Positions 1-64,000 of a stretch of DNA of 64,000 nucleotides are shown in pieces (position 1 is the first letter of the stretch; each line of letters begins with the position of its first letter). This DNA is from Acidobacteriota bacterium (lineage in GTDB: Bacteria > Acidobacteriota > Holophagae > Acanthopleuribacterales > Acanthopleuribacteraceae): the NCBI GenBank assembly GCA_020439745.1, contig JAGQSC010000017.1, positions 124,001 through 188,000 of the forward strand, written 5' to 3'. The position numbers and the translations under genes are program-made. Below the pieces are notes generated by a model. The model was given only the letters and a program-made list of their open reading frames with translations, made no database searches and was not told the DNA's origin.

Positions 1-2
1 TG

Positions 3-137
3 AAGGCGTTCACCAAGGCTGGACTGGTGTCGTTACTCGGCCCTGATCACTTCAAGGAAGATATCGACGAGGCACTCGCGTTCTCAAAAGTGCTCGTCCA
101 GCACATCGAAGACGGTCAAAAGCGACCGCTGCGATAG
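3..137 (+). CDS. C-terminal fragment of SulP-family anion transporter (STAS domain)
   Basis: An open frame enters from the left edge and stops at TAG 135-137, giving 44 residues. The pattern 'F..AGL..LLG.DHFKEDIDEAL' is typical of the last helices of the cytoplasmic STAS domain that closes SulP sulfate/bicarbonate transporters. The membrane part would lie outside the window, so substrate cannot be judged. Its 3' end overlaps the 3' end of the convergent pirin gene by 22 bp. Family assignment rests on a short stretch and is moderate. Confidence 0.55.
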   Translation, partial: KAFTKAGLVSLLGPDHFKEDIDEALAFSKVLVQHIEDGQKRPLR

Positions 138-946
138 TCATCGAACGCCTGTTTGAGTTCGGCCTCGGTGTTCATCACAAAGGGGCCGTAACGGGCAATG
201 GGTTCGTCGATCGGTTTTCCGGCTACAAGTAGTGCGCCCGCCTTTCCGTGGCTTGTCAAAACCACGCGATCCCCGTCACCTAGCTGAGCCAACTGCGTGG
301 GTTGCAGGGATGTCCCGTCAATGCTGAACGTACCTTCGTAGACCACCAGAAATGCTTGATGCGATTGGGGCACATCAATCTGAACGTCAGTGGAATCAGA
401 TGCGATCAGGTCGACAAACAAGGGCTGGGTGGCGGGTTGATGGATCGGTCCGTTGGTCTGGCCCAGCTTGCCAGCTACCAGTCGTGCAGTGAGGCGCTCG
501 TTTAGCACAACGTCTGGGATATCTGCAGGTCCCATTTCCTGGTATTGGGGTGCTGTCATCTTAAGCGCTGCAGGCAGGTTCACCCATAATTGAAAACCCC
601 ACATGAGTCCGTCTAACTGTTCCGGCATTTCGGAATGAATGATGCCGCGGCCGGCCGTCATCCATTGTGCCGAACCCGGTTCCATCAGACCCTCATTGCC
701 CAAATGGTCCTTGTGCCTCATCCGACCTGCTTTCATGTAGGTAACAGTCTCGAAACCGCGATGAGGGTGGTTGGGAAATCCGGCAATGTAATCCTGGGCA
801 TTATCGGAACGAAACACGTCCAGCATGAGGAACGGATCGAGTAAGGGCAACTGGCGCGTGCCAATCATCCTGGTCAGTTGGACACCTGCTCCATCTTGAG
901 TGGGTGTACCATGAAAAATGTGGACAATCTTGCGAACTCGGGACAT
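116..946 (-). CDS. Pirin family protein
   Basis: A 276-residue bicupin protein. The N-terminal cupin shows the pirin signature 'FPNHPHRGFETVTY' followed by 'MTAGRGIIHSEMPE'; His and Glu residues in these motifs bind one metal in known pirins. The length fits pirins that act as quercetin 2,3-dioxygenases or redox-sensing regulators; the sequence does not say which applies. ATG 946 is preceded by a strong AAGGAGG-type ribosome site. It is transcribed divergently from the pyrimidine operon and may simply be a neighbour. Its end overlaps the upstream SulP gene end. Confidence 0.9.
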   Translation of the reverse strand: MSRVRKIVHIFHGTPTQDGAGVQLTRMIGTRQLPLLDPFLMLDVFRSDNAQDYIAGFPNHPHRGFETVTYMKAGRMRHKDHLGNEGLMEPGSAQWMTAGRGIIHSEMPEQLDGLMWGFQLWVNLPAALKMTAPQYQEMGPADIPDVVLNERLTARLVAGKLGQTNGPIHQPATQPLFVDLIASDSTDVQIDVPQSHQAFLVVYEGTFSIDGTSLQPTQLAQLGDGDRVVLTSHGKAGALLVAGKPIDEPIARYGPFVMNTEAELKQAFDDYRSGRF

Positions 947-1004
947 GTCGCCTCCTTGTCATGCTAACGCTTATTTTCCTCAATTCGTTTCAAATGCCGC
1001 TCAG

Positions 1005-1033
1005 TGGATTGCAAATGGATTGCGGACTATAAT
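1005..1033 (+). promoter_or_regulatory. Candidate sigma70-type promoter of the pyrimidine catabolic operon
   Basis: A perfect TATAAT lies at 1028-1033. The best -35 candidate, TGGATT at 1005-1010 with a 17-bp spacer, matches only three positions. The site lies in the pirin-mmsA divergent gap and would give a leader of about 50 nt before mmsA. No clear operator palindrome was seen. Confidence 0.4.
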
Positions 1034-1090
1034 CAAAGTTCTCTTTTCGAGTTTTTACAACGAGGGCTGGCGAATGGCCAGGAGGTACCC

Positions 1091-2542
1091 ATGACCGTAC
1101 TAAGTAATTGGATTGGCGGCAGTTTCATGTCGGCAGGTAACGTGGAGAAACTGGATGTGTATTGTCCTTTGGATGGACAAGTGATCGCTCAAGTGCCCTT
1201 GTGCCACGAAACTCATGTCGATCAGGCTGTTCAGGCGGCACGCGCAGCTTTTCCCGCCTGGTCGGCCTTGCCCATCAAAGAGCGCGCCCAAGTCTTTTAC
1301 GCTTATCGCAATTTGCTCATGGAGCACGAAGAAGAACTGGCTGATCTGGTCCGCCAGGAAAATGGCAAGACCCTGGACGAGGCGCGAGCGGAGGTCAAGA
1401 AGTCCATTGAGGTCACCGAGTTTGCCTGCGCTTTGCCGCAACTTGCTGCAGGTGAGGTGATGGAGGTCAGTCGCGGTGTGGAATGTCGCACCGATCATCT
1501 GCCTTTGGGTGTGGTGGCCTGTATCACGCCATTCAATTTCCCCAACATGGTGCCCAATTGGACCATTCCCAACGCACTTTGCCTTGGCAACACCATGGTA
1601 CTCAAACCTTCGGAGTTGGTGCCTCTAAGCGCATTGCGTTTGGCAGATTTGCTACATCAGGCTGGGCTCCCAGACGGTGTGTTTAATGTGGTTCATGGCG
1701 GCAGAGCCGTGGTGGAATCCATTTGTGATCATCCGGGTATTGATGCGGTGACCTTTGTGGGCTCCACGAAGGTGGCTAAGCTTGTATATGCGCGAGCGAC
1801 CAGCCATCTGAAACGGGCATTGGCCTTGGGCGGCGCCAAGAACCATCTGATTGTTTTGCCCGATGCGCACCCAGAAATGACTGCGACCAACGTGGCGGCC
1901 TCCATGTCAGGATGTGCTGGCCAGCGATGCATGGCCGCATCGGCCATGGTGGGGGTAGGTGACGTGGAACACATCGTAGATGGAGTGGTTCAAGAAGCTC
2001 GGAAAGTGGTGCCGGGCATGAATTTGGGCGCTGTGATTTCGGCCGAAGCCAAAGCCCGTATTGAGCGCTACATCAACGAGGCTGAGGAGCAGGGCGCAGT
2101 GATCAAGTTAGATGGACGAAACGCACACGTCCCGGGATTCGATGGCGGTTACTACGTGGGACCCACCGTCATTGATCACGTGAAACCCGACATGGCCGTG
2201 GCGCGCGAGGAAATCTTCGGACCAGTACTGTCCATCATTCGCGCGGACAACGTAGATGAGGCCATCAAAATTGAAAATGCCAATCCCTATGGCAATGCTG
2301 CGGCTGTGTTCACTCAGTCAGGCGGCATGGCCGATTACGTTCGCGAACGGGCCAGCGCCGGTATGTTCGGTGTGAATATTGGCGTGCCTGTACCTCGTGA
2401 ACCGTTCTCATTTGGCGGTTGGAACGAATCCAAGTTTGGGGTTGGCGATATTACCGGCAAGAGTTCGATCGAATTCTTCACCAAACTCAAGAAAACCACG
2501 CGCAAGTGGAATCCCGAAGCGCGCACCAATTGGATGAGCTGA
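1091..2542 (+). CDS. mmsA: CoA-acylating methylmalonate/malonate-semialdehyde dehydrogenase
   Basis: Encodes 483 residues of the aldehyde dehydrogenase superfamily. The catalytic Cys is in 'GQRCMA' (about residue 280). The 'LGGAKNH' motif, which lacks the usual general-base Glu, separates the CoA-dependent MMSDH branch from ordinary aldehyde dehydrogenases. It should oxidise malonate semialdehyde (from uracil) to acetyl-CoA and methylmalonate semialdehyde (from thymine) to propionyl-CoA with NAD+ and release of CO2. The frame is open upstream to 1004, but ATG 1091 has AGGAGG at 1080-1085 and gives the normal family length. First gene of the operon; its TGA overlaps the permease ATG (ATGA). 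Confidence 0.93.
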   Translation: MTVLSNWIGGSFMSAGNVEKLDVYCPLDGQVIAQVPLCHETHVDQAVQAARAAFPAWSALPIKERAQVFYAYRNLLMEHEEELADLVRQENGKTLDEARAEVKKSIEVTEFACALPQLAAGEVMEVSRGVECRTDHLPLGVVACITPFNFPNMVPNWTIPNALCLGNTMVLKPSELVPLSALRLADLLHQAGLPDGVFNVVHGGRAVVESICDHPGIDAVTFVGSTKVAKLVYARATSHLKRALALGGAKNHLIVLPDAHPEMTATNVAASMSGCAGQRCMAASAMVGVGDVEHIVDGVVQEARKVVPGMNLGAVISAEAKARIERYINEAEEQGAVIKLDGRNAHVPGFDGGYYVGPTVIDHVKPDMAVAREEIFGPVLSIIRADNVDEAIKIENANPYGNAAAVFTQSGGMADYVRERASAGMFGVNIGVPVPREPFSFGGWNESKFGVGDITGKSSIEFFTKLKKTTRKWNPEARTNWMS

Positions 2543-4212
2543 TGACCGATTTTCGTGATTCGCCGCTGTATAGCCCTGATTTGGCGCCCACCCCAGAGGA
2601 GGAGCGCACCTGGAACACCTGGAGTATGGCCGCGATTTGGGTGGGCATGGCTGTGTGCATTCCCACCTACATTCTGGCGTCCTACATGATCAAGAGTGGA
2701 CTGGGTTGGGTCGAATCTTTGGTGATCATCTTCTTGGCCAATGTCATCGTGACGCTGCCCATGGTGTTCAATGGTCATGCCGGCGTGAAGTACGGCATTC
2801 CTTTTCCGGTGATGGCTCGAGCGCCGTTTGGCGTGTTGGGTGTCCATTTTCCATCCATCGTTCGCGGGATTGTGGCTTGCGGTTGGTTTGGAATTCAGAC
2901 TTGGATAGGCGGGCTTGCTATCTACGCCATCGGCTGTGTGTTGGTGGGGCAATCCATGTCGCCTGACCTGACCGTTGGCAAGTTCATCGGTTTTGGAGTT
3001 TTCTGGCTGATCAACATCTATTTTGTCTGGAAAGGCACCGAAAGCATCAAATGGCTGGAGAGCTATGCGGCCCCGATTCTGATCCTGATCGGGTTGGGGC
3101 TTATTGGGTGGGGCGCATCTCAAGCGGGCGGATTTGGTGTGGTTCTAGACCAAGGTAAACAAATGCAGGGTGCCACCGCGCGCTTGGATGAATCCTCGCA
3201 GTCATTGGTGCTGCGTCCAGTGGTGGATCTGGAAGGTCATCCGAAAGCGATGTCCTTCTCCGTCAACGGCCGCTCAAACACCTATCCCATCCATCAATCA
3301 CCGCAATCGGTGCCGCTGTCTTCGATCACAGAATTGGGTTCGGGAACCATCGATTCATTGTCCGTACAGTTCCACGGGGCACAGGGGACCTCGTCATCTG
3401 TGACGGCTCAATGGCAATCGGGAGAAGCCCAACGTCCGTCGTTCTGGACCTACCTGTTGTGGCTGAATGCCATGGTGGGGTTCTGGGCCACCATGGCGAT
3501 TTCCATCTCCGATATTACGCGCTTTGTGCGCACCCAACGCGAACAGATTGCCGGGCAATTGATTGGATTACCAGGAACCATGGTGCTCTATTCGTTTGTA
3601 GGTGTTTTTGTGACTTCTGCGGCTCTGGTTCTCTTTCCTGACGTATTAATCGCGGAAGACGCACCCTGGGATCCGGTCACCTTATTGGGCAAGTTTGAAC
3701 ACCCGATGGTCGTGTTGTTCGCTCAGTTTTTCATGTTGATTGCCACACTATCAACCAACATTGCCGCCAATGTGATTGCACCAGCCAACGCGTTTTCAAA
3801 CGCTTTTCCGCGCAAGATCACGTTTTTTGGTGGTGGCTTGATTACAGGCATCATCGGCATCGTGATCGCACCCTGGTGGCTGTTGGATCGCATCAGCGGA
3901 CTGTTGATCTTCGTAAGCGGCTTCCTGGGTCCGGTTCTGGGGATCTTAATCGCCGACTACTTTCTCATTCGCAACAAACAGCTTGATGTGGCTGGTTTGT
4001 TTCAGGTTCAAGGGCCTTACCGGTACCACAAGGGCGTGAATCCCGTTGGATTGATTGCGTTGCTGATTGGTGTGGCTACGGCCATGACGGGTTTGTGGGT
4101 GAAGTCACTCGACTGGCTGTATACCCTTTCCTGGTTTACGGGGTTCACGGCGGCCTTTGTGGCCTATTGGGTCGGCATGCGTTGGCTGAACCCTCAATCC
4201 AAAGGAGGATAG
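2542..4212 (+). CDS. NCS1-family pyrimidine/hydantoin permease with inserted soluble domain
   Basis: A 556-residue inner-membrane nucleobase:cation symporter of the NCS1 (Mhp1/uracil permease) family, probably importing uracil/thymine or dihydropyrimidines. Trp115 and Gln119 in 'GWFGIQTW' match the W-x3-Q pair of Mhp1 TM3. Trp315 in 'GFWATMA' matches the TM6 substrate tryptophan, and 'TNIAANVIAP' fits TM8. Residues about 194-298, between TM5 and TM6, form a hydrophilic, Ser/Thr/Val-rich stretch of about 105 residues, where NCS1 proteins usually have some 30. The loop should face outward. ATG 2542 overlaps the mmsA stop; an upstream open frame to 2419 lies inside mmsA and is rejected. Confidence 0.88.
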   Translation: MTDFRDSPLYSPDLAPTPEEERTWNTWSMAAIWVGMAVCIPTYILASYMIKSGLGWVESLVIIFLANVIVTLPMVFNGHAGVKYGIPFPVMARAPFGVLGVHFPSIVRGIVACGWFGIQTWIGGLAIYAIGCVLVGQSMSPDLTVGKFIGFGVFWLINIYFVWKGTESIKWLESYAAPILILIGLGLIGWGASQAGGFGVVLDQGKQMQGATARLDESSQSLVLRPVVDLEGHPKAMSFSVNGRSNTYPIHQSPQSVPLSSITELGSGTIDSLSVQFHGAQGTSSSVTAQWQSGEAQRPSFWTYLLWLNAMVGFWATMAISISDITRFVRTQREQIAGQLIGLPGTMVLYSFVGVFVTSAALVLFPDVLIAEDAPWDPVTLLGKFEHPMVVLFAQFFMLIATLSTNIAANVIAPANAFSNAFPRKITFFGGGLITGIIGIVIAPWWLLDRISGLLIFVSGFLGPVLGILIADYFLIRNKQLDVAGLFQVQGPYRYHKGVNPVGLIALLIGVATAMTGLWVKSLDWLYTLSWFTGFTAAFVAYWVGMRWLNPQSKGG

Positions 4213-4214
4213 AT

Positions 4215-5609
4215 ATGTCGTTGTTGATCAAAAATGCGCGGGTCATAACCGCCGTGGATGACTACCACGCCGATGTTTACTGTGAGCGCGATCGTATCAC
4301 TGCGATTGGTCAAGACCTCAAGATGGAGGCTGACCAAGTGATTGATGCCAAAGGCATGTACCTGTTTCCCGGAGGGATTGATCCCCACACCCACTTGGAC
4401 ATGCCGTTTGGGGGGACTGTTTCGGCGGATGACTTTGAGACAGGTACTCGCGCGGCGGCCTTTGGCGGTACCACCACCTTGATCGATTTCGCCATTCAAA
4501 CCAAGGGTCAGAGCACTTTGGCCGCTTTGGAGACGTGGCACGCCAAAGCCGACGGAAAGACGGCCATCGATTACGGGTTTCACATGATCGTCACCGATAT
4601 GGAGGATCAACGCCTCCATGAAATGCGACAGCTGGCCGATGCAGGCGTCACGTCCTACAAGATGTTCATGGCCTATCCTGGAGTGTTGTATGTGGACGAC
4701 GGGACTATTTTTAGAGCCATGCGCAAGGCCGGTGAAGATGGAACGGTGGTGTGCATGCATGCCGAAAATGGAATTGTGATTGATGAAATCGTGAAACGTG
4801 CGCTGGCCGAAGGTAAGACCGCCCCCAAATATCATGCGCTCACCCGACCCACACGCATGGAGGCCGAAGGGGTCCACCGCGCCATCGCTATTGCCGAGAC
4901 GGCTAACGTACCTGTTTACATCGTGCACCTATCCTGCTCCGATGCCCTAGAGCAGGTCACCACAGCCAGGAATCGCGGCGTGCACGCGTTTGCCGAAACA
5001 TGTCCCCAATATTTGTTTTTGGATTATACCTATTACGAAAAAGAGGGTTTTGAGGGCGCCAAATATGTGATGACGCCCGCCCTGCGCGACAAGTGGAATC
5101 AGGACAAACTGTGGCGTGGTTTGCAGTTTGGTGACCTGTGCTCCATTTCCACGGATCATTGTCCCTTTTGCTTCAAGGACCAGAAGGTGCTGGGAATCGA
5201 TAGTTTCGCCAAGATCCCAAATGGCGCGCCCGGTGTGGAGAATCGCATGGCGCTTGTGTACAACGGCGGTGTGGTTCAAGGGCGAATCAGCCTGAACAAA
5301 TATGTGCAGCTCACATCCACCGCGGCGGCCAAGATGTTTGGGCTCTTTCCCAAGAAAGGGACGATTGCCGTGGGCAGCGATGCAGATTTGGTGGTCTTCG
5401 ACCCGAATCGCACGGAAACCATTTCTGTGGATAACCCATGCACGCACCATATGAATGTCGATTACAACACCTACGAAGGATTTCAGGTTCAGGGATTTCC
5501 CCAAGTTGTGATTTCAAAAGGGAAAATCATCGTAAAAGACAATACTTATTTGGGTAATAAAGGGGACGGCTCCTTTGTGAAGCGCGGTCTCTACAACGGA
5601 TTGCCGTAA
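4215..5609 (+). CDS. hydA: Dihydropyrimidinase (D-hydantoinase)
   Basis: A 464-residue cyclic amidohydrolase that opens dihydrouracil/dihydrothymine to N-carbamoyl-beta-alanine/N-carbamoyl-beta-aminoisobutyrate. Metal ligands are visible: H58 and H60 in 'DPHTHLDMP', the carboxylated lysine K149 in 'TSYKMFMAYPG', His in 'YIVHLSCSD', and 'STDHCPF' carrying the late Asp/His. The length equals characterised dihydropyrimidinases. ATG 4215 is 6 bp after AAAGGAGG (4201-4208); the open frame begins at 4095 inside the permease gene and is not used. It follows the permease by 2 bp and precedes the beta-ureidopropionase, the next enzyme of the pathway. Confidence 0.94.
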   Translation: MSLLIKNARVITAVDDYHADVYCERDRITAIGQDLKMEADQVIDAKGMYLFPGGIDPHTHLDMPFGGTVSADDFETGTRAAAFGGTTTLIDFAIQTKGQSTLAALETWHAKADGKTAIDYGFHMIVTDMEDQRLHEMRQLADAGVTSYKMFMAYPGVLYVDDGTIFRAMRKAGEDGTVVCMHAENGIVIDEIVKRALAEGKTAPKYHALTRPTRMEAEGVHRAIAIAETANVPVYIVHLSCSDALEQVTTARNRGVHAFAETCPQYLFLDYTYYEKEGFEGAKYVMTPALRDKWNQDKLWRGLQFGDLCSISTDHCPFCFKDQKVLGIDSFAKIPNGAPGVENRMALVYNGGVVQGRISLNKYVQLTSTAAAKMFGLFPKKGTIAVGSDADLVVFDPNRTETISVDNPCTHHMNVDYNTYEGFQVQGFPQVVISKGKIIVKDNTYLGNKGDGSFVKRGLYNGLP

Positions 5610-5625
5610 AAGAAGGAGCAGAAGT

Positions 5626-6492
5626 ATGCCACGAATGATCAAATCTGGATTGATTCAAACCAGTCTCGCCATGACCGAAGGTGAGGGGAGCATCGAAGCC
5701 ATCAAGCAGGCCATGCTCGACAAGCATTTACCCATGATTGAGGACGCCGGGAAACAAGGGGTCCAAATCCTGTGTCTACAGGAGATCTTCAACACGCCTT
5801 ATTTCTGCCCGGGCCAAGACTCAGCCTGGTATGCATCGGCCGAATCCGTACCTGGCCCGACCACCCAACTCCTAAGTGAAGTGGCGCGCAAATACAACAT
5901 GGTCATCGTCGTACCGATCTACGAAAAAGAGCAAGCAGGTATTCTCTACAACACCGCTGCCGTCATCGATGCCGACGGCACCTATTTGGGTAAGTACCGA
6001 AAGACGCATATCCCACACACCTCGGGCTTTTGGGAAAAGTACTTCTTCCGGCCAGGAAATATGGGTTATCCCGTTTTTCAAACGAAATACGCCAAGGTCG
6101 GTGTGTACATCTGTTATGACCGTCATTTTCCAGAGGGTGCCCGCGCCCTGGGTCTTAACGGTGCGGAAATTGTCTATAACCCGTCGGCAACCGTGGCTGG
6201 ACTTTCCCAGTATCTGTGGAAGCTGGAACAGCCCGCTCATGCCGCTGCCAACGGCTACTTTATGGGCTGCATCAATCGTGTAGGTACCGAAGCGCCTTGG
6301 AACATCGGTCGCTTTTATGGCTCCTCTTATTTTGTGGATCCGAGAGGTCAAATCTTTGCTCAAGCCAGCGAGGACAAAGACGAACTATTGGTCGCGTCCT
6401 TTGACCTGGACATGATTGATGAGGTGCGATCAACTTGGCAGTTCTTCCGCGACCGTCGACCTGATGCCTATAACGATCTGGTGGCACCATGA
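5626..6492 (+). CDS. Beta-ureidopropionase / N-carbamoyl-beta-alanine amidohydrolase (nitrilase superfamily)
   Basis: A 288-residue carbon-nitrogen hydrolase with the complete triad: E53 in 'LQEIF', K126 in 'YRKTHIPH', C163 in 'YICYDRHFPEG'. The 'RKTHIPH' and 'CYDRHFPEGAR' motifs are characteristic of N-carbamoyl-beta-alanine and N-carbamoylputrescine amidases; the operon context decides for the former. It should release CO2, ammonia and beta-alanine (or 3-aminoisobutyrate). An AGGAG-type ribosome site precedes ATG 5626. Its stop overlaps the aminotransferase start (ATGA), suggesting translational coupling. Confidence 0.92.
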   Translation: MPRMIKSGLIQTSLAMTEGEGSIEAIKQAMLDKHLPMIEDAGKQGVQILCLQEIFNTPYFCPGQDSAWYASAESVPGPTTQLLSEVARKYNMVIVVPIYEKEQAGILYNTAAVIDADGTYLGKYRKTHIPHTSGFWEKYFFRPGNMGYPVFQTKYAKVGVYICYDRHFPEGARALGLNGAEIVYNPSATVAGLSQYLWKLEQPAHAAANGYFMGCINRVGTEAPWNIGRFYGSSYFVDPRGQIFAQASEDKDELLVASFDLDMIDEVRSTWQFFRDRRPDAYNDLVAP

Positions 6493-7805
6493 GCACTACT
6501 AAGACAACGACCTCCGCCGAAATTCGCGAGAAACACGGGACGTATCTGTTCCCATCCGTCAAGAACTTCTACAAGGAACCAGTCGTCGTGACCGATGCCA
6601 AAGGGAGCCGGGTCACGGATTTAGATGGCAACACCTATCTCGACTTTTTTGGCGGCATCCTGACGATATCCGTGGGTCATGCCAACGACGAAGTCAACGA
6701 AGCCGTGATTGCGCAAATCCAACGTTTGAATCACATCACCACCTTGTATCCCACCTTACCCATGGTGGAACTGGCGGAACGACTGGCTCATATGACGCCT
6801 GGCCATCTGCAGAAATGTTTTTTCACGGCGTCTGGCACTGAGGCTGATGAGACGGCCGTCATGATTGCACAGACTTACACCGGTAACAGCGAACTGATCG
6901 CCTTAAGACATGGCTATTCCGGCCGGTCGCTTTTATGCCAGAGTCTGACGGCTCACAGTTCCTGGCGGGCCATTCCCACGCAAGTTGCAGCGGTGAAACA
7001 TGCTCCCTCGCCGTATTGCTACCGTTGCCCATTGAAACTGAGTTACCCTTCTTGTGAAGTAGCCTGTGCCAAAGACATTGAGGAACTTATTGTCACCACG
7101 ACCACCGGTAGGGTAGCGGGCATGTTGGCAGAGCCTATTCAAGGTGTGGGTGGCTTCATTACTCCACCCAAAGAGTACTACCAGATCGCAGCCGAAATTG
7201 TGCGCAAATATGGCGGGATCTTCATTTCAGATGAGGTCCAAACAGGGTTTGGCCGTACCGGGACCATGTGGGGCATCGAGCAATATGGCGTGGAGCCGGA
7301 TGTGATGACCATGGCCAAGGGTATAGCCAATGGCTATGCTCTGGGAGCGGTGATCGCTACGCCAGCAGTGGCCGATTCACTGACCAAGAACACCATTTCC
7401 ACCTTTGGCGGCAACCCCGTGAGTACTGCGGCGGCCAATGCCACGATTGGCGTCATTCAGCGTGATGGGTTGGTTGAAAACGCGGCCCGCATGGGTGCCC
7501 GCTTCCGTGAGGGGTTGGATGCGCTTCAAGAACGGTACCCTCGAGTGATTGGCGACGTGCGGGGTATGGGTCTGATGATAGGCGTCGAGTTGGTGGTCGA
7601 TGAATTGGCTGGTGATCGTACGCCCAATGGCAAGGCGGTCGGTGACTTGCTTGAAGCTACCCGTAAGCAGGGGCTCTTGATCGGTCGAGGCGGGCTATAC
7701 GGTAACGTGCTGCGTCTGGCACCACCGTTGAATATTACGGCTGACGAAATTGATGAAGGCTTGGACAAACTAGGCAAGGCTTTTGCCGAAATTGGAGGGA
7801 CCTGA
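6489..7805 (+). CDS. Class III aminotransferase, beta-alanine/3-aminoisobutyrate transaminase
   Basis: A 438-residue PLP fold-type I enzyme. PLP lysine K277 lies in 'TMAKGIANG', and the cofactor Asp in 'FISDEVQTGFGRTG'. The sequence resembles the AGXT2/alanine-glyoxylate branch. The pathway position predicts conversion of beta-alanine and 3-aminoisobutyrate to (methyl)malonate semialdehyde, which MmsA then consumes. A short Cys cluster 'YCYRCPLKLSYPSCEVAC' near residues 176-193 is also present. ATG overlaps the preceding stop by 4 bp; preT starts immediately after the stop. Confidence 0.88.
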   Translation: MSTTKTTTSAEIREKHGTYLFPSVKNFYKEPVVVTDAKGSRVTDLDGNTYLDFFGGILTISVGHANDEVNEAVIAQIQRLNHITTLYPTLPMVELAERLAHMTPGHLQKCFFTASGTEADETAVMIAQTYTGNSELIALRHGYSGRSLLCQSLTAHSSWRAIPTQVAAVKHAPSPYCYRCPLKLSYPSCEVACAKDIEELIVTTTTGRVAGMLAEPIQGVGGFITPPKEYYQIAAEIVRKYGGIFISDEVQTGFGRTGTMWGIEQYGVEPDVMTMAKGIANGYALGAVIATPAVADSLTKNTISTFGGNPVSTAAANATIGVIQRDGLVENAARMGARFREGLDALQERYPRVIGDVRGMGLMIGVELVVDELAGDRTPNGKAVGDLLEATRKQGLLIGRGGLYGNVLRLAPPLNITADEIDEGLDKLGKAFAEIGGT

Positions 7806-9104
7806 ATGGCCTGGAAACTTCCCCACGAACGCCTGGAAAAGAAGTTCGAGGACAAGAAGCCGCTGTATACCAAAGCGGAGGCTTTGGTGGAAGCCCATCG
7901 GTGTCTATTCTGTCACGATGCACCATGCATCAAATCCTGTGCGACCGCTATTGATATCCCCGGTTTCATCAAGCAAATCGCACATGGAAACATGCGCGGT
8001 GCTGCCCACACCATACTCAGTGCCAATATGCTTGGCGCTTCGTGTGCCCAAGTCTGCCCGGTTGAGGTTATGTGTGCGGGTTCTTGTGTGTTGAATGACC
8101 TCAACGAGACCCCGATAGCCATTGGCCGTCTACAGAGATACGCCACGACTGAAGGTCTGAGAGACGAAGTGCAAAGTCAACGAAAGCTGTTTACGCCCAG
8201 GCCGGCGGTGGGCAAAAAGGTGGCACTGATTGGCAGTGGTCCGGCGTCCCTGGCGTGTGCCGGATACCTGGCACTTGCTGGGGTGAAAGCCGTTGTTTTC
8301 GAACGTGACGAGCTGCCCGGTGGGCTCAACACGACCGGCGTCGCGCCATATAAGTTGGTGTCCGACGACGCCTTGCGCGAAGTGGGATGGATTCTGTCAC
8401 ACGGCGTTGAATTGAAATGCGGCGTTGCCTTAGGAAAAGACATAACCGTGGATCAGTTACTGGATGACTACGACGCCGTATTTCTGGGGTTGGGTTTGGG
8501 TCGCGATCGGTCCTTGGGTATTCCTGGTGAAGATGCGGATGGTGTTTGGGGTGCCACCTTTCTGATTCGGGCCATCAAACACCATGCGTCTTTCACCATT
8601 GGTGAGCACGTGAGGCAGATCGCTGTGGTGGGCGCAGGTAACACGGCCATCGACATTGCCCGTGAGCTGGCTGAATTGACGGCCGCGGAAGTGATTATGG
8701 TGTATCGTCGTAGCCGTGGTCACATGAGCGGCTATGCCCACGAGATGAAGCAAGCCACGCAATCAGGCGTCCGCTTTATGGAAAATGCGCGACCGGTGGC
8801 CATCGAGTCTGCGGATGGGCAGGTGACGGGTTTGAGGGTCGCTGTGCCTGAAGGTTCCTATACCGTTCCTTGTCAATGGGTGGTTCAAGCCGTGGGACAG
8901 GAACGGATTGCAGCAACCATGGACCTCGGTGTGGCATTCGACAGTCATGGACGGATTGTGGCCGACGAACACCGTCGCACATCACATCCTCGCGTATATG
9001 CAGGTGGCGACTGTGTCAATGGCGGGCGTGAGGTGGTCAACGCAGCGGCTGATGGGCGCATTGCCGCATATGCGATGTTGGCATCCTGGGGTTTGGATTA
9101 TTAA
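7806..9104 (+). CDS. preT: Dihydropyrimidine dehydrogenase, NAD(P)H/FAD subunit
   Basis: A 432-residue glutamate-synthase-beta-like flavoprotein. The N-terminal 110 residues carry eight or more Cys ('CLFCHDAPCIKSC' and 'CAQVCPVEVMCAGSC') that bind two [4Fe-4S] clusters. The FAD Rossmann motif 'GSGPASLACAGYLA' follows at about 139, the NAD(P) motif 'GAGNTAIDIA' at about 278, and the C-terminal 'YAGGDCVNGG' closes the FAD site. It feeds electrons from NAD(P)H to PreA for uracil/thymine reduction. In mammals PreT and PreA are fused as DPD; here they are adjacent genes separated by 9 bp, as in E. coli. Confidence 0.93.
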   Translation: MAWKLPHERLEKKFEDKKPLYTKAEALVEAHRCLFCHDAPCIKSCATAIDIPGFIKQIAHGNMRGAAHTILSANMLGASCAQVCPVEVMCAGSCVLNDLNETPIAIGRLQRYATTEGLRDEVQSQRKLFTPRPAVGKKVALIGSGPASLACAGYLALAGVKAVVFERDELPGGLNTTGVAPYKLVSDDALREVGWILSHGVELKCGVALGKDITVDQLLDDYDAVFLGLGLGRDRSLGIPGEDADGVWGATFLIRAIKHHASFTIGEHVRQIAVVGAGNTAIDIARELAELTAAEVIMVYRRSRGHMSGYAHEMKQATQSGVRFMENARPVAIESADGQVTGLRVAVPEGSYTVPCQWVVQAVGQERIAATMDLGVAFDSHGRIVADEHRRTSHPRVYAGGDCVNGGREVVNAAADGRIAAYAMLASWGLDY

Positions 9105-9113
9105 GGAGAAGAA

Positions 9114-10448
9114 ATGGCTGACTTATCAATGGACATGTGTGGCATTAAGAGCCCAAACCCCTTTTGGTTGGCTTCTGCACCGCCTGCTAACAGTGGCGAG
9201 CAGGTGATGCGGGCCTTCGATGCAGGTTGGGGCGGTGCCGTTTGGAAGACGCTGGGCGAGCCTATTGTCAACGTTTCGTCCCGATTTGGGTCGATTGACT
9301 ACCAGGGTAGCCGGATCGCGGGCTTCAATAACATAGAGCTGATCACCGACAGGCCCCTAGAAACGAATTTCAAGGAAATCGCCGAAGTCAAAAAAAAATA
9401 CCCCAAGCATGCTGTGGTGGTTTCCCTGATGGTGGAAACGAAGGAGGAGTGGCGCGATATCATCAAGCGATCTGAAGATGCAGGCGCCGATGGGTTGGAG
9501 CTGAATTTCGGTTGCCCTCACGGAATGTGTGAGCGCGGGATGGGTAGTTCCGTAGGACAAGAACCTTCTGTGCTTGAACGAATCACTTCCTGGGTGATGG
9601 AGTATGCAAACGTGCCGGTGCTGGTGAAATTGACGCCCAACATTGGCGATATTCTGGATCCGGGTCGTGCCGCTGTGCGCGGAGGAGCGGACGGGCTCTC
9701 GTTGATCAACACCATCAAATCGTTGATGGGTGTGGATTTGGATCGAATGGTGCCTATGCCCCGTGTTGGGGATGCGTCAACCAACGGTGGCTATTGCGGC
9801 CCCGCTGTGAAACCGATTGCACTGCATATGGTCGCGGCTTTGGCGCGTGACCCAAAAGTGAAGATCCCCATTTCGGGGATAGGTGGTATTTCCAATTGGC
9901 GCGATGCAGCTGAATTCATGGCCTTAGGCGCAACGACAGTTCAAGTGTGTACGGCTGTCATGCATTACGGGTATCGCATTGTAGAGGACATGATCGACGG
10001 ATTGAGCCGTTTCCTCGACGAGCGAGGGCTTGCCCGAGCAAACCAGTTGGTGGGTATGGCTATACCTAACTACTTGGAGTGGGGACAACTAGATCTCAAC
10101 TATCGCGTGGTGGCCGATATCAATGCGGAAACATGTATCGGCTGTCAGCTGTGTTACGTCGCTTGCCAAGACGGCGCCCATCAATGCATTCATTTAGGGA
10201 CTACGCCTTGTCAGGCTTATCACGGTGCCCACGATCACGCTCAAAGCGTGCGTTTACTGGAAGATCCTGTGGCCCATGATCCGCTCCACGCGCACAAACC
10301 AAGGGTTCCCTGGGTGGATGAAGATGAGTGTGTGGGTTGTAATCTCTGCGCGTTGGTATGCCCTGTCGAGGGTTGCATCACCATGAGAGAAATACCCCAT
10401 GATGCCGGCAGAGAGAGCTGGAATGAAAGGGTGGCTAAATCCCGCTAA
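9114..10448 (+). CDS. preA: Dihydropyrimidine dehydrogenase, catalytic FMN/Fe-S subunit
   Basis: A 444-residue subunit: a dihydroorotate-dehydrogenase-like TIM barrel (residues 1 to about 320) and a C-terminal 2x[4Fe-4S] ferredoxin domain. Catalytic C134 lies in 'NFGCPHGMCERGMGSS', matching the 'SCPHGMGERGMG' loop of DPD; a second Cys replaces Gly in this loop. Cluster motifs are 'CIGCQLCYVAC' and 'CVGCNLCALVCPVEGC'. Between them sits an unusually long, His-rich linker of about 40 residues (approximately 10186-10308). An AAGGAG site precedes ATG 9114. Last gene of the operon; its TAA directly abuts the stop of the convergent phosphomutase gene, with no terminator hairpin visible. Confidence 0.92.
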   Translation: MADLSMDMCGIKSPNPFWLASAPPANSGEQVMRAFDAGWGGAVWKTLGEPIVNVSSRFGSIDYQGSRIAGFNNIELITDRPLETNFKEIAEVKKKYPKHAVVVSLMVETKEEWRDIIKRSEDAGADGLELNFGCPHGMCERGMGSSVGQEPSVLERITSWVMEYANVPVLVKLTPNIGDILDPGRAAVRGGADGLSLINTIKSLMGVDLDRMVPMPRVGDASTNGGYCGPAVKPIALHMVAALARDPKVKIPISGIGGISNWRDAAEFMALGATTVQVCTAVMHYGYRIVEDMIDGLSRFLDERGLARANQLVGMAIPNYLEWGQLDLNYRVVADINAETCIGCQLCYVACQDGAHQCIHLGTTPCQAYHGAHDHAQSVRLLEDPVAHDPLHAHKPRVPWVDEDECVGCNLCALVCPVEGCITMREIPHDAGRESWNERVAKSR

Positions 10449-11801
10449 TTAGTGGTGGTGAGTATGTGCGCCTTCGGCTTCCAGCCACCCGCACAACTCG
10501 CCACGCACTTCATCTAGGCGCGATTTTGTCTTGGCCTCAATGACCAGTCGTAACAAGGGCTCGGTATTAGACTTTCTCAGACAGAACCACCAATCGGGAA
10601 AGTCAATGCGTAAACCGTCAATCGTGAGTTTTTCGCCTTTGGCATAGCGTTCCTGGGCCATGGCGATGAGTGCGTCGGCTTTTTCGGTGACGTAGTTGAT
10701 TTCTCCAGACGGCACGTACTTCTTGTAGGGCGCAATCAATTCAGACAGTGATTTGCCGTGCTTGTCGAGAATGTTCATAACCGTGATCATGGTCAACATG
10801 GCGCTATCTGCGTATGAAAAGTCGCGGAAATAAAAATGCCCGGCCAATTCGCCGCCAAACCATCCGCCGTGTTTGCGCAGCATGGACTTCATGTACGAGT
10901 GACCTACGCGGCACATGACGGGAGTCCCGCCATGAGACTCGATGACTTCGCGCACCACACGGGAACTGCGGACATCATAGATGATGGCGGACGGGCCCCG
11001 TTCAATCAGGAAATCCTCGGCGATCAACGTGGTCAGGATGTCGGCAGGTACGACTTCTCCTTGATCATCCACGAAGAAACAGCGATCCGCATCGCCATCG
11101 AAAGCCACCCCAAAATCCAGTCCTTTGTTTTTTACGGTTTGGCACAGATCCCTAAGTGTGTTGAAATCCAACGGGTTAGCCAAGTGGTTGGGGAAACTAA
11201 AATCCAGATCCCAGTAAAGCGCCTCGGCCGATTGTCCGATTCGTTCGAGCAAGTCACCTATGAGGTAACCACCCATGCCGTTTCCGCAATCGACAGCGAA
11301 CTGGAACTTCTTGTTTGCTTTGAGATGGTCCTGTAGGTAGGAGAGATAGCCCTCCTTGAATTGATCGTGGCTGAACTGTCCAACTGTGTGGGCGGCGGGG
11401 AGCTGTTGTGCATGGACGCGTCGTTCAACTTCGTTGAGGCCGTCGTCATAACCAACCGGGATGGCGTTTTCGCGACAGAACTTGAAGCCGTTGTATTCGC
11501 CGGCATTGTGGGATGCGGTGACCATCACCGACGCATCAAATCCGTGGGTGAAACCCGCATAGTAGGTCATGGGCGTCGTGCACAAGCCCATGTCCACCAC
11601 ATGCATACCACCCTCGCGGAGTCCCAACGTCAGTGCATCGCGAAGGGGTACTGAATGTGGGCGACCGTCACGGCCACAGACGATGGTTTTGCCCGCGCCA
11701 ATCATGTTTGCGAATGCGCGTCCGATTTTCTCGGCAATTTCCTCATTCAGGGCGCTCCCGTAAACTCCTCGAACATCGTATGCTTTGAAAATACCGGCCA
11801 T
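10449..11801 (-). CDS. manB: Phosphomannomutase/phosphoglucomutase
   Basis: A 450-residue alpha-D-phosphohexomutase interconverting hexose 1- and 6-phosphates for sugar-nucleotide synthesis. The phosphoserine S97 is in 'TASHNAGEYNG', the metal loop is 'DGDADRC', sugar binding 'GGELAGHFYF', and the phosphate loop 'RKSNTEPLLRL'. The C-terminus ends in a small His tail (H-T-H-H-H). The frame is open 21 codons further upstream, but ATG 11801 begins the conserved 'IFKAYDVRG' start and has AAGGA upstream. It is divergent from the FAD oxidase and could supply mannose/glucose 1-phosphate, for example to RmlA at 47 kb. Confidence 0.92.
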   Translation of the reverse strand: MAGIFKAYDVRGVYGSALNEEIAEKIGRAFANMIGAGKTIVCGRDGRPHSVPLRDALTLGLREGGMHVVDMGLCTTPMTYYAGFTHGFDASVMVTASHNAGEYNGFKFCRENAIPVGYDDGLNEVERRVHAQQLPAAHTVGQFSHDQFKEGYLSYLQDHLKANKKFQFAVDCGNGMGGYLIGDLLERIGQSAEALYWDLDFSFPNHLANPLDFNTLRDLCQTVKNKGLDFGVAFDGDADRCFFVDDQGEVVPADILTTLIAEDFLIERGPSAIIYDVRSSRVVREVIESHGGTPVMCRVGHSYMKSMLRKHGGWFGGELAGHFYFRDFSYADSAMLTMITVMNILDKHGKSLSELIAPYKKYVPSGEINYVTEKADALIAMAQERYAKGEKLTIDGLRIDFPDWWFCLRKSNTEPLLRLVIEAKTKSRLDEVRGELCGWLEAEGAHTHHH

Positions 11802-11813
11802 GCTGGTGTGTCC

Positions 11814-11843
11814 TTGATATCGTGGTTCGCTCGTGATTAAACT
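11814..11843 (+). promoter_or_regulatory. Candidate promoter for FAD-linked oxidase gene
   Basis: TTGATA (11814-11819) and TAAACT (11838-11843) are separated by 18 bp in the 82-bp gap between divergent genes. The expected transcript start is near 11850, giving a leader of about 35 nt before ATG 11884. No strong ribosome site precedes that ATG. Confidence 0.4.
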
Positions 11844-11883
11844 AGCTGGCCAAGTATAGCCCAACGAAGCCCTGGAATCGACG

Positions 11884-13332
11884 ATGAAGCCACATTACGA
11901 CATCCCCAATGATTTGGGCGCCATTAAGGATCGCGACATCCTGGAAGGGTACAGTTCTGACCCACTGCATGTGGCTATGCCAGACGCATTGGTGCGTCCT
12001 CAAAGCGTGGAGGAAGTGAGTCGCATACTCAGTTACTGTCACAGCCATGGCATTCCTGTGACGCCCTGCGGTAATCAGACATCCCTAACGGCAGCGGCTA
12101 TTGCGGATCACGGTATTCTCATGAGCAGCGAAAAGCTGGAAAGCGGTTGGCGTATTCACGAGGATCCGGAACAGCCCGGACGATGGTTGGCCTATGTGGG
12201 TGCGGCGGCGAATTTAGCCGCTTTTCAGGACTCCATCGCGGCGCAAGGCTTTTTTTACCCTCCTGACCCTACTAGTCGTGAAGAGATTCTGGTGGGCGCG
12301 ACCGTTGCGACCAATGCATCAGGCGAGGATTCATTCAAGTACGGGTCCACCAGACGCTGGGTGCGTGGACTTCAATACGTGCGTCCGGATGGAGAAATCA
12401 GACGTGTGATGCGCTATGCGGACGAAAAGGGTAGTGCCCACAAGAATACCTGTGGCTATCCGTTCCGTGAATCTGAAGTGGATCTGTTGATCGGCTGCGA
12501 GGGTACGTTGGGTGTGATTACCGAGGTCATCGTCGAAGTACTACCGTTCGTGCCGGAATTTGTCTCCATGTTCGTCTTTTTTGAGAATGAGGGTCATGCC
12601 TTGTGGGCCGTGGGTCAGATGGCTGAGCGTTCCTCGGGTGAGTTGCGTTGCTGCGAGTACATGGACCGAGCTGCATTGGACATCCTGGTACAGGGAGCCG
12701 ATGGTTTCCAATGTCCGGAAACGGCGGAGGCAGCACTGTACCTAAAGCTCGAATTCGCTGGAGATTGCCAAGGCGTTCTGGAGACATGGCTGGATCATTT
12801 GGAGGGGATCTTCGATCATTTGCAATCCGCCCACTTGTTGGATGCCGTACAGGCCTTTACCGATGCACCAGCTCAGCGAATGTTGCGACATTGGCGGCAT
12901 CTGATTCCAGCGACGATCAACGAACGCGCCGCCCAGTATCGCGATTATGGAGGCGGCAAGGTGGGGACCGACTGGTATGTACCCCTAAACAGGCTGACCG
13001 AGATGTTTACACGTGTTCGCGACGATCAGGACGGCGCTGATTGGGTGGTGTTTGGGCACATCGGCAATGGCCATCCTCATTTCAACTTCATTGCCAAGGA
13101 CCTACGCGAATACCAAAGAGACCGAGAACTGTTGTTCAAACATTGCCAGTTGGCGGTAGAGTTGGGTGGGGGCGTGAGTGGCGAGCATGGACTAGGCAAA
13201 AAGAAATCCCAATTGTTAGCCATGCAATACAGCGAACGGGACATTCAAGAGATGGTAGCGATCAAACGTAAGTACGACCCGCAACACATCATGGCGCCCG
13301 GCAACATATTCCCAGACTCGCTGTTCAAATAG
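11884..13332 (+). CDS. FAD-linked oxidase, D-lactate/2-hydroxyacid dehydrogenase (GlcD-like)
   Basis: A 482-residue VAO/PCMH flavoprotein. The N-terminal FAD domain has the start 'RPQSVEEVSRIL', then 'GIPVTPCGNQTSLT' and 'GATVATNASGEDSFKYGSTR'. The C-terminal oxidase domain has 'GHIGNGHPHFNF', 'GGGVSGEHGLGKKK' and 'DPQHIMAPGNIF', all typical of GlcD/D-lactate dehydrogenases. It likely oxidises a D-2-hydroxyacid and passes electrons to a quinone or cytochrome; the exact substrate cannot be read from sequence. No GlcE/GlcF partner is adjacent. The gene stops 7 bp before the stop of the convergent hybrid kinase. Confidence 0.85.
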   Translation: MKPHYDIPNDLGAIKDRDILEGYSSDPLHVAMPDALVRPQSVEEVSRILSYCHSHGIPVTPCGNQTSLTAAAIADHGILMSSEKLESGWRIHEDPEQPGRWLAYVGAAANLAAFQDSIAAQGFFYPPDPTSREEILVGATVATNASGEDSFKYGSTRRWVRGLQYVRPDGEIRRVMRYADEKGSAHKNTCGYPFRESEVDLLIGCEGTLGVITEVIVEVLPFVPEFVSMFVFFENEGHALWAVGQMAERSSGELRCCEYMDRAALDILVQGADGFQCPETAEAALYLKLEFAGDCQGVLETWLDHLEGIFDHLQSAHLLDAVQAFTDAPAQRMLRHWRHLIPATINERAAQYRDYGGGKVGTDWYVPLNRLTEMFTRVRDDQDGADWVVFGHIGNGHPHFNFIAKDLREYQRDRELLFKHCQLAVELGGGVSGEHGLGKKKSQLLAMQYSERDIQEMVAIKRKYDPQHIMAPGNIFPDSLFK

Positions 13333-13339
13333 CTGTGCA

Positions 13340-16300
13340 TCAAGCGTGAAGCGCCTGTTCGATGACCGCCAGCAACTCGTTGTGGCGGTAGGGTTTGTGG
13401 ATGAACCATGTGGTGGGTGAATCTTTGAAGGCGGCCATGGCTTGGTTTTGTCCGTATCCACTCGTTAAGACCGCCTTGATGTCTGGAGAAGTGGCTCTTA
13501 CTTGTTTCAGGACGGCATCGCCGTTGTGTACAGGCAAGGTGATATCGATGAGCAGCAGATCGATATTTTGTCGGTGTGCATGGTACGTGTTCAATGCCTG
13601 GGCACCGTCCTCGGCGCTGATGGTGCGGTAGCCATGATGCTGAAGGACGGTTTCTACCATTTCTCTCACCAGGGGCTCGTCTTCGACAATGAGGATGGTG
13701 CGGTCAGCAGGGTGGCTTGAATTCGCGGTGACCGATGACTTGCATGATTTGTGGGTGGCCGGAAAATAGACACGAAACCGTGTCCCCTCACCGGGATCCG
13801 ACTGAACTTGGATGGCGCCGCGGTGGGAATTGACGATGCCTATGACGGCTGCCAGACCCAGACCACGACCGGCAAACTTGGTGGTGAAGAACGGTTCAAA
13901 GATGTGTCTTCGGTCACTGGGTGGGATCCCTTGCCCGTTGTCCTCCACACTGAGGCATACCCATCCGTCCGGGTGATCGAGATCAAGGTTGTTGAAATCA
14001 GTGACCAGCTCATGTACGTCCCGGACAGCCTCAGTTTTCACCCAAATGCGACCCGTCTTTTTGGAGACGGCCTCGGAAGCGTTGGTGATCAGGTTCATGA
14101 CCACTTGAAGGAGCTGACCTCTGTCCGCCATGACAGGTGCGAGCCCTTCTGACAAATCACAAGCCATCTCTACGCCCTTGGGTACGCTTAACTGCAACAG
14201 TTGCATGGTTTCTTTGATCAATTGATTGATGTCAACCGCATCAGGATCTAGGGGCTGTTTCCCTGCATAGGCTAATAACTGGGTGGTCAGGTCTGCCGCA
14301 CGCTGGCTAGAAACCATGATGTTGGTGAGGTGTTTGTTGATCTGAGGTTCACCGGCAGACAGGTTGGTGGCCAACTCAGCATTGCCCATGATGGCGCTCA
14401 ACAGATTGTTGAAGTCGTGCGCCACACCACCTGCAAGTAGACCCAGCGACTCCAAACGCTGTGCTTGCTGTAACGATAATTCCGATCGTTTCCGGCTGGT
14501 GATGTCCCGGCAGATGGTGTGCGTCATGCCCAATGGTTTGTCTTCGTCCTGGAACAGACTGGAATGAATGCTGAGCCAAATGACAGACTCGTCCTTGGCA
14601 ATGGCCCGCGCTTCCACATTTTCAAATCGTCCGTTCTCATCGAACTGCTGCTTGAGAATGGTCCGCAACTGGTTACGGTCATCTGGGTGTAGAAAGTTGC
14701 AAGCACTTTTGCCTATAATCTCGACCTTTTCGTAACCCAACATCCAATGGATGGCCTGATTGCAATGTAGGATGTTGCCTTCTCGATCGAGACTGCAGTA
14801 CAAGTCCGGTGCGTGTTCATAGAGTGCCTGATATCGTTGCTGAAAACGGGCCAGTTCTAATTTGTGATGGCGTCTTTGCGTGCGTTTATTGAAGCGATAT
14901 CCGAGAAAAACGACCAATCCCAACAGGACCAAAGCACCGCTGAAAACAAATGCTCTCGTGCGCCAAAATGGTTTGGCTATGGTGAATCGAAACTCAGCAG
15001 GGGCCTGACTCCAAATGCCGTCGTTGTTCTTTGCGCGCACTTGAAACGTGTACTGGTTAGGGGGGAGACGTTCGTATCGAGCGACGTTGTCTGTTGTTTC
15101 GGGGCTCCAGGCTTCGGACAAACCCAGTAGCCTGTATTGATAACGCACCTCGTTTTCGTTGGTAAATGAAAGGGCTGTGTAACTGAATTCGATTTCATTT
15201 TGGCCGTGGTGAAGTTTGTGCTGGCCTAGGTTCTGATCGAGGCCATTCACATTGACCCGTTCCACTTTGATTCGGGGCGGATTCAAGTTAGGGCGTTCAA
15301 ACACGCGTTGGTATTTGGAGACACCCGTGGATGTTCCAAACCATAGATTACCGTTTCGATCAATAAAGCTTGAGTCCCATAGCGTTTCATCTCCAGCCAG
15401 GCCATCGTTGTGGTCATAACTATGAAAAGTCTCGCCATCAAAACGAATGACGCCTCGGTTACTGCCAATCCAGAGTTCGTTTCCAGGTGCCGACAAAAGT
15501 GAAAACAGACTGTTGGTGGGTAATCCGTCTGCAGTCGTGAACGTGGTGAATTTCGATCCATCAAACCGTGTCAGCCCTTTACTTGACGAGGACCACACGA
15601 TTCCATCGTTGTCAATCAGAATACCGGTCGCGTCACCTTCCAGGTAACCCTGATCTGTGCCGTATTTGGTGCACGATTCACCATCATACATAAGCAGGAA
15701 TGAATTGGTGCACATCCATAGTTTTCCGGTCGCGTCCCACTGCATGTCCTGGACGAACCATGAGGGTAGGTCAAGATCGCAAGTGAGTTCTTGAAAACGT
15801 CCATCCATATAGGCAAATACACCTAGCCCATTGCGGTAGTTGGTCACGACCCAAATATTGCCTGACGGATCTTCTACAATGGACCCCACGTACGCACCAT
15901 AAATCCCATCCTCCTCGGTAAAAACACGGACAGTGTCGTTCTGAACGAGGTTCAAACCGTTATTTGTGCCGATCCAAAACCGATTTTGCGAATCGTGCAA
16001 CAGGCTTCGAATAATGTTGCTTGACAGCTGGTCTTGGTGTGCAAATCGCTGCAAGACCCCATCACTGAGTTTGGTAATACCGCCCCCGCGCGTGCCAAAC
16101 CACATGGCACCTGTCCGATCTTGAGATACTGCAGTCACAAAACCGCTGGAGAGTCCGTTTTCTTTGGTGTAGTTCTCGAACCACCGACCAATGTATTTAG
16201 AGACACCACTTCCGTAGGTACCCACCCAGAAATTGCCCTCGTAATCCTGCATAAGGGCAGTCACATAATCAGATGCAAGGCCATTGACTTCGCCTGCTTG

Positions 16301-17149
16301 AAAAAATGGAGGATCACTAAGTGCCAATATGCCGCCACCAAAGGTGCCAATCCACATCTCTCCATCGGATCCAAAAACAATGGTACTCACGTTCTGGCTG
16401 GCAAGGGCCTGATTGTGTCGATAGGGTTGGAGGCCCTGACTACTGTACACGCTAATTCCGCTTTCACCGGTACCAATATAGACTTTGCCATCAGGAGACT
16501 CGGCTAAGGTGAATATGTTGTTGTCCTGCAGACCGTTATCTTGATTGAATGTGGTCCATTCGTCGTGGGCCCAACGCGATAATCCGCCTCCACGTGTACC
16601 CACCCAAAGAGCGCCCTCACTGTCCTCCAGTAGTGCCCAAACCGTATCATTCGCCAAGCCTTGCTTGGTCGTTACGCGTTGAACCCGATCACCATCCAAC
16701 ATAATGATGCCGGATCCATAAGTACCGAGCACAATGGTGCCAGACCTCAACTCCACACCGCATAGATAATAGTTGGATTCGATCATTTCGTCGGAGAAAT
16801 GATCCCATTGGTCGCCATGGAGTCGATAGGCGCCCGTCGAGGTACAAAACCAGAAATCGCCGGAACGTGTTTGAAAGATCTTCCTGACCTGGCCAAGGTC
16901 ACGGTCGAGATTGTTGGTGACTGTGGTGAAGTGGTTGCCGTCATAACGCGAAAGGCCCCCGTATGTGCCAATCCAGATATAACCTTCCTGGTCTTGAAAA
17001 ACGTCAAACACGGCACCATGAGCCAATCCATCGCGACTGGTGTAATTTCGAATCTGATAGAGCTGACCGAAAAGCGGTGGGCAAATCGCTGCCGCCCAAA
17101 GCCAGCAGAGGATGGACCAAGCTGTTGACGTTTTGCACGTAGGCGGCAT
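13340..17149 (-). CDS. Hybrid sensor histidine kinase: double Reg_prop propeller, Y_Y_Y, TM, PAS, HisKA, HATPase, receiver
   Basis: A 1269-residue protein. A signal peptide (about 1-28) is followed by about 14 propeller repeats of the form 'D..G..W.GT..G...' (to about 620), enough for two seven-bladed propellers. A Y_Y_Y immunoglobulin-like domain leads to a TM helix at about 730-752, a PAS domain (about 775-890), the H-box 'GGVAHDFNNLL' (about 906), N/G boxes 'NLITNASEA' and 'VEDNGQGIP', and a receiver from about 1149 with acceptor Asp about 1198 in 'LLIDITLP'. The architecture is like Bacteroidetes HTCS proteins but has PAS and ends at the receiver, with no AraC-type output domain. Ligand unknown. 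It follows coaE by 146 bp. Confidence 0.9.
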   Translation of the reverse strand: MPPTCKTSTAWSILCWLWAAAICPPLFGQLYQIRNYTSRDGLAHGAVFDVFQDQEGYIWIGTYGGLSRYDGNHFTTVTNNLDRDLGQVRKIFQTRSGDFWFCTSTGAYRLHGDQWDHFSDEMIESNYYLCGVELRSGTIVLGTYGSGIIMLDGDRVQRVTTKQGLANDTVWALLEDSEGALWVGTRGGGLSRWAHDEWTTFNQDNGLQDNNIFTLAESPDGKVYIGTGESGISVYSSQGLQPYRHNQALASQNVSTIVFGSDGEMWIGTFGGGILALSDPPFFQAGEVNGLASDYVTALMQDYEGNFWVGTYGSGVSKYIGRWFENYTKENGLSSGFVTAVSQDRTGAMWFGTRGGGITKLSDGVLQRFAHQDQLSSNIIRSLLHDSQNRFWIGTNNGLNLVQNDTVRVFTEEDGIYGAYVGSIVEDPSGNIWVVTNYRNGLGVFAYMDGRFQELTCDLDLPSWFVQDMQWDATGKLWMCTNSFLLMYDGESCTKYGTDQGYLEGDATGILIDNDGIVWSSSSKGLTRFDGSKFTTFTTADGLPTNSLFSLLSAPGNELWIGSNRGVIRFDGETFHSYDHNDGLAGDETLWDSSFIDRNGNLWFGTSTGVSKYQRVFERPNLNPPRIKVERVNVNGLDQNLGQHKLHHGQNEIEFSYTALSFTNENEVRYQYRLLGLSEAWSPETTDNVARYERLPPNQYTFQVRAKNNDGIWSQAPAEFRFTIAKPFWRTRAFVFSGALVLLGLVVFLGYRFNKRTQRRHHKLELARFQQRYQALYEHAPDLYCSLDREGNILHCNQAIHWMLGYEKVEIIGKSACNFLHPDDRNQLRTILKQQFDENGRFENVEARAIAKDESVIWLSIHSSLFQDEDKPLGMTHTICRDITSRKRSELSLQQAQRLESLGLLAGGVAHDFNNLLSAIMGNAELATNLSAGEPQINKHLTNIMVSSQRAADLTTQLLAYAGKQPLDPDAVDINQLIKETMQLLQLSVPKGVEMACDLSEGLAPVMADRGQLLQVVMNLITNASEAVSKKTGRIWVKTEAVRDVHELVTDFNNLDLDHPDGWVCLSVEDNGQGIPPSDRRHIFEPFFTTKFAGRGLGLAAVIGIVNSHRGAIQVQSDPGEGTRFRVYFPATHKSCKSSVTANSSHPADRTILIVEDEPLVREMVETVLQHHGYRTISAEDGAQALNTYHAHRQNIDLLLIDITLPVHNGDAVLKQVRATSPDIKAVLTSGYGQNQAMAAFKDSPTTWFIHKPYRHNELLAVIEQALHA

Positions 17150-17212
17150 GCATCTACCCCAAGTACGCGATGTTTACCCAACCATAACCCAATCAGTGAC
17201 CCTGAGTAACCT

Positions 17213-17229
17213 GAGAATTCACGATTCTC
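17213..17229. repeat. Short inverted repeat upstream of hybrid kinase gene
   Basis: GAGAAT and ATTCTC arms of 6 bp flank a 5-bp centre in the 146-bp gap between coaE and the kinase gene. No T-tract follows on either strand, so it is not an intrinsic terminator. It lies about 64 bp before the kinase ATG and could be an operator. Confidence 0.3.
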
Positions 17230-17295
17230 TTGGGATTACCCGAACGTTCTTCACTGAATCGAATGCTGGGTAAGCGGCATGCAAGGACCGCTGGC

Positions 17296-17898
17296 CTATT
17301 TGGGCGTGGATGTGATTGTGTTTAGCACATAGTCGATAGCCATGTGGAGCTCGTCGAGATTACTGCCGTTTTCGATGATTGAATCGGCGAAGGGTATTTT
17401 CTGCTCGTCAGTCCACTGCCTGCTGATGAGCATTTCAGCCTGGTCTCGTGGCATGGAGTCTCGATCTGCCAATCGCCGAAGCCGTTCGTCGAGCGGGGCG
17501 GTTACCAGAATCACATGATCGTATTTGTGTGACGTACCAGCTTCAATCATCAAGGCCGCTTCCACGAACACCAGTTGTTCCCCTTGGGCTTCAAAATCGG
17601 CGACCTGTCTCTCGATTTCTTGACGAATCAGCGGGTGCATGATCTGGTTCAAGCGCTGTTGTGCTTGCGGGTCCTTGGCGATAAGTGCCCGTAGTGCGGA
17701 CCGTCGCAAGGTGCCATCCACGTTGATCATCGAAGCACCGAATGTTTCGGCTATTTCCAGAAGTCCCGGTTGCCCGGGTTCAACGACCCAACGCGCGACT
17801 TGGTCTGCGTCGATCACGTGATACCCGCGATCCATGAGAAAACGAGCGACGCTGGACTTTCCAGACGCGATACCGCCCGTGATACCAACCACACGCAC
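17296..17898 (-). CDS. coaE: Dephospho-CoA kinase
   Basis: About 200 residues. It performs the last step of coenzyme A synthesis, phosphorylating the 3'-hydroxyl of dephospho-CoA. The P-loop 'GITGGIASGKS' is at the N-terminus, followed by 'DADQVARWVVEPG', the lid region with 'ALRALI', and 'VEAALMIEAG'. The frame is open 30 codons further upstream into the acyl-CoA dehydrogenase gene, but GTG 17898 is the natural start: it lies 5 bp after that gene's TAA and gives the usual CoaE length. A second GTG at 17892 is the alternative. Confidence 0.9.
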   Translation of the reverse strand: MRVVGITGGIASGKSSVARFLMDRGYHVIDADQVARWVVEPGQPGLLEIAETFGASMINVDGTLRRSALRALIAKDPQAQQRLNQIMHPLIRQEIERQVADFEAQGEQLVFVEAALMIEAGTSHKYDHVILVTAPLDERLRRLADRDSMPRDQAEMLISRQWTDEQKIPFADSIIENGSNLDELHMAIDYVLNTITSTPK

Positions 17899-17903
17899 TT
17901 GGC

Positions 17904-19061
17904 TTAGTATCCAGATTCGCGTTGCCGTTTGATTTCGCGAGCAATTACTACTTTTTGGACCTCGGAGGTGCCTTCTCCGATGGTGCACAGCTTGGCATCG
18001 CGCCAGAACTTCTCCGCAGGATACTCGCGTAGATAACCATAACCACCGTGGATCTGAACGGACTCTTCACCCGCCCATACAGCCACTTCCGATGCGTAGT
18101 ATTTGGCCATGGCACACTCGACGGTCTTACCGTGACCCGCGTCTTTATTTTCGGCAGCGCGCAAGGTCAAAAGCCTAGCAGCATCAATGCGGGTACCCAT
18201 ATCGGCCAGTTTGAATTGGATCCCTTGAAAACTGTCAATGGAGCGTTTGAATTGATGACGCTGAGAGGCGTAGTCGCAGGCGGCATCAAAGGCACCTCGC
18301 GCAATACCCAACGACAACGCTGCAATGGAAATACGGCCGCCATCCAACACCATCATGGCCTGCTTGAACCCTTCATTCACCTGACCGATCAGATTGTCGT
18401 CAGGCACAAAACAGTCTTCCATCACTAACTGCGCGGTTTCTGAGCAACGCATGCCTACCTTCTGCTCTTTCTTGCCACCTGACCAACCAGGCATGGACCG
18501 ATCCAGGATAAAGGCCGAAATACCTCGAGTCTTCAGATCGGGTTCGGTTTTTACCAAGACCACAGCCACATCGCCACTGATGGCATGGGTGATGAAGTTT
18601 TTGGTGCCATTCAATATCCAGCCGCCATCCACCTTTTTTGCTGTGGAGATCATGGCGCCCGAATCAGAGCCTGACCCCGGTTCGGTCAATCCCCATGCAC
18701 CCAGGTGCTCACCCGACGCCAGTTTTGGCAGGTACTTGTGTTTCTGTGCTTCGCTACCATGCTGAAGAATATGGCCAGTACACAATGAATTGTGCGCAGC
18801 CACACCCAATGCCACGCCGCCACAAACAGCCGCCAATTCCTCGAGTATGGCCACATAATCCACGTAGCGATAGCCGGAGCCTCCATAGTTTTCAGGGACC
18901 AACACGCCCAACAACCCCAAATCACCCATCTCTTTGAACAAATCCGCAGGAAAATATTCCCGCTCATCCCAGTCGTTCACGTGGGGACGTATGCGCTCGT
19001 CCGCGAACTTTTTCACGGTATCAGCAAGTACGCGCTGATCTTCTGTGTAACCGATGGCCAT
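17904..19061 (-). CDS. Acyl-CoA dehydrogenase
   Basis: A 385-residue FAD enzyme introducing the alpha-beta double bond into short/medium acyl-CoAs. The N-terminal helical domain shows 'LGLLGVLVPENYGGSG', the middle domain 'WGLTEPGSGSDSGAM', and the C-terminal part 'QIHGGYGYLREYPAEKFWRDAK' region and 'IGEGTSEVQ' with catalytic-base candidate E363, the position used in short-chain dehydrogenases. The open frame runs to 19271, but ATG 19061 has AAGGAG just upstream and a near-consensus promoter behind it. It could oxidise propionyl-, butyryl- or branched-chain CoAs; specificity is not readable. Transcribed with coaE. Confidence 0.92.
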   Translation of the reverse strand: MAIGYTEDQRVLADTVKKFADERIRPHVNDWDEREYFPADLFKEMGDLGLLGVLVPENYGGSGYRYVDYVAILEELAAVCGGVALGVAAHNSLCTGHILQHGSEAQKHKYLPKLASGEHLGAWGLTEPGSGSDSGAMISTAKKVDGGWILNGTKNFITHAISGDVAVVLVKTEPDLKTRGISAFILDRSMPGWSGGKKEQKVGMRCSETAQLVMEDCFVPDDNLIGQVNEGFKQAMMVLDGGRISIAALSLGIARGAFDAACDYASQRHQFKRSIDSFQGIQFKLADMGTRIDAARLLTLRAAENKDAGHGKTVECAMAKYYASEVAVWAGEESVQIHGGYGYLREYPAEKFWRDAKLCTIGEGTSEVQKVVIAREIKRQRESGY

Positions 19062-19098
19062 GGGTTGCTCCTTAAGGGTGTGTTTTAAGCACCAGAGC

Positions 19099-19127
19099 AT
19101 TATAGCCAGCCAGCCAAAAACCGCCAA
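19099..19127 (-). promoter_or_regulatory. Strong sigma70-type promoter for acyl-CoA dehydrogenase-coaE
   Basis: On the minus strand TTGGCG (19127-19122) is followed after 17 bp by a perfect TATAAT (19104-19099). The start codon at 19061 would have a leader of about 30 nt containing AAGGAG. Confidence 0.65.
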
Positions 19128-19362
19128 TAGACTGGGTTTTCTGAACCCCCACTCATTTTTTTGCAGGATTTTCTCTAGACATGCGGCTGAAAAGCAAATG
19201 TGAATTGTAGTGAGAATTGATTTCCGGCTTTTTCCAGGTGACAACGATGGAATCCTTGGTCGCAGGAACAAAGCTCAGTGAGCGTTCTAATGCGATTGTG
19301 AATACCGGCATCGAATGCAGTTTTTTTGATCCCGCAGGGATTGCGCAGCTTAACCATCCAAT
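19128..19362. other. Intergenic region, no convincing gene
   Basis: This is the bulk of the 301-bp gap between the aminotransferase stop and the acyl-CoA dehydrogenase start. A possible 41-residue plus-strand ORF runs 19247-19372 and would overlap the convergent aminotransferase end by 10 bp, much like other convergent pairs here, but it has only a weak ribosome site and no recognisable similarity. A small hairpin (ATCCC/GGGAT near 19329-19341) has its T-run on the wrong side for a terminator. Nothing else was seen. Confidence 0.3.
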
Positions 19363-20511
19363 CTATTTTTGAAAGGATTTGGCCAGTTGCTCGACCGCCC
19401 ATTGGATTTGGGGTTCGGTGTTGTGGATGTGCGGGGAAAAGCGAATGTGGCCATCGGGGCTGCCCGCAATGACACCGTGTTCCGCGAGTCTTGTAATGAT
19501 GGGCTGCGGCTTGGTGGGAAAGGGAACCGATACGATGCCGGCATGGGGTTGTATCGCCTGAATTCCTTGAGCGATCAATTGTTGCCAAGTGTATTGGGCC
19601 GATGACTGGATACGTGAGGCGACGATGTCTGGGCCAATTTTTAGGATCAGACTGACTGCCGCTTCTAATCCGGCGGCACCCAAGTTGTTACTGGTCCCAA
19701 ATTCAATGTGATCCGCCGTTTGGCGAAACGGCTTGTCGTAATTGACTAGACCGGGCCCCTGAACCAGGAAATCGACGGGATCAGTTTGGCTCAGCCAGTT
19801 CACCAACCCCGGATTAAGGCGTTCAGCCCATTGGTGATTGATGTAAAGGAATCCAATCCCCTCCGGTCCCATCAACCACTTGTGTCCCCCAGCCGCTACG
19901 AAGTCTATTGCCGTGGCCTTCAAGTCCATGGTCAACGGCACCAGTCCCTGGATGGCGTCCAAACAGATCGCCACCCCGTAATCTGCCCTTACTTTACTCA
20001 GTTGAGCCAGTGAAACTGCTTGACCAGTCTGGTACTGCACCCAAGAAATGGCGAGGAGCTTGGGTTTGGCTGCCATCACACGATGAAAGGCTTGCGTTTC
20101 CTGACGAATGTCGTCCAGCTCAAGCCAATGCACTCGAAGTCCATGGTTTCTAGCAGCTTGCAGCCAGGGTACGACATTGGCCGGAAACTCGTTCTTGACT
20201 AGTACGATGCCGTCCCCCGGCGACCATGGGAATTCCTGCGCCACCACCATCAGCCCATGTGAAGTGTTCAGCGTCAATCCAATTTCGGCGTCCGTCGCGT
20301 GAACCAGTTGCGCCAATTTCTGACGCAGGCTTTGCTTGATGGCCAGTCCCTTGGGCCATGCCCGTGCACCTTGATGCGAAAATGTGGCTGCGTATTCTTG
20401 GATGGCTTTGCAAACTGATTTGGGTGAAGGCGTGGAAGCCGCATGATTGAGGTAGGCGCGGTAGGGTATTTGATCGAACTCATGGGCCCAGGGTTGTGGT
20501 TCAGGCGTCAC
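19363..20511 (-). CDS. Class V aminotransferase (cysteine desulfurase/isopenicillin-N-epimerase-like)
   Basis: A 382-residue PLP enzyme. It begins 'YLNHAASTPSPKSV', has 'LDAIQGLVPL' around the cofactor Asp, PLP lysine K211 in 'AGGHKWLMGPEG', and the C-terminal small domain. This fits the CsdA/epimerase-like subgroup of class V. The SufS/IscS catalytic-Cys loop is not evident ('IRFSPHIHNTEPQI' occupies the end), so a lyase or epimerase role is as likely as sulfur transfer. GTG 20511 has AGGAG 7 bp upstream. It lies alone, with its own promoter and a palindrome over the predicted transcript start. Confidence 0.8.
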   Translation of the reverse strand: MTPEPQPWAHEFDQIPYRAYLNHAASTPSPKSVCKAIQEYAATFSHQGARAWPKGLAIKQSLRQKLAQLVHATDAEIGLTLNTSHGLMVVAQEFPWSPGDGIVLVKNEFPANVVPWLQAARNHGLRVHWLELDDIRQETQAFHRVMAAKPKLLAISWVQYQTGQAVSLAQLSKVRADYGVAICLDAIQGLVPLTMDLKATAIDFVAAGGHKWLMGPEGIGFLYINHQWAERLNPGLVNWLSQTDPVDFLVQGPGLVNYDKPFRQTADHIEFGTSNNLGAAGLEAAVSLILKIGPDIVASRIQSSAQYTWQQLIAQGIQAIQPHAGIVSVPFPTKPQPIITRLAEHGVIAGSPDGHIRFSPHIHNTEPQIQWAVEQLAKSFQK

Positions 20512-20527
20512 GGTGTACTCCTCGTCG

Positions 20528-20569
20528 ATTTGTCACAAATCATATACGAGTGCGTATGGAAGATTCCAA
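20528..20569 (-). promoter_or_regulatory. Promoter with overlapping 13-bp palindrome, class V aminotransferase gene
   Basis: On the minus strand TTGGAA (20569-20564) and TATATG (20546-20541) have a 17-bp spacer. Immediately downstream is the perfect palindrome ATTTGTCACAAAT (20528-20540), which would cover the transcript start and is a plausible repressor operator. The gene's GTG start is at 20511. Confidence 0.45.
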
Positions 20570-20588
20570 ATCAGGTTTGTGGCTAAGT

Positions 20589-20617
20589 TTGCCAGCGTGC
20601 ATGTTCGGCGTTAGAAT
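20589..20617 (+). promoter_or_regulatory. Promoter of Ser/Thr kinase gene
   Basis: TTGCCA (20589-20594) and TAGAAT (20612-20617) are spaced 17 bp apart. The expected leader is only about 20 nt before ATG 20644, and no Shine-Dalgarno sequence is visible. Confidence 0.5.
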
Positions 20618-20643
20618 AGGCGTCTCCCTTATTTCCTGCTGGA

Positions 20644-21915
20644 ATGGTTTTATTCGTGACCGCAACGCTGTCCAAACTCGGTAAGTACCAGATACTCGGG
20701 GTCTTGGGAAAAGGATCCATGGGCGTGGTCTACAAGGGAATCGACCCCAGGATCGGCAAGTTAGTAGCCATCAAGACCATGAACCAGAAGCATCTGTCTG
20801 ACCCCAATATGCAGGAACGCTTCTATCGTGAAGGCAACATCTTGGGCCAGCTCACCCACCGCAATATTATTTCGGTGTACAACGTGGGTGAAGACCAAGA
20901 CACCTGCTATATCGCCATGGAATACCTAGACGGCACAACCCTCGAGCGCATCATTCGCGGCAAGAAGATGAAGCTATCACTGCAGAAGAGGCTGGATATT
21001 GTGAAACAGGTGTGTGAAGGAATTCACGCTGCACACCAGCAAGGCATCATCCATCGAGACTTGAAACCTGCCAATATCTTCTTGTTAAACGATGATCATG
21101 TGAAGGTGTTGGATTTTGGCGTCGCCCATTTCAAAAACAGCCAATTGACCACCTCGGGCGTGGTGATTGGCACCATCAATTACATTGCTCCCGAACAGAT
21201 TACCGGTCTCAAGATTGATCACCGCGCCGATATTTTCAGTTTGGGCGTGATTCTGTATGAGATGTTGTCGGGAAATCACCCGTTTGTCGGTAAGAACCTC
21301 TCCCAAACCATGGTGCGAATCATTAATGAAGAGACACCGCGCATTCCCGATATTCCTGAATCATTAAATCAAGTGGTTCGCCGATCCTTAGAAAAGGACC
21401 GCGACCGGAGATACGAGTCGGCTATGGATCTCGCCGCCGATCTGGACAACGTGATTCGGACCGAAGCCTTGGTGGACACACTTCACGACGAAACCATCGT
21501 CGATGCGGACTTGCAAAAGGCCCAGGTCTCCTACGTTCGGAAACTGGTGGAGGAGAGAATCCAGTCCATAGAGGAAGCATTGCGCAGTGAAGAAGTGGAT
21601 CACGCTGAAGGCCTTATCCAACAGCTCACCAGTTATGTAGACAATACGGCTGTGATCGAACCGCTCATGGACAGACTGGCGGAGGTCAAGAAGCAACGTA
21701 GTTTGCGTATGAGTTTTGTCAGTCAGCTCACCCACGACACGCTCTTGAAAGCCAACCGCGAAATGGAGCAGAAACACTATGTGGTGGCGATTGAATATTG
21801 CCAGAAAGTGTTGAAAATGGACCCAGGAAATCAAGACGCGCGCATTATCAAGGCCAACTGTATCAAAAAGCTTCAAAAATTTCTCGATCGTGTGGGTAAG
21901 TCGAGTCTTACTTGA
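20644..21915 (+). CDS. Soluble eukaryotic-type Ser/Thr protein kinase with TPR-like tail
   Basis: 423 residues. The kinase domain (about 10-275) is complete: glycine loop 'LGKGSMGVVYKG', K44 in 'AIKTM', catalytic D139 in 'HRDLKPANI', D157 of DFG, and 'GTINYIAPEQ' in the activation segment. After it comes a Glu-rich, probably coiled-coil region (about 285-365) and one TPR-like unit ending 'YCQKVLKMDPGNQDARII'. There is no membrane helix, so it should be cytoplasmic. ATG 20644 or the in-frame GTG 20656 may be the start; neither has a ribosome site. Targets are unknown. Its end overlaps the convergent oxidoreductase by 8 bp. Confidence 0.9.
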   Translation: MVLFVTATLSKLGKYQILGVLGKGSMGVVYKGIDPRIGKLVAIKTMNQKHLSDPNMQERFYREGNILGQLTHRNIISVYNVGEDQDTCYIAMEYLDGTTLERIIRGKKMKLSLQKRLDIVKQVCEGIHAAHQQGIIHRDLKPANIFLLNDDHVKVLDFGVAHFKNSQLTTSGVVIGTINYIAPEQITGLKIDHRADIFSLGVILYEMLSGNHPFVGKNLSQTMVRIINEETPRIPDIPESLNQVVRRSLEKDRDRRYESAMDLAADLDNVIRTEALVDTLHDETIVDADLQKAQVSYVRKLVEERIQSIEEALRSEEVDHAEGLIQQLTSYVDNTAVIEPLMDRLAEVKKQRSLRMSFVSQLTHDTLLKANREMEQKHYVVAIEYCQKVLKMDPGNQDARIIKANCIKKLQKFLDRVGKSSLT

Positions 21916-23524
21916 CACTCAGTTCGGTCAGGATCTGCTCTGCCGCTTTGAGGCCGTCTACAGCGGCACTGATGATGCCACCCGCATAACCAGCGCCTTC
22001 CCCAACGGGATAGAGCCCTTTTGTGTTGATGGATTGCATATGAATGCCACGAGTGATGCGCAAGGGGGAACTGCTACGGCTTTCCACCGCCAGCAACATC
22101 CCAGTCTCATATCCCTTGATCTTGCGGCCGAAGTTACGCAGGGCAGTCCTCATGGGGACCACAAGCCACGGGGGAAGTAATTCGTTGAGATCGCATGCTT
22201 GAATTCCGGGCCTAAAGTCCGAGGTGAGTAGTTTGCCCGAATGTCGGTTGGCCAGGAAATCTTCGATGGTCATCGCTGGCGCGAAATAGGGTTGGCCGAC
22301 CGCTGCATAGCATCTGGACTCCAATTGTTGTTGGAATGCTAGGCCCATTAATGGATGGTTTTCAAAACCGGCACGGACCAAGTCTTCCGGTTCCACCTGC
22401 ACAACGATTCCTGAGTTGGCAAAACGCGCCGACCGATTGGCGTTGCTCATACCATTCACAACCATTTGCCCCGGCTCTGTAGGGGTCGGCACGATCAGTC
22501 CGCCTGGACACATGCAAAACGAATAGACGCCACGCGTGCCAAACTCTGTTTCCACTTGGCAAGTGAGGCGGTATTCGGCGGCACCGAGTATTTCTGCTAC
22601 CGATGAGTCTCCGTATTGCGCCTGATTGATCAGGTTTTGTGGGTGTTCGGCGCGAACACCTACCGCAAACGATTTGGGCTCCATGGCAACGCCGATCTCG
22701 TGGAGCATGTTGAAGGTGTCGCGTGCCGAATGGCCTATGGCCAACACTACGCGGTCGCCCGTGATCTCTTTTCCGGTTTGGTCACGAATACCTGCAACCC
22801 GCCCATCCTTTTGCAGAAGGACGTCCATTCTCGTGTTGAATTGAATGTCTACACCGCGATCCAGGAGATGATGGCGAATGTTCTGAATGATGCGCATCAA
22901 TCGGTCTGTGCCCAAGTGTGGATGGGCATCGACCAAGATCTGGGGCGGTGCACCATACTGGACTAACTGACCCATAACCCATTTCACAAACGGGTGTTTG
23001 ATGCGCGTGTAAAGTTTGCCGTCTGTGTAAGTGCCAGCGCCACCCTCCCCAAAACACACGTTACTTTCAGGATTGAGCACGCCTTTGGAGCGCAGTTGGC
23101 CAATGTCCCTCATTCTGGGTTCTACCGGTTGGCCCCGCTCAATTAATTGGGTCTTGACGCCTGCATCTGCTAAAGCTAGTGCGCAAAAAAGGCCGGCTGG
23201 GCCAGATCCAACTACGATCACAGGGTGTGAAGGGGAAGCGACGCTGCGATTCAAACCCTGGGGTTTGCTGAGGTCGCTCGACAACGTATTCAAAGCCGCC
23301 ACATTCTGTCCCGTATGTTTTAGTGGCTCGGTCAGCACAACCTCAATCTGCCACAGCCAGGAAATTGCGCTGCGCTTCCGCGCGTCAATGGATTCTTTGA
23401 CCAAAGTTGCGCTTTCGATATGAGAAATCGGTACGTCGAGCGCTAATGAAGCTGTCTCTTTGAGGTCGGGCCTGTTTGCTTGAATGGGGACGCGAACATC
23501 GCGAATGAGGTAGTATGCGGTCAT
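21908..23524 (-). CDS. FAD-dependent dehydrogenase, COG2509 family
   Basis: 538 residues. An N-terminal small domain of about 100 residues ('YLIRDVRVPI...') precedes the dinucleotide motif 'VGSGPAGLFCALALADAG'. Also visible are 'GIRDQTGKEITGDRVVLAIGHSARDTF' split motifs, 'FCMCPGG', and the closing 'YPVGEGAGYAGGI'. This is the pattern of the widespread uncharacterised FAD-dependent dehydrogenases of COG2509; the physiological substrate is not known. The frame is open upstream to 23812, but ATG 23524 starts the family's conserved N-terminus. It is divergent from murB and convergent with the kinase gene. Confidence 0.85.
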   Translation of the reverse strand: MTAYYLIRDVRVPIQANRPDLKETASLALDVPISHIESATLVKESIDARKRSAISWLWQIEVVLTEPLKHTGQNVAALNTLSSDLSKPQGLNRSVASPSHPVIVVGSGPAGLFCALALADAGVKTQLIERGQPVEPRMRDIGQLRSKGVLNPESNVCFGEGGAGTYTDGKLYTRIKHPFVKWVMGQLVQYGAPPQILVDAHPHLGTDRLMRIIQNIRHHLLDRGVDIQFNTRMDVLLQKDGRVAGIRDQTGKEITGDRVVLAIGHSARDTFNMLHEIGVAMEPKSFAVGVRAEHPQNLINQAQYGDSSVAEILGAAEYRLTCQVETEFGTRGVYSFCMCPGGLIVPTPTEPGQMVVNGMSNANRSARFANSGIVVQVEPEDLVRAGFENHPLMGLAFQQQLESRCYAAVGQPYFAPAMTIEDFLANRHSGKLLTSDFRPGIQACDLNELLPPWLVVPMRTALRNFGRKIKGYETGMLLAVESRSSSPLRITRGIHMQSINTKGLYPVGEGAGYAGGIISAAVDGLKAAEQILTELSVK

Positions 23525-23591
23525 TTGGTGGTGTTGCCCTCGAAGTGGCCCATCATCCCGCATTCCAAGAAAAGTGGCAAGGTGACCTGTA

Positions 23592-24644
23592 TTGGACCCA
23601 GATTGGTTGCAATCGAATCGTGCGCTCGCGAGTTTCACAAGTATGGCTGTGGGTGGTCCAGCTCGTTGGTTTGTGAATGTGGATTCGGCAGCAAGGTTGT
23701 GCGAGGCCCTGGACCTGGCCCACAGCCGCAAATGGTCGGTTCTGGTTCTTGGGGGCGGCAGCAATCTAGTCATAGACGACACAGGTTTCGATGGTCTGGT
23801 TTTGCATATCAATCTGCTTGGCCTTCAGACAAACATGGAAGGCGGCGCGACTGCAGTACGAGTTGCGGCCGGTGAACCCTTTGACAGGGTGATTCAACGA
23901 TTGGTGGGTATGGGACTGGGTGGCGTTGAGTGTCTATCGGGTATTCCTGGGGCCGCAGGTGCGGCGCCTATCCAAAACATCGGTGCCTACGGTCAAGAGA
24001 TTTGCGAGGTCGTTCAGTCGGTGGAAGCGGTTTCACTTGAAACGGGAATGACGAAGTGTTTTGATCGTGAGGCTTGCGATTTTTCGTACCGCAACAGTCT
24101 ATTCAAGCGGGATCCTCATTGGGTGGTCACCTCAATGACGCTGTTCCTGGAACCCAGCGAATACGGCAACGTCAGCTATCGCGATGTTCAGCGCTTTTTT
24201 TCGGCTTCGGGCACACCGACGACCCTCAGCGCGGTGCGAGACGCCGTACTTTCGATCAGGCGGTCCAAATCGATGGTGCTTGATCCCAATGACCCCAACA
24301 GTCGCGGGTGCGGCTCGTTTTTCACCAATCCAATCGTCGAACCCGATGTGATCAATCGGTTGCGTGCAGACACTCCTGACGTCCCGGCCTATCCCACCCA
24401 AAATGGTCGATTTAAGTTATCGGCTGGTTGGTTGATTGAGCACGCAGGGCTGAAACGAGGCACGCGTTTTGGCAGGGTTGGGCTTTCGCCCAAACATGCC
24501 CTGGCGATTATCAATTTGGGTGGTGCCTGCGCCAAAGATGTTGTCCATGCTGCTTCCGTGGTTCGTCGGCAGGTGTTTGATCAATTTGGCGTGGTGTTGG
24601 TACCTGAGCCAGTCTTGGTGGGTGTCGCATTGGATCCGATGTGA
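23592..24644 (+). CDS. murB: UDP-N-acetylenolpyruvoylglucosamine reductase
   Basis: A 350-residue FAD enzyme that reduces UDP-GlcNAc-enolpyruvate to UDP-MurNAc for peptidoglycan. Motifs: 'ASFTSMAVGGPARWF', 'LGGGSNLVI' (FAD), 'AAPIQNIGAYGQEI', catalytic Ser S242 in 'GCGSFFTNPIV', and E339 in 'LVPEPVLVG'. The Tyr-containing 'FSYRNSLFK' motif is the E. coli-like type I MurB form. It is unusual that the gene sits outside a mur/fts cluster. ATG 23592 was chosen. The stop overlaps the DUF523 GTG start. Confidence 0.93.
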   Translation: MDPDWLQSNRALASFTSMAVGGPARWFVNVDSAARLCEALDLAHSRKWSVLVLGGGSNLVIDDTGFDGLVLHINLLGLQTNMEGGATAVRVAAGEPFDRVIQRLVGMGLGGVECLSGIPGAAGAAPIQNIGAYGQEICEVVQSVEAVSLETGMTKCFDREACDFSYRNSLFKRDPHWVVTSMTLFLEPSEYGNVSYRDVQRFFSASGTPTTLSAVRDAVLSIRRSKSMVLDPNDPNSRGCGSFFTNPIVEPDVINRLRADTPDVPAYPTQNGRFKLSAGWLIEHAGLKRGTRFGRVGLSPKHALAIINLGGACAKDVVHAASVVRRQVFDQFGVVLVPEPVLVGVALDPM

Positions 24645-25390
24645 TCAAACCCCGCGTTGGTATCTCGTCCTGTCTGATGGGTGAAAAGGTCCGTTACGAC
24701 GGCGGACACAAACTCATGCAAACCGTCCTGGCGAAAGTCGGTGGTTGGGTTGAATGGGTACCTTTTTGTCCAGAGGTAGCCATGGGATTGGGGGTCCCCC
24801 GCGAACCGATGCATGCACGCCATGGTGTGCATGGCCTTGAACTGGTAGGCAACCAGTCTGGATCGGTTTTTAGCGACTTCTTGTCATGGAACACGCAGCT
24901 CAACAGAGTATTTGATGGGTACGTTTTCAAATCCAAGTCACCTTCTTGCGGCCTGGATATCCCTATTCAGCCTGCGGGGTCACGCTCATTTGGGGCTTTT
25001 TCGTCGCGAATTGCGGGTCGGGAAACCGCAGTCTGCGAAGAGCGTGATTTGGATGATAGTGAGGCGCTTGTTTCGTTTTTCGAATCGGTTTTTTTGATCG
25101 CGGAAAGCAGAGTTTGGGAAGCGCGAGGGCGTGCGGTACAAGACTTCGCGGCCACCGTCTCCTTGGGATTACGCATTCGCGGAGGTGAGCCTCACACAAT
25201 CCGGGATTACGGCGCGTTGCGTAACTTTCTAGCCAAGCCTGTACAATCAGATGCGGTGCTGACCTTAAAAGAAGCCCTCAATCTTGATTTCGCAACGGAT
25301 AGCTTATGTGAGATGCGTCGGTACGTACATCAACTCAAGATGGGGCCTGAATTTGCTCGATTCTCGGCTCCTGTTCCCTTTGAATTTTAG
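24641..25390 (+). CDS. DUF523-domain protein
   Basis: 249 residues. The N-terminal half matches DUF523: 'ISSCLMGEKVRYDGGHK', 'VPFCPEVAMGLGVPREP', and 'SKSPSCGLDIP' with the conserved Cys residues. The C-terminal 100 residues do not show the full DUF1722 partner domain often fused to DUF523, only a helical stretch. Function is unknown; conserved Cys suggest metal or redox chemistry. The GTG start overlaps murB's ATG-TGA end, so translation is probably coupled. Confidence 0.8.
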   Translation: MIKPRVGISSCLMGEKVRYDGGHKLMQTVLAKVGGWVEWVPFCPEVAMGLGVPREPMHARHGVHGLELVGNQSGSVFSDFLSWNTQLNRVFDGYVFKSKSPSCGLDIPIQPAGSRSFGAFSSRIAGRETAVCEERDLDDSEALVSFFESVFLIAESRVWEARGRAVQDFAATVSLGLRIRGGEPHTIRDYGALRNFLAKPVQSDAVLTLKEALNLDFATDSLCEMRRYVHQLKMGPEFARFSAPVPFEF

Positions 25391-25399
25391 GAGGTTGCC

Positions 25400-25951
25400 A
25401 TGCATTTAGAACTGGAGCATTTAACCCACAATCCTCAGATACCGGACTCATGCTATGTGGATCGGAGTGCCCGGATCAACGGCGATGTGCGCTTGGGTGA
25501 GCACTGCTCTGTGTGGTTTAACGTGTCGATACGCGGAGATGTCCACGAAATCCGTGTGGGTGAGCGCACGAATATTCAGGACAACTGCATCTTTCACACA
25601 TCCTACAAGGAACATTCGCTTCACATAGGTGACGACGTGACGTTTGGTCATGGCGTGATCGCACATGGATGCACCATCGGCAACCGCGTCTTGATTGGCA
25701 TGGGCTCGATTGTCATGGATGGGGCTGTGATCGCCGACGATGTAATCATCGGTGCGGGTTCTCTAGTTACTGAAGGTAAGCAAATCCCTTCCGGTATGCT
25801 GGCGCTTGGCAGACCTGCCAAAGTGGTGCGACCACTCACAGAGTCTGAACGCGCCTTGTTAGTAGAACGCGCCCAGCATTACATGGCGTATGCAGACGCA
25901 TATCGTAGGGTTGGGAAGTTCACCCGTTGGCAAGATCATCCATTTAAGTAA
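25400..25951 (+). CDS. Gamma-carbonic-anhydrase-like hexapeptide protein
   Basis: A 183-residue left-handed beta-helix protein (YrdA/PaaY family). Repeated hexapeptides run through 'ARINGDVRLGEHCSVWFNVSI' split over residues 22-42, then 'RGDVHEIRVGERTNIQDN'. His residues in 'FHTS' and 'FGHGVIAHGC' are the zinc ligands of gamma-carbonic anhydrases. A C-terminal helix follows 'ALGRPAKVVRPLT'. It may hydrate CO2 or only share the fold; activity varies in the family. TAGGAGG lies just before ATG 25400, 9 bp after the DUF523 gene. Confidence 0.88.
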   Translation: MHLELEHLTHNPQIPDSCYVDRSARINGDVRLGEHCSVWFNVSIRGDVHEIRVGERTNIQDNCIFHTSYKEHSLHIGDDVTFGHGVIAHGCTIGNRVLIGMGSIVMDGAVIADDVIIGAGSLVTEGKQIPSGMLALGRPAKVVRPLTESERALLVERAQHYMAYADAYRRVGKFTRWQDHPFK

Positions 25952-26054
25952 TTCACATATTTGTGCGATGGTAAAAGTAGGTCAACATGAGGAACCTTTG
26001 GTACAGTAATTGCGTAAGCCAAAGCTATTGAACGATTCGCCGCGCGGAGGTCAC

Positions 26055-28142
26055 ATGCGTTTTTCAATCATGCTAGCGATGCTGATGGTGTTGATACCCA
26101 GCTGGTTACGAGCTGATTCGAATCTGACTGCCAAGGAGCACCAACCCGAGTTGGCCAAACTCGTGGCGTCATATTTGACCTACTACCACTACTCGAAGGC
26201 CATGGTGGACGACGAAGTGGCGCAGCGCACCTTAGATTTGTACTTGCAGTCGCTGGACTACAATCGGATGTTCTTTTTGGCTGAGGACATCAAGTCATTT
26301 CAGACCTTTGCAACCACTCTGGATGACGATTTGCGTGGTGCGCGTTATCAAATAGACAAGCCGTTCTTGATCTTCAATAGATTCAAGAAACGCGTCGATG
26401 AACGACTTGCTTTGGCCATGAAGTTGGTGGAAAAGGACTTCGACTACACATTGGACGAATCCGTGGTAGTGGACCGATCCGAGGAGCCCTGGGCGGAGAC
26501 CACTGCAGAGCTTGACGAGCTTTGGCGCCTCCGTGTTAAAGATCAGGCACTGCGTTTTCGGTTGAGCGGTAAGACAGATGAAGAGGCCCGTGACCTATTG
26601 CGCAAGCGCTATGAGCGGTTACAAAAGGACTTCGACGAATTCGATGCTACTGACGTTTTGGAAAGATATTTATCCGCAGTGGCCCAGTCATTTGATCCCC
26701 ATTCTCTGTACTTGAAGCCTGCCACAAAAGACAATTTCGACATTGATATGGGCCATTCTCTTGAAGGGATCGGTGCCACATTGCGACGAGAAGGCGAATA
26801 CACGATTGTCGTCGATCTCATTGCGGGGGGACCTGCCTCACTTTCTGGTGACGTGAAACCCAACGACAAGATCTTTGCGGTGGGCCAGGGCAGTGAAGAA
26901 CCCGTTGACGTTGTGGACATGCGAATTGACCGCGTGGTGAAACTGATTCGCGGACCCAAAGGCACTGAAGTGAAGCTGCATATCATTCCGGCCGATTCAG
27001 TGAGTAATAGTGAAACAAAGGTCGTCAGTCTCACTCGTGATCGCGTGATGATCACTTCCGACGATGCGTCGAGCAGCATAGAGGAAGTTACCACGGGAGA
27101 TGGCACCGTCCATAAGTATGGCGTCATTAAAGTACCTTCGTTTTATTTGGACACTCAGGCGAGGTACAACGGCGATCCCGAATACAAAAGCACCACCCGG
27201 GACGTGCGCAAGCTAATTGCCGACTTGGAAGAAGCTCGCGTTGAAGGGATCCTCATCGACTTACGCGACAACTCTGGTGGCTCCTTGGATGAGTCGGTCG
27301 AACTAACTGGATTGTTTATTAAAGACGGTCCTGTCGTTCAGATACGCAACCGCTCCGGTCAGTTACGGGTATTGGAAGACACGGATGAAGCCATGGTCTA
27401 TGACGGGCCCTTGGTGGTTTTGACCAACGTGTTTAGCGCCTCAGCATCGGAAATCTTTGCCGGGGCGATACAGGATTACGGCCGAGGACTTGTCATCGGC
27501 GACTCAGCCACTCACGGCAAGGGTACCGTGCAAAACCTCATTGACCTGGACAGGTCGTTAGAGGAGTACATCAAAGAGAACTTGGAAGAATCCACGGCAG
27601 GTGCCTTAAAGCTCACAACCCACAAGTTCTACCGCATTTCCGGTAGTTCTACACAAAACCGCGGTGTGGTGCCCGATGTCGTCTTACCATCACCCTACGA
27701 TCGGTATGAATTCGGTGAAGAACATCTGGACTATGCCATGGCTTGGGACGAGATTGAGGGCGCAGCGCATACCGACTATGGGCGGGTCAATCCGTTTCTT
27801 GATGCGATTCGTCAGAAATCGGAACAGCGCGTGTCCAAAGAGCCTGAGTTCCAATACTTGAATGACGACTACCAAGCGTGGCTCAAACGTAAGCGAGAGA
27901 ATCGGATCAGCCTTAACGAATCAAAGCGTCGTGCCGAGATCGACGAAGCCGATCAAAGGGACGCCACGCGCAAGGCCGCTCGCAAAGCTCGATATGCACC
28001 CCAAAAGACGGACGTTGAAGGAAACCTTGATGACGTGGATCTGCCAGACTTTGTGTTAAAAGAGGCGATTCAGGTACTCAATGACTACACCAACATCACG
28101 AAGGGTAAGTTTATCGCGTCTAACGAACCGGCCAAAAAGTAG
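26055..28142 (+). CDS. prc: Periplasmic carboxy-terminal processing protease (tail-specific protease)
   Basis: 695 residues. A signal peptide 'MLMVLIPSWLRA' (about 1-18), an N-terminal Prc helical domain, PDZ ('LEGIGATLRREGEYTIV'), then the S41 peptidase core: 'IDLRDNSGGSLDESV', nucleophile candidate S463 in 'FSASASEIFAG' and general base K489 in 'HGKGTVQNL'. A charged C-terminal DUF3340-like region follows. In Gram-negatives Prc trims penicillin-binding proteins and lipoproteins. A TTG-started open frame reaches 26010, but ATG 26055 with GGAGG at 26046-26050 begins the signal peptide. Confidence 0.92.
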   Translation: MRFSIMLAMLMVLIPSWLRADSNLTAKEHQPELAKLVASYLTYYHYSKAMVDDEVAQRTLDLYLQSLDYNRMFFLAEDIKSFQTFATTLDDDLRGARYQIDKPFLIFNRFKKRVDERLALAMKLVEKDFDYTLDESVVVDRSEEPWAETTAELDELWRLRVKDQALRFRLSGKTDEEARDLLRKRYERLQKDFDEFDATDVLERYLSAVAQSFDPHSLYLKPATKDNFDIDMGHSLEGIGATLRREGEYTIVVDLIAGGPASLSGDVKPNDKIFAVGQGSEEPVDVVDMRIDRVVKLIRGPKGTEVKLHIIPADSVSNSETKVVSLTRDRVMITSDDASSSIEEVTTGDGTVHKYGVIKVPSFYLDTQARYNGDPEYKSTTRDVRKLIADLEEARVEGILIDLRDNSGGSLDESVELTGLFIKDGPVVQIRNRSGQLRVLEDTDEAMVYDGPLVVLTNVFSASASEIFAGAIQDYGRGLVIGDSATHGKGTVQNLIDLDRSLEEYIKENLEESTAGALKLTTHKFYRISGSSTQNRGVVPDVVLPSPYDRYEFGEEHLDYAMAWDEIEGAAHTDYGRVNPFLDAIRQKSEQRVSKEPEFQYLNDDYQAWLKRKRENRISLNESKRRAEIDEADQRDATRKAARKARYAPQKTDVEGNLDDVDLPDFVLKEAIQVLNDYTNITKGKFIASNEPAKK

Positions 28143-28145
28143 TCC

Positions 28146-29009
28146 GTGGAGTGGTTCACACTCAAAGCGCGAGACGGTACTTCACTGGCCGCAGCACATT
28201 TTGCTCCTGAAAAAGCATCCGAGGGAGAAGTGCTCATTGTGCCCGCAATGGGTGCCGGTCAAGAGTTTTATCACCCTTTGGCGAGCTGGCTTTCGGAGCG
28301 GGGCTATGGCGTTACCACATTTGATTATCGTGGTATGGGTAAATCCCGTGATCAACCGCTGAGAAAGGTGCACGCGGATGTTAGGGGCTGGGCTGAATGG
28401 GACTGTTCAGCAGCCTTGTCCTGGGTCATTGAACGTGCGGACGGTGCTTCAATCATATGGATCGGGCATAGCTTGGGTGGTCAGATCATTCCTTTTGTGG
28501 TGGGCCATCAGCACATCAGTCAGATCATCACAGTGGCCTCGGGAAGTGGCTATTGGCGCGAAAATGCTTTGCCATTAAGGCGCAGGGTGCCTTTCTTTTG
28601 GTTTTTTTTGGTGCCGGTCACTCTATTCCTTTTCGGCTATTTTCCGGGTAAACGTTTGAAATTGATCGGAGACGTGCCACCTAATGTGATGAAACAGTGG
28701 CGTCGTTGGTGTCTGCACCCAGAGTACGCGATGGGTGCTGAATCCGCTGAAGTCCTTTACCAACAAGTGAATACACCCATTACCTCTCTTTCGTTTACCG
28801 ATGATGAGTTTATGTCGCTTGAGAACATCCAGTCATTGCACGCATGTTATTGCAATGCGAAACGCCAAATGGTGCGCATACAGCCACAAGACCTAGGCAT
28901 CAAACGTGTGGGTCATTTTGGTTTTTTCCGTTCCTCCTGTGGCACCTCGCTATGGCAACAACTGCTGTTACCCCAGCTTGTGAAGGCGCGCTCCAACGTC
29001 GCCTCGTGA
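28146..29009 (+). CDS. Alpha/beta hydrolase (serine aminopeptidase S33-like)
   Basis: 287 residues with a GTG start 3 bp after prc. Motifs: 'VPAMGAGQEFYHPLASWL', 'FDYRGMGKS', nucleophile S109 in 'GHSLGGQ', late Asp in 'FTDDEFMS', and His in 'GHFGFF'. A hydrophobic, aromatic-rich segment 'FFWFFLVPVTLFLFGYF' at about residues 149-165 may be membrane-contacting or a lid. The protein resembles the predicted hydrolases of COG4757. Substrate is unknown. Close spacing implies cotranscription with prc. Confidence 0.8.
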   Translation: MEWFTLKARDGTSLAAAHFAPEKASEGEVLIVPAMGAGQEFYHPLASWLSERGYGVTTFDYRGMGKSRDQPLRKVHADVRGWAEWDCSAALSWVIERADGASIIWIGHSLGGQIIPFVVGHQHISQIITVASGSGYWRENALPLRRRVPFFWFFLVPVTLFLFGYFPGKRLKLIGDVPPNVMKQWRRWCLHPEYAMGAESAEVLYQQVNTPITSLSFTDDEFMSLENIQSLHACYCNAKRQMVRIQPQDLGIKRVGHFGFFRSSCGTSLWQQLLLPQLVKARSNVAS

Positions 29010-29044
29010 TACACTTCAGCCGAATTTGTTTGAGGAAGTGACAA

Positions 29045-30700
29045 TTGCTCATCCTTTGTTTGTTTCTCCTTCAAGGCCTCGATTACCCAATTTCAGGAAC
29101 CCATGGCGCAGTTGCGTCCAGCTCGACACTAGCATCCGAGGTGGGTATCGAGATTCTGAAAAAAGGGGGTAACGCGGTAGATGCCGCTGTGGCCGTGGGT
29201 TTTGCACTAGCCGTGACCCACCCGACCGCAGGTAATTTGGGGGGCGGGGGTTTCGCCGTCGTTCGATTGGCGGATGGCTCGGTTCAAACCCTTGACTTTA
29301 GGGAAACCGCTCCGGAAAAGGCTCATCGTGACATGTACCTGGACGAAGCCGGTAATGTGATTCCGGACCTGTCCACAAAAGGGCATTTGGCTTCAGGTGT
29401 ACCGGGCAGTGTTGACGGTTTGTTGAAGCTACTGGAAAACAAGGGCAGCATGAGTCGGGAGTTGGTACTAGCGCCAGCCATCGCCTTGGCTGAAGATGGG
29501 TTTCGCTTGTCTGTGGCCCTCGCTGAAGATTTCAAAGATGTGCTCAATAGCATGTCCGCTTATCCCCAATCTATGGCCGTATTCAGCAAACATGGTGTGC
29601 CCTACGAGGCGGGCGAACTCTTTCGCCAAGCCGATCTAGCCGCTACCTTGAAACGGATTGCAAAGCAGGGTCGCGCAGATTTTTATGAGGGTAAGACCGC
29701 GTCTCTAATCGTTGCCGAAATGGAACGAGGGCGAGGCCTGATTTCAGCTACGGATTTGAAGAAATACGCATCGGTTTGGCGCGAACCCATTGTGGGCAGC
29801 TATCGTGGCCACGAGGTGTACAGTATGCCGCCCCCTTCCTCGGGCGGGGTATTGCTTGTCAATATGCTGAACATGGTGGAACCTTATGATGTGGCTTCCA
29901 TGGGCTGGGGTAGCAGCAGTGTGGCACATCTGATGATTGAAGCTGAAAGGCGAGCCTATGCCGATCGCGCCCAATATCTGGGCGATCCAGATTTTGTCGA
30001 TGTACCTTCGGCACGTCTCACTGAGAAGTCCTACGCCGCTCAGCGTTTTGCCAATTTTGATGCCAACAAAGTGATTCCCAGCGAGAAGATCAGCTACGGT
30101 ACCTGGCCTATAGAGAGCAGCGAAACAACGCACTATTCGGTGATCGACGCAGCGGGCAACGCCGTTGCCATCACCACCACCCTGAATTGGGGTTATGGTA
30201 ACCGAATCGTCGTGACGGGTGCAGGGTTCCTACTTAACAACGAAATGGATGACTTTTCTGTGAAGCCGAATACACCCAATTCTTACGGGCTCATCGGTAG
30301 GGCTGCCAATGAAATCAAACCCGGCAAGCGCATGCTCAGCTCGATGACACCTACCATTGTTGTCAAGGACGGGAAGCCAGTTTTGGTAACGGGATCTCCG
30401 GGCGGGTCCACCATCATAACCACCGTATTTCAAGTTCTGTTGAACACCATCGACCACAAGATGAATGTCTCTCACGCGGTGGCGGCACCCAGGTTCCACC
30501 ATCAGTGGTTACCTGATCGGGTGATCTATGAGACAAGGGCATTGAACGCAGATGCCGTCAATGCGTTAACAGGGAAGGGGCATGTGGGTGTGATGCTGTC
30601 ACCCTGGAAAATCGGTGCCGCTAATTCTGTGGCCTTCCGCGAAGGTCGGCTTGAAGCCGCATCAGACCCACGAAGAGATGCTGTGGGGCTGGCGTATTGA
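29045..30700 (+). CDS. ggt: Gamma-glutamyltransferase (Ntn hydrolase)
   Basis: 551 residues with a short N-terminal signal ('LLILCLFLLQG') from a TTG start at 29045; no upstream in-frame ATG gives a better signal. The large-subunit landmarks 'GGNAVDAAVAVGFALAV' and 'GGGGFAVVR' are present. The autoprocessing nucleophile T361 is in 'SETTHYSVID', followed by 'NEMDDFS' and 'GSPGGSTIITTVFQ' of the small subunit. It should cleave glutathione and gamma-glutamyl peptides in the periplasm. The stop lies 1 bp before the RNase D start. Confidence 0.93.
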   Translation: MLILCLFLLQGLDYPISGTHGAVASSSTLASEVGIEILKKGGNAVDAAVAVGFALAVTHPTAGNLGGGGFAVVRLADGSVQTLDFRETAPEKAHRDMYLDEAGNVIPDLSTKGHLASGVPGSVDGLLKLLENKGSMSRELVLAPAIALAEDGFRLSVALAEDFKDVLNSMSAYPQSMAVFSKHGVPYEAGELFRQADLAATLKRIAKQGRADFYEGKTASLIVAEMERGRGLISATDLKKYASVWREPIVGSYRGHEVYSMPPPSSGGVLLVNMLNMVEPYDVASMGWGSSSVAHLMIEAERRAYADRAQYLGDPDFVDVPSARLTEKSYAAQRFANFDANKVIPSEKISYGTWPIESSETTHYSVIDAAGNAVAITTTLNWGYGNRIVVTGAGFLLNNEMDDFSVKPNTPNSYGLIGRAANEIKPGKRMLSSMTPTIVVKDGKPVLVTGSPGGSTIITTVFQVLLNTIDHKMNVSHAVAAPRFHHQWLPDRVIYETRALNADAVNALTGKGHVGVMLSPWKIGAANSVAFREGRLEAASDPRRDAVGLAY

Positions 30701-30701
30701 T

Positions 30702-31871
30702 ATGACTAAACTCGACATTGTCACCGACGAGGGGCTGGCACAGCTTTGCCAGCAATTAGGTCAACATCCTCACATCGCTATTGACACAGAGTTTCTGCGA
30801 GAACGCACGTACTATCCCGCTCTTGCTCTTGTACAAATCGCCTATCCCGGATCGGAGCCCATCCTCATAGATCCATTGAAAGTACGCCAATGGGCACCCT
30901 TCTTCGAAATCATGGACAACCCCAGGATCGTCAAGATTCTTCATGCCGGCCGACAGGACCTGGAAATTTTCAATTTGAAAATGGGTAAGTTACCGCGATC
31001 TGTCTTTGATACTCAGATTGCCGCCGCCATGTGTGGACTGGGCGAGCAAATCAGTTATGGGGCGCTGGTTCAAAAGACGCTTGGTGTACAACTGCAAAAA
31101 AGCGATGGATACACGGATTGGATGCAGCGCCCGCTGACGACCAAGCAGGTTGCCTACGCCAGAGACGATGTGCGGTACCTAATTGCCGCATATGAGGAGT
31201 TGTGCAAACGCAGCCAACGACTCGGTAGACAGGCCTGGCTGGACGAGGAAATGGCTGAGAGTATGGATCCTTCCATCTACGCGTCAGACCCAGATCAAGC
31301 TTGGTCGCGCGTCAAGAAGTGGTCTAGTTTGCCTGATCGTGACCTGGTCGTGCTACAGGCACTTGCCAGGTGGCGAGAGCTTCGCGCTCGCGCACTGGAC
31401 AAACCCATCCGCTTTGTTGTGTCGGATGAAGGCATGATTAGTGTGGCGCGTATGAAGCACGTGACTTTGGAAGACTTAAAGGCCCGGCGATCTTTCACGC
31501 GATTGTCCCTCTCGAGCTTCGCTGATGATCTTATGGCAGTCCACGAGAAAGCCCGCAAGATTCCCAAAGATCAATGGCCTGTTTTCCACACTAAAACACG
31601 AATCCCATCGGAGGAATCAGACCTTGTAGCGGAATTGGCATGGGCGTTATTACATCTAATAGCTCGTGACAGCGAGATCTCTACGTCTCGGCTGGTGACC
31701 AAAAAGGATTTGCCATCTCTTGTCGATCAGTTGGTACGAGGAAAAGATGTGTCCAGCCATCCTTTGTTTCACGGTTGGCGATACACCATGGCGGGCTCTA
31801 AGGTCGAAGACCTTGTTCATGGACGCTTGAGTCTGACCGTTCTCAAAGGCAAGGTGGTTCAGGTTACCTAG
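30702..31871 (+). CDS. rnd: Ribonuclease D
   Basis: A 389-residue 3'-5' exoribonuclease for tRNA/stable RNA maturation. DEDDy motifs: D28/E30 in 'IDTEFLRE', Asp in 'HAGRQDLEIF', and Tyr/Asp in 'YARDDVRYL'. HRDC-like helical domains occupy about 210-380. The open frame extends back to 30615 inside ggt, but ATG 30702 starts the family's N-terminus and follows ggt by 1 bp. Length is close to E. coli RNase D (375 aa). Confidence 0.92.
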   Translation: MTKLDIVTDEGLAQLCQQLGQHPHIAIDTEFLRERTYYPALALVQIAYPGSEPILIDPLKVRQWAPFFEIMDNPRIVKILHAGRQDLEIFNLKMGKLPRSVFDTQIAAAMCGLGEQISYGALVQKTLGVQLQKSDGYTDWMQRPLTTKQVAYARDDVRYLIAAYEELCKRSQRLGRQAWLDEEMAESMDPSIYASDPDQAWSRVKKWSSLPDRDLVVLQALARWRELRARALDKPIRFVVSDEGMISVARMKHVTLEDLKARRSFTRLSLSSFADDLMAVHEKARKIPKDQWPVFHTKTRIPSEESDLVAELAWALLHLIARDSEISTSRLVTKKDLPSLVDQLVRGKDVSSHPLFHGWRYTMAGSKVEDLVHGRLSLTVLKGKVVQVT

Positions 31872-31883
31872 TGGCGTGCCACT
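31870..31883. repeat. 14-bp perfect inverted repeat between rnd and mgtE
   Basis: AGTGGC-GT-GCCACT has 6-bp perfect arms. It begins inside the rnd stop codon and lies where the -35 element of the mgtE promoter would be. No T-tract follows. An operator or a weak RNA hairpin are both possible. Confidence 0.4.
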
Positions 31884-31890
31884 GGCGCTC

Positions 31891-31899
31891 TGCTATACT
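31891..31899 (+). promoter_or_regulatory. Extended -10 promoter of mgtE cluster
   Basis: TGC-TATACT at 31891-31899 is an extended -10 element; the region 17 bp upstream (GTGGCG) is a poor -35 and is occupied by the inverted repeat. The leader would be about 25 nt and carries TAGGAGG before ATG 31930. No long leader exists that could hold a magnesium riboswitch. Confidence 0.45.
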
Positions 31900-31929
31900 G
31901 TTCCGTCTGCGGGGTTTAGGAGGCTGGGC

Positions 31930-33318
31930 ATGAGCGAAGCGCTTGATTCCACAATCCATGCCATAGACCGGCTGCGCACGGATCTGCCCCGACTACTGGC
32001 AGAGGATGATCGTGTTTCTCTGCTGCGTCTGTTGTCGTCCGAACATCCTTCGGACATCGCCGAAGCGCTTGAAAGCATGGACGATGAACAGCTCATTCAA
32101 GTGTTCAAAGTTTTGCTTCTGGCGGATGTGGCCACCTGCGCCGAAATTCTGATCGAATTGGATCCTTCCTATCTGCCGTTTTTGTATTCAGAATTTACGC
32201 ATCAAGAATGGGCCTGGATCTTTAAAGAACTCAGCGACGATGATGTGGTGTTCATCCTGGATCTGTTTCCAGAAGAAGCGCGCGACATCCTGGTTAACCG
32301 CTTGGGTCGTAAGGACAAACAAGAAGTCCTAGAGTTGATGACCTACCCCGAGGAATCGGCGGGTCGCATGATGACCAATGAATTCCTGGCCGTGGACCAA
32401 GAAGCCACTGTGGGAGAAGTCACGCGTCTCATCCGTAGTTCTCTGGATTTCGATCAAGCCAACCTGTTTTTTGTGTATGTGACTCAAGACGACAAGTTGG
32501 TGGGAATGGTGAGTTTGCGCCAACTCCTGCTGAATCAGTCGAGAACGAAACTCAAAACCTTTATGCGTACGGATTACAACAAGGTGTACGTGGATAATGA
32601 CCAGGAAGAGGTCGCGGATATTGTCACGCGCTATGACGAGGTGAACGTACCGGTTGTCGATCGAGAAGGGCGCATTTTAGGCATCATCACCGTAGATGAC
32701 GTCATTGATGTCATCAACGAGGAGTCGGAAGAGGATCTCTTCAAAGGCATCGGTTCTTCGGACGAGGAACTGATTGTCAAAGACGATGTCGTGAAAATAG
32801 TCAAGTTGCGACTACCTTGGATCCTGGCCTCTTTTCTGGGCAGTCTTTTGGTGGTGTTCGTCATGCACATGACCGAAGGAGGGCTGGGCCAGGAGGCCGC
32901 ATTTTTCTTTGTATTCGTGCCCATGATCTCCGCGATGGGCGGAAATGTGGGTGTTCAATCCGCCACTATCATGGCGAGATATCTTTCTACATCTCATGTT
33001 CAATGGCAGGAGGCAAAAAGGTCAACCTTACGGGAATTGCGTGTGGGTTTGACTTTGGGCACTATTTGCGGCGTATTAATTGGGCTTGTTGCCTGGTATT
33101 GGCGCGGACCTATTTTGCTTCTAACGATCCTCTTAGCCATGATGTGCACCATGACTGTATCCGCTACGACTGGTACAATTGTGCCGGTAGCACTCAAGAA
33201 ACTGGGTTTCGATCCGGCTATATCGACGGGCCCATTCGTGACGTCACTCAATGATCTAGTAGCGATTTGTGTGTATTTTTCCATCGTCTTCACGTTCCGT
33301 ACGCCACTAGGATTGTGA
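31930..33318 (+). CDS. mgtE: Magnesium transporter MgtE
   Basis: 462 residues. An N-terminal MgtE superhelical domain contains 'SEHPSDIAEALESM', two CBS domains span about 130-265 with 'DDVIDVINEES' at the end, and five TM helices follow. 'GGNVGVQSATIMARYLS' lines the pore entrance and 'SLNDLVAICVYF' marks the last helix. The cytosolic domains sense Mg2+ and gate the channel in characterised members. The frame is open back to 31876, but ATG 31930 has TAGGAGG at the right distance. First gene of a tightly packed set; recO starts 1 bp after its stop. Confidence 0.94.
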   Translation: MSEALDSTIHAIDRLRTDLPRLLAEDDRVSLLRLLSSEHPSDIAEALESMDDEQLIQVFKVLLLADVATCAEILIELDPSYLPFLYSEFTHQEWAWIFKELSDDDVVFILDLFPEEARDILVNRLGRKDKQEVLELMTYPEESAGRMMTNEFLAVDQEATVGEVTRLIRSSLDFDQANLFFVYVTQDDKLVGMVSLRQLLLNQSRTKLKTFMRTDYNKVYVDNDQEEVADIVTRYDEVNVPVVDREGRILGIITVDDVIDVINEESEEDLFKGIGSSDEELIVKDDVVKIVKLRLPWILASFLGSLLVVFVMHMTEGGLGQEAAFFFVFVPMISAMGGNVGVQSATIMARYLSTSHVQWQEAKRSTLRELRVGLTLGTICGVLIGLVAWYWRGPILLLTILLAMMCTMTVSATTGTIVPVALKKLGFDPAISTGPFVTSLNDLVAICVYFSIVFTFRTPLGL

Positions 33319-33319
33319 C

Positions 33320-34030
33320 ATGCAAGAGGTGATCGGTCGGGCATTCTGCCTGGGTCACACGCAACTGACGGATCACCGATTCGCGGTTCACTTTTTCTCC
33401 GCGGAGCATGGTCTCGTCAAGGGTGTGGTGCGTTTGGGCGCAGGTCGCACTTTTACCAAGGCGATCCTGACGCCCTTTGTGGAAGTGGAACTCACACTTT
33501 CAGGTCGGCAGCACCAAGACTTGAAGACCGTGCAACAGCTTGACTGTATCGATCAGGACATTCTCAAAACGTCCGATTATTTGCGATTGTCTTTGATTCA
33601 CTGCTGGGCCGAACTATTGATGCGCATTCAACCGCCACATCAGCAAGATGAAAGGGTTTTTCGACTCGCAGATCACGCTCGGAAGAGTTTGAATCTGGCT
33701 CAGTCTGCACCTGTGGCTACAAGGCTCCACCTGTACTTTGAATTCTGGCTGCTTCGACTCAATGGGTTCCTGCCACCGGTTCATGAGCCGTGGCGAAGGT
33801 CCGAGATGGGGTTGGCTTCGGGGCCCGATCGCGATGAATTGGACACAGGCCTTATGTCCGTGCTCAACAAGGCAACCAAACTTAGGATTGAGCAGTTCTC
33901 CGACCTTGCTCTAGAATGGTCGGGTTTAAAAGGCGTGTTCGCGCTTTTTGGTGAGCTTTTCAAACAGCAACTGAACCTGGAACTCAAAGCGCGGCGCTCA
34001 CTTATGGCATTGTTATCGGAGCAACAGTGA
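33320..34030 (+). CDS. recO: DNA repair protein RecO
   Basis: 236 residues. An N-terminal OB-fold begins '[22 protein letters not shown]' region and continues '[13 protein letters not shown]'; a helical C-terminal domain follows. It loads RecA on SSB-coated gaps together with RecR. The Cys4 zinc motif found in many RecO proteins is absent. The recO-glyQ-glyS order is common in Firmicutes and several other phyla and supports the call. The stop overlaps the glyQ GTG start (GTGA). Confidence 0.85.
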
Positions 34031-34878
34031 ACTTTCAACAGCTAATATTATCGCTTCAAGATTTCTGGTCGAAGCAGGATTGCGTGATTTCCCAGCCCTA
34101 CGACATCGAAACTGGGGCTGGCACCATGAATCCACACACCTTTCTAAAGGCATTGGGCCCTGATCCTTGGCGGGTGGCATATGTGGAGCCTAGTCGCCGA
34201 CCCGCAGATGGTCGATATGGCGAGAACCCCTTTCGCGTGCACAAACACTATCAGTTTCAAGTGATCTTGAAACCCTCACCCGACAACATTCAAGAACTCT
34301 ACCTAGAGAGCCTGAAGTCGTTTGGCATACGTCCTGAAGAACACGATATCCGTTTCGAGGAAGACAACTGGGAGGCCCCTACGCTGGGCGCCTGGGGGGT
34401 GGGCTGGCAAGTGCTTCTGGACGGGATGGAAATTACTCAGTTCACCTATTTCCAGCAGGTGGGTGGCATTGATACGCGACCTGTGTCCGTAGAGATCACT
34501 TATGGCATCGAACGGTTGTGTATGTTTTTGGGTGGATACGACAACATGTTCGACCTCCCTTGGGTTGGTGACGTAACCTACGGTTCCGTACGTAAGCGCG
34601 AGGAATACGAATTCTCCAAATACAGCTTTGAATTGGCTGACATCGAATTGCATCAACTGCTCTTTGACAAGTACGAACAGGAATCCTATGCCGTTTTGGA
34701 TGCAGACCTCCCATTGGTTGCCTTTGACTATGCGTTGAAGTGCTCCCACACGTTTAATGTGCTCGACGCAAGGGGTGCCGTCAGTGTGACCCAGCGACCG
34801 GCCTACATCGCACGTGTGCGGAAGCTAGCTTGTGCGGTCGCCGAGAAAGTGGCAGCGCAAATGGAGGCGGCATCATGA
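34027..34878 (+). CDS. glyQ: Glycine-tRNA ligase alpha subunit
   Basis: 283 residues of the bacterial heterotetrameric GlyRS catalytic subunit. Class II core motifs appear in '[16 protein letters not shown]', '[18 protein letters not shown]', '[12 protein letters not shown]', '[15 protein letters not shown]' and 'GIERLCMFL'. It charges tRNA-Gly with GlyS. GTG start overlapping the recO stop; stop overlapping the glyS ATG. Confidence 0.96.
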
Positions 34879-36947
34879 GCGAGTTTTTGTTGGAGGTTGG
34901 AACCGAAGAGATCCCAGCTCGCATGATGCACAAGGCCGCTGATGACTTGAAAAATGGCATTGAGGCTGCCCTCACGCAAGAAGGTATATCCTTTACCGAT
35001 ATGACAGCCTCCGCGGCGCCGCGCCAATTGGTGGTAGCTGCGAGGAACATTCAGCTCCAACAGCAAGATCGTGAAGAGCAAGTATTGGGTCCACCGGTTC
35101 GTATTGCTTACCAAGGTGATGGAAGCCCATCTCAGGCTTTGCTCGGCTTTTTGCGAAAGAACCCAGATCTGTCTGAAAGCGAGCTCACTCGTGTTGAGCA
35201 GCCAAAGGGCGAGGTGGTTGCTGCTATTCGTGCCATCAAAGGCCGACCTACCTGCGATCTTTTGGCAGAAATCGTTCCCGCGGTGCTTGAGTCAATGACC
35301 TTTGCCAAGAATATGCGCTGGGGCATGGGAGAAACCCTGTTTGTGCGCCCGGTCCGCAACCTGTTGGCGCTTTTGGATGGCAAGGTGATTCCGTTCAACT
35401 TTGCAGGTGTCGAAACTGGCGATACAAGTTTCGGGCACAGATTTCACGGGGCACGCCAATTCAAGGTGACCGGGATTGACGATTTCGATGCCAGGAAGAA
35501 AGCAAATGGCATCGTGAACAGTCACGAGGAACGCAAGGCGTCAATCGAGCAACAGATACAGTCCTGCCTCAATCAGATCCAGGGGCGGCTGGTGCCAGAT
35601 CCTCATTTGTTGGCAGAGGTCACCGACCTAGTGGAATGCCCCTACGTGGTGTTGGGCGAGTTTGACCGCCAGTTCCTGTCCATCCCAAAAGAAATCCTGA
35701 TTACTAGCTTGCGGAGCCACCAGAAGTCGTTTTGCATTCAAGACGAAAAGGGTGAGTTGATGCCGTATTTCTTGTCGCTGGCTTCCGTTCCCAAAGATGG
35801 TGGCTTGATCAAGAAGGGCAACGAATGGGTTTTGAAGGCTCGGTTGTGGGATGCTCAATTCTTTTGGGCATCGGATTGCAGCAAAGAGTTGTCGACGTTA
35901 AAAGGAAAACTAGCGAATCTCACCTTTCAAACCGAACTGGGATCTTACTTGGATAAGGTCAAACGGATTGAGACACAGGTGGTTGATCACGCTCATGCAA
36001 TGGGATGGAACGAAGCAACCAAGAACTGTGCTCAGAAGGCTGCGAGCTTTGCCAAGGCCGACCTGATGAGTGAACTCGTTTTTGAGTTTCCTGAACTTCA
36101 AGGCGTCATTGGTGGCCTGTTGTTGCGGGCAAAAGGTGAACCCGAGTTGGTCTGGCGTGCTGTGTATGAGCATTACCAACCCGTGGGGACCGAAGACGCA
36201 TTGCCCGCGACACAAACGGGCGCATTGGTTTCGCTGGTCGATAAGTTGGACACGCTCGTAGGTTGTTTCTCCATGGGACTGATCCCTACCGGCACGAGAG
36301 ACCCCTATGCCTTGCGTCGGGCGGCGTTGGGCATCATCCAGATTTTGATGGAAGGAAATTTGCCCTTGGATTTGGGAAATATGGTGTCGACCAGCATCGC
36401 TCAATACGGTGCGGATGGCGAAGTGCTGACGCCATTAGTCATGGACTTTTTTGCCGACCGCATTCGATATTTGTTGAAGCGGATGGGTTATGCCCATGAC
36501 TTGATTGAGGCGACTATGGTCCCTGGATTCAGTCGAGTTGACCTGGTTCTGAAGCGCGCAGAAGCCATTCAGGCACAAATGGAGAAAACCAACTTCCGGT
36601 CACTTGCTTTGAATCTCAAGCGCATGAGAAATGTGATTGCGGACGAACTGTCCGACCTGACGTCACTGGACGAGGGCCTGCTCGAAGTTGGCATTGAACG
36701 TGACCTTTGGCATCAATTCAAGGAAGTGCGATCGGCTGTTGACGGAGCCATTTCCCATTTTGATTACAATCGGGCGATGGACCTGATGAATCAGCTGGCC
36801 GAACCTGTCGATCTGTATTTTTCACCGGGCGGCGTATTTGTGAATGTCGACGATTCGGTTGTACGGCGAAATCGAAAGGCCATGATGCGTGATATGTTGG
36901 TGACACTGGGTCAGGTGGGCGAATTGTCCCAGTTAGAGACGAAGTAA
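34875..36947 (+). CDS. glyS: Glycine-tRNA ligase beta subunit
   Basis: 690 residues, the tRNA-binding subunit. It begins '[15 protein letters not shown]', shows the B3/B4-like 'HRFHGARQF', the HD-like region with '[11 protein letters not shown]'-type '[14 protein letters not shown]', and the anticodon-binding C-terminus ending '[11 protein letters not shown]'. ATG 34875 overlaps glyQ's TGA; an open frame to 34830 within glyQ is discarded. It is followed after 11 bp by ppdK. Confidence 0.95.
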
Positions 36948-36958
36948 CGGAGGAAAGC

Positions 36959-39628
36959 ATGTCGCTTGTCTATCGATTCTCGAAGGACGTTACGGACGGT
37001 CGGGGTGACATGAAGGCGTTGCTTGGCGGCAAGGGCGCTGGATTGGCTGAAATGTGCCGGATTGGTGTTCCCGTGCCTCCTGGATTCACCATCACGACCG
37101 AAGCGTACCGCGCCTATATGGATGCCGGCCAGTCAGTGACCGAAATGCTAAACGAACAGGTTCAGCATGCGCTACGATGGCTGTCTCAATCGCTGGACAA
37201 ACAATTCGGTGGTACGGGTATGCCCCTTCTTTTGTCCGTACGTTCCGGTGCGCCTGTCTCCATGCCTGGCATGATGGATACGATCCTGAATCTCGGTTTG
37301 AATGACGTAACCGTCCAAGCATTGGCCGAAGCCGTCCAAAATGAGCGGTTTGCTTACGATTCTTACCGACGGTTTATTCAGATGTACGCGCAAGTGGTGT
37401 TGGGCGTGGATCATGATGAATTTGAACGATTATTGGAAGCGACCCGACGCGATGAGAAGGTTCAAGTCGATTCTGAAATCAGCGCAAACGGCCTGAAACA
37501 GTTGGTCGATGATTACAAAGATGTTGTCGTGGAATACACGGGTCAACCGTTTCCGACAGACCCCATGGAGCAGCTGTGGGGGGCGATTCAGGCAGTGTTC
37601 AAATCTTGGGAGAACCCTCGAGCCAAGTTCTACCGCAAAATCCATCACCTGGATGGATCCATGGGCACGGCGGTGAATGTGCAAAGCATGGTGTTTGGGA
37701 ACCTTGGCGTCACGTCCGGTACAGGTGTCTGTTTTAGCCGCAATCCCTCCAATGGCGATTCGCTGTTATATGGCGAATATTTGGTCAATGCCCAAGGCGA
37801 AGATGTGGTGGCAGGTATCCGTACACCGCACCCCATTGTGGGTGCCGATCCAAAATCAATGGAAAACGTCATGCCTAAGGCATTTGTACAGTTACTGGAC
37901 ACCGTACGGGCCCTTGAGGGTCACTTCCGAGATATGCAGGATATTGAATTCACGGTTGAGAACGGTGTGCTCTATCTGTTGCAGACCCGCACGGGAAAAC
38001 GAACGAGTCAAGCCAGCTTACGTATTGCTGTTGATTTATGTCGCGAGGGACTGATTCAGACGCAGGAAGCCGTGAACCGCGTGGATCCCAACTCACTTTC
38101 ACAATTGCTGGCATCGGAGTTTGACTACCGAGCCAAGCAGGCTGTGCTGGATGAAGGTGGCCTGTTGGGTAAAGGCCTGAATGCGGGACCGGGAGCAGCA
38201 ACGGGTGTGGTTGTGTTGACGGCTGAACGCGCTGTTGAATTGTGTGATCAGGGTAAAGCCGTTGTTCTTGTTCGCGAGGAAACATCACCTGAGGATATAG
38301 CGGGTATGCACAGTTCCGTGGGCATCCTTACCCAACGCGGCGGCATGACCTCCCATGCTGCAGTGGTAGCTCGCGGCATGGGTAAGCCATGCATCGTGGG
38401 ATGTTCAGAAATGGTCGTGGATCACCAATCCAAGACCGTACGATTTGACGAAACCGTGTTGCATGAAGGTGAGCCGATTTCCATAGACGGTTCCACCGGC
38501 GAAGTGATCAAGGGCAATATTCCCACGCAACCCTCTTCACTGGTGCGTGGACTTGTGGAAGGGGACGAAGAGCCAGACAGTCTGACCAGCTACTACAAAC
38601 AGCTGATGACCTGGGCAGATCCCATGCGTCGTCTGGGCGTTCGTGCCAACGCCGATTCTCCGGAAGACGCCCAGCTGGCTCGAGCCTTGGGCGCTGAGGG
38701 GATTGGATTATGTCGCACCGAGCATATGTTCTTTGGCGAACAGCGGATCTTTTGGGTGCGGCGAATGATTCTTGCCGGAAACGCCAAAGATCGCCGAGAA
38801 GCTCTGGAACATCTCTTACCGTTCCAAGTCGAAGACTTTTATGAGCTGTTCGTTGCGATGAGTGGATTACCCGTAACCATACGGCTCCTCGATCCGCCGC
38901 TTCACGAATTCCTGCCTCATACGGATGCGCTGATTGAGGGGCTGGCTCGCGAAATGAACCGCGAGGTGAGTTACGTCAAGCAACGTGTTGAGGACCTCCA
39001 TGAATCCAATCCCATGCTTGGCCACCGCGGTTGCCGACTGGGTATCTCTCATCCAGAGATTTATCAGATGCAGGTACGGGCTGTGGTTGAAGCGGTAAAA
39101 CGGGCTCGATTGGAAGGCGTGGACGCAAAACCCGAAATCATGGTCCCGCTCATTGGGACGAAGAAGGAATTGGATGTGGTTCGCGAGTCCATTAGCGGCA
39201 TTATCGGAGAATCGGGTTTCGAGATTCCGGTTGGCACCATGATCGAAACCCCTCGCGCTGCATTGACTGCAGCTGCGATTGCTGAAAGTGCCGATTTCTT
39301 TTCGTTTGGTACCAACGATTTGACCCAATGTTGCCTGGGCTTATCACGCGATGACAGTGGCAGCTTCTTACCGCTTTATATCGAAATGGGCATCCACGCC
39401 CGCGACCCGTTCAAAACCTTGGATGCCGAAGGCGTGGGTCAGTTGGTCCGTATGGCCGCTGAATCCGGAAAAGCGACCAAATCAAACATCAAGATGGGGG
39501 TCTGTGGGGAACATGGCGGAGACCCCGACAGCATTAAGTTCATCGCCTCAACACCGGTGGATTATGTGTCGTGTTCTCCCTATAGGGTTCCCGTTGCTCG
39601 TTTGGCCACTGCCCAAGGAACGCGATGA
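36959..39628 (+). CDS. ppdK: Pyruvate, phosphate dikinase
   Basis: 889 residues converting pyruvate, ATP and Pi to PEP, AMP and PPi, reversibly. The ATP-grasp domain starts 'LLGGKGAGLAEM', and 'RSGAPVSMPGMMDTILNLG' follows. The swivelling domain carries catalytic H466 in 'GGMTSHAAVVARGMGKPC'. The PEP/pyruvate barrel has 'GIGLCRTEHMFF', 'GTNDLTQ' and catalytic Cys in 'GVCGEHGGD'. Length and motifs are standard. The PpdK regulatory protein often found beside recO-glyQS-ppdK in Firmicutes is not here. Stop overlaps the next ATG. Confidence 0.96.
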   Translation: MSLVYRFSKDVTDGRGDMKALLGGKGAGLAEMCRIGVPVPPGFTITTEAYRAYMDAGQSVTEMLNEQVQHALRWLSQSLDKQFGGTGMPLLLSVRSGAPVSMPGMMDTILNLGLNDVTVQALAEAVQNERFAYDSYRRFIQMYAQVVLGVDHDEFERLLEATRRDEKVQVDSEISANGLKQLVDDYKDVVVEYTGQPFPTDPMEQLWGAIQAVFKSWENPRAKFYRKIHHLDGSMGTAVNVQSMVFGNLGVTSGTGVCFSRNPSNGDSLLYGEYLVNAQGEDVVAGIRTPHPIVGADPKSMENVMPKAFVQLLDTVRALEGHFRDMQDIEFTVENGVLYLLQTRTGKRTSQASLRIAVDLCREGLIQTQEAVNRVDPNSLSQLLASEFDYRAKQAVLDEGGLLGKGLNAGPGAATGVVVLTAERAVELCDQGKAVVLVREETSPEDIAGMHSSVGILTQRGGMTSHAAVVARGMGKPCIVGCSEMVVDHQSKTVRFDETVLHEGEPISIDGSTGEVIKGNIPTQPSSLVRGLVEGDEEPDSLTSYYKQLMTWADPMRRLGVRANADSPEDAQLARALGAEGIGLCRTEHMFFGEQRIFWVRRMILAGNAKDRREALEHLLPFQVEDFYELFVAMSGLPVTIRLLDPPLHEFLPHTDALIEGLAREMNREVSYVKQRVEDLHESNPMLGHRGCRLGISHPEIYQMQVRAVVEAVKRARLEGVDAKPEIMVPLIGTKKELDVVRESISGIIGESGFEIPVGTMIETPRAALTAAAIAESADFFSFGTNDLTQCCLGLSRDDSGSFLPLYIEMGIHARDPFKTLDAEGVGQLVRMAAESGKATKSNIKMGVCGEHGGDPDSIKFIASTPVDYVSCSPYRVPVARLATAQGTR

Positions 39629-40650
39629 GCTTGGCCCCCGACCCACATACCCGCCAGTTGCCGAAAAAGGCTTCAGGCCATTTTGTCTCGGAATTGTGCT
39701 ATCAGCGGGGTGATTTCGCTCGGGCCATGACCATGGCCGAGCGGAGAGTTATGGATTCTGCTCGGGACATACAGTCGCTGAATCTTCGCGCTTGTTGTTT
39801 GGCCAAACTCGAACGACTGGAAGAAGCGGAACAGGCGTTTTCGAAGTTAAGTAAGATGACGGGAATAGGTCCCTACCGCGAGCGAGTCGGTTTCAATTTG
39901 GGCCTGGTTCGACTCATGCAAGATCTAGGGATCAGCGGTGATTGCACGGTAGCCAAGACCGCTTTTGCACCACCCACGGCATCTTTCCACCTGCACCGGT
40001 CCGAGACGATGCTGTTTGCTCGTGCCATTCAAACCTGGACAAAGACGCTGACAAGAAAAGGCCGGTACGAAAACATCGTGCGTACTTACCTGGCCTACGC
40101 CTATTTGCAGTTTGGCAACATCGATCATGCTCTGGCGCAGATCATCAAGGCGCTCACCTTGAGTGAGAACTACTACATCAGTAATTTCGTGCTGGGACGC
40201 ATATTTCTGGATCTTTTCATGTTGGGTGCCGAAGACAATCACTTCTATCTCACGCCCCAATTGTTGGAGTTCTTTGAAATAGATGACCGCGAGATCCGCG
40301 ACAAGAAGGGGAACCTCTCCGCAATTCACCATGAAATCTACCTAGATTTTGCGCTTCAGGCGTTTATGGACGCGCGAGCCATGAACCCTTATTCCGTCGA
40401 AATACTGTTGGGCCTGTTTCAAACGTACATGCTTGGAGGCATGTTTGAAGAGGCACAGCAAGCCTTGTATCACGCCGAAAATCTCGCCCCAGATGCTTTG
40501 CCCATACTCGACGCGCACTTGCGCTTAAACGACTTGACTCAGCGCGGTGTGGAGCATTTACGACCACTGGTTGCGCGGTTGCACCGTTTGCGACGACAAA
40601 ACGAGCGCAGCTTGGGGCAGTACCTGATACCCTCCGACTACTTGCTTTGA
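39625..40650 (+). CDS. TPR-like protein, unknown function
   Basis: 341 residues of helical repeats: 'FVSELCYQRGDFARAMTMAER', split at residue 20-42, and 'LNLRACCLAKLERLEEAEQAF' region form the first TPR pair; others follow around 150-185 ('LAYAYLQFGNIDHALAQI') and 260-300 ('LLGLFQTYMLGGMFEEAQQA'). There is no signal peptide or TM helix, so it is probably a cytoplasmic scaffold. ATG overlaps the ppdK stop; trmB follows after 3 bp. No named family recognised. Confidence 0.7.
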   Translation: MSLAPDPHTRQLPKKASGHFVSELCYQRGDFARAMTMAERRVMDSARDIQSLNLRACCLAKLERLEEAEQAFSKLSKMTGIGPYRERVGFNLGLVRLMQDLGISGDCTVAKTAFAPPTASFHLHRSETMLFARAIQTWTKTLTRKGRYENIVRTYLAYAYLQFGNIDHALAQIIKALTLSENYYISNFVLGRIFLDLFMLGAEDNHFYLTPQLLEFFEIDDREIRDKKGNLSAIHHEIYLDFALQAFMDARAMNPYSVEILLGLFQTYMLGGMFEEAQQALYHAENLAPDALPILDAHLRLNDLTQRGVEHLRPLVARLHRLRRQNERSLGQYLIPSDYLL

Positions 40651-40653
40651 GTC

Positions 40654-41340
40654 ATGGGTACCCCCGTAGATCCGCAAGATCCTGTTCAATTTCCCATCGC
40701 GCCACTGGCAGGCGAAGCACTGGAGAAGATGCAGAAATCGTGGCGCCGAGCTGATTTGAACCGCTACCTGCGTAGGTTCATGCATATTCCGGTGCCCGAG
40801 ATGCCTGACGAGGTCTGGTCCTACGAGCGGATACACTTGGATGTGGGCTGTGGCCAGGGTCTATTCGTGTTCACAGAAGCGGCTCGGCATCCCAAGACCG
40901 CATTCGTGGGTGTGGACAAGAGCCCGGTACGCATTAATCGGCTCAAGGAGAGATCGCTAGGGATGTGCAATGTCTTTCCCTTGCATACCAATGTCACACC
41001 CCTATTGGCCCGTCTTCCGGATGAATCGCTGGACGGTCTGACCATCTTCTATCCAAATCCCTGGTGGCCTGTGAAACACGCAGGCAAACGCTGGTCCTAC
41101 CATCCCGTGCTATGCGAGTTTAGCCGCATCATGCGCCCCAATGGCATCATCCTCTTGGCCTCCAATGAGCATTTCTATCTGCGAGAATGGCTGACCGCCG
41201 CCTGTCATCATCCGCGTCTTTCACATTTGAAAATTGATTATTGCGGTCCGGTTCGCTGCGACGAACCCCGCACCCATTTCGAGGCCCAATTCCTCGACCG
41301 CCAACAATCCCTCGGTGAAATTACGCTTCGACACCTATAA
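40654..41340 (+). CDS. trmB: TrmB-like tRNA (guanine-N7) methyltransferase
   Basis: 228 residues. A SAM-binding Rossmann domain: 'HLDVGCGQGLFVFTEA' (motif I), acidic 'VGVDKSPVRINRL', and 'FYPNPWWPVKHAGKRW' in place of the usual TrmB 'FPDPWPKKRHxKRR'. The C-terminal 'RTHFEAQFLDRQQSL' matches the TrmB ending 'T.FE..F...G'. The active-site loop is divergent, with Asn for Asp and an extra Trp, so a changed tRNA specificity is possible. Last gene of the mgtE-to-trmB run. Confidence 0.72.
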   Translation: MGTPVDPQDPVQFPIAPLAGEALEKMQKSWRRADLNRYLRRFMHIPVPEMPDEVWSYERIHLDVGCGQGLFVFTEAARHPKTAFVGVDKSPVRINRLKERSLGMCNVFPLHTNVTPLLARLPDESLDGLTIFYPNPWWPVKHAGKRWSYHPVLCEFSRIMRPNGIILLASNEHFYLREWLTAACHHPRLSHLKIDYCGPVRCDEPRTHFEAQFLDRQQSLGEITLRHL

Positions 41341-41676
41341 GCCATTGCTCCGGCTTAGGAGTCGAAGGCTCTTTGCAGCGCGCTTGCGACATGAGCGAAG
41401 CGAGTGAGCCAGCGCTGTGAATGAAGTGACGCCATAACCGATGTGACGCACCGTGAGTCGACGCGAAGCGAGGCTCGCGTGCCGTATGGCAGGTTTTGCG
41501 GGCTTGTAAGCTGAACTCTGGAAGCCGGCACTTGTATTCGCTAAGCTCACTATTCGCGTCGCTTGGTGGTCAGATTCGGTTTGCGAGGTAGCGCGAGAAA
41601 GCGCTGCCTCATTCGTTACGCTCTTGTCGGGAGCGCACTTCTCCGGCCTTCGGCCGTCAAGTGATACCGTGGTCAA
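41341..41676. repeat. Palindrome-rich intergenic block (REP-like)
   Basis: 336 bp without a credible gene. It contains a 10-bp-arm hairpin GAGGTAGCGC/GCGCTGCCTC (41585-41610, one mismatch), a CGGCC-TTC-GGCCG hairpin (41644-41656), and two copies of GCGAAGCGAG-type motifs (near 41395-41404 and 41462-41471) with partial complements (TCGCTAAGCTCAC near 41538). A 113-residue open frame crosses it on the minus strand but has no ribosome site and reads as low-complexity Ser/Arg/Ala sequence. It resembles interspersed intergenic repeats, or a structured RNA. Confidence 0.4.
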
Positions 41677-41976
41677 TCAGTTGGTAAGACTACGGACACT
41701 ATCGATTTTGTCTTGCATGGTTTGGTTGCGGTCGGTGCGGGTGCCCAGGCGGATGGATGTGGTGATCCGAGGGGCGCCAAGTGCGTGCACACGCTCGTGA
41801 CATTGCTTCAGGGCGGCCATCACGTCGTCCCATTCGCCTTCCACATTGGTGCCATAGGCATGCAACTGATGACTGAGTCCTCTCTCGTGAAACACCTGTT
41901 TGCAGGCTCCAACGTATTTCGAAAGAGATGTGCCCACACCCAAGGGAACGACACAAATATCGGCAATAACTTTCAT
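41677..41976 (-). CDS. MTH1187/UPF0045 thiamine-binding-like protein
   Basis: 99 residues, ferredoxin-like fold family PF01910. It begins 'MKVIADICVVPLG' followed by 'GTSLSKYVGACKQVF' and 'LHAYGTNVEGEWDDVMAAL', the family's three conserved segments; the C-terminal 'GAPRITTSIRLGTRTDR' closes the fold. Members bind thiamine or its pyrimidine (HMP) moiety. The open frame extends to 42342, but ATG 41976 has AAAGGAGG upstream. It is divergent from the epimerase gene. Confidence 0.88.
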   Translation of the reverse strand: MKVIADICVVPLGVGTSLSKYVGACKQVFHERGLSHQLHAYGTNVEGEWDDVMAALKQCHERVHALGAPRITTSIRLGTRTDRNQTMQDKIDSVRSLTN

Positions 41977-41989
41977 CAAAGCACCTCCT

Positions 41990-42017
41990 TTGACCACTCT
42001 GAGTCTACAGCTATGAA
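41990..42017 (+). promoter_or_regulatory. Promoter of TIGR01777 epimerase gene
   Basis: TTGACC (41990-41995) and TATGAA (42012-42017) with a 16-bp spacer. The transcript start near 42024 would leave about 17 nt before ATG 42041 and no Shine-Dalgarno sequence. Confidence 0.45.
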
Positions 42018-42040
42018 CACCTCTTGTGTTAGTTTGAATC

Positions 42041-42946
42041 ATGCGCGTTTTGATTGCTGGAGGAACGGGTTTTGTCGGGCGTGCCTTGATTACGTCTTTA
42101 CAGGCAGCAGGGCACGAAGTGGCCCTGTTGAGTCGAAGTGCCAAATCCGAAACGTCCGCCGATTTGCACTGGAAGTGGGACCCTAAGGAAGGCCAGATCA
42201 ACGAACGTTGTATGGAAGGTGTAGACGCCGTAGTCAACCTGTGCGGTGAGAACCTGGCCTCGGGAAGATGGACCAGCAAGCGCAAGCTTCTCTTCCGATC
42301 ATCGCGATTGGACTCGATCCGCCTATTGGCAGGTGCCGCCAAATCCGTTCAGCCAGGCTCGTTAGTTTGGTTGAACGCGTCTGCTACGGGGTTTTACGGT
42401 GACCGTGGCAGTGAGTGGTGTGATGAATCATCTCGGGCGGGGAAGGGTTTCTTGGCTGAACTTTGCAGTGAATGGGAGGCCGAAGTAGCAGCTTTGGCCC
42501 CGCAACTAAAGCACTGGACAGTCTTACGCATTGGCATGGTTCTGGACAATGGGGGCGGTGCTCTGGCTAAGCTGGTTCCGCTGTTTCGATGGGGATTGGG
42601 CTCCCGGCTCGGCGATGGGGCACAGTGGATCAGTTGGATTCACCGCCAAGACTTGGTTGCGATCATCACAGATTGGCTTCAACGGCCCCAGAATGGACCC
42701 ATCAATGCGGTGTCTCCTGAGCCGGTCACCAACGACGAATTCACCAAGATCTTGGCGAAATCGCTTCATCGGCGACCCTTTTTACCGGCTCCCGCTTGGG
42801 CCATACGCTTGGGTCTGGGTGAGATGTCTCAAGTGGTTCTCACCAGCCAGCGGGTACGTCCCGCTCGGCTGGAAGAACGTAGCTTTGTATTTCAGTTTCC
42901 TCATCTGACGGAGGCTTGTGAGGAAATTGTCGATCGCTTAGTTTGA
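42041..42946 (+). CDS. TIGR01777-family NAD-dependent epimerase-like protein
   Basis: 301 residues of the extended SDR fold (YfcH/SulA-like). 'VLIAGGTGFVGRAL' is the dinucleotide motif, 'VVNLCGENLASGRW' and 'NASATGFYGDRG' are family hallmarks, and 'SWIHRQDLVAII' plus the C-terminal DUF1731 ('LTSQRVRPARLEERSFVFQFP') complete it. Function is unknown in the family. Its end overlaps the convergent CsgG-like gene by 9 bp. Confidence 0.9.
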   Translation: MRVLIAGGTGFVGRALITSLQAAGHEVALLSRSAKSETSADLHWKWDPKEGQINERCMEGVDAVVNLCGENLASGRWTSKRKLLFRSSRLDSIRLLAGAAKSVQPGSLVWLNASATGFYGDRGSEWCDESSRAGKGFLAELCSEWEAEVAALAPQLKHWTVLRIGMVLDNGGGALAKLVPLFRWGLGSRLGDGAQWISWIHRQDLVAIITDWLQRPQNGPINAVSPEPVTNDEFTKILAKSLHRRPFLPAPAWAIRLGLGEMSQVVLTSQRVRPARLEERSFVFQFPHLTEACEEIVDRLV

Positions 42947-43816
42947 GAATATGGTTTGACCTTCAATAGGCGCTTCGCCACTGACGAGTTCACAAATGGC
43001 GATTTTCTCTTTTACGTCCACCACTTTGATCGTGGCCGATTTTGTGACGTCGGTGTACAGCAGCTCACCGGTGTCCGGATCGCGGATCTCTTCGGACTCG
43101 CCCACCGCAAACACCATGTCTTTGGTGACACCCTCGCGTTCGCCTCGATTGACGATGATTTTGCTGCCAGACTTCACCACGGTACCGGTCCATTGGATGC
43201 GATCCAATTGACTGACGACGAAACTAGTGGCTTCGTCGCAGGCTTTGCTCATCATTTCGCCTGCGGGCGTTTTCTTAAAGCCACCCACGTCGCCGTGAAA
43301 TCCATGACGAGACAGGCTCAATCCCACGCCTTTCAACTTCATTTCTTGCTGAAACTCATGGGAGGCTGTGACGGTACCGGTTGTGCTGTCCACCACGTAG
43401 ATAACGCCCGAGATGAGGGCCGTGCCACCCTTGACCTTGATACCAATGCCTTTATAGCTTGCACCGGCGCCTCCGCCCGATGTTCCGTCATCAAATTGGT
43501 GGATTACGCCTCGTACTAAGAGTTGGGAAGGCGTCATTTGGCCGGTTTGTGGGGCCTTGTTGCCGCCAGCAGTTCGACCCGAAGCCGCAAAATCCTGTTC
43601 ATCCATGGCTGCAGCCCGCATTTCCGGGTCGGCCACCACGATAAATTTGCCCGATTGGGTTAGTGAATCGGTGAGCAGGGCATCCCAGGCGTGACCCAGC
43701 TCCCACTGGCCATGCCAGCCCGACTTGTTTTCAAACTCAATGACTTGGATGGAATACCTCAATCCGCCTTGGGCAAGGGCCAAGGTACTCCAAACACATA
43801 ACAACAGGTTTCGCAT
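42938..43816 (-). CDS. CsgG-family secreted protein
   Basis: 292 residues. The N-terminal signal ends 'LALAQGG' with no lipobox Cys, unlike the curli pore lipoprotein CsgG. The CsgG fold is seen in 'IQVIEFENKSGW', 'ALLTDSLTQSGKFIVVAD', 'LLVRGVIHQFD', 'ISGVIYVVDSTTGTVTASHE' and 'GEMMSKACDEATSFVVSQL'. The C-terminal 80 residues form a beta-rich FlgT/SH3-like extension ('IIVNRGEREGVTKDMVF'). It may be periplasmic, or an oligomeric outer-membrane factor. It starts 11 bp downstream of acs, an unexpected operon partner. Confidence 0.75.
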   Translation of the reverse strand: MRNLLLCVWSTLALAQGGLRYSIQVIEFENKSGWHGQWELGHAWDALLTDSLTQSGKFIVVADPEMRAAAMDEQDFAASGRTAGGNKAPQTGQMTPSQLLVRGVIHQFDDGTSGGGAGASYKGIGIKVKGGTALISGVIYVVDSTTGTVTASHEFQQEMKLKGVGLSLSRHGFHGDVGGFKKTPAGEMMSKACDEATSFVVSQLDRIQWTGTVVKSGSKIIVNRGEREGVTKDMVFAVGESEEIRDPDTGELLYTDVTKSATIKVVDVKEKIAICELVSGEAPIEGQTIFSN

Positions 43817-43827
43817 CTGAATTATCC

Positions 43828-45780
43828 TTACTTGTGGTTCTTGTGTACCTGGATGATCTGATCCACCACGGATGGATCGGCCAGGGTAGTCACGTTGCCT
43901 AGATCATCGTAAGCACCGATCGATATCTTACGCAAGATTCGCCTCATGATCTTGCCCGATCTGGTCTTTGGTAATCCAGGACACACAAGCACCATATCTG
44001 GTCGCGCAATTTTGCCGATATCACTGGAAACTTGACCTCGCACAGCATTGGAAACATCTGCGTCGGACGGTGATCCGGCATCCGCGTTCAGGATGACAAA
44101 CGCCAGGATTCCGGTCCCCTTAATCTCATGGGGGTAACCAATGACTGCCGACTCGGCAATCCATTCGTGGGCATTGATGGAACTCTCAATTTCGGCTGTT
44201 CCCAGTCTGTGACCCGAGACATTGATCACGTCGTCAACACGTCCCGTAATCCAGTAGTCGCCGTCACGGTCTCGGGTGCATCCATCGCCGGTGAAGTACA
44301 GTCCAGGATATTGCGAAAAGTAGGTCTGTTTGAAGCGTTCGTGATCGCCGTACACGGTACGTGCCATACCGGGCCACGCTGCTTTCATGCACAGATACCC
44401 TTTGGCTTCCGTGGTGGTGATCTCTTGGCCATCTTGGTCCACAACACAGGGCTGAACACCGAAGAAGGGAAGCGTTGCGGCCCCGGGTTTCAGGTCATTG
44501 ACGCCTGGCAGAGGCGTGATCAATATGCCTCCGGTTTCCGTTTGCCACCATGTGTCGACAATCGTGCATTGCGACTTGCCAACCACTTGGTAATACCATT
44601 CCCAGGCCTCCGGATTAATGGGCTCACCCACGGTTCCCAGAATGCGAAGTGACGACAAATCATAGGGGGCGACCCATTGATTGCCTTCTCGCGCAATCGC
44701 CCGAATGGCTGTAGGGGCTGTATAGAAGATATTCACTTTGTGTCGTTGCACCATGTCCCAGTATCGGCCCGCATGGGGGTAGGTGGGTACGGACTCGAAC
44801 ATGATGGTTGTCGTGCCATTGGTCAGTGGACCGTAGATAATGTAGGTATGCCCGGTGACCCATCCTATGTCTGCCGCACAACAATAGATATCGCCGGGAT
44901 GCACATCAAATACATATTGGTGGGTGAGTGATGCATAGACCAGGTAACCGCCCGTAGTGTGCATCAGTCCTTTGGGCTTGCCTGTGGACCCCGAAGTGTA
45001 GAGGATGAATAAGGGGTCCTCTGCATCCATCCATTCCGGCGGACACGTTGGGCGCTGTCGTGCCTTTTCTTCCGCCATGTCGAAGTCACGACCGGTAACC
45101 ATGTTGACTTCGGTCTCTGTGTGTTTGGCCACTAGGACAGTTTTCACGACGTCCAGCCCATCAACGGCCTTGTCCACGACTGTTTTTAGGGCGATGCGTT
45201 TGCCGCCACGCAGCCCTTCATTGGCGGTAACCACCATGGATGCTTGTGAGTCGATAATACGGTCGCGGATGGCGTCTGCCGAAAAGCCGGCAAAGACGAT
45301 CGAGTGAATGGCGCCGATGCGCGCGCAGGCCAACATGGTATAGGCGAGCTCAGGAATCATGGGGAGGTAGATACAGACACGATCGCCCTTCTTGACGCCA
45401 AAAGATTTCAGGACATTGGCTACACGACAAACCTCCGCGTGCAGCTCGCGGTAACTAATGTGCCGTGCGTGTTCGGGTTCGTCCGCTTCGAAAATGATGG
45501 CAGTTTGATCACCACGACTTTCCAAATGGCGGTCAATACAGTTGTACGAGACATTGAGCTTGCCCCCCTCGAACCAACGGACGGAAGCTTGCGCCAAGTC
45601 CCAGTCAGACACGCGGTCAAAGGGATGAAACCAACTGATACGCATGGCCTGTTCGCGCCAAAACTCGTCTGGATTTGAGACGGATTTTTGGTACATGGCT
45701 TGGTAATCAGCACGTGACTTCAAATAGGATTGGGACCTGATTCTGTCTTGGACCGGATAAATACGTGATGCTTCACTCAT
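43828..45780 (-). CDS. acs: Acetyl-CoA synthetase
   Basis: 650 residues of the AMP-forming Acs family, activating acetate (possibly propionate). The adenylation motif 'YTSGSTGKPKG' and 'WWQTETGGI' (acyl pocket Trp) are present, as are 'GYFTGDG'-type 'LYFTGDGCTRD' and the C-terminal lysine K610 in 'TRSGKIMRR', the residue acetylated by Pat-type enzymes in Salmonella. ATG 45780 has AAGGAG upstream. It has its own promoter, divergent from rpmG. Acs could recycle acetate; the pyrimidine route makes acetyl-CoA directly. Confidence 0.96.
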   Translation of the reverse strand: MSEASRIYPVQDRIRSQSYLKSRADYQAMYQKSVSNPDEFWREQAMRISWFHPFDRVSDWDLAQASVRWFEGGKLNVSYNCIDRHLESRGDQTAIIFEADEPEHARHISYRELHAEVCRVANVLKSFGVKKGDRVCIYLPMIPELAYTMLACARIGAIHSIVFAGFSADAIRDRIIDSQASMVVTANEGLRGGKRIALKTVVDKAVDGLDVVKTVLVAKHTETEVNMVTGRDFDMAEEKARQRPTCPPEWMDAEDPLFILYTSGSTGKPKGLMHTTGGYLVYASLTHQYVFDVHPGDIYCCAADIGWVTGHTYIIYGPLTNGTTTIMFESVPTYPHAGRYWDMVQRHKVNIFYTAPTAIRAIAREGNQWVAPYDLSSLRILGTVGEPINPEAWEWYYQVVGKSQCTIVDTWWQTETGGILITPLPGVNDLKPGAATLPFFGVQPCVVDQDGQEITTTEAKGYLCMKAAWPGMARTVYGDHERFKQTYFSQYPGLYFTGDGCTRDRDGDYWITGRVDDVINVSGHRLGTAEIESSINAHEWIAESAVIGYPHEIKGTGILAFVILNADAGSPSDADVSNAVRGQVSSDIGKIARPDMVLVCPGLPKTRSGKIMRRILRKISIGAYDDLGNVTTLADPSVVDQIIQVHKNHK

Positions 45781-45816
45781 ATGGAGCTCCTTTCAAAATT
45801 CGGAGTAGTCAGTCTG

Positions 45817-45845
45817 ATTTTATCCACCACCCACGTGATTTGAAA
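45817..45845 (-). promoter_or_regulatory. Promoter of acs
   Basis: On the minus strand TTTCAA (45845-45840) and TAAAAT (45822-45817) are spaced 17 bp. A CACGTG palindrome lies inside the spacer (45832-45837). Confidence 0.4.
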
Positions 45846-45896
45846 TGACTTTGTTTAACTTCGCGCGACTATGTGCTGTGGGTGTTGAACAAACAC

Positions 45897-45925
45897 TTGC
45901 GTTGATGGGACGTTTTGGGTATCAT
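45897..45925 (+). promoter_or_regulatory. Promoter of rpmG
   Basis: TTGCGT (45897-45902) and TATCAT (45920-45925) with a 17-bp spacer; leader about 50 nt. Confidence 0.45.
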
Positions 45926-45980
45926 CACGCCTTGCGGCTAAGTCCGTCTGTATTTTTGGTAACGAGTAAGGAAGTGAAGC

Positions 45981-46160
45981 GTGGCTAAGAAGGGCAATCG
46001 TATCAACGTAATTTTGCAATGTACCGAAGCTAAAGAAGCTGGTTTCCCGCCGTCTCGCTACGTTTCCAGCAAGAACCGCAAGAACACTCCGGGTCGCATT
46101 GAGATGCAGAAATACAATCCGTTTATGCGCAAGCACACCCTGCATCGGGAAATTAAGTAA
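45981..46160 (+). CDS. rpmG: 50S ribosomal protein L33
   Basis: 59 residues from a GTG start with AAGGAAG upstream, stop TAA 46158-46160. '[16 protein letters not shown]', '[15 protein letters not shown]', and '[17 protein letters not shown]' are the L33 signature. Only one Cys remains (QC), so this is a zinc-independent C-minus form. It stands alone between its own promoter and a strong terminator; rpmG is elsewhere often next to secE or a tRNA cluster. The longer minus-strand open frame opposite it (45855-46304) is a shadow. Confidence 0.95.
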
Positions 46161-46178
46161 CAGGCCTACCGAATCATC

Positions 46179-46210
46179 AAAAAAGCCGAGTGAAGCACTC
46201 GGCTTTTTTT
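46179..46210. terminator. Bidirectional intrinsic terminator, rpmG / TonB-domain gene
   Basis: An A-run, the stem GCCGAGTG-AAG-CACTCGGC, and a T-run make a strong hairpin that works in both directions. It lies 18 bp after rpmG and 15 bp after the stop of the convergent TonB-domain gene. Confidence 0.9.
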
Positions 46211-46225
46211 GTGTCTGATTGAGTA

Positions 46226-46648
46226 CTAAAGCGCAAACTGAACCGAGACCAGCATTTGTACATCGACACTGGTCCCTTGTCGTTTGCCGGGTATGAACCG
46301 CCACAATCGGATCGCTTCTGCTGCAGCATTCTCAAATCCATAGTGGCCTCCGTGAAGGGGTTTGATCACCTGGATCTGGTCTATGGATCCGTTTGCTTTG
46401 AATATTGCTTGAAGGAGAACGGACCCTTCAAGGCGTAACGCATAAGCGCGACGTGGGTAGTAGGGCGCCACGTGTTGCATGATCTGTGGCGCCGCAATTC
46501 CTGAATCTCCTAGTTTGTAGCACACGGCTGGTTTTGGGTTTAACTTGGCATCGCCCGTACTGATGAGCGTCCAGGGCAGAACGAGAAACGCAATTTGAAT
46601 CACAAGCACCTCCACGTGTCGAAACAGCACGTAATATAGGCGCTTCAT
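46226..46648 (-). CDS. TonB C-terminal domain protein
   Basis: 140 residues. One N-terminal hydrophobic segment (about 14-30) anchors it in the inner membrane; the C-terminal TonB domain is seen in 'APYYPRRAYALRLEGSVLLQ' and 'AAAEAIRLWRFIPGKRQG'. There is almost no Pro-rich spacer, so it probably cannot span the periplasm like full TonB and may act in a short-range complex. ATG 46648 has no clear ribosome site. An alternative GTG at 46603 has GGAGGT 4-5 nt upstream but would remove the basic N-terminus. No ExbB/ExbD is adjacent. Confidence 0.8.
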   Translation of the reverse strand: MKRLYYVLFRHVEVLVIQIAFLVLPWTLISTGDAKLNPKPAVCYKLGDSGIAAPQIMQHVAPYYPRRAYALRLEGSVLLQAIFKANGSIDQIQVIKPLHGGHYGFENAAAEAIRLWRFIPGKRQGTSVDVQMLVSVQFAL

Positions 46649-46857
46649 GTAAGCTGCTAATAAGTTACACGTATGGTGCTCATTGTGCTTTTCTTACTGG
46701 CAGGTGATCCGATTGTTACGTTGTTCTTTCTTGTTGATGTGAGAGAAAGCGCTGAAGTATGGCAGGGACCCATATCAATGCGGCCAACAGACTAGTACAC
46801 GTTCCTGCCATGGCATGAGCTGGTGATGAGGACCGTGTAATGAATTGGTAATTCTAC
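46649..46857. other. Intergenic region between rmlA end and TonB-domain gene start
   Basis: 209 bp. A 40-residue plus-strand ORF (46673-46795) begins with a hydrophobic stretch but lacks a ribosome site, so it is not called. The TonB-domain gene's promoter should lie here, but no good -10/-35 pair was recognised. No terminator hairpin for rmlA was seen. Confidence 0.3.
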
Positions 46858-47730
46858 TTAGCGGTGATGGTCCAACAACTGTAGTAGATATTGACCGTAC
46901 TCGTTCTTGGCCATGGCGCGACCGTGTTCCTCCAAGGTTGCGGCGGAGATGAAGCCCATCTCAAATGCAATTTCTTCCAGGCAAGCCACTTTTAGGCCCT
47001 GCCGGTGCTCAATGGCTTGAATGAACGTGTTGGCTTCAAGCAGGGATTCATAGGTACCCGTGTCCAGCCAAGCGATCCCTCGGCCCAGTTTTTCAACGCA
47101 CAACTCTCCCATTTCTAGGTATTTGCGGTTGACATCGGTGATCTCGTATTCGCCTCGTGCCGATGGCGCTAAGTTCTTTGCGATGTCAATCACACGATTG
47201 TCGTAAAAGTAGAGGCCCGGTACCGCGTAGGGTGATTGGGGGTGGGTGGGCTTTTCCACAATTTCGGTTGCTTTGCCTGACTCATCAAATGAAACCACGC
47301 CATAACGTTCGGGGTCCCTCACCCAGTAGGCAAAAATGGTGGCGCCTTCGGTTTGTCGCGCGGCCCGTAAGAGCGACGTTGACAGATCGTGACCGTAAAA
47401 CACGTTGTCGCCAAGAATCAAGCAGACCGGGTCTTGGCCAATGAATTCGGCACCTATGGTGAATGCCTGAGCCAATCCTCTGGGTTCGGGCTGAATCGCA
47501 TATTGAAAACGGACACCAAAACGCGAACCATCTCCCAGCAAGCGTTCAAATCCTGCAATATCCTGCGGTGTGGAGATGATGAGTATCTCTTTGATGCCTG
47601 ACTGCATCAGAACCGAAATGGGGTAATAAATCATGGGCTTGTTGTAAATAGGTATCAGCTGTTTGCTGATGCCCATGGTAATCGGGTAAAGCCTCGTTCC
47701 CGATCCGCCCGCCAATACAATCCCTTTCAT
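46858..47730 (-). CDS. rmlA: Glucose-1-phosphate thymidylyltransferase
   Basis: 290 residues. It makes dTDP-glucose, the first step to dTDP-rhamnose and other deoxysugars. '[16 protein letters not shown]' is the nucleotidyltransferase signature; '[16 protein letters not shown]', '[13 protein letters not shown]', 'EKPTHPQS' and '[13 protein letters not shown]' are RmlA hallmarks. ATG 47730 is preceded by AGGAGGG; five codons further upstream are open but not used. rmlB/C/D are not adjacent, so the gene is separated from any rhamnose cluster. Confidence 0.95.
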
Positions 47731-47754
47731 GAGCCCTCCTCGCAAGCAGCCCGC

Positions 47755-47783
47755 AGTTTACCGGCCGACACTCGTTGTCGCAA
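47755..47783 (-). promoter_or_regulatory. Promoter of rmlA
   Basis: On the minus strand TTGCGA (47783-47778) and TAAACT (47760-47755) are spaced exactly 17 bp, about 25 bp before the rmlA ATG. Confidence 0.5.
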
Positions 47784-47791
47784 GAAAAACG

Positions 47792-47821
47792 TTGCCCGCA
47801 CGTGTCCAATTTCTCTATGGT
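47792..47821 (+). promoter_or_regulatory. Candidate promoter of terC gene cluster
   Basis: TTGCCC (47792-47797) and TATGGT (47816-47821) with an 18-bp spacer; leader about 24 nt to the TTG start with AGGAGG at 47840-47845. Confidence 0.35.
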
Positions 47822-47850
47822 GTGAGTACTCAATTAATTAGGAGGCATGT

Positions 47851-48585
47851 TTGGAATGGCTTAGCGATCCCAATGCCTGGATAGGGCTATTGACTTTAAC
47901 GTTGTTGGAAATTGTGTTGGGTATCGACAACATCGTTTTCATTTCCATCATCTCGGAGAAACTCCCCAAACCACAACAGCCAAAAGCCCGACAGATGGGA
48001 TTACTTGCGGCGCTGGGCACCCGTATTTTGTTGTTGTTTAGCCTGTCCTGGCTGGTTCGCCTGACAAACCCACTGTTTGAGATCATGGGACACGGTTATT
48101 CGGGACGAGACCTCATTCTTCTCCTGGGCGGTCTGTTTCTGATCGGCAAAGCCACACACGAGATCCACACAAACTTGGAGGGCGCGGATGGCAGCAAATC
48201 GGAGCGGACCGCCTCCAGTTTTGGCGCCGTGATTGTTCAAATCATGCTTCTGGATATTGTCTTTTCGTTAGATTCAGTGATCACCGCAGTGGGTATGGTG
48301 GAACACGTAGCAGTCATGGTCGCTGCCGTATTGATCTCCATAATAATCATGATGATCAGTGTAAACCACATCGCCGCCTACATTGAGCGCCATCCCAGTA
48401 TTAAGATACTCGCACTGAGTTTTCTCATTCTCATTGGTGTTTCACTCATAGGTGATGGAACAGGCCATCATATCCCCAAAGGATATGTCTATTCAGCCAT
48501 GGCTTTCTCGGTGATGGTGGAGTTCCTCAATCAACTTGCCTCGCGGAAAGTGAAACCCGTGAAAATGCATCAACCTTATCGCTGA
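47851..48585 (+). CDS. TerC/Alx-family membrane protein
   Basis: 244 residues, about seven TM helices. The acidic TM motifs 'LEIVLGIDNIVFISI' and 'LDIVFSLDSVITAVG' are the TerC signature, linked to manganese export and metalation of exoenzymes in studied members. The start is TTG 47851, 5 bp after AGGAGG; the nearby ATG 47847 is in another frame and stops at once. The stop overlaps the next gene's ATG (TGATG). Confidence 0.9.
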   Translation: MEWLSDPNAWIGLLTLTLLEIVLGIDNIVFISIISEKLPKPQQPKARQMGLLAALGTRILLLFSLSWLVRLTNPLFEIMGHGYSGRDLILLLGGLFLIGKATHEIHTNLEGADGSKSERTASSFGAVIVQIMLLDIVFSLDSVITAVGMVEHVAVMVAAVLISIIIMMISVNHIAAYIERHPSIKILALSFLILIGVSLIGDGTGHHIPKGYVYSAMAFSVMVEFLNQLASRKVKPVKMHQPYR

Positions 48586-49628
48586 TGGTAGACCGATCCC
48601 TGGTTTTCACCACCGCCTCGGGTTCGCTTTGGCGGGCTGAGGAGGCACAAATGGTCTGGGACCAGTTCCCGCGACCATTGACTTGGACTTTAGTAAGCCA
48701 AGAAGTTCCCAGTGAGATCAAGTCTTCGGAATTCATTTATGGGTTGCGTGCCTGGCTGACGGCAAGAGGTATTCGTACTTCTCATGTCAATGGGAATCCC
48801 GAGTCTTGGGACAGGCGTTACTTTGACCGGCTACCCCCAACTACGCCGCATCGGATTGTCAGTATTTGCCCGTCAAATACAGAGATTGTGGCTAGTTTTG
48901 GCGCAGCCGAACGGCTCATTGCCCTTGATGCCAGTTCAGATTTCCCACCATCGATACAGGGGTTACCCCGTTTAGGTATGGATCTCGATGTCGATGTCGA
49001 GAAGATACTATCCTTGGATCCAGATTTGGTCGTGGCGTCACTTTCGGTGCCTGGCATGGAAAAGAACGTGGTTAAGCTGCATAAGAGTGGTGTCCCATTA
49101 GTTGTACTCGCGCCTTTGTCCATAGATGAGGTATTGCAAGACATCATGTACCTGGGTCAAGTCTGCGATGCGGATGCCCAAGCATCAGCAACATGCGCAC
49201 AGCTCCATCTCCGACTCGAGAGAACGCATGATGTGCTTTGCGAAGAACCCGTTCGTCTTTATTTGGAGTGGTGGCCAAAACCCCTATTCACACCCGGACG
49301 AGCTTGTTGGACCAACGACCTGGCCGCTCGGGCCGGGGCATCATTGGTCTTTGGTGACCGTGCAGGACAGTCAGTGGAAGTCGGGAGCAATGAAGTCATC
49401 GCACGAGATCCCGAACTTATCCTCGTTTCGTGGTGTGGTGTTCCCTTCCATAAACTAAAGACGGGTAAGGTATTAGAAAGGGACGGTTGGCATGGGATCC
49501 ATGCGGTCCGTAACGGTCATGTATACGCTGTTGACGAGGACTTGCTCGGTAGGCCTGGGCCCCGGTTGGTGGCAGGCTGTGAAGCGATCCATGACTTGTG
49601 TAATGCCGTCAAGGCAACTAGAGTCTAA
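48585..49628 (+). CDS. BtuF/FepB-like substrate-binding-domain protein without signal peptide
   Basis: 347 residues. From residue about 88 it matches periplasmic-binding PF01497 (cobalamin/ferric siderophore): 'RIVSICPSNTEIVASFGAAE', 'LDVDVEKILSLDPDLVVASL', 'LLGRPGPRLVAGCEAIHDL'. There is no signal peptide or lipobox. The N-terminal about 85 residues ('LVFTTASGSLWRAEEAQ' onward) do not resemble any domain I recognise. A cytoplasmic corrinoid or metal-chelate binder is possible. The ATG is coupled to the terC stop; no ABC permease or ATPase is adjacent. Confidence 0.72.
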   Translation: MVDRSLVFTTASGSLWRAEEAQMVWDQFPRPLTWTLVSQEVPSEIKSSEFIYGLRAWLTARGIRTSHVNGNPESWDRRYFDRLPPTTPHRIVSICPSNTEIVASFGAAERLIALDASSDFPPSIQGLPRLGMDLDVDVEKILSLDPDLVVASLSVPGMEKNVVKLHKSGVPLVVLAPLSIDEVLQDIMYLGQVCDADAQASATCAQLHLRLERTHDVLCEEPVRLYLEWWPKPLFTPGRACWTNDLAARAGASLVFGDRAGQSVEVGSNEVIARDPELILVSWCGVPFHKLKTGKVLERDGWHGIHAVRNGHVYAVDEDLLGRPGPRLVAGCEAIHDLCNAVKATRV

Positions 49629-49630
49629 CC

Positions 49631-50671
49631 ATGAATAACATGGCGTTGCTCGCTTTGGCCTTTTTTGCATTTTCGGGTTATCGCAAGGGACTAGCAGCGG
49701 TTCTGCTCGGATTGTTTGGATTGCTGCTGGGTTACTTCATGGCATTGAAACTCGCGTTACCTCTGGGAGACCTTTTGCGTTTCAGTGGATTGTCTTCGGG
49801 TGTTGCCGCCTATTTCTTGGGTGGCTCCATTGCATTTTTCGGTGTGGGTGCCGTTTTTGCCATTCCTGGTTGGTTGTTGCGGCGAAGGGCAAAGCGACTG
49901 AGAGAGACCGGCGAGGACAATGTCTGGGCTGCAATCGTTGCTGGTGTGATCAATATGGCAGTGGGACTGATCTATGTCTTGCTCATGGTTTGGCTGATCA
50001 TGATGGTCAGGGGCAGCCAGTTGTCCGACCCGAGTTTGATTGAGCGAATGAGCAGCGGATTTGCGGAGCGGGTCGCGATCTGGATTCAGCCCGACAGTGA
50101 TTCGCACTGGACCCGTACGTTTGCCCAGAATCCCGGTGCAGTCACCGCTGCATCCAAAACCATTATCAACCATCCAGGATTTGGTGCTTGTCTCAATGAC
50201 CCGCAAATTCGACAGTACATTTCAAGGGGCGACCATGCCCATATCCAAGCGCATCCAGAATTTCAAAGAATGATCAATGACCCTGACGTCCAGGATGCTG
50301 CACGCGCATTGGGCATGGAAGAGGATCAAGGTGAACGCTTGGCTTCATGGATGGCTCTGGCAGGAAGAGCGTTACATCAACTACAAGATGACCCAGAAGT
50401 TCAGGCAATCTTGAACGATCCCGAGTTTCAAACAAAACTAAAGCAGTCACCTTGGGCAGTCATGAATGATGAACGATTCTTGACGTTGGCACGTAAGATC
50501 AGCGCGCTATCGCCCGACCAACTCGAAACCATCGATGGTGATACAAAACAGGCTACACAAGAGCCGTCGGTTATTCAGGCGCCTGAGCAACGCGTGTACC
50601 GGTGGCGGGACGCCAATGGTGGTATACATATAACGAACCATCCACCTCCTGCAGGAGCCGAGGAGATTTAA
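49631..50671 (+). CDS. CvpA-like membrane protein with DP-repeat region and DUF4124 tail
   Basis: 346 residues. About three to four TM helices in the first 130 residues resemble CvpA ('YRKGLAAVLLGLFGLLLGYF'). Residues about 170-300 hold repeated '(N/D)DP-x-x-Q' units: 'LNDPQIRQYI', 'INDPDVQDAA', 'QDDPEVQAILNDPEFQ', reminiscent of STI1/DP helical repeats. The C-terminus 'YRWRDANGGIHITNHPPP' is a DUF4124 segment. Function unknown. It starts 2 bp after the BtuF-like gene and is followed after 11 bp by a TPR gene. Confidence 0.65.
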   Translation: MNNMALLALAFFAFSGYRKGLAAVLLGLFGLLLGYFMALKLALPLGDLLRFSGLSSGVAAYFLGGSIAFFGVGAVFAIPGWLLRRRAKRLRETGEDNVWAAIVAGVINMAVGLIYVLLMVWLIMMVRGSQLSDPSLIERMSSGFAERVAIWIQPDSDSHWTRTFAQNPGAVTAASKTIINHPGFGACLNDPQIRQYISRGDHAHIQAHPEFQRMINDPDVQDAARALGMEEDQGERLASWMALAGRALHQLQDDPEVQAILNDPEFQTKLKQSPWAVMNDERFLTLARKISALSPDQLETIDGDTKQATQEPSVIQAPEQRVYRWRDANGGIHITNHPPPAGAEEI

Positions 50672-50682
50672 AGGAGTTTGCC

Positions 50683-51117
50683 GTGTGGAATCCATTTAAG
50701 AAATCACCCGTGGACTTGACAAAAAGCACCGCCAGCGATTACCCAAGAGCCGTTGCAGTGCTTGTCAAACACTTGAATGCCAGTCGTCCTGTGGAGAGCG
50801 AAACCCACGCCAAATACCACATGATTCTCAGCCAATTGGCAGACCTGCATCTCAAGAACGAACAACTGGCCGACGCCAAGGAGACATTCGGCGAGCTGGC
50901 AAATTTCTATACGGAAAAGGGCTTTTTCGCAAAAGCCGTGGCCATCCTCAAGAAGATGCACCGATTGGATCCCGATGATCCAGTTGTGCTCGAACGAATT
51001 GCTGAATTCAATCGCCAGGTTCCCAAATACATGGTCAATACACAAATGGCCGAAGACCTCGTGAAGCGGTCAGAATCGCTGAGACAGGAGCAAATAGACG
51101 ACGACCAGGTTTCGTGA
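50683..51117 (+). CDS. Small TPR protein
   Basis: 144 residues starting at GTG 50683, 6 bp after AAGGAG (50671-50676). It contains two to three TPR-like helical pairs: 'HMILSQLADLHLKNEQLADA', then 'FGELANFYTEKGFFAKAVAIL' region and 'MHRLDPDDPVVLERIAEF'. There is no signal or TM helix. The open frame begins at 50602 inside the previous gene but has no ribosome site there. Its position between the CvpA-like gene and a tail-anchored kinase suggests a shared complex; this is inference. Confidence 0.72.
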   Translation: MWNPFKKSPVDLTKSTASDYPRAVAVLVKHLNASRPVESETHAKYHMILSQLADLHLKNEQLADAKETFGELANFYTEKGFFAKAVAILKKMHRLDPDDPVVLERIAEFNRQVPKYMVNTQMAEDLVKRSESLRQEQIDDDQVS

Positions 51118-51123
51118 ATACCC

Positions 51124-51153
51124 TTGTTTTGGTTGGGGTTGAAGGTGTAGAGT
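51124..51153 (+). promoter_or_regulatory. Weak candidate promoter of second Ser/Thr kinase gene
   Basis: TTGTTT (51124-51129) and TAGAGT (51148-51153), spacer 18 bp, in the 102-bp gap before the kinase gene. Confidence 0.3.
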
Positions 51154-51219
51154 GAGGCATGACCAGTCTTTACTTGGCCCGGGGGTGGGTCTGCGCTTAT
51201 TGGAGCCAGTGAGTGAGTT

Positions 51220-52326
51220 ATGGGTTTAAGTGATCTGTGGAAGAAGGAAGAGCTTGCAAAACGGGGCGATATTCCCGATGACAAAGAGGTAAGCCGCGAA
51301 GTCTTGGAAAGCGGCAATGACATGATTGGCCACGTCATTGGCGGCAAATATGTCATTGAAGAAGTACTCGGTTTTGGGGGTATGGGTGTTCTTTACCTGG
51401 CCAAACACAAGGTGCTCGGCCGCAAGTATGTCATAAAGATCATTCGCTTACATCTTGTGGACCAGCACGCCAATGTGGCGATCAAGCGGTTTCGGCGCGA
51501 AGCTCAGGCACTGGCCAAGGTACCCCATCGCAACATCGTAGAAGTCGTCGATTACGACACGATCGACGAACGCACGCCTTACTTTGTCATGGAATATGTC
51601 GAAGGTGAAACCCTGGCCGCGCTCCTGGAAAAGAACGCGATGGGGATCCCCCTGGAAATGTTCCAAACCATCATGCAGCAGTTATGCGATGCAATGGCTG
51701 TCGTTCATGCCAAAGGGATCGTGCATCGTGACCTGAAACCTACCAACATCATGATTCAGGAAACCGATGAAGGGCCCAGCATCAAAGTGTTGGATTTCGG
51801 ATTGGTTCACGTGGACGCCAAGGAATTTGAATCAGCCATTCTGAAATTGACAGGTACCGGTCAGGTTATTGGCACACCCGCTTACATGTCGCCTGAGCAA
51901 TGCCGTGGTAACACGGTGGATCAGCTATCAGATATTTATGCGATTGGGCTTTTGGCTTATGAGATGTTGACGGGCGTGCCGGCCATTGACGGTGAAAGTT
52001 TCATTGAGATCATTGAAAAGCAGCTCAGTGAGCGGCCAGACCCCATTCTCAAGATCCGATCGGACGTACCCTCACACATCGTTCGGGCAATTGATCGTGC
52101 GTTGAGCAAAGAGCCCAGAGACAGGTTCCAGTCGACTGAAGATTTTTATCGTGCCCTTTGCGGTGAAACAGTGGCCCAAGAACAATCTGGGTCTGCGATC
52201 GACGAAATAACTCAAAACAAGAACGAGACATCGGTCAGCAAACAAAGTAAGTTTCCCCTGGCAATCGTGGGGTTTAGCGCGGTTGTGGCGGTCGCCTTGA
52301 TTTGGTGGTTCTTTATCCGATCCTAA
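51220..52326 (+). CDS. Tail-anchored eukaryotic-type Ser/Thr protein kinase
   Basis: 368 residues. The kinase domain spans about 42-310: 'LGFGGMGVLYLAKHK', K73 in 'YVIKII', catalytic D171 in 'HRDLKPTNI', D192 of DFG, 'GTPAYMSPEQ'. A Ser/Asn/Lys-rich linker leads to a single C-terminal TM helix ('LAIVGFSAVVAVALIWWFF') with only a few residues after it, so there is no periplasmic sensor such as PASTA. A 40-residue N-terminal arm precedes the kinase. It probably receives input in the cytoplasm or membrane. Its end overlaps the convergent flavoprotein gene by 4 bp. Confidence 0.9.
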   Translation: MGLSDLWKKEELAKRGDIPDDKEVSREVLESGNDMIGHVIGGKYVIEEVLGFGGMGVLYLAKHKVLGRKYVIKIIRLHLVDQHANVAIKRFRREAQALAKVPHRNIVEVVDYDTIDERTPYFVMEYVEGETLAALLEKNAMGIPLEMFQTIMQQLCDAMAVVHAKGIVHRDLKPTNIMIQETDEGPSIKVLDFGLVHVDAKEFESAILKLTGTGQVIGTPAYMSPEQCRGNTVDQLSDIYAIGLLAYEMLTGVPAIDGESFIEIIEKQLSERPDPILKIRSDVPSHIVRAIDRALSKEPRDRFQSTEDFYRALCGETVAQEQSGSAIDEITQNKNETSVSKQSKFPLAIVGFSAVVAVALIWWFFIRS

Positions 52327-53591
52327 GATAGTCCGGCAAAACTGGATTTGTAGCCCAGTTTTCGGTTCTCTCGCCGCACATTAAACCAGAACAGTGACGT
52401 CCAGAACCTGGTTGCTAACGAGGGGTCAAACACATTACCTGCCAAGTTTGAAGCAACGGCTCGTCTAAAGGCTCTGAGTGGCGGATCACTGTAGAACACC
52501 TTCTGAAAGCCAGGGGTGTAATAGCCGTAAATATAGAATTTGAACCTCTGGAGCCCACGACTAATCCAATTCTGATATCGCCTCAAGCGGTCTAGTGTGG
52601 GGACTTTGCCCGATTTCAACTGATCAACCGTAAGGTCAAAGGCACGTTCGGCACTGAGTGTGGAGAGCATCACTCCCGAGGAAAAGACGGGGTCCACAAA
52701 GACGGCCGCATCGCCAATGCATAGCCATCCTTTTCCCCAGGCTGGGTCTATTTTGTACGAATAATCGGCGACCGATCTGATTTCCCCGACTTGATTCGCA
52801 TCTTGAAGCCGCGAAGCCAGAACGGTTGATCGCTTAACCAAGTCGCGGTACATGCTGGGCAGATCACTTTTTTGCTGCTTGATGTGCTCTTTTGTCCAGA
52901 CCGCGCCCACGCTCACCAACTCTTGAGACAACGGAATCAACCAAACCCAGGCATCCTCGGTTTGTAGGATTTCGATGTCGCCGTTTTCGGCAATGGGGCT
53001 GAATTGGAATTTGTCGAAGTAGGCATAGGCACAGGATTGATTGAGGACGGGATCGCGATCAATCCGACTGAGCTTTTTGGCAAGGCAGATTGAGCGACCA
53101 GAAGCGTCCACTGTAAATCGTGCGTTTATCTTGTGAGTCCCTTCACCGTCGCGGTAACACACGCCTCTTACTTCGTTGACGTCGCCAAGGACATCCACAA
53201 CTTGGGCAGGTTGAATGACCGTGGCACCTACCTCCCGCGCCCGATCGATGAACATGCGATCAAAGGACGCGCGCTCCACTTGGTAGGCATAGGGTGCCTG
53301 ACATTGGTATGCATCGCGGAAACGGATTTTTCGAGAGTACTCTGTGGGCTCGTGCGTAAACACGGCTCCCGGCTTCTTCTGATAACCACCGGATTCGATC
53401 GCGTCGAACAATCCCAGCCGCTTGAATAGGGGCGTATTGTTGGGTAGTAATGATTCGCCGATCATGTGACGCGGAAACGATTCTCGCTCGAGCACAACCA
53501 CATTCAGGCCCGCCTGGGCCGCAAGAATGGCAAAGGTGCAGCCACCGGGTCCACCACCTATTACTGCCACATCTACTTGACGATCGGCCAT
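52323..53591 (-). CDS. FAD-dependent halogenase-like flavoprotein
   Basis: 422 residues. It has the FAD motif 'VIGGGPGGCTFA', 'RHMIGESLLPN', a Lys in 'KKPGAVFTH', 'VDASGRS', and the halogenase-type W-x-W-x-I-P motif in 'DAWVWLIPLS'; 'GDAAVFVDPVFSSGV' closes the FAD site. These fit the PltA/CndH-like halogenases and related geranylgeranyl-reductase-like flavoproteins. There is no flavin reductase, carrier protein or synthase nearby, so the substrate is open. ATG 53591 is preceded by GGAGGG; the upstream open frame to 53651 is not used. Confidence 0.75.
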   Translation of the reverse strand: MADRQVDVAVIGGGPGGCTFAILAAQAGLNVVVLERESFPRHMIGESLLPNNTPLFKRLGLFDAIESGGYQKKPGAVFTHEPTEYSRKIRFRDAYQCQAPYAYQVERASFDRMFIDRAREVGATVIQPAQVVDVLGDVNEVRGVCYRDGEGTHKINARFTVDASGRSICLAKKLSRIDRDPVLNQSCAYAYFDKFQFSPIAENGDIEILQTEDAWVWLIPLSQELVSVGAVWTKEHIKQQKSDLPSMYRDLVKRSTVLASRLQDANQVGEIRSVADYSYKIDPAWGKGWLCIGDAAVFVDPVFSSGVMLSTLSAERAFDLTVDQLKSGKVPTLDRLRRYQNWISRGLQRFKFYIYGYYTPGFQKVFYSDPPLRAFRRAVASNLAGNVFDPSLATRFWTSLFWFNVRRENRKLGYKSSFAGLS

Positions 53592-53610
53592 GTGCCCTCC
53601 CGATGCACCA

Positions 53611-53639
53611 ATTATAGGCCAAACAGGATCCGCGTTTAG
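53611..53639 (-). promoter_or_regulatory. Candidate promoter of halogenase-like gene
   Basis: A perfect TATAAT on the minus strand (53616-53611); the -35 region 17 bp further upstream is poor. Leader about 15 nt with GGAGGG. Confidence 0.4.
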
Positions 53640-53692
53640 GGGTCCGGACATGTGTTACAAGATGTAAAACCGCATCAATTCTCACTCATCTA

Positions 53693-53722
53693 TTGTCAAG
53701 ATGGATCTGTTTTTCATACACT
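53693..53722 (+). promoter_or_regulatory. Promoter of secreted repeat-protein gene
   Basis: TTGTCA (53693-53698) and TACACT (53717-53722), spacer 18 bp. It would produce an unusually long leader of about 168 nt, with AAGGAG just before ATG 53897. Confidence 0.45.
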
Positions 53723-53896
53723 TAGGGTCTGCACTATGCGCAAATCCCTTATATCCATTGATCCTCTCGCGCATTTCACACGCGAAGAGACTTTTAGAAG
53801 CGCTCATCGGAAGCCGTTAAATCACTTGAAATACGCGGCTTGTGATGGGGGTTTATTGGGGTCATCAAAGGAACCTACAGCAAGGAGACTTAGTTC

Positions 53897-56389
53897 ATGA
53901 AGTTTAAAATGGCAATTTGCCTTGCCGCATTGGGTCTGGCCGTTTTTGGCCAATCCAATCGCGTCAAGAAATATTACCTGTCGGAAGTCCAATCCAATGG
54001 CGCCGACACGGCCCTCTATCTGGTGAATCCCGGTGATGCCGCGACCAATGTCGATATTTTTGGTTTTTCGGCTGACGGCATGACCGTTCGTCAAGCTGAT
54101 GGTGTCACCAGTATTGGTGCCCGCAGCAAAATCATGATGCCTGTGTCACAACTGTGGCCCGGTGTCACCGATGTAGATTGGATCCAGGTGGGATCCGATA
54201 CAGAAATTTACGTGATTGGCGAACTATGGGGCGACGGAACGCGTTCTGCCTACTGGGCCGCATCAACTCTTGATGACGGTGCCTACATGCCTCACGTGGC
54301 CAAGAACACGGCTACTTTTTCAACCACGCTTTCGGCCATCAATGGCACATCTGCCGGTATGCAAACCGCATTGCGTCCTCGCCCTTCCGGCAGCATCAAA
54401 GTTGTGAGTGAACACGGCGGAGCCTATGCCAAAGCCAAGCACGATGTGCTCGATTATTGGACCGATCTCGCCAGCATCAACTGGGTGGAAATGGAATCCA
54501 ATGCCCGCGGCCTTGCTGCCATGGAGTATTTCGATTACATCAACGGCGCCAAGCGTCGCGCTTCGTTGGGTCTTGACACCCAATTGGGCAAAACCCTGCG
54601 ATTCCTGCACGTGGCCACTGATACAGGCACGTTCTGGACAGGTATGGTGTACATCAACGTGGGTGGCGCTGCGGCAAACGTGACTGAAACCTATTACAAC
54701 GCTTCGGGCGCTGTACTGAGTTCGCGCGATGTGACCATGACCACCAACGAAAAAGTAACGCTACTGTTCGATGCCAACACCATGGACCCGGTTCCTGCGG
54801 GTACCGCATGGGTGAAGGTTGAGTCAGATCAGGACTTGGTGGGATACGAATTGTTTGGTTCTGCCAATGGCTCGGCCGACGATTTCTTTGCCGGATTACA
54901 GGGCAACTACAAATCCAATCAAGTTTTGGACTATGCCCATTATCAAGCCAGCGCTTCTGAGTGGATTGGTTATGTGGCTTTGAATTTGGGCGATTCCGCC
55001 GCAGACATTACATTCACGCTCTACAATGCCAATGGCGCTGAAGTCACGCAAACCACGATTACCGGTGTACAACCCAACCAGAAAGTAACCCGCGTGGGTG
55101 CTGATTTGTTTGGTAGCGCTCAAGGCGCATGGGTTCGCGCAGAATCCAGCGGTTCTTCATGGGCCGGCTTCATGTTGTGGGGCGATCTGAACAACCCACG
55201 TACCTTCCTCTCCGGCGTCAACGCAGCATTGCGTGCGAAATCCGGCGGCGGCCCTGGTCCCGTAGAACGCACCATCGTTGAAGAAGTCGAAAACAACAAC
55301 TCCTACGGTAGTGCACAGGTTCTGACTTCTGTGGGTGGTGCTTGGAACATCAACGTGGTTGGTGAACTGGCGCAAAGCGATGCAGGTACTCAAGTGAACA
55401 ACTACGGCAGCGGTTCCGACGACATCGAGGACGTCTATAAGATCACGCTTTCCCAACCCACCAAACTGATCATTGCCGTGTCACCGGAAGTCTCGTTGGC
55501 TGACATTGACATGTTCGTACTTTCCAACGAACGCGCGAATGGTAACTGGTTCGATGTGGATCCGCATACAGATCCCACGATTCACTATTCGGCTGCAGGC
55601 GGTGGTTATGAATCCGTGGCTGCAGTATTTCCTGCGGGCGATTATTACATCATGGTTTCGTTGTTCGAAGGCGATGCCGTGTCTCGCACAAACTACGGCT
55701 TGTTGGTTTCCGGCTTCCCGTTGATGCTGGAAACGTTTGACTCTTCGAGCGACCTGGATGGCTACACGAAAGCCGTTTGGATCGGTCAGGATGACAGCGA
55801 TCAGCAAGCCAATTGGCGCTTCTCAGATGAGTTGGCTGGTTCCACAAAGTACGGATCTTCTGCACTGATGGAGGCACCACCCAACGGTGCCATGGAGATC
55901 TCTGGCCTGCAGTCACCTGATGTAGAAGTTCCCGACAACGGTGTCACGGTTGTTGATTTCACATTCTTGACGTTCCAAGAAACAGCAACGGGTGAAGGTG
56001 AAGGCTTGGCCCTGTACCTGAAGTTCCCTGAAGCGGAGAACCTTGAGTTTGTGACAGGCTTGGCTTGGAATGCCGATGCTACTGGAACGCCATTTGACTT
56101 TGGCGGTAGTCAGTTCAACTCAGTAAGCCAGGGCTGGTTCCGCTGGGTAAGCGCGGTTCAAGCCATTGGCGGATCGAGCTTTGAGTACACGCTGGAACCC
56201 GGTCGACCTGTAGCCCTGGTTGTTCTTTGCAACAGTACCAAGACTTTCTGGTTGTTGGACAACGTTCAGGTGTACAACATTCAAACCAGTCCCAACTCAA
56301 AACGCGATGGCAAGGCCGAACTGATCTTCGCGCCTGCTACCCGAAAACCCAAACTGGATGCGGCAGGTAACCTAATCCGCACCCACTAA
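53897..56389 (+). CDS. Large secreted protein: four tandem repeats, pre-peptidase C domain, jelly-roll-like C-terminus
   Basis: 830 residues with a signal peptide ending 'LAVFGQ'. Residues about 25-440 hold four diverged units of roughly 105-115 residues (clearest: 'TALYLVNPGDAATNVDIFGF', 'WTGMVYINVGGAAANVTETY', 'WIGYVALNLGDSAADITFTL'), each ending in a 'V.SD..L.GYELFG'-like strand. A Gly/Pro linker 'SGGGPGPVE' leads to a PPC domain ('VEENNS'-like 'EEVENNNSYGSAQ', about 455-610), then a CBM/MAM-like sandwich starting 'LETFDSSSDLDGY' (about 615-805). No protease core or catalytic motif is visible, so adhesion or binding is more likely. Intrinsic terminator follows. Confidence 0.75.
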   Translation: MKFKMAICLAALGLAVFGQSNRVKKYYLSEVQSNGADTALYLVNPGDAATNVDIFGFSADGMTVRQADGVTSIGARSKIMMPVSQLWPGVTDVDWIQVGSDTEIYVIGELWGDGTRSAYWAASTLDDGAYMPHVAKNTATFSTTLSAINGTSAGMQTALRPRPSGSIKVVSEHGGAYAKAKHDVLDYWTDLASINWVEMESNARGLAAMEYFDYINGAKRRASLGLDTQLGKTLRFLHVATDTGTFWTGMVYINVGGAAANVTETYYNASGAVLSSRDVTMTTNEKVTLLFDANTMDPVPAGTAWVKVESDQDLVGYELFGSANGSADDFFAGLQGNYKSNQVLDYAHYQASASEWIGYVALNLGDSAADITFTLYNANGAEVTQTTITGVQPNQKVTRVGADLFGSAQGAWVRAESSGSSWAGFMLWGDLNNPRTFLSGVNAALRAKSGGGPGPVERTIVEEVENNNSYGSAQVLTSVGGAWNINVVGELAQSDAGTQVNNYGSGSDDIEDVYKITLSQPTKLIIAVSPEVSLADIDMFVLSNERANGNWFDVDPHTDPTIHYSAAGGGYESVAAVFPAGDYYIMVSLFEGDAVSRTNYGLLVSGFPLMLETFDSSSDLDGYTKAVWIGQDDSDQQANWRFSDELAGSTKYGSSALMEAPPNGAMEISGLQSPDVEVPDNGVTVVDFTFLTFQETATGEGEGLALYLKFPEAENLEFVTGLAWNADATGTPFDFGGSQFNSVSQGWFRWVSAVQAIGGSSFEYTLEPGRPVALVVLCNSTKTFWLLDNVQVYNIQTSPNSKRDGKAELIFAPATRKPKLDAAGNLIRTH

Positions 56390-56411
56390 TTCGCGATCTG
56401 ACGATCGAGAG

Positions 56412-56440
56412 AAAAGGGGCCCAACCGGGCCCCTTTTTTT
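56412..56440 (+). terminator. Intrinsic terminator of secreted repeat-protein gene
   Basis: AAAAGGGGCCC-AACC-GGGCCCC followed by seven T; starts 22 bp after the stop codon. Confidence 0.93.
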
Positions 56441-56735
56441 GTGGGACCATTCACATTGTAAAAATGTGGCACCGATCTTGATCTATCAGCGATAGCGATT
56501 GAATTACGATTCTGAAGTCGCGAAAACACTGGGTGAACGAGGGTGAAGTGCTCAAAAAGTCCAAAAACTTGAATCCAAGGGGCTGGAATCGCGATCCACA
56601 CGAACCATACTCTTGTTTTACCGAACCTTTACCTTCATAATGAACGGGATTTTTTTGTCGGCCGCTTCCCCTTTGATGTGGATGGATGATGGATGGTCGG
56701 CCCGTAGTTGTCTAAGCCTTTTGAGGAGAAAGATT
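56441..56735. other. Leader/upstream region of TonB-dependent receptor gene
   Basis: 295 bp between the terminator and ATG 56736. Apart from the promoter listed at 56613 and a GAGGAG ribosome site at 56723-56728, no gene or clear structured element was found. An in-frame ATG at 56613 would add 41 residues in front of the signal peptide and is rejected. Confidence 0.4.
56613..56641 (+). promoter_or_regulatory. Promoter of Oar-like receptor gene
   Basis: TTGTTT (56613-56618) and CATAAT (56636-56641), spacer 17 bp; leader about 88 nt. Confidence 0.45.
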
Positions 56736-59700
56736 ATGAGAATGACCAAAGCGTTCGCTGTGTTCAGCGCGCTGAGTCTGTTTGGGCTCGGAGCGTTTGC
56801 ACAGCTGACATCGACCATAGCCGGTGTTGTGACGACCGATACAGGTGAACCATTGCCTGGTGTGGTTGTCAACATCGACTCAAACGCGTTGCAGGGGAGC
56901 CGTTCGGACGTAACGCGCGAGGACGGTACTTTTCTGTTCCGTTTGATTCCTCCCGGAACCTATACCGTAACGGCGACCATGCCCGGCATGGATACAGCCA
57001 AGCAAGATATCAACCTTGGCCTCGGCCAGACGGCGCGTCCGCGCTTTAAACTGCACCCCGTCGCCGAAGAGGTGATTACGGTGGTTGGCACGGGCGAGTC
57101 GATCCTGGATCAAACGGAAGTCGCGTCCAACATGGAATTCGATAAGTTAGAGGAATTGCCCGCAGGTCGCACCATTCGCAGTGCGGTGCTGTTGGCGCCG
57201 GGCGTTACGGATGGTGGTCCCAGCGGTAACATCTCGATTTCCGGTAGTCAGTCTTTTGAAAACCTCTTTCTTGTGAATGGTGTTGTGGTGAACGAGAACG
57301 TTCGCGGTCAGCCTCACAATGTCATCGTGGAAGACGCCATTCAGGAAGTTTCCGTGCTTACAGGTGCGATTTCTGCGGAATACGGTCACTTCACCGGTGG
57401 TGTGGTGAATACCTTGTCCAAATCTGGTGGCAATGATTTTTCGGGCTCCATTCGCGTGAATTTCACCAACGACGATTGGCAGGCCAAACCCAAGGGTGCG
57501 TCGGCTGACTTCGAGCGCACCGATAAGGTGAACGACATCGAAACCGTGACGCTTGGTGGCCCCATTTTGAAGGACCGTTTATGGTTTTTCTTTGCGGGTC
57601 GACGCCAACGTGACGAAGGCTCCATTGATATCCTCGCAGGGACACCCATGCCCGACCGCATCGCTCGTCGACTCGGTTATCCCGAAGGTCAGTGGGCACC
57701 TCCGGCACATACCTGGCCAGCAGGCCTAGATGATGATCGGTTTGAGATCAAATTCACGGGCACCATTTACGAAGGTCATACGCTTGTGGCCTCGTACCAG
57801 AGCCGCGACACGTCGGAATTCAACGATGATCAGTTTGGCGTCTTAAACGAATCGGCACTCGTGGCCGAACGTCAATTGCCGAATACGTTGTTGTCTTTCA
57901 ATTATCGCGGCATTTTGACGCCCGAACTGACATTGGACCTGATCTACGCTGAGAAAGAATTCACCTTTGAAAACAGCGGCGGAACCAATCAGGATCCTGT
58001 TTTTGGTTCGACTATTGAAGGCGTGGGCGGCAATATTGGTGCCCCATTCTTCAGCTCCGATCCCCCAGAGGAACGTGACAACCGCACCATGAGTGGCAAG
58101 CTGTCCTACTTCCTAACAACCGAGAGCCTTGGTTCTCACGATGTGGTGTTTGGGTTCTCCGACTTTCAAGAATCGTTGAAGTCTGATAACCACCAAGCTG
58201 CGTCTGATTGGCGCTTGTTTGCCAGTTATGCACGTTGGGATACGCCTGCGGACCTAAACAACCCGTTTGCCAGTGATCCGTTTCCGGATGCCATTCCCAT
58301 CTTCACGGCAGACTTCAACTCAATTCTCACCTTCTGGCCCATCATTCAGAGCTCGCAAGGTAGTGATTTCACGCAACAATCCTTGTACCTGAACGACAAC
58401 TGGCGCTTGAACGACAAGTGGCGTTTCAATTTGGGTGTACGTTATGACAAGAACGACGTGAAGGCTCAAGACGGAACGCCTCTTTCAGATGATGACGCAT
58501 TGAGTCCACGCCTTTCCGTTTCCTACGATCTATTTGGAAACGGTAAGCACGTATTCTCGGCCAGTTACGGCGAATACATCGCGAAGATCGCCAACGCTGC
58601 CGATGACATCTCTTCTGCGGGTGTTCCTGCTCGCATGGGTTGGTACTACTTCGGTGATACGACCGAGTCTGTGGCCGATGTCTTCGAATGGTTCTCGGGT
58701 CTTTATGACATTGACATGACGCAGGGTCGCGATGCGATTCAACAACAGATTCTGGCCAACCAGGACGCGTTGAATGATGCCTACTTCCTGGTGTTCCCCG
58801 GTGTGACGACCATTATCGAGAAATCCCTGAAGTCACCCAATGTAGAGGAATTCACTGTGAGTTATGGCACACCCATTTCCGACAAGGGCTTTTTCAAAGC
58901 CAGCTACGTCAATCGCTCCTACGATAATTTCTATATTGACCGTATCAACCAAAGTACCGGTCAAGTGGAAGTGACGCCAGGTGTGTTTGAGGATCGTGCC
59001 GTATTGGGTAACTCCAATGGCGAGTACACACGCGACTACGATTCTGTTCAGTTGCAAGCGGACTATCGCTTCACGGACCGCTTCTCGATTGGTGGAAACT
59101 ACACCTGGTCACAGCTGGTGGGTAACATCGTAGGCGAGACGTCGGGCTCTGGTTCCATTTCGGTGAGCACCACGACAGCTTATCCCGAATTCAACGACTA
59201 TCCGAACCGAAACCCGAATGGTTACCTGCCTGGTGACCAGCGTCATCGTGCCAACATCTGGGTACAGTATGACCAACCCACTCCCATTGGCGATTTCAAC
59301 GTGAGCCTGTTGCAGCGCTTCAACAGTGGCGAGCCATATGGTTATGTGGCTGGCTTCCAGGTTGGACGCGATTATGAAGATTGGGGCTTACCGAATCCTG
59401 CCGATTTCGATTATGTGAGTCCCCCGGATTCCATCGTGTATTGGCTTACGGGTCGTGGTGAGTTCCGTGCTGATGACTTCTACCGCACGGACTTGGCATT
59501 GAACTACAAGCTACGGATCCGCAAACTGGAGTTCTTCCTCGAACTCGAGTGCTACAACATCCTGAACACGGCTGCCTACTTGGGTGCTGATCCCAACATT
59601 ACGATCGACACCACGGGCGCACCTGCGTTCAACCTATACACCGAAACACCGGTTGAAGGTACACACTACCACCTGGACGAGAACGATCTCGATCCGAACT

Positions 59701-59750
59701 TCTACCAAGCGCCGCGCTGGTTCCAGTTCGACGTGGGGTTCAAGTTCTAA
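56736..59750 (+). CDS. Oar-like TonB-dependent outer-membrane receptor with carboxypeptidase-regulatory domain
   Basis: 1004 residues. A signal peptide (about 1-23, ending 'GLGAFAQ') precedes a CarboxypepD_reg domain ('IAGVVTTDTGEPLPGVVVNI' to 'ARPRFKL', about 27-105), a plug ('FLVNGVVVNENVRG', 'EVSVLTGAISAEYGHFTGGVV') and a large beta-barrel ending in 'FQFDVGFKF' with the terminal aromatic expected of outer-membrane proteins. There is no SusD partner. Substrate unknown; Oar-type proteins are linked to large-molecule uptake, vesicles or protein secretion. ATG 56736 has GAGGAG upstream. Flanked by two intrinsic terminators, so monocistronic. Confidence 0.9.
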   Translation: MRMTKAFAVFSALSLFGLGAFAQLTSTIAGVVTTDTGEPLPGVVVNIDSNALQGSRSDVTREDGTFLFRLIPPGTYTVTATMPGMDTAKQDINLGLGQTARPRFKLHPVAEEVITVVGTGESILDQTEVASNMEFDKLEELPAGRTIRSAVLLAPGVTDGGPSGNISISGSQSFENLFLVNGVVVNENVRGQPHNVIVEDAIQEVSVLTGAISAEYGHFTGGVVNTLSKSGGNDFSGSIRVNFTNDDWQAKPKGASADFERTDKVNDIETVTLGGPILKDRLWFFFAGRRQRDEGSIDILAGTPMPDRIARRLGYPEGQWAPPAHTWPAGLDDDRFEIKFTGTIYEGHTLVASYQSRDTSEFNDDQFGVLNESALVAERQLPNTLLSFNYRGILTPELTLDLIYAEKEFTFENSGGTNQDPVFGSTIEGVGGNIGAPFFSSDPPEERDNRTMSGKLSYFLTTESLGSHDVVFGFSDFQESLKSDNHQAASDWRLFASYARWDTPADLNNPFASDPFPDAIPIFTADFNSILTFWPIIQSSQGSDFTQQSLYLNDNWRLNDKWRFNLGVRYDKNDVKAQDGTPLSDDDALSPRLSVSYDLFGNGKHVFSASYGEYIAKIANAADDISSAGVPARMGWYYFGDTTESVADVFEWFSGLYDIDMTQGRDAIQQQILANQDALNDAYFLVFPGVTTIIEKSLKSPNVEEFTVSYGTPISDKGFFKASYVNRSYDNFYIDRINQSTGQVEVTPGVFEDRAVLGNSNGEYTRDYDSVQLQADYRFTDRFSIGGNYTWSQLVGNIVGETSGSGSISVSTTTAYPEFNDYPNRNPNGYLPGDQRHRANIWVQYDQPTPIGDFNVSLLQRFNSGEPYGYVAGFQVGRDYEDWGLPNPADFDYVSPPDSIVYWLTGRGEFRADDFYRTDLALNYKLRIRKLEFFLELECYNILNTAAYLGADPNITIDTTGAPAFNLYTETPVEGTHYHLDENDLDPNFYQAPRWFQFDVGFKF

Positions 59751-59773
59751 TCGTCTAGAATCCAATCCGTAAG

Positions 59774-59800
59774 AAAGGGGCGCATGGCGCCCCTTTTTTT
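59774..59800. terminator. Intrinsic terminator, receptor gene / small barrel gene
   Basis: AAAGGGGCGC-ATG-GCGCCCC plus seven T on the plus strand; the minus strand has a weaker T-rich tail, so it may serve both convergent genes. Confidence 0.92.
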
Positions 59801-59801
59801 G

Positions 59802-60461
59802 TTACCACTTCCAGGCGAAACCAAAACGCACATCGATGAAGTCGGTTTCGCTTTCCGCCACTTCGAAGCTTATGTTGCCGACACGATCCAATTCGACACT
59901 GTCGGGGATGACATATTCTGCATCTGATCCCCGCGTGTAACGCGCCCCGAAATGCAATGAAAAAGCACTTCGATCGCCGTCGTCATCGCGCCAGCTACTG
60001 ATGACGAACTCAGCACCTGCACCGACACCTATCGCGTAGGCCGCATCGTCGAAGTCGCGTTCTACATCGACAAAGTCGTCGTCAAAATCGTCATAGAAAA
60101 AAGTGGTGGACGTCACGAAATAGTGAACACCCATGAATCCTTCCAGATAAGGGCGTACGGGACCGCGATGCGGTTGCAAGCGCAGAATCACGTCCAGGGT
60201 CACGGCAGCATTATCAGTGCGTATTTCGTCAATGTCGCCCCGTCCGTTTACCCGTGTATCATCAAAATGGATATATCCCAGCTCAAAACCTGCGGAAAGC
60301 GGTGCAACAGGTACGTCAAACATCAGCCGGCCTGCCAATCCAAAACCATCATCGTCAATGTTTTCTTCCAGGTCGCCCTGTGGCAGGACACCGCGAAAAT
60401 CCAAGCCGAATTGAACTTGACCGAATACGAGGGTCGAAAATAACAGCACAGCAAATCGCAT
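59802..60461 (-). CDS. Small outer-membrane beta-barrel protein
   Basis: 219 residues with a signal peptide ('FAVLLFSTLVFGQ'). Alternating beta-strands ('VQFGLDFRGVLPQGDL', 'SAGFELGYIHFDDTRV', 'AYAIGVGAGAEFVISS') end in 'VRFGFAWKW', an aromatic barrel terminus. Several Asp-rich loops ('DDFDDDFVDVERDFDD') may bind cations or be surface-exposed. It resembles generic OmpA/OmpW-type eight-strand barrels with no assigned substrate. A GGGAGG ribosome site precedes ATG 60461. Convergent with the receptor gene. Confidence 0.75.
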   Translation of the reverse strand: MRFAVLLFSTLVFGQVQFGLDFRGVLPQGDLEENIDDDGFGLAGRLMFDVPVAPLSAGFELGYIHFDDTRVNGRGDIDEIRTDNAAVTLDVILRLQPHRGPVRPYLEGFMGVHYFVTSTTFFYDDFDDDFVDVERDFDDAAYAIGVGAGAEFVISSWRDDDGDRSAFSLHFGARYTRGSDAEYVIPDSVELDRVGNISFEVAESETDFIDVRFGFAWKW

Positions 60462-60511
60462 GAAAACCTCCCACCATGGTGTACGCAGCTAAGATCATTC
60501 TTCCCCGACTG

Positions 60512-60539
60512 CGTATAGAATAAAACGTTTGGGAGCCAA
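60512..60539 (-). promoter_or_regulatory. Candidate promoter of small barrel gene
   Basis: On the minus strand TTGGCT (60539-60534) and TATACG (60517-60512), spacer 16 bp. A CACCATGGTG palindrome (60472-60481) lies between it and the start codon. Confidence 0.35.
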
Positions 60540-60550
60540 CGGAGGTTTAT

Positions 60551-60682
60551 ATGCGGGAGCAACTCAAAGAACAGGGTTACGACAAAGAAGAAGAGTACTT
60601 CAAACGCAAAGAACGAGAAGAGATGGAGAAGTATCGCCAGAAGCTACGAGAAAAGAAAGCCGAACAAGAAAAAGAGGATTAG
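60551..60682 (+). CDS. 43-residue highly charged microprotein, IF1-like motif
   Basis: ATG 60551 follows GGAGG (60541-60545) at ideal distance; TAG at 60680-60682. The product is almost entirely Lys/Glu/Arg/Gln and predicted as one long helix. 'EEEYFKRKEREEMEKYRQ' resembles the inhibitory helix of mitochondrial F1-ATPase inhibitor IF1 ('EERYFR...RE.L..L'). No Cys, signal or TM. Cytoplasmic. The stop overlaps the end of the convergent 59-aa gene. Coding status is well supported by the ribosome site; the functional parallel is inference. Confidence 0.65.
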   Translation: MREQLKEQGYDKEEEYFKRKEREEMEKYRQKLREKKAEQEKED

Positions 60683-60858
60683 GGTAAGGGCGGCAGAGGC
60701 GTCCAATACTCGGATGATTCGTCCCCCGAGGGGTCCTTCATCATCCAGACCGAGCCATCTTCCGCTAATGCAAATAAGCAGATTCGGTCCATGATGACCT
60801 TGGCGTCTTGATCAAAGTGTGAATACGAACCCACTGAAATTTGTTTGATCTCACTCAT
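60679..60858 (-). CDS. 59-residue protein of unknown function
   Basis: ATG 60858 with CGGAG upstream, stop at 60679-60681. It begins 'MSEIKQISVGSYS', and the middle 'CLFALAEDGSVWMMKD' followed by 'YWTPLPPLP' looks like a single beta-propeller blade or WD-like strand set. No signal or TM. It starts 14 bp after the DUF445 gene, so it is likely cotranscribed. Its end overlaps the microprotein gene by 4 bp. Confidence 0.65.
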   Translation of the reverse strand: MSEIKQISVGSYSHFDQDAKVIMDRICLFALAEDGSVWMMKDPSGDESSEYWTPLPPLP

Positions 60859-60872
60859 CTGTTACTCCGTTT

Positions 60873-61583
60873 TCATTTGATGACGAAGCTGGAAACCAGT
60901 CCGATCAGGCCACCAAACACGCCTCCCCACACCACGAGCCACCCCAAGTGACTGCGAATCATCTGTTCGACAATACGTTTTACGGCATCAGGGGTTAGTT
61001 GATTCAAGCGGTGTTGGACCATCTCCGAAATCTTCTCCTGCAAATGTTCGTCGAGATGAAGCGGATGTTGGCTTTCAATCACCTCTTTGAATTCCGGCTG
61101 GTGGGCCAGTTCTTTCAGTTTGGTCCGCATAGTCTGTGCGAATGGCTCGCGCATGGGTTCGATCACCTTGCTACCGCCAAACATGGAGAGCATGCTGCCT
61201 ATTTTCGATTGGTTAATCGCCTCGACCAGTCCTTCAAACATATGGTCGTAGTTGATCTTCTCGATGACTGGGTCGAAGTTGAACTCCTGGATCGCCTCCT
61301 TGGAGGCGAATTGTTTGATGTTCTCCAAACTGAAGAACTGGGTCATAACCATGGTTTTGATCGCACTCTTGAACGCTTCGAATCTCAATGGAATGATGCC
61401 TGAGCCGTAAAGGCCAGGTACCTTTTCGAACAACATGTAGACTGCCAGCCAATTGGTTATGGCACCCGAAAATGCGAAGTAACCTGTATTCAGTACATGG
61501 TGTTGTATGGAGGCAGGTGTCACCGTATGACCCAACACAACGACTACGACGCAGATCATGTTAACCAGTAAGCTCTTATTCAT
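60873..61583 (-). CDS. DUF445-family membrane protein
   Basis: 236 residues. An N-terminal TM helix ('LLVNMICVVVVVLGHTV'), 'GAITNWLAVYMLFEKVPGLYGSGIIP' core (residues about 40-65) and a C-terminal TM helix ('WLVVWGGVFGGLIGLVSSFVI') enclose a helical soluble part; the 'TNWLA..MLF' signature defines DUF445/YheB. Function unknown. GTG 61586 directly precedes ATG 61583; the ATG is preferred because AGGGAG lies 5-6 nt before it. Confidence 0.85.
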   Translation of the reverse strand: MNKSLLVNMICVVVVVLGHTVTPASIQHHVLNTGYFAFSGAITNWLAVYMLFEKVPGLYGSGIIPLRFEAFKSAIKTMVMTQFFSLENIKQFASKEAIQEFNFDPVIEKINYDHMFEGLVEAINQSKIGSMLSMFGGSKVIEPMREPFAQTMRTKLKELAHQPEFKEVIESQHPLHLDEHLQEKISEMVQHRLNQLTPDAVKRIVEQMIRSHLGWLVVWGGVFGGLIGLVSSFVIK

Positions 61584-61644
61584 CACGCTCCCTTAACTTT
61601 GCGGATGTCACTTTAGCAGAAGATCGCTTGCGCAAAAAAACCTT

Positions 61645-62694
61645 TTAGTCTGTGACACTTCCGCATGAATGGTCAAGTCGGACAACGGTGGATTTGATCA
61701 GACAGGTGACGGTGTCTCCGACTTTCAGTTTGAGTTGTTGCAGTGCCCTTGGCGTGATCTCCGCATAGATGGGCTGGCCCGCGTCTAAGGTAAGTAAGAC
61801 CACCTGATCGACGGGGTGTATGGATAGAATCGTGGCGCGGATCTGGTTTTGAGCGGACAGGGATGCCGAAGCCCCTTTTAGGAGCATGACGTCCTCCGCT
61901 CGGAATCGCAGGTGCATGCGTGTGCCGCATTTGGCATGGCCTGGTGCGTGAAATGTTTGCCCACTGACGTCAATTTCCATGTGGTCAACTGTCTGTCGGA
62001 TGACTTCGCCTAAGACTGAGTTCTGGATGCCCATTCTTACGAGAAACGGTAGACATCGTTCGTGATTGATCAACTCAGACATGGTTCCTTGAAAACAAGG
62101 GCCTGAACCTGTAATGACCAGAAATTGGTCTGTGAAATACATCAATTCATGCATGTGATGGGTGGTGATGAGCATGTCCATATCATGTTCGACGCACCAT
62201 TGATCGATGAATTGCATGATTGACGCACGATGTGTGGCGTCGAGACCTGTGAACGGTTCATCCAGCAGCAGCAAGCGTCGCCGGCTGATTAGTGCACGAC
62301 CAATGCTGAGTCGTTGCTGTTGGCCGCCCGATAAGTGCCTGGGCAATTTTTGAAGCACTGATTCAAGACCCAGTGCTTCAACAACTCGATCATCCAGCGC
62401 CCCAGCAAAGGTCAGGTTGTCTCTCGCAGTTAGATGGGGGAACAAACGAGGTTCCTGAAACACATACGCGATGCTTCGTTGATGAGGTGCCCATTTCGAT
62501 GACCCGCCGTGCCACAGCTGGCCCCGATATTCGATGGTCGCTTGCTCGGGATACGTCAGACCGGCAACGGTTCTGAGAAGGGAAGTTTTTCCGGCACCCG
62601 AAGGGCCCAGGACAGCCAGACGATTGCCTGAGATATGGCTGTCGACGTGGAGATGAAACCCGTGGTAATTCAGTTTGAATCGAACAATCATCAT
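61645..62694 (-). CDS. modC: Molybdate ABC transporter ATP-binding protein
   Basis: 349 residues. Walker A 'GPSGAGKTS', Q-loop 'FQEPRLFPHL', signature 'LSGGQQQR', Walker B 'LLLLDEPFTGLD', H-loop 'ITTHHMHEL'. The C-terminal about 100 residues form a TOBE/Mop domain ('LRFRAEDVMLL', 'YAEITPRALQQL', 'VTCLIKSTVV') that senses oxyanion in ModC proteins. ATG 62694 overlaps the modB stop; a second ATG follows immediately. Confidence 0.93.
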   Translation of the reverse strand: MMIVRFKLNYHGFHLHVDSHISGNRLAVLGPSGAGKTSLLRTVAGLTYPEQATIEYRGQLWHGGSSKWAPHQRSIAYVFQEPRLFPHLTARDNLTFAGALDDRVVEALGLESVLQKLPRHLSGGQQQRLSIGRALISRRRLLLLDEPFTGLDATHRASIMQFIDQWCVEHDMDMLITTHHMHELMYFTDQFLVITGSGPCFQGTMSELINHERCLPFLVRMGIQNSVLGEVIRQTVDHMEIDVSGQTFHAPGHAKCGTRMHLRFRAEDVMLLKGASASLSAQNQIRATILSIHPVDQVVLLTLDAGQPIYAEITPRALQQLKLKVGDTVTCLIKSTVVRLDHSCGSVTD

Positions 62695-63362
62695 CGATCT
62701 TTCCGTCCTGATACCCATTCACTTGCTGCCACTGCAACCACTGATACGGCGGCACATATCAGGGTAAGGCGCAGGGCAGCTGCATCGCCATCCGGTTGTT
62801 GCACGGCATTGTAGATGGCCAAGGGAAGGGTTTGCGTTTCGCCAGGAATGGATGCGCATAGTGTGACGGTGGCGCCGAATTCGCCGAATGCGCGGCTAAA
62901 TGCCAGCACCGATCCGCCAATTAGGCCGGATTTCAGGAGCGGTAGCGTGATTCGACCAAACGTTTTGAGTGGCGAACTGCCAAGGCATATGGCGGCTTCT
63001 TCAAGCCGCCAATCGTGTCGTTCAATCGCAACGACCATAGACCGAATCATAAGTGGGAAACTTGTGATCCAACTGGCCAAGACGGCGCCTTTCCAATTGA
63101 AGGCGATAACCAGCCCAACCTGGCTCAGCAAGGCACCCAGGCTATGGTTGGGCGAGAACATGAGCAATAAAAGGTATCCCATCACCACGGGCGGGACTAC
63201 CAGTGGCAGCAGGGTCACGGACCGCCAGAATGGTTTCCAGGGTATGGCGCTGCGTGTGAGTGCCCAAGCGACTGCGAATCCGGTGGGCAGGTTCAATGCC
63301 GTTGCGGCCAAGGCTACTTTGATCGACAGCCAGAGGGCCTGCCATTCCAGGTCAGAGAGCAT
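62691..63362 (-). CDS. modB: Molybdate ABC transporter permease
   Basis: 223 residues with about five to six TM helices. The EAA-loop motif 'EEAAICLGSSPLKTFGRITLP' (split about residues 130-150) and 'SFPLMIRSMVVAIE' are typical for ModB, as is 'RAFGEFGATV'. Start ATG 63362 overlaps the modA stop; upstream open frame to 63425 lies inside modA. Inner membrane. Confidence 0.93.
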   Translation of the reverse strand: MLSDLEWQALWLSIKVALAATALNLPTGFAVAWALTRSAIPWKPFWRSVTLLPLVVPPVVMGYLLLLMFSPNHSLGALLSQVGLVIAFNWKGAVLASWITSFPLMIRSMVVAIERHDWRLEEAAICLGSSPLKTFGRITLPLLKSGLIGGSVLAFSRAFGEFGATVTLCASIPGETQTLPLAIYNAVQQPDGDAAALRLTLICAAVSVVAVAASEWVSGRKDR

Positions 63363-64000
63363 CAACGACAAGGTTGGAAACCTTGGCGCCCGAATACGTC
63401 TGAGTTGGCAAGGCTCGTGAACCATTCCGGTGGAGGATCGAGGAAAACGGCCTGGTAGCGAATCGGGTCATGGGTATCTGAATCGATGGGTTGATGGATG
63501 TGCAAGTGATATCGGATGGCATCTGACTTGTAAACCACAGCATAGGCGACCATGCCCGTGCTGAGGTAACGAATACACGTGCGTGCATCAGGTGCTGGGA
63601 CGATTCTGTGTTCCATGTGTTTCCACAGGTTCATAGATGTAAGCGCCTGTCGACCGTACATGCCTTGTGGCACATGAACGGGGTCTCCCATGGCAATACG
63701 GACGTTGTCGGTAAAGGGGTCATCGTCCCTTGGACCGCTCGAGGCAATTACCAACTGGTTAGACCACAAGCACATCACGGGAAGGGCGGTATGGACCCTT
63801 TTCGTCCATCGGTCGTGCGCGGAGATGAATAGATCTGCCGAGGCACCAGCCTCTAACTGCCGCGCTAACTGCGAGGAACTGCCATATACCACTTGTATCT
63901 TGCTAGTGAGGTTGAGCTCTTCTATGGCTTGGTCAAGTGTACCTGCCAAACTAGAGGCTGCATAGATGGTGTACGTCTCTTGGCGCGTGTGACATTCAAC
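63362..64000 (-). CDS. modA: Molybdate-binding periplasmic protein, N-terminus beyond window
   Basis: 213 residues are visible; the frame stays open to the right edge, so the signal peptide and start lie outside. 'YAASSLAGTLDQAIEEL' is the ModA anion-binding start, 'YGSSSQLARQLEAGASADLFISA' region follows, with 'PVHVPQGMYGRQAL' and 'VAYAVVYKSDA' in the second lobe. It delivers molybdate/tungstate to ModBC. Stop overlaps modB. Confidence 0.92.
   Translation of the reverse strand, partial: VECHTRQETYTIYAASSLAGTLDQAIEELNLTSKIQVVYGSSSQLARQLEAGASADLFISAHDRWTKRVHTALPVMCLWSNQLVIASSGPRDDDPFTDNVRIAMGDPVHVPQGMYGRQALTSMNLWKHMEHRIVPAPDARTCIRYLSTGMVAYAVVYKSDAIRYHLHIHQPIDSDTHDPIRYQAVFLDPPPEWFTSLANSDVFGRQGFQPCR

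Follow-up and report, generated by a model that had tools for sequence, protein, structure and literature searches.

A stand-alone 43-residue helix protein of Acanthopleuribacteraceae with likeness to IF1, a candidate brake on F1-ATPase

A reading frame of 43 codons in the window, by which we mean the whole stretch of 64,000 nucleotides analysed here, raises the question of whether a bacterium makes an inhibitor of F1-ATPase of the IF1 type that is reduced to a bare helix. IF1 is described as a mitochondrial feature. A 2022 survey lists two bacterial IF1 BLAST hits only, which it attributes to transfer from animal hosts, and none in alphaproteobacteria (PMC9317440). The genome studied here (5.1 Mb) belongs to the Acidobacteriota, and the sequence-only reading of this DNA was right in placing the candidate in a phylum outside the alphaproteobacteria.

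The microprotein gene and its surroundings

The gene extends from 60551 to 60682 on the forward strand, from an ATG start to a TAG stop that is included in these coordinates, and its translation is MREQLKEQGYDKEEEYFKRKEREEMEKYRQKLREKKAEQEKED. The ribosome-binding site GGAGG (60541..60545, +) is located 5 nt ahead of the ATG. Codons 13-17 (60587..60601, +) encode E-E-E-Y-F and align to E30-E31-R32-Y33-F34 of IF1, while codons 23-28 (60617..60634, +) encode E-E-M-E-K-Y and align to E40-Q41-L42-A43-A44-L45. By homology of the microprotein gene, the nearest named relatives of the host are Acanthopleuribacter pedis and Sulfidibacter corallicola. A protein search across 61 genomes (its own and 60 relatives; self match E 7.3e-18) found stand-alone copies in six of the seven genomes of the family Acanthopleuribacteraceae (class Holophagae, phylum Acidobacteriota), and the sensitive profile search that the sequence-only reading had proposed for homologues, run on the seven family genomes, likewise gave six. 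Homologues in five of the six other family genomes show 55-61% identity, with E values of 1.5e-5 to 6.4e-8, and a single weak match (E 0.589) was found outside the family.

All six copies show GGAGG or AGGAG 5-8 nt before the ATG, and a stop codon ends each of them. Across 26 core codons, codon differences are highest at third positions in 14 of 15 pairs and tied with first positions in the other. The residues G9, Y10, K12, E13, E15, F17, E23, E26, K27 and K31 are invariant in the alignment of these copies (A1), and E13, E15 and F17 are also invariant in 20/20 aligned bacterial helices. Homologues lacking the YF pair would have spoken against the earlier proposal; F17 is present in 6/6 stand-alone copies and Y16 in 5/6, with His in Sulfidibacter. 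The protein was predicted to be a single helix from its letters, and the AlphaFold model, built from 6 sequences, agrees, with one helix over residues 2-42 and a mean pLDDT of 82.5.

By these sequence comparisons the reading frame is a genuine conserved protein-coding gene; the sequence-only reading had noted its well-placed GGAGG. A spurious or non-coding frame, in which a charge-rich translation arises by chance, is extremely improbable: the frame is very short and of low complexity, and no promoter or terminator pattern was found near it, but six genomes share homologues, ribosome sites and the third-position excess, and a chance origin was rejected, as far as sequence can tell, on the family homologues and the third-position codon differences.

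The gene is flanked by an oppositely oriented gene for an outer-membrane barrel (59802-60461) and by a convergent ORF of 59 aa (60679-60858, -), whose stop overlaps that of the microprotein by 4 nt. Since the frame stops at this convergent ORF and six genomes have the helix as a free protein, the microprotein is not a local truncation, and a remnant of a zinc-ribbon protein was rejected on the same grounds. No Pfam family over its cut-off was found for the 59-aa ORF. It is kept in the sister genome as a 65-aa ORF (L006, 1641-1838, -) with the pattern QITVGSYSHFD...W.MKDP.GDE.SEYWTELP. Further along, a DUF445 membrane protein is encoded at 60873-61586 (-; 66.6 bits), and this gene and the 59-aa-type ORF adjoin the microprotein in both this genome (G000) and G001. 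The region 61645-64000 (-) holds an ABC transporter ATPase with a TOBE domain, then permease-like and binding-protein-like ORFs, and looks like a molybdate uptake operon, the last two ORFs being assigned by reading only. A histidine-kinase-like gene, as read from its translation, is the neighbour in S. corallicola, in A. pedis and in the sister genome of the latter. The sequence is thus conserved while the neighbourhood changes, the pattern expected of a protein working on its own.

Related helices on zinc-ribbon and TerB-like proteins

Profile A1 matched 83 of 297 Acidobacteriota genomes at E<=1, and the stronger matches are the N-termini of longer proteins. Reading of 29 loci gave two types, the helix followed by a TFIIB-type zinc ribbon or by a TerB-like domain of ~160 aa; one of the 29 (L030) is a broken frame without meaning, outside both types. 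Among the 20 proteins of alignment A2, Pfam recognized Zn_ribbon_TFIIB in 8 and TerB in 4 of the 6 TerB-type members, some of them below cut-off. A broader profile of 17 bacterial helices and 40 columns (A3), from which three of the 20 A2 sequences, the most divergent zinc-ribbon helices, were dropped, matched 65/396 genomes at E<=0.01. The collected loci contain 40 distinct helices: 17 on TerB-like proteins, a class assigned by tail length, 16 on zinc-ribbon proteins and seven alone. One of the seven (L051) is a zinc ribbon that has lost its first Cys pair and was excluded from the stand-alone group in the residue-conservation comparison; the remaining six all belong to Acanthopleuribacteraceae. 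Outside this family, the helix occurs fused to zinc-ribbon or TerB-like domains.

These profile comparisons show that the free helix is one form of a broader acidobacterial helix module, which in longer proteins precedes a TFIIB-type zinc ribbon or a TerB-like domain. The stand-alone form that the sequence-only reading described holds in six family genomes, and the fused forms found elsewhere were unforeseen and leave room for other functions. A scan of genome contigs for the helix outside the phylum gave Acanthopleuribacteraceae members only; tblastn on plasmids gave the zinc-ribbon part only, among the matches listed (20 of 155), and further plasmid searches gave nothing relevant. A literature search, run outside most subscription journals, returned no description of these helix proteins, and nothing on zinc-ribbon or TerB proteins with an IF1-like helix. 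A group of zinc-ribbon proteins (L008-L020 type) also has a conserved SGWFGKLF-type tail at the C-terminus, behind the zinc ribbon, which may be amphipathic and bind a membrane or a protein.

The same genome encodes a TerB-like protein (L073, 2826-3389, -, on contig C17) that starts with MSNELFGARRKALEESFF and scores 25.7 bits for TerB against a cut-off of 24.4. Its N-terminus, FGARRKALEESFF, is closer still than the microprotein to the IF1 pattern F22-G23...R25..A28.E30..[Y/F]F. Zinc-ribbon proteins from other members of the phylum (L033, L035) likewise bear the 'GY.KEEEYF' variant, and a fused protein may therefore be the source of the free form. The presence of a free helix and a helix-bearing TerB-like protein together in this genome, and the same variant on the zinc-ribbon proteins, would suit a microprotein that competes for the partner site of its TerB-like or zinc-ribbon relatives and antagonises them, whatever the partner; however, the fused form was not found (E<=0.1) in five of the six family genomes that carry the free helix, and we regard such a competitor as improbable.

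Likeness to IF1 and the putative F1 target

When profile A3 was compared with 177,635 PDB sequences, IF1-type chains took the top five places (E 0.0026 to 0.12). Plant complex I P2 (6x89_P2, E 0.0026) ranked first, followed by PSK (7dtl, E 0.0092), which Pfam assigns to IATP at 39.2 bits, and by the IF1 chains 8h9e, 9w2r and 2v7q (E 0.042-0.12), with EEEYF aligned on EERYF. Ranks 6-8 were unrelated (E 1.2 to 2.5) and rank 9 was another IF1. Two column-permuted versions of the profile (A4 and A5, with 34 columns versus 40 in A3) gave 0 and 2 PDB matches at E<=10, none of them IF1. A local permutation test, confined to the 34 columns free of gaps, gave human IF1 a score of 22.2 bits, reached in 0/1500 permutations, where the null averaged 4.8 (sd 2.6); bovine IF1 scored 18.4 bits (1/1500), and P2 and PSK 24.1 and 31.6 bits (0/1500 each); the IF1 fragments of this local null were picked beforehand as top matches, and the correction for database searching comes from the permuted-profile PDB searches rather than from the local null.

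A profile of 34 fused-type helices, independent of the microprotein, found PSK (E 0.0017) and P2 (E 0.012) as its top two PDB chains, with eIF2B alpha third at 0.64; bovine and human IF1 were absent from its matches within E<=10. The profile of stand-alone helices only gave P2 at 0.031, EAF6 second at 0.3 and PSK at 0.99. Of these fused-type helices, 28/34 matched Pfam IATP, the one family that recurred, at E<=1, with 0.00013 as the best value; the next family matched 5/34, while 0/10 permuted fused-type helices (10 of the 34 were tested) matched IATP. Against three undoubted IF1 fragments (A8), hhalign gave pairwise, not database, values of 74% for A3, 66% for the fused-only profile and 44% for the stand-alone-only one; A8 was used instead of profile A6, whose values of 96% and 94.8% were set aside because A6 is circular, containing the P2 and PSK chains found with A3. 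The microprotein itself reaches 10.6 bits (E 0.82) with Pfam IATP (PF04568), below the curated cut-off of 25 bits, and the IATP model run over the whole of its genome found no match, the control genomes being likewise silent. The IF1-like core noticed in the letters, which lines up in register with the inhibitory helix of mitochondrial IF1, survives shuffled controls: as judged by these profiles, the match exceeds what charge composition and shuffling give, and it is modest for the stand-alone family alone.

According to PMC3041923, the residues of strong effect in bovine IF1 are A21, F22, R25, A28, E30, Y33, F34, K39, E40, A43, A44 and L45, those of intermediate effect Q27, R37, Q41 and L42, and those of weak effect K24, E26, E29, E31, R32 and R35, with residues 13-20 slowing dissociation. 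We scored F22, A28, E30, Y33, F34, L42 and L45 as F1-contact residues, and R25, K39, E40, A43 and A44 as non-contact residues needed for activity. Among 33 fused helices, E30 and F34 are kept in 33/33, E40 in 31/33 and Y33 in 31/33 (otherwise F). R25 is kept in 26/33, the A28 position is A/S/G in 29/33 and the F22 position L or F in 28/33. The L42 position is I/L/V/M in 33/33, the L45 position M/L in 32/33 and the Q41 position L in 33/33, with mostly E and K at A43 and A44. In these fused forms entropy is lower at the F1-contact positions than at the remaining ones (p 0.019), while conservation is not significantly correlated with the effect of mutation (Spearman 0.26, p 0.25).

The six stand-alone proteins keep the equivalents of E30, F34 and E40 in 6/6 and of Y33 in 5/6; they show Q at the R25 position in 5/6, D/N at the A28 position in 6/6, and E and K at A43 and A44, and the contact-position test is not significant (p 0.74). 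In the microprotein, the contact positions E30, Y33 and F34 are identical, L, M and Y are hydrophobic at F22, L42 and L45, and A28 is D; at the non-contact positions, R22 and E23 fit K39 and E40, and Q8, E26 and K27 do not fit R25, A43 and A44. Its start is the equivalent of IF1 residue 18. With R25 and A28 replaced and this late start, the microprotein is the poorer match to IF1 and the fused proteins the better one.

As for the presumed target, this genome has its F1 genes (b', b, delta, alpha, gamma, beta, epsilon) side by side on another contig (C10). The beta subunit (AILGIEELSDEDKLVVSRAR) shows V-S-R-A-R behind a DELSEED-type motif, which we take to fit the V404, S405 and R408 pocket of bovine beta, with a spacing obtained by reading. 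The beta sequence appears only compatible with binding of the helix, and most bacterial betas would fit too. Epsilon has 133 aa with its C-terminal part present, so the loss of this domain was ruled out and another brake may exist. F-type gamma was found in 59 of 61 genomes surveyed (58 of the 60 helix-positive ones and G002), one match being below cut-off (G300) and the misses being G301 and the lower-quality G340; the survey covered the genomes with A3 matches at E below about 0.001, the family genomes and G032, ten weaker ones being omitted. As F1 is near universal, this co-occurrence is weak evidence.

An operon with the ATP synthase was rejected, both helix genes of this genome being on contigs other than the atp contig. 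Only one of the 60 helix-positive genomes (G180) has a helix gene and the F1 operon on a shared stretch under 10 kb: the zinc-ribbon helix gene L079 (829-1182, +) precedes the F1 operon there, at a distance of about 4.4 kb that includes four other genes, a proximity that is likely due to chance.

At this point a second explanation has to be weighed, in which the helix is a general acidobacterial N-terminal interaction module that docks on a partner other than F1, its match to IF1 being convergence on an amphipathic charged helix of the EEEYF type. It would account for 33 of the 40 distinct helices being carried, together with one on a degenerate zinc ribbon, by zinc-ribbon or TerB-like proteins and not by ATPase proteins, for a link to the atp genes that is not conserved (other contigs in this genome, nearby only in G180), and for a stand-alone form without R25 and A28. 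However, non-IF1 charged helices in the PDB rank far lower, permuted profiles lose the match, and the invariant positions coincide with the F1-contact positions of IF1. We consider such a non-F1 module quite possible.

A putative brake and its known counterparts

We favour, at a probability of roughly 40%, the reading in which the microprotein is an IF1-like brake on F1 reduced to a bare helix; the step from helix to F1 is one that we infer throughout. This would be the single most likely specific function, and some other partner, taken as a class, is equally likely. According to PMC3603450, the IF1 helix inserts at the catalytic interface, and according to PMC10066207 inhibition by IF1 is relieved under synthesis. 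By analogy, when ATP falls and rotation reverses, the bacterial helix would enter the F1 alpha/beta catalytic interface like IF1 residues 21-45, E13 (IF1 E30) would form a pair with the arginine of beta that corresponds to bovine R408, and Y16, F17, M25 and Y28 (IF1 Y33, F34, L42 and L45) would pack against the C-terminal domain of beta. ATP hydrolysis would be stopped, and rotation in the synthesis direction would push the helix out. Since the microprotein has neither the histidine switch, nor the dimer coiled coil, nor residues 1-17 of IF1, we propose a monomeric brake, weaker or faster to leave. Where the same helix is part of a fused protein, it may be delivered or gated by the attached zinc ribbon or TerB-like domain.

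The wider claim, that Acidobacteriota have true IF1 relatives in which an F1-blocking helix occurs alone (43-48 aa) or tethered to zinc-ribbon and TerB-like domains sensing metal, redox state or stress, seems to us rather unlikely. If true, the IF1 module would predate mitochondria and reach beyond them, with the microprotein as its smallest form in nature; if the partner is not F1, the helix would still be an unnamed N-terminal module common to two widespread protein families. A bacterial helix with the IF1 contact pattern, alone and fused to sensor-like domains, would allow direct tests of how IF1 arose and of how ATP hydrolysis is controlled outside mitochondria.

Among the closest known systems is IF1 (Pfam IATP PF04568; yeast INH1, bovine IF1), with which the microprotein shares one long helix, the residues E30, Y33, F34 and E40, and hydrophobic residues at F22, L42 and L45; the fused bacterial forms additionally keep R25 and A/S/G at A28. 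It differs from IF1 in being bacterial, in lacking the N-terminal segment 1-17, the His switch and the dimer coiled coil, and in having Q and D at R25 and A28. By Pfam's own cut-off it is not an IATP member, and its likeness to this family is at most functional. Subunit P2 of complex I in plants and algae (At2g27730, 6x89_P2) also has an IF1-like helix, and three bacterial profiles each place it first or second among PDB chains, yet it is a mitochondrial complex I subunit, and its fragment reaches 17.5 of the 25 bits required for IATP.

The zeta subunit of the alphaproteobacterial F1-ATPase combines an IF1-like N-terminus with a helical domain. According to PMC10469736, this bacterial inhibitor mimics IF1 through its N-terminus. 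No zeta model or chain was matched at E<=10 by the microprotein (Pfam, NCBIfam) or by profile A3 (PDB). The TFIIB-type zinc-ribbon proteins of Acidobacteriota (Zn_ribbon_TFIIB PF13453) share the N-terminal helix, with about 40% identity over it, but carry a zinc ribbon and a C-terminal tail of the G-W-F type, whereas the microprotein is helix only: no zinc ribbon or TerB domain was found behind its helix, the ORF stopping 26 residues past YF. The TerB-like proteins (PF05099), one of them encoded in this genome, bear the same N-terminal helix and, unlike the microprotein, have 187-203 aa with a helical TerB-like domain.
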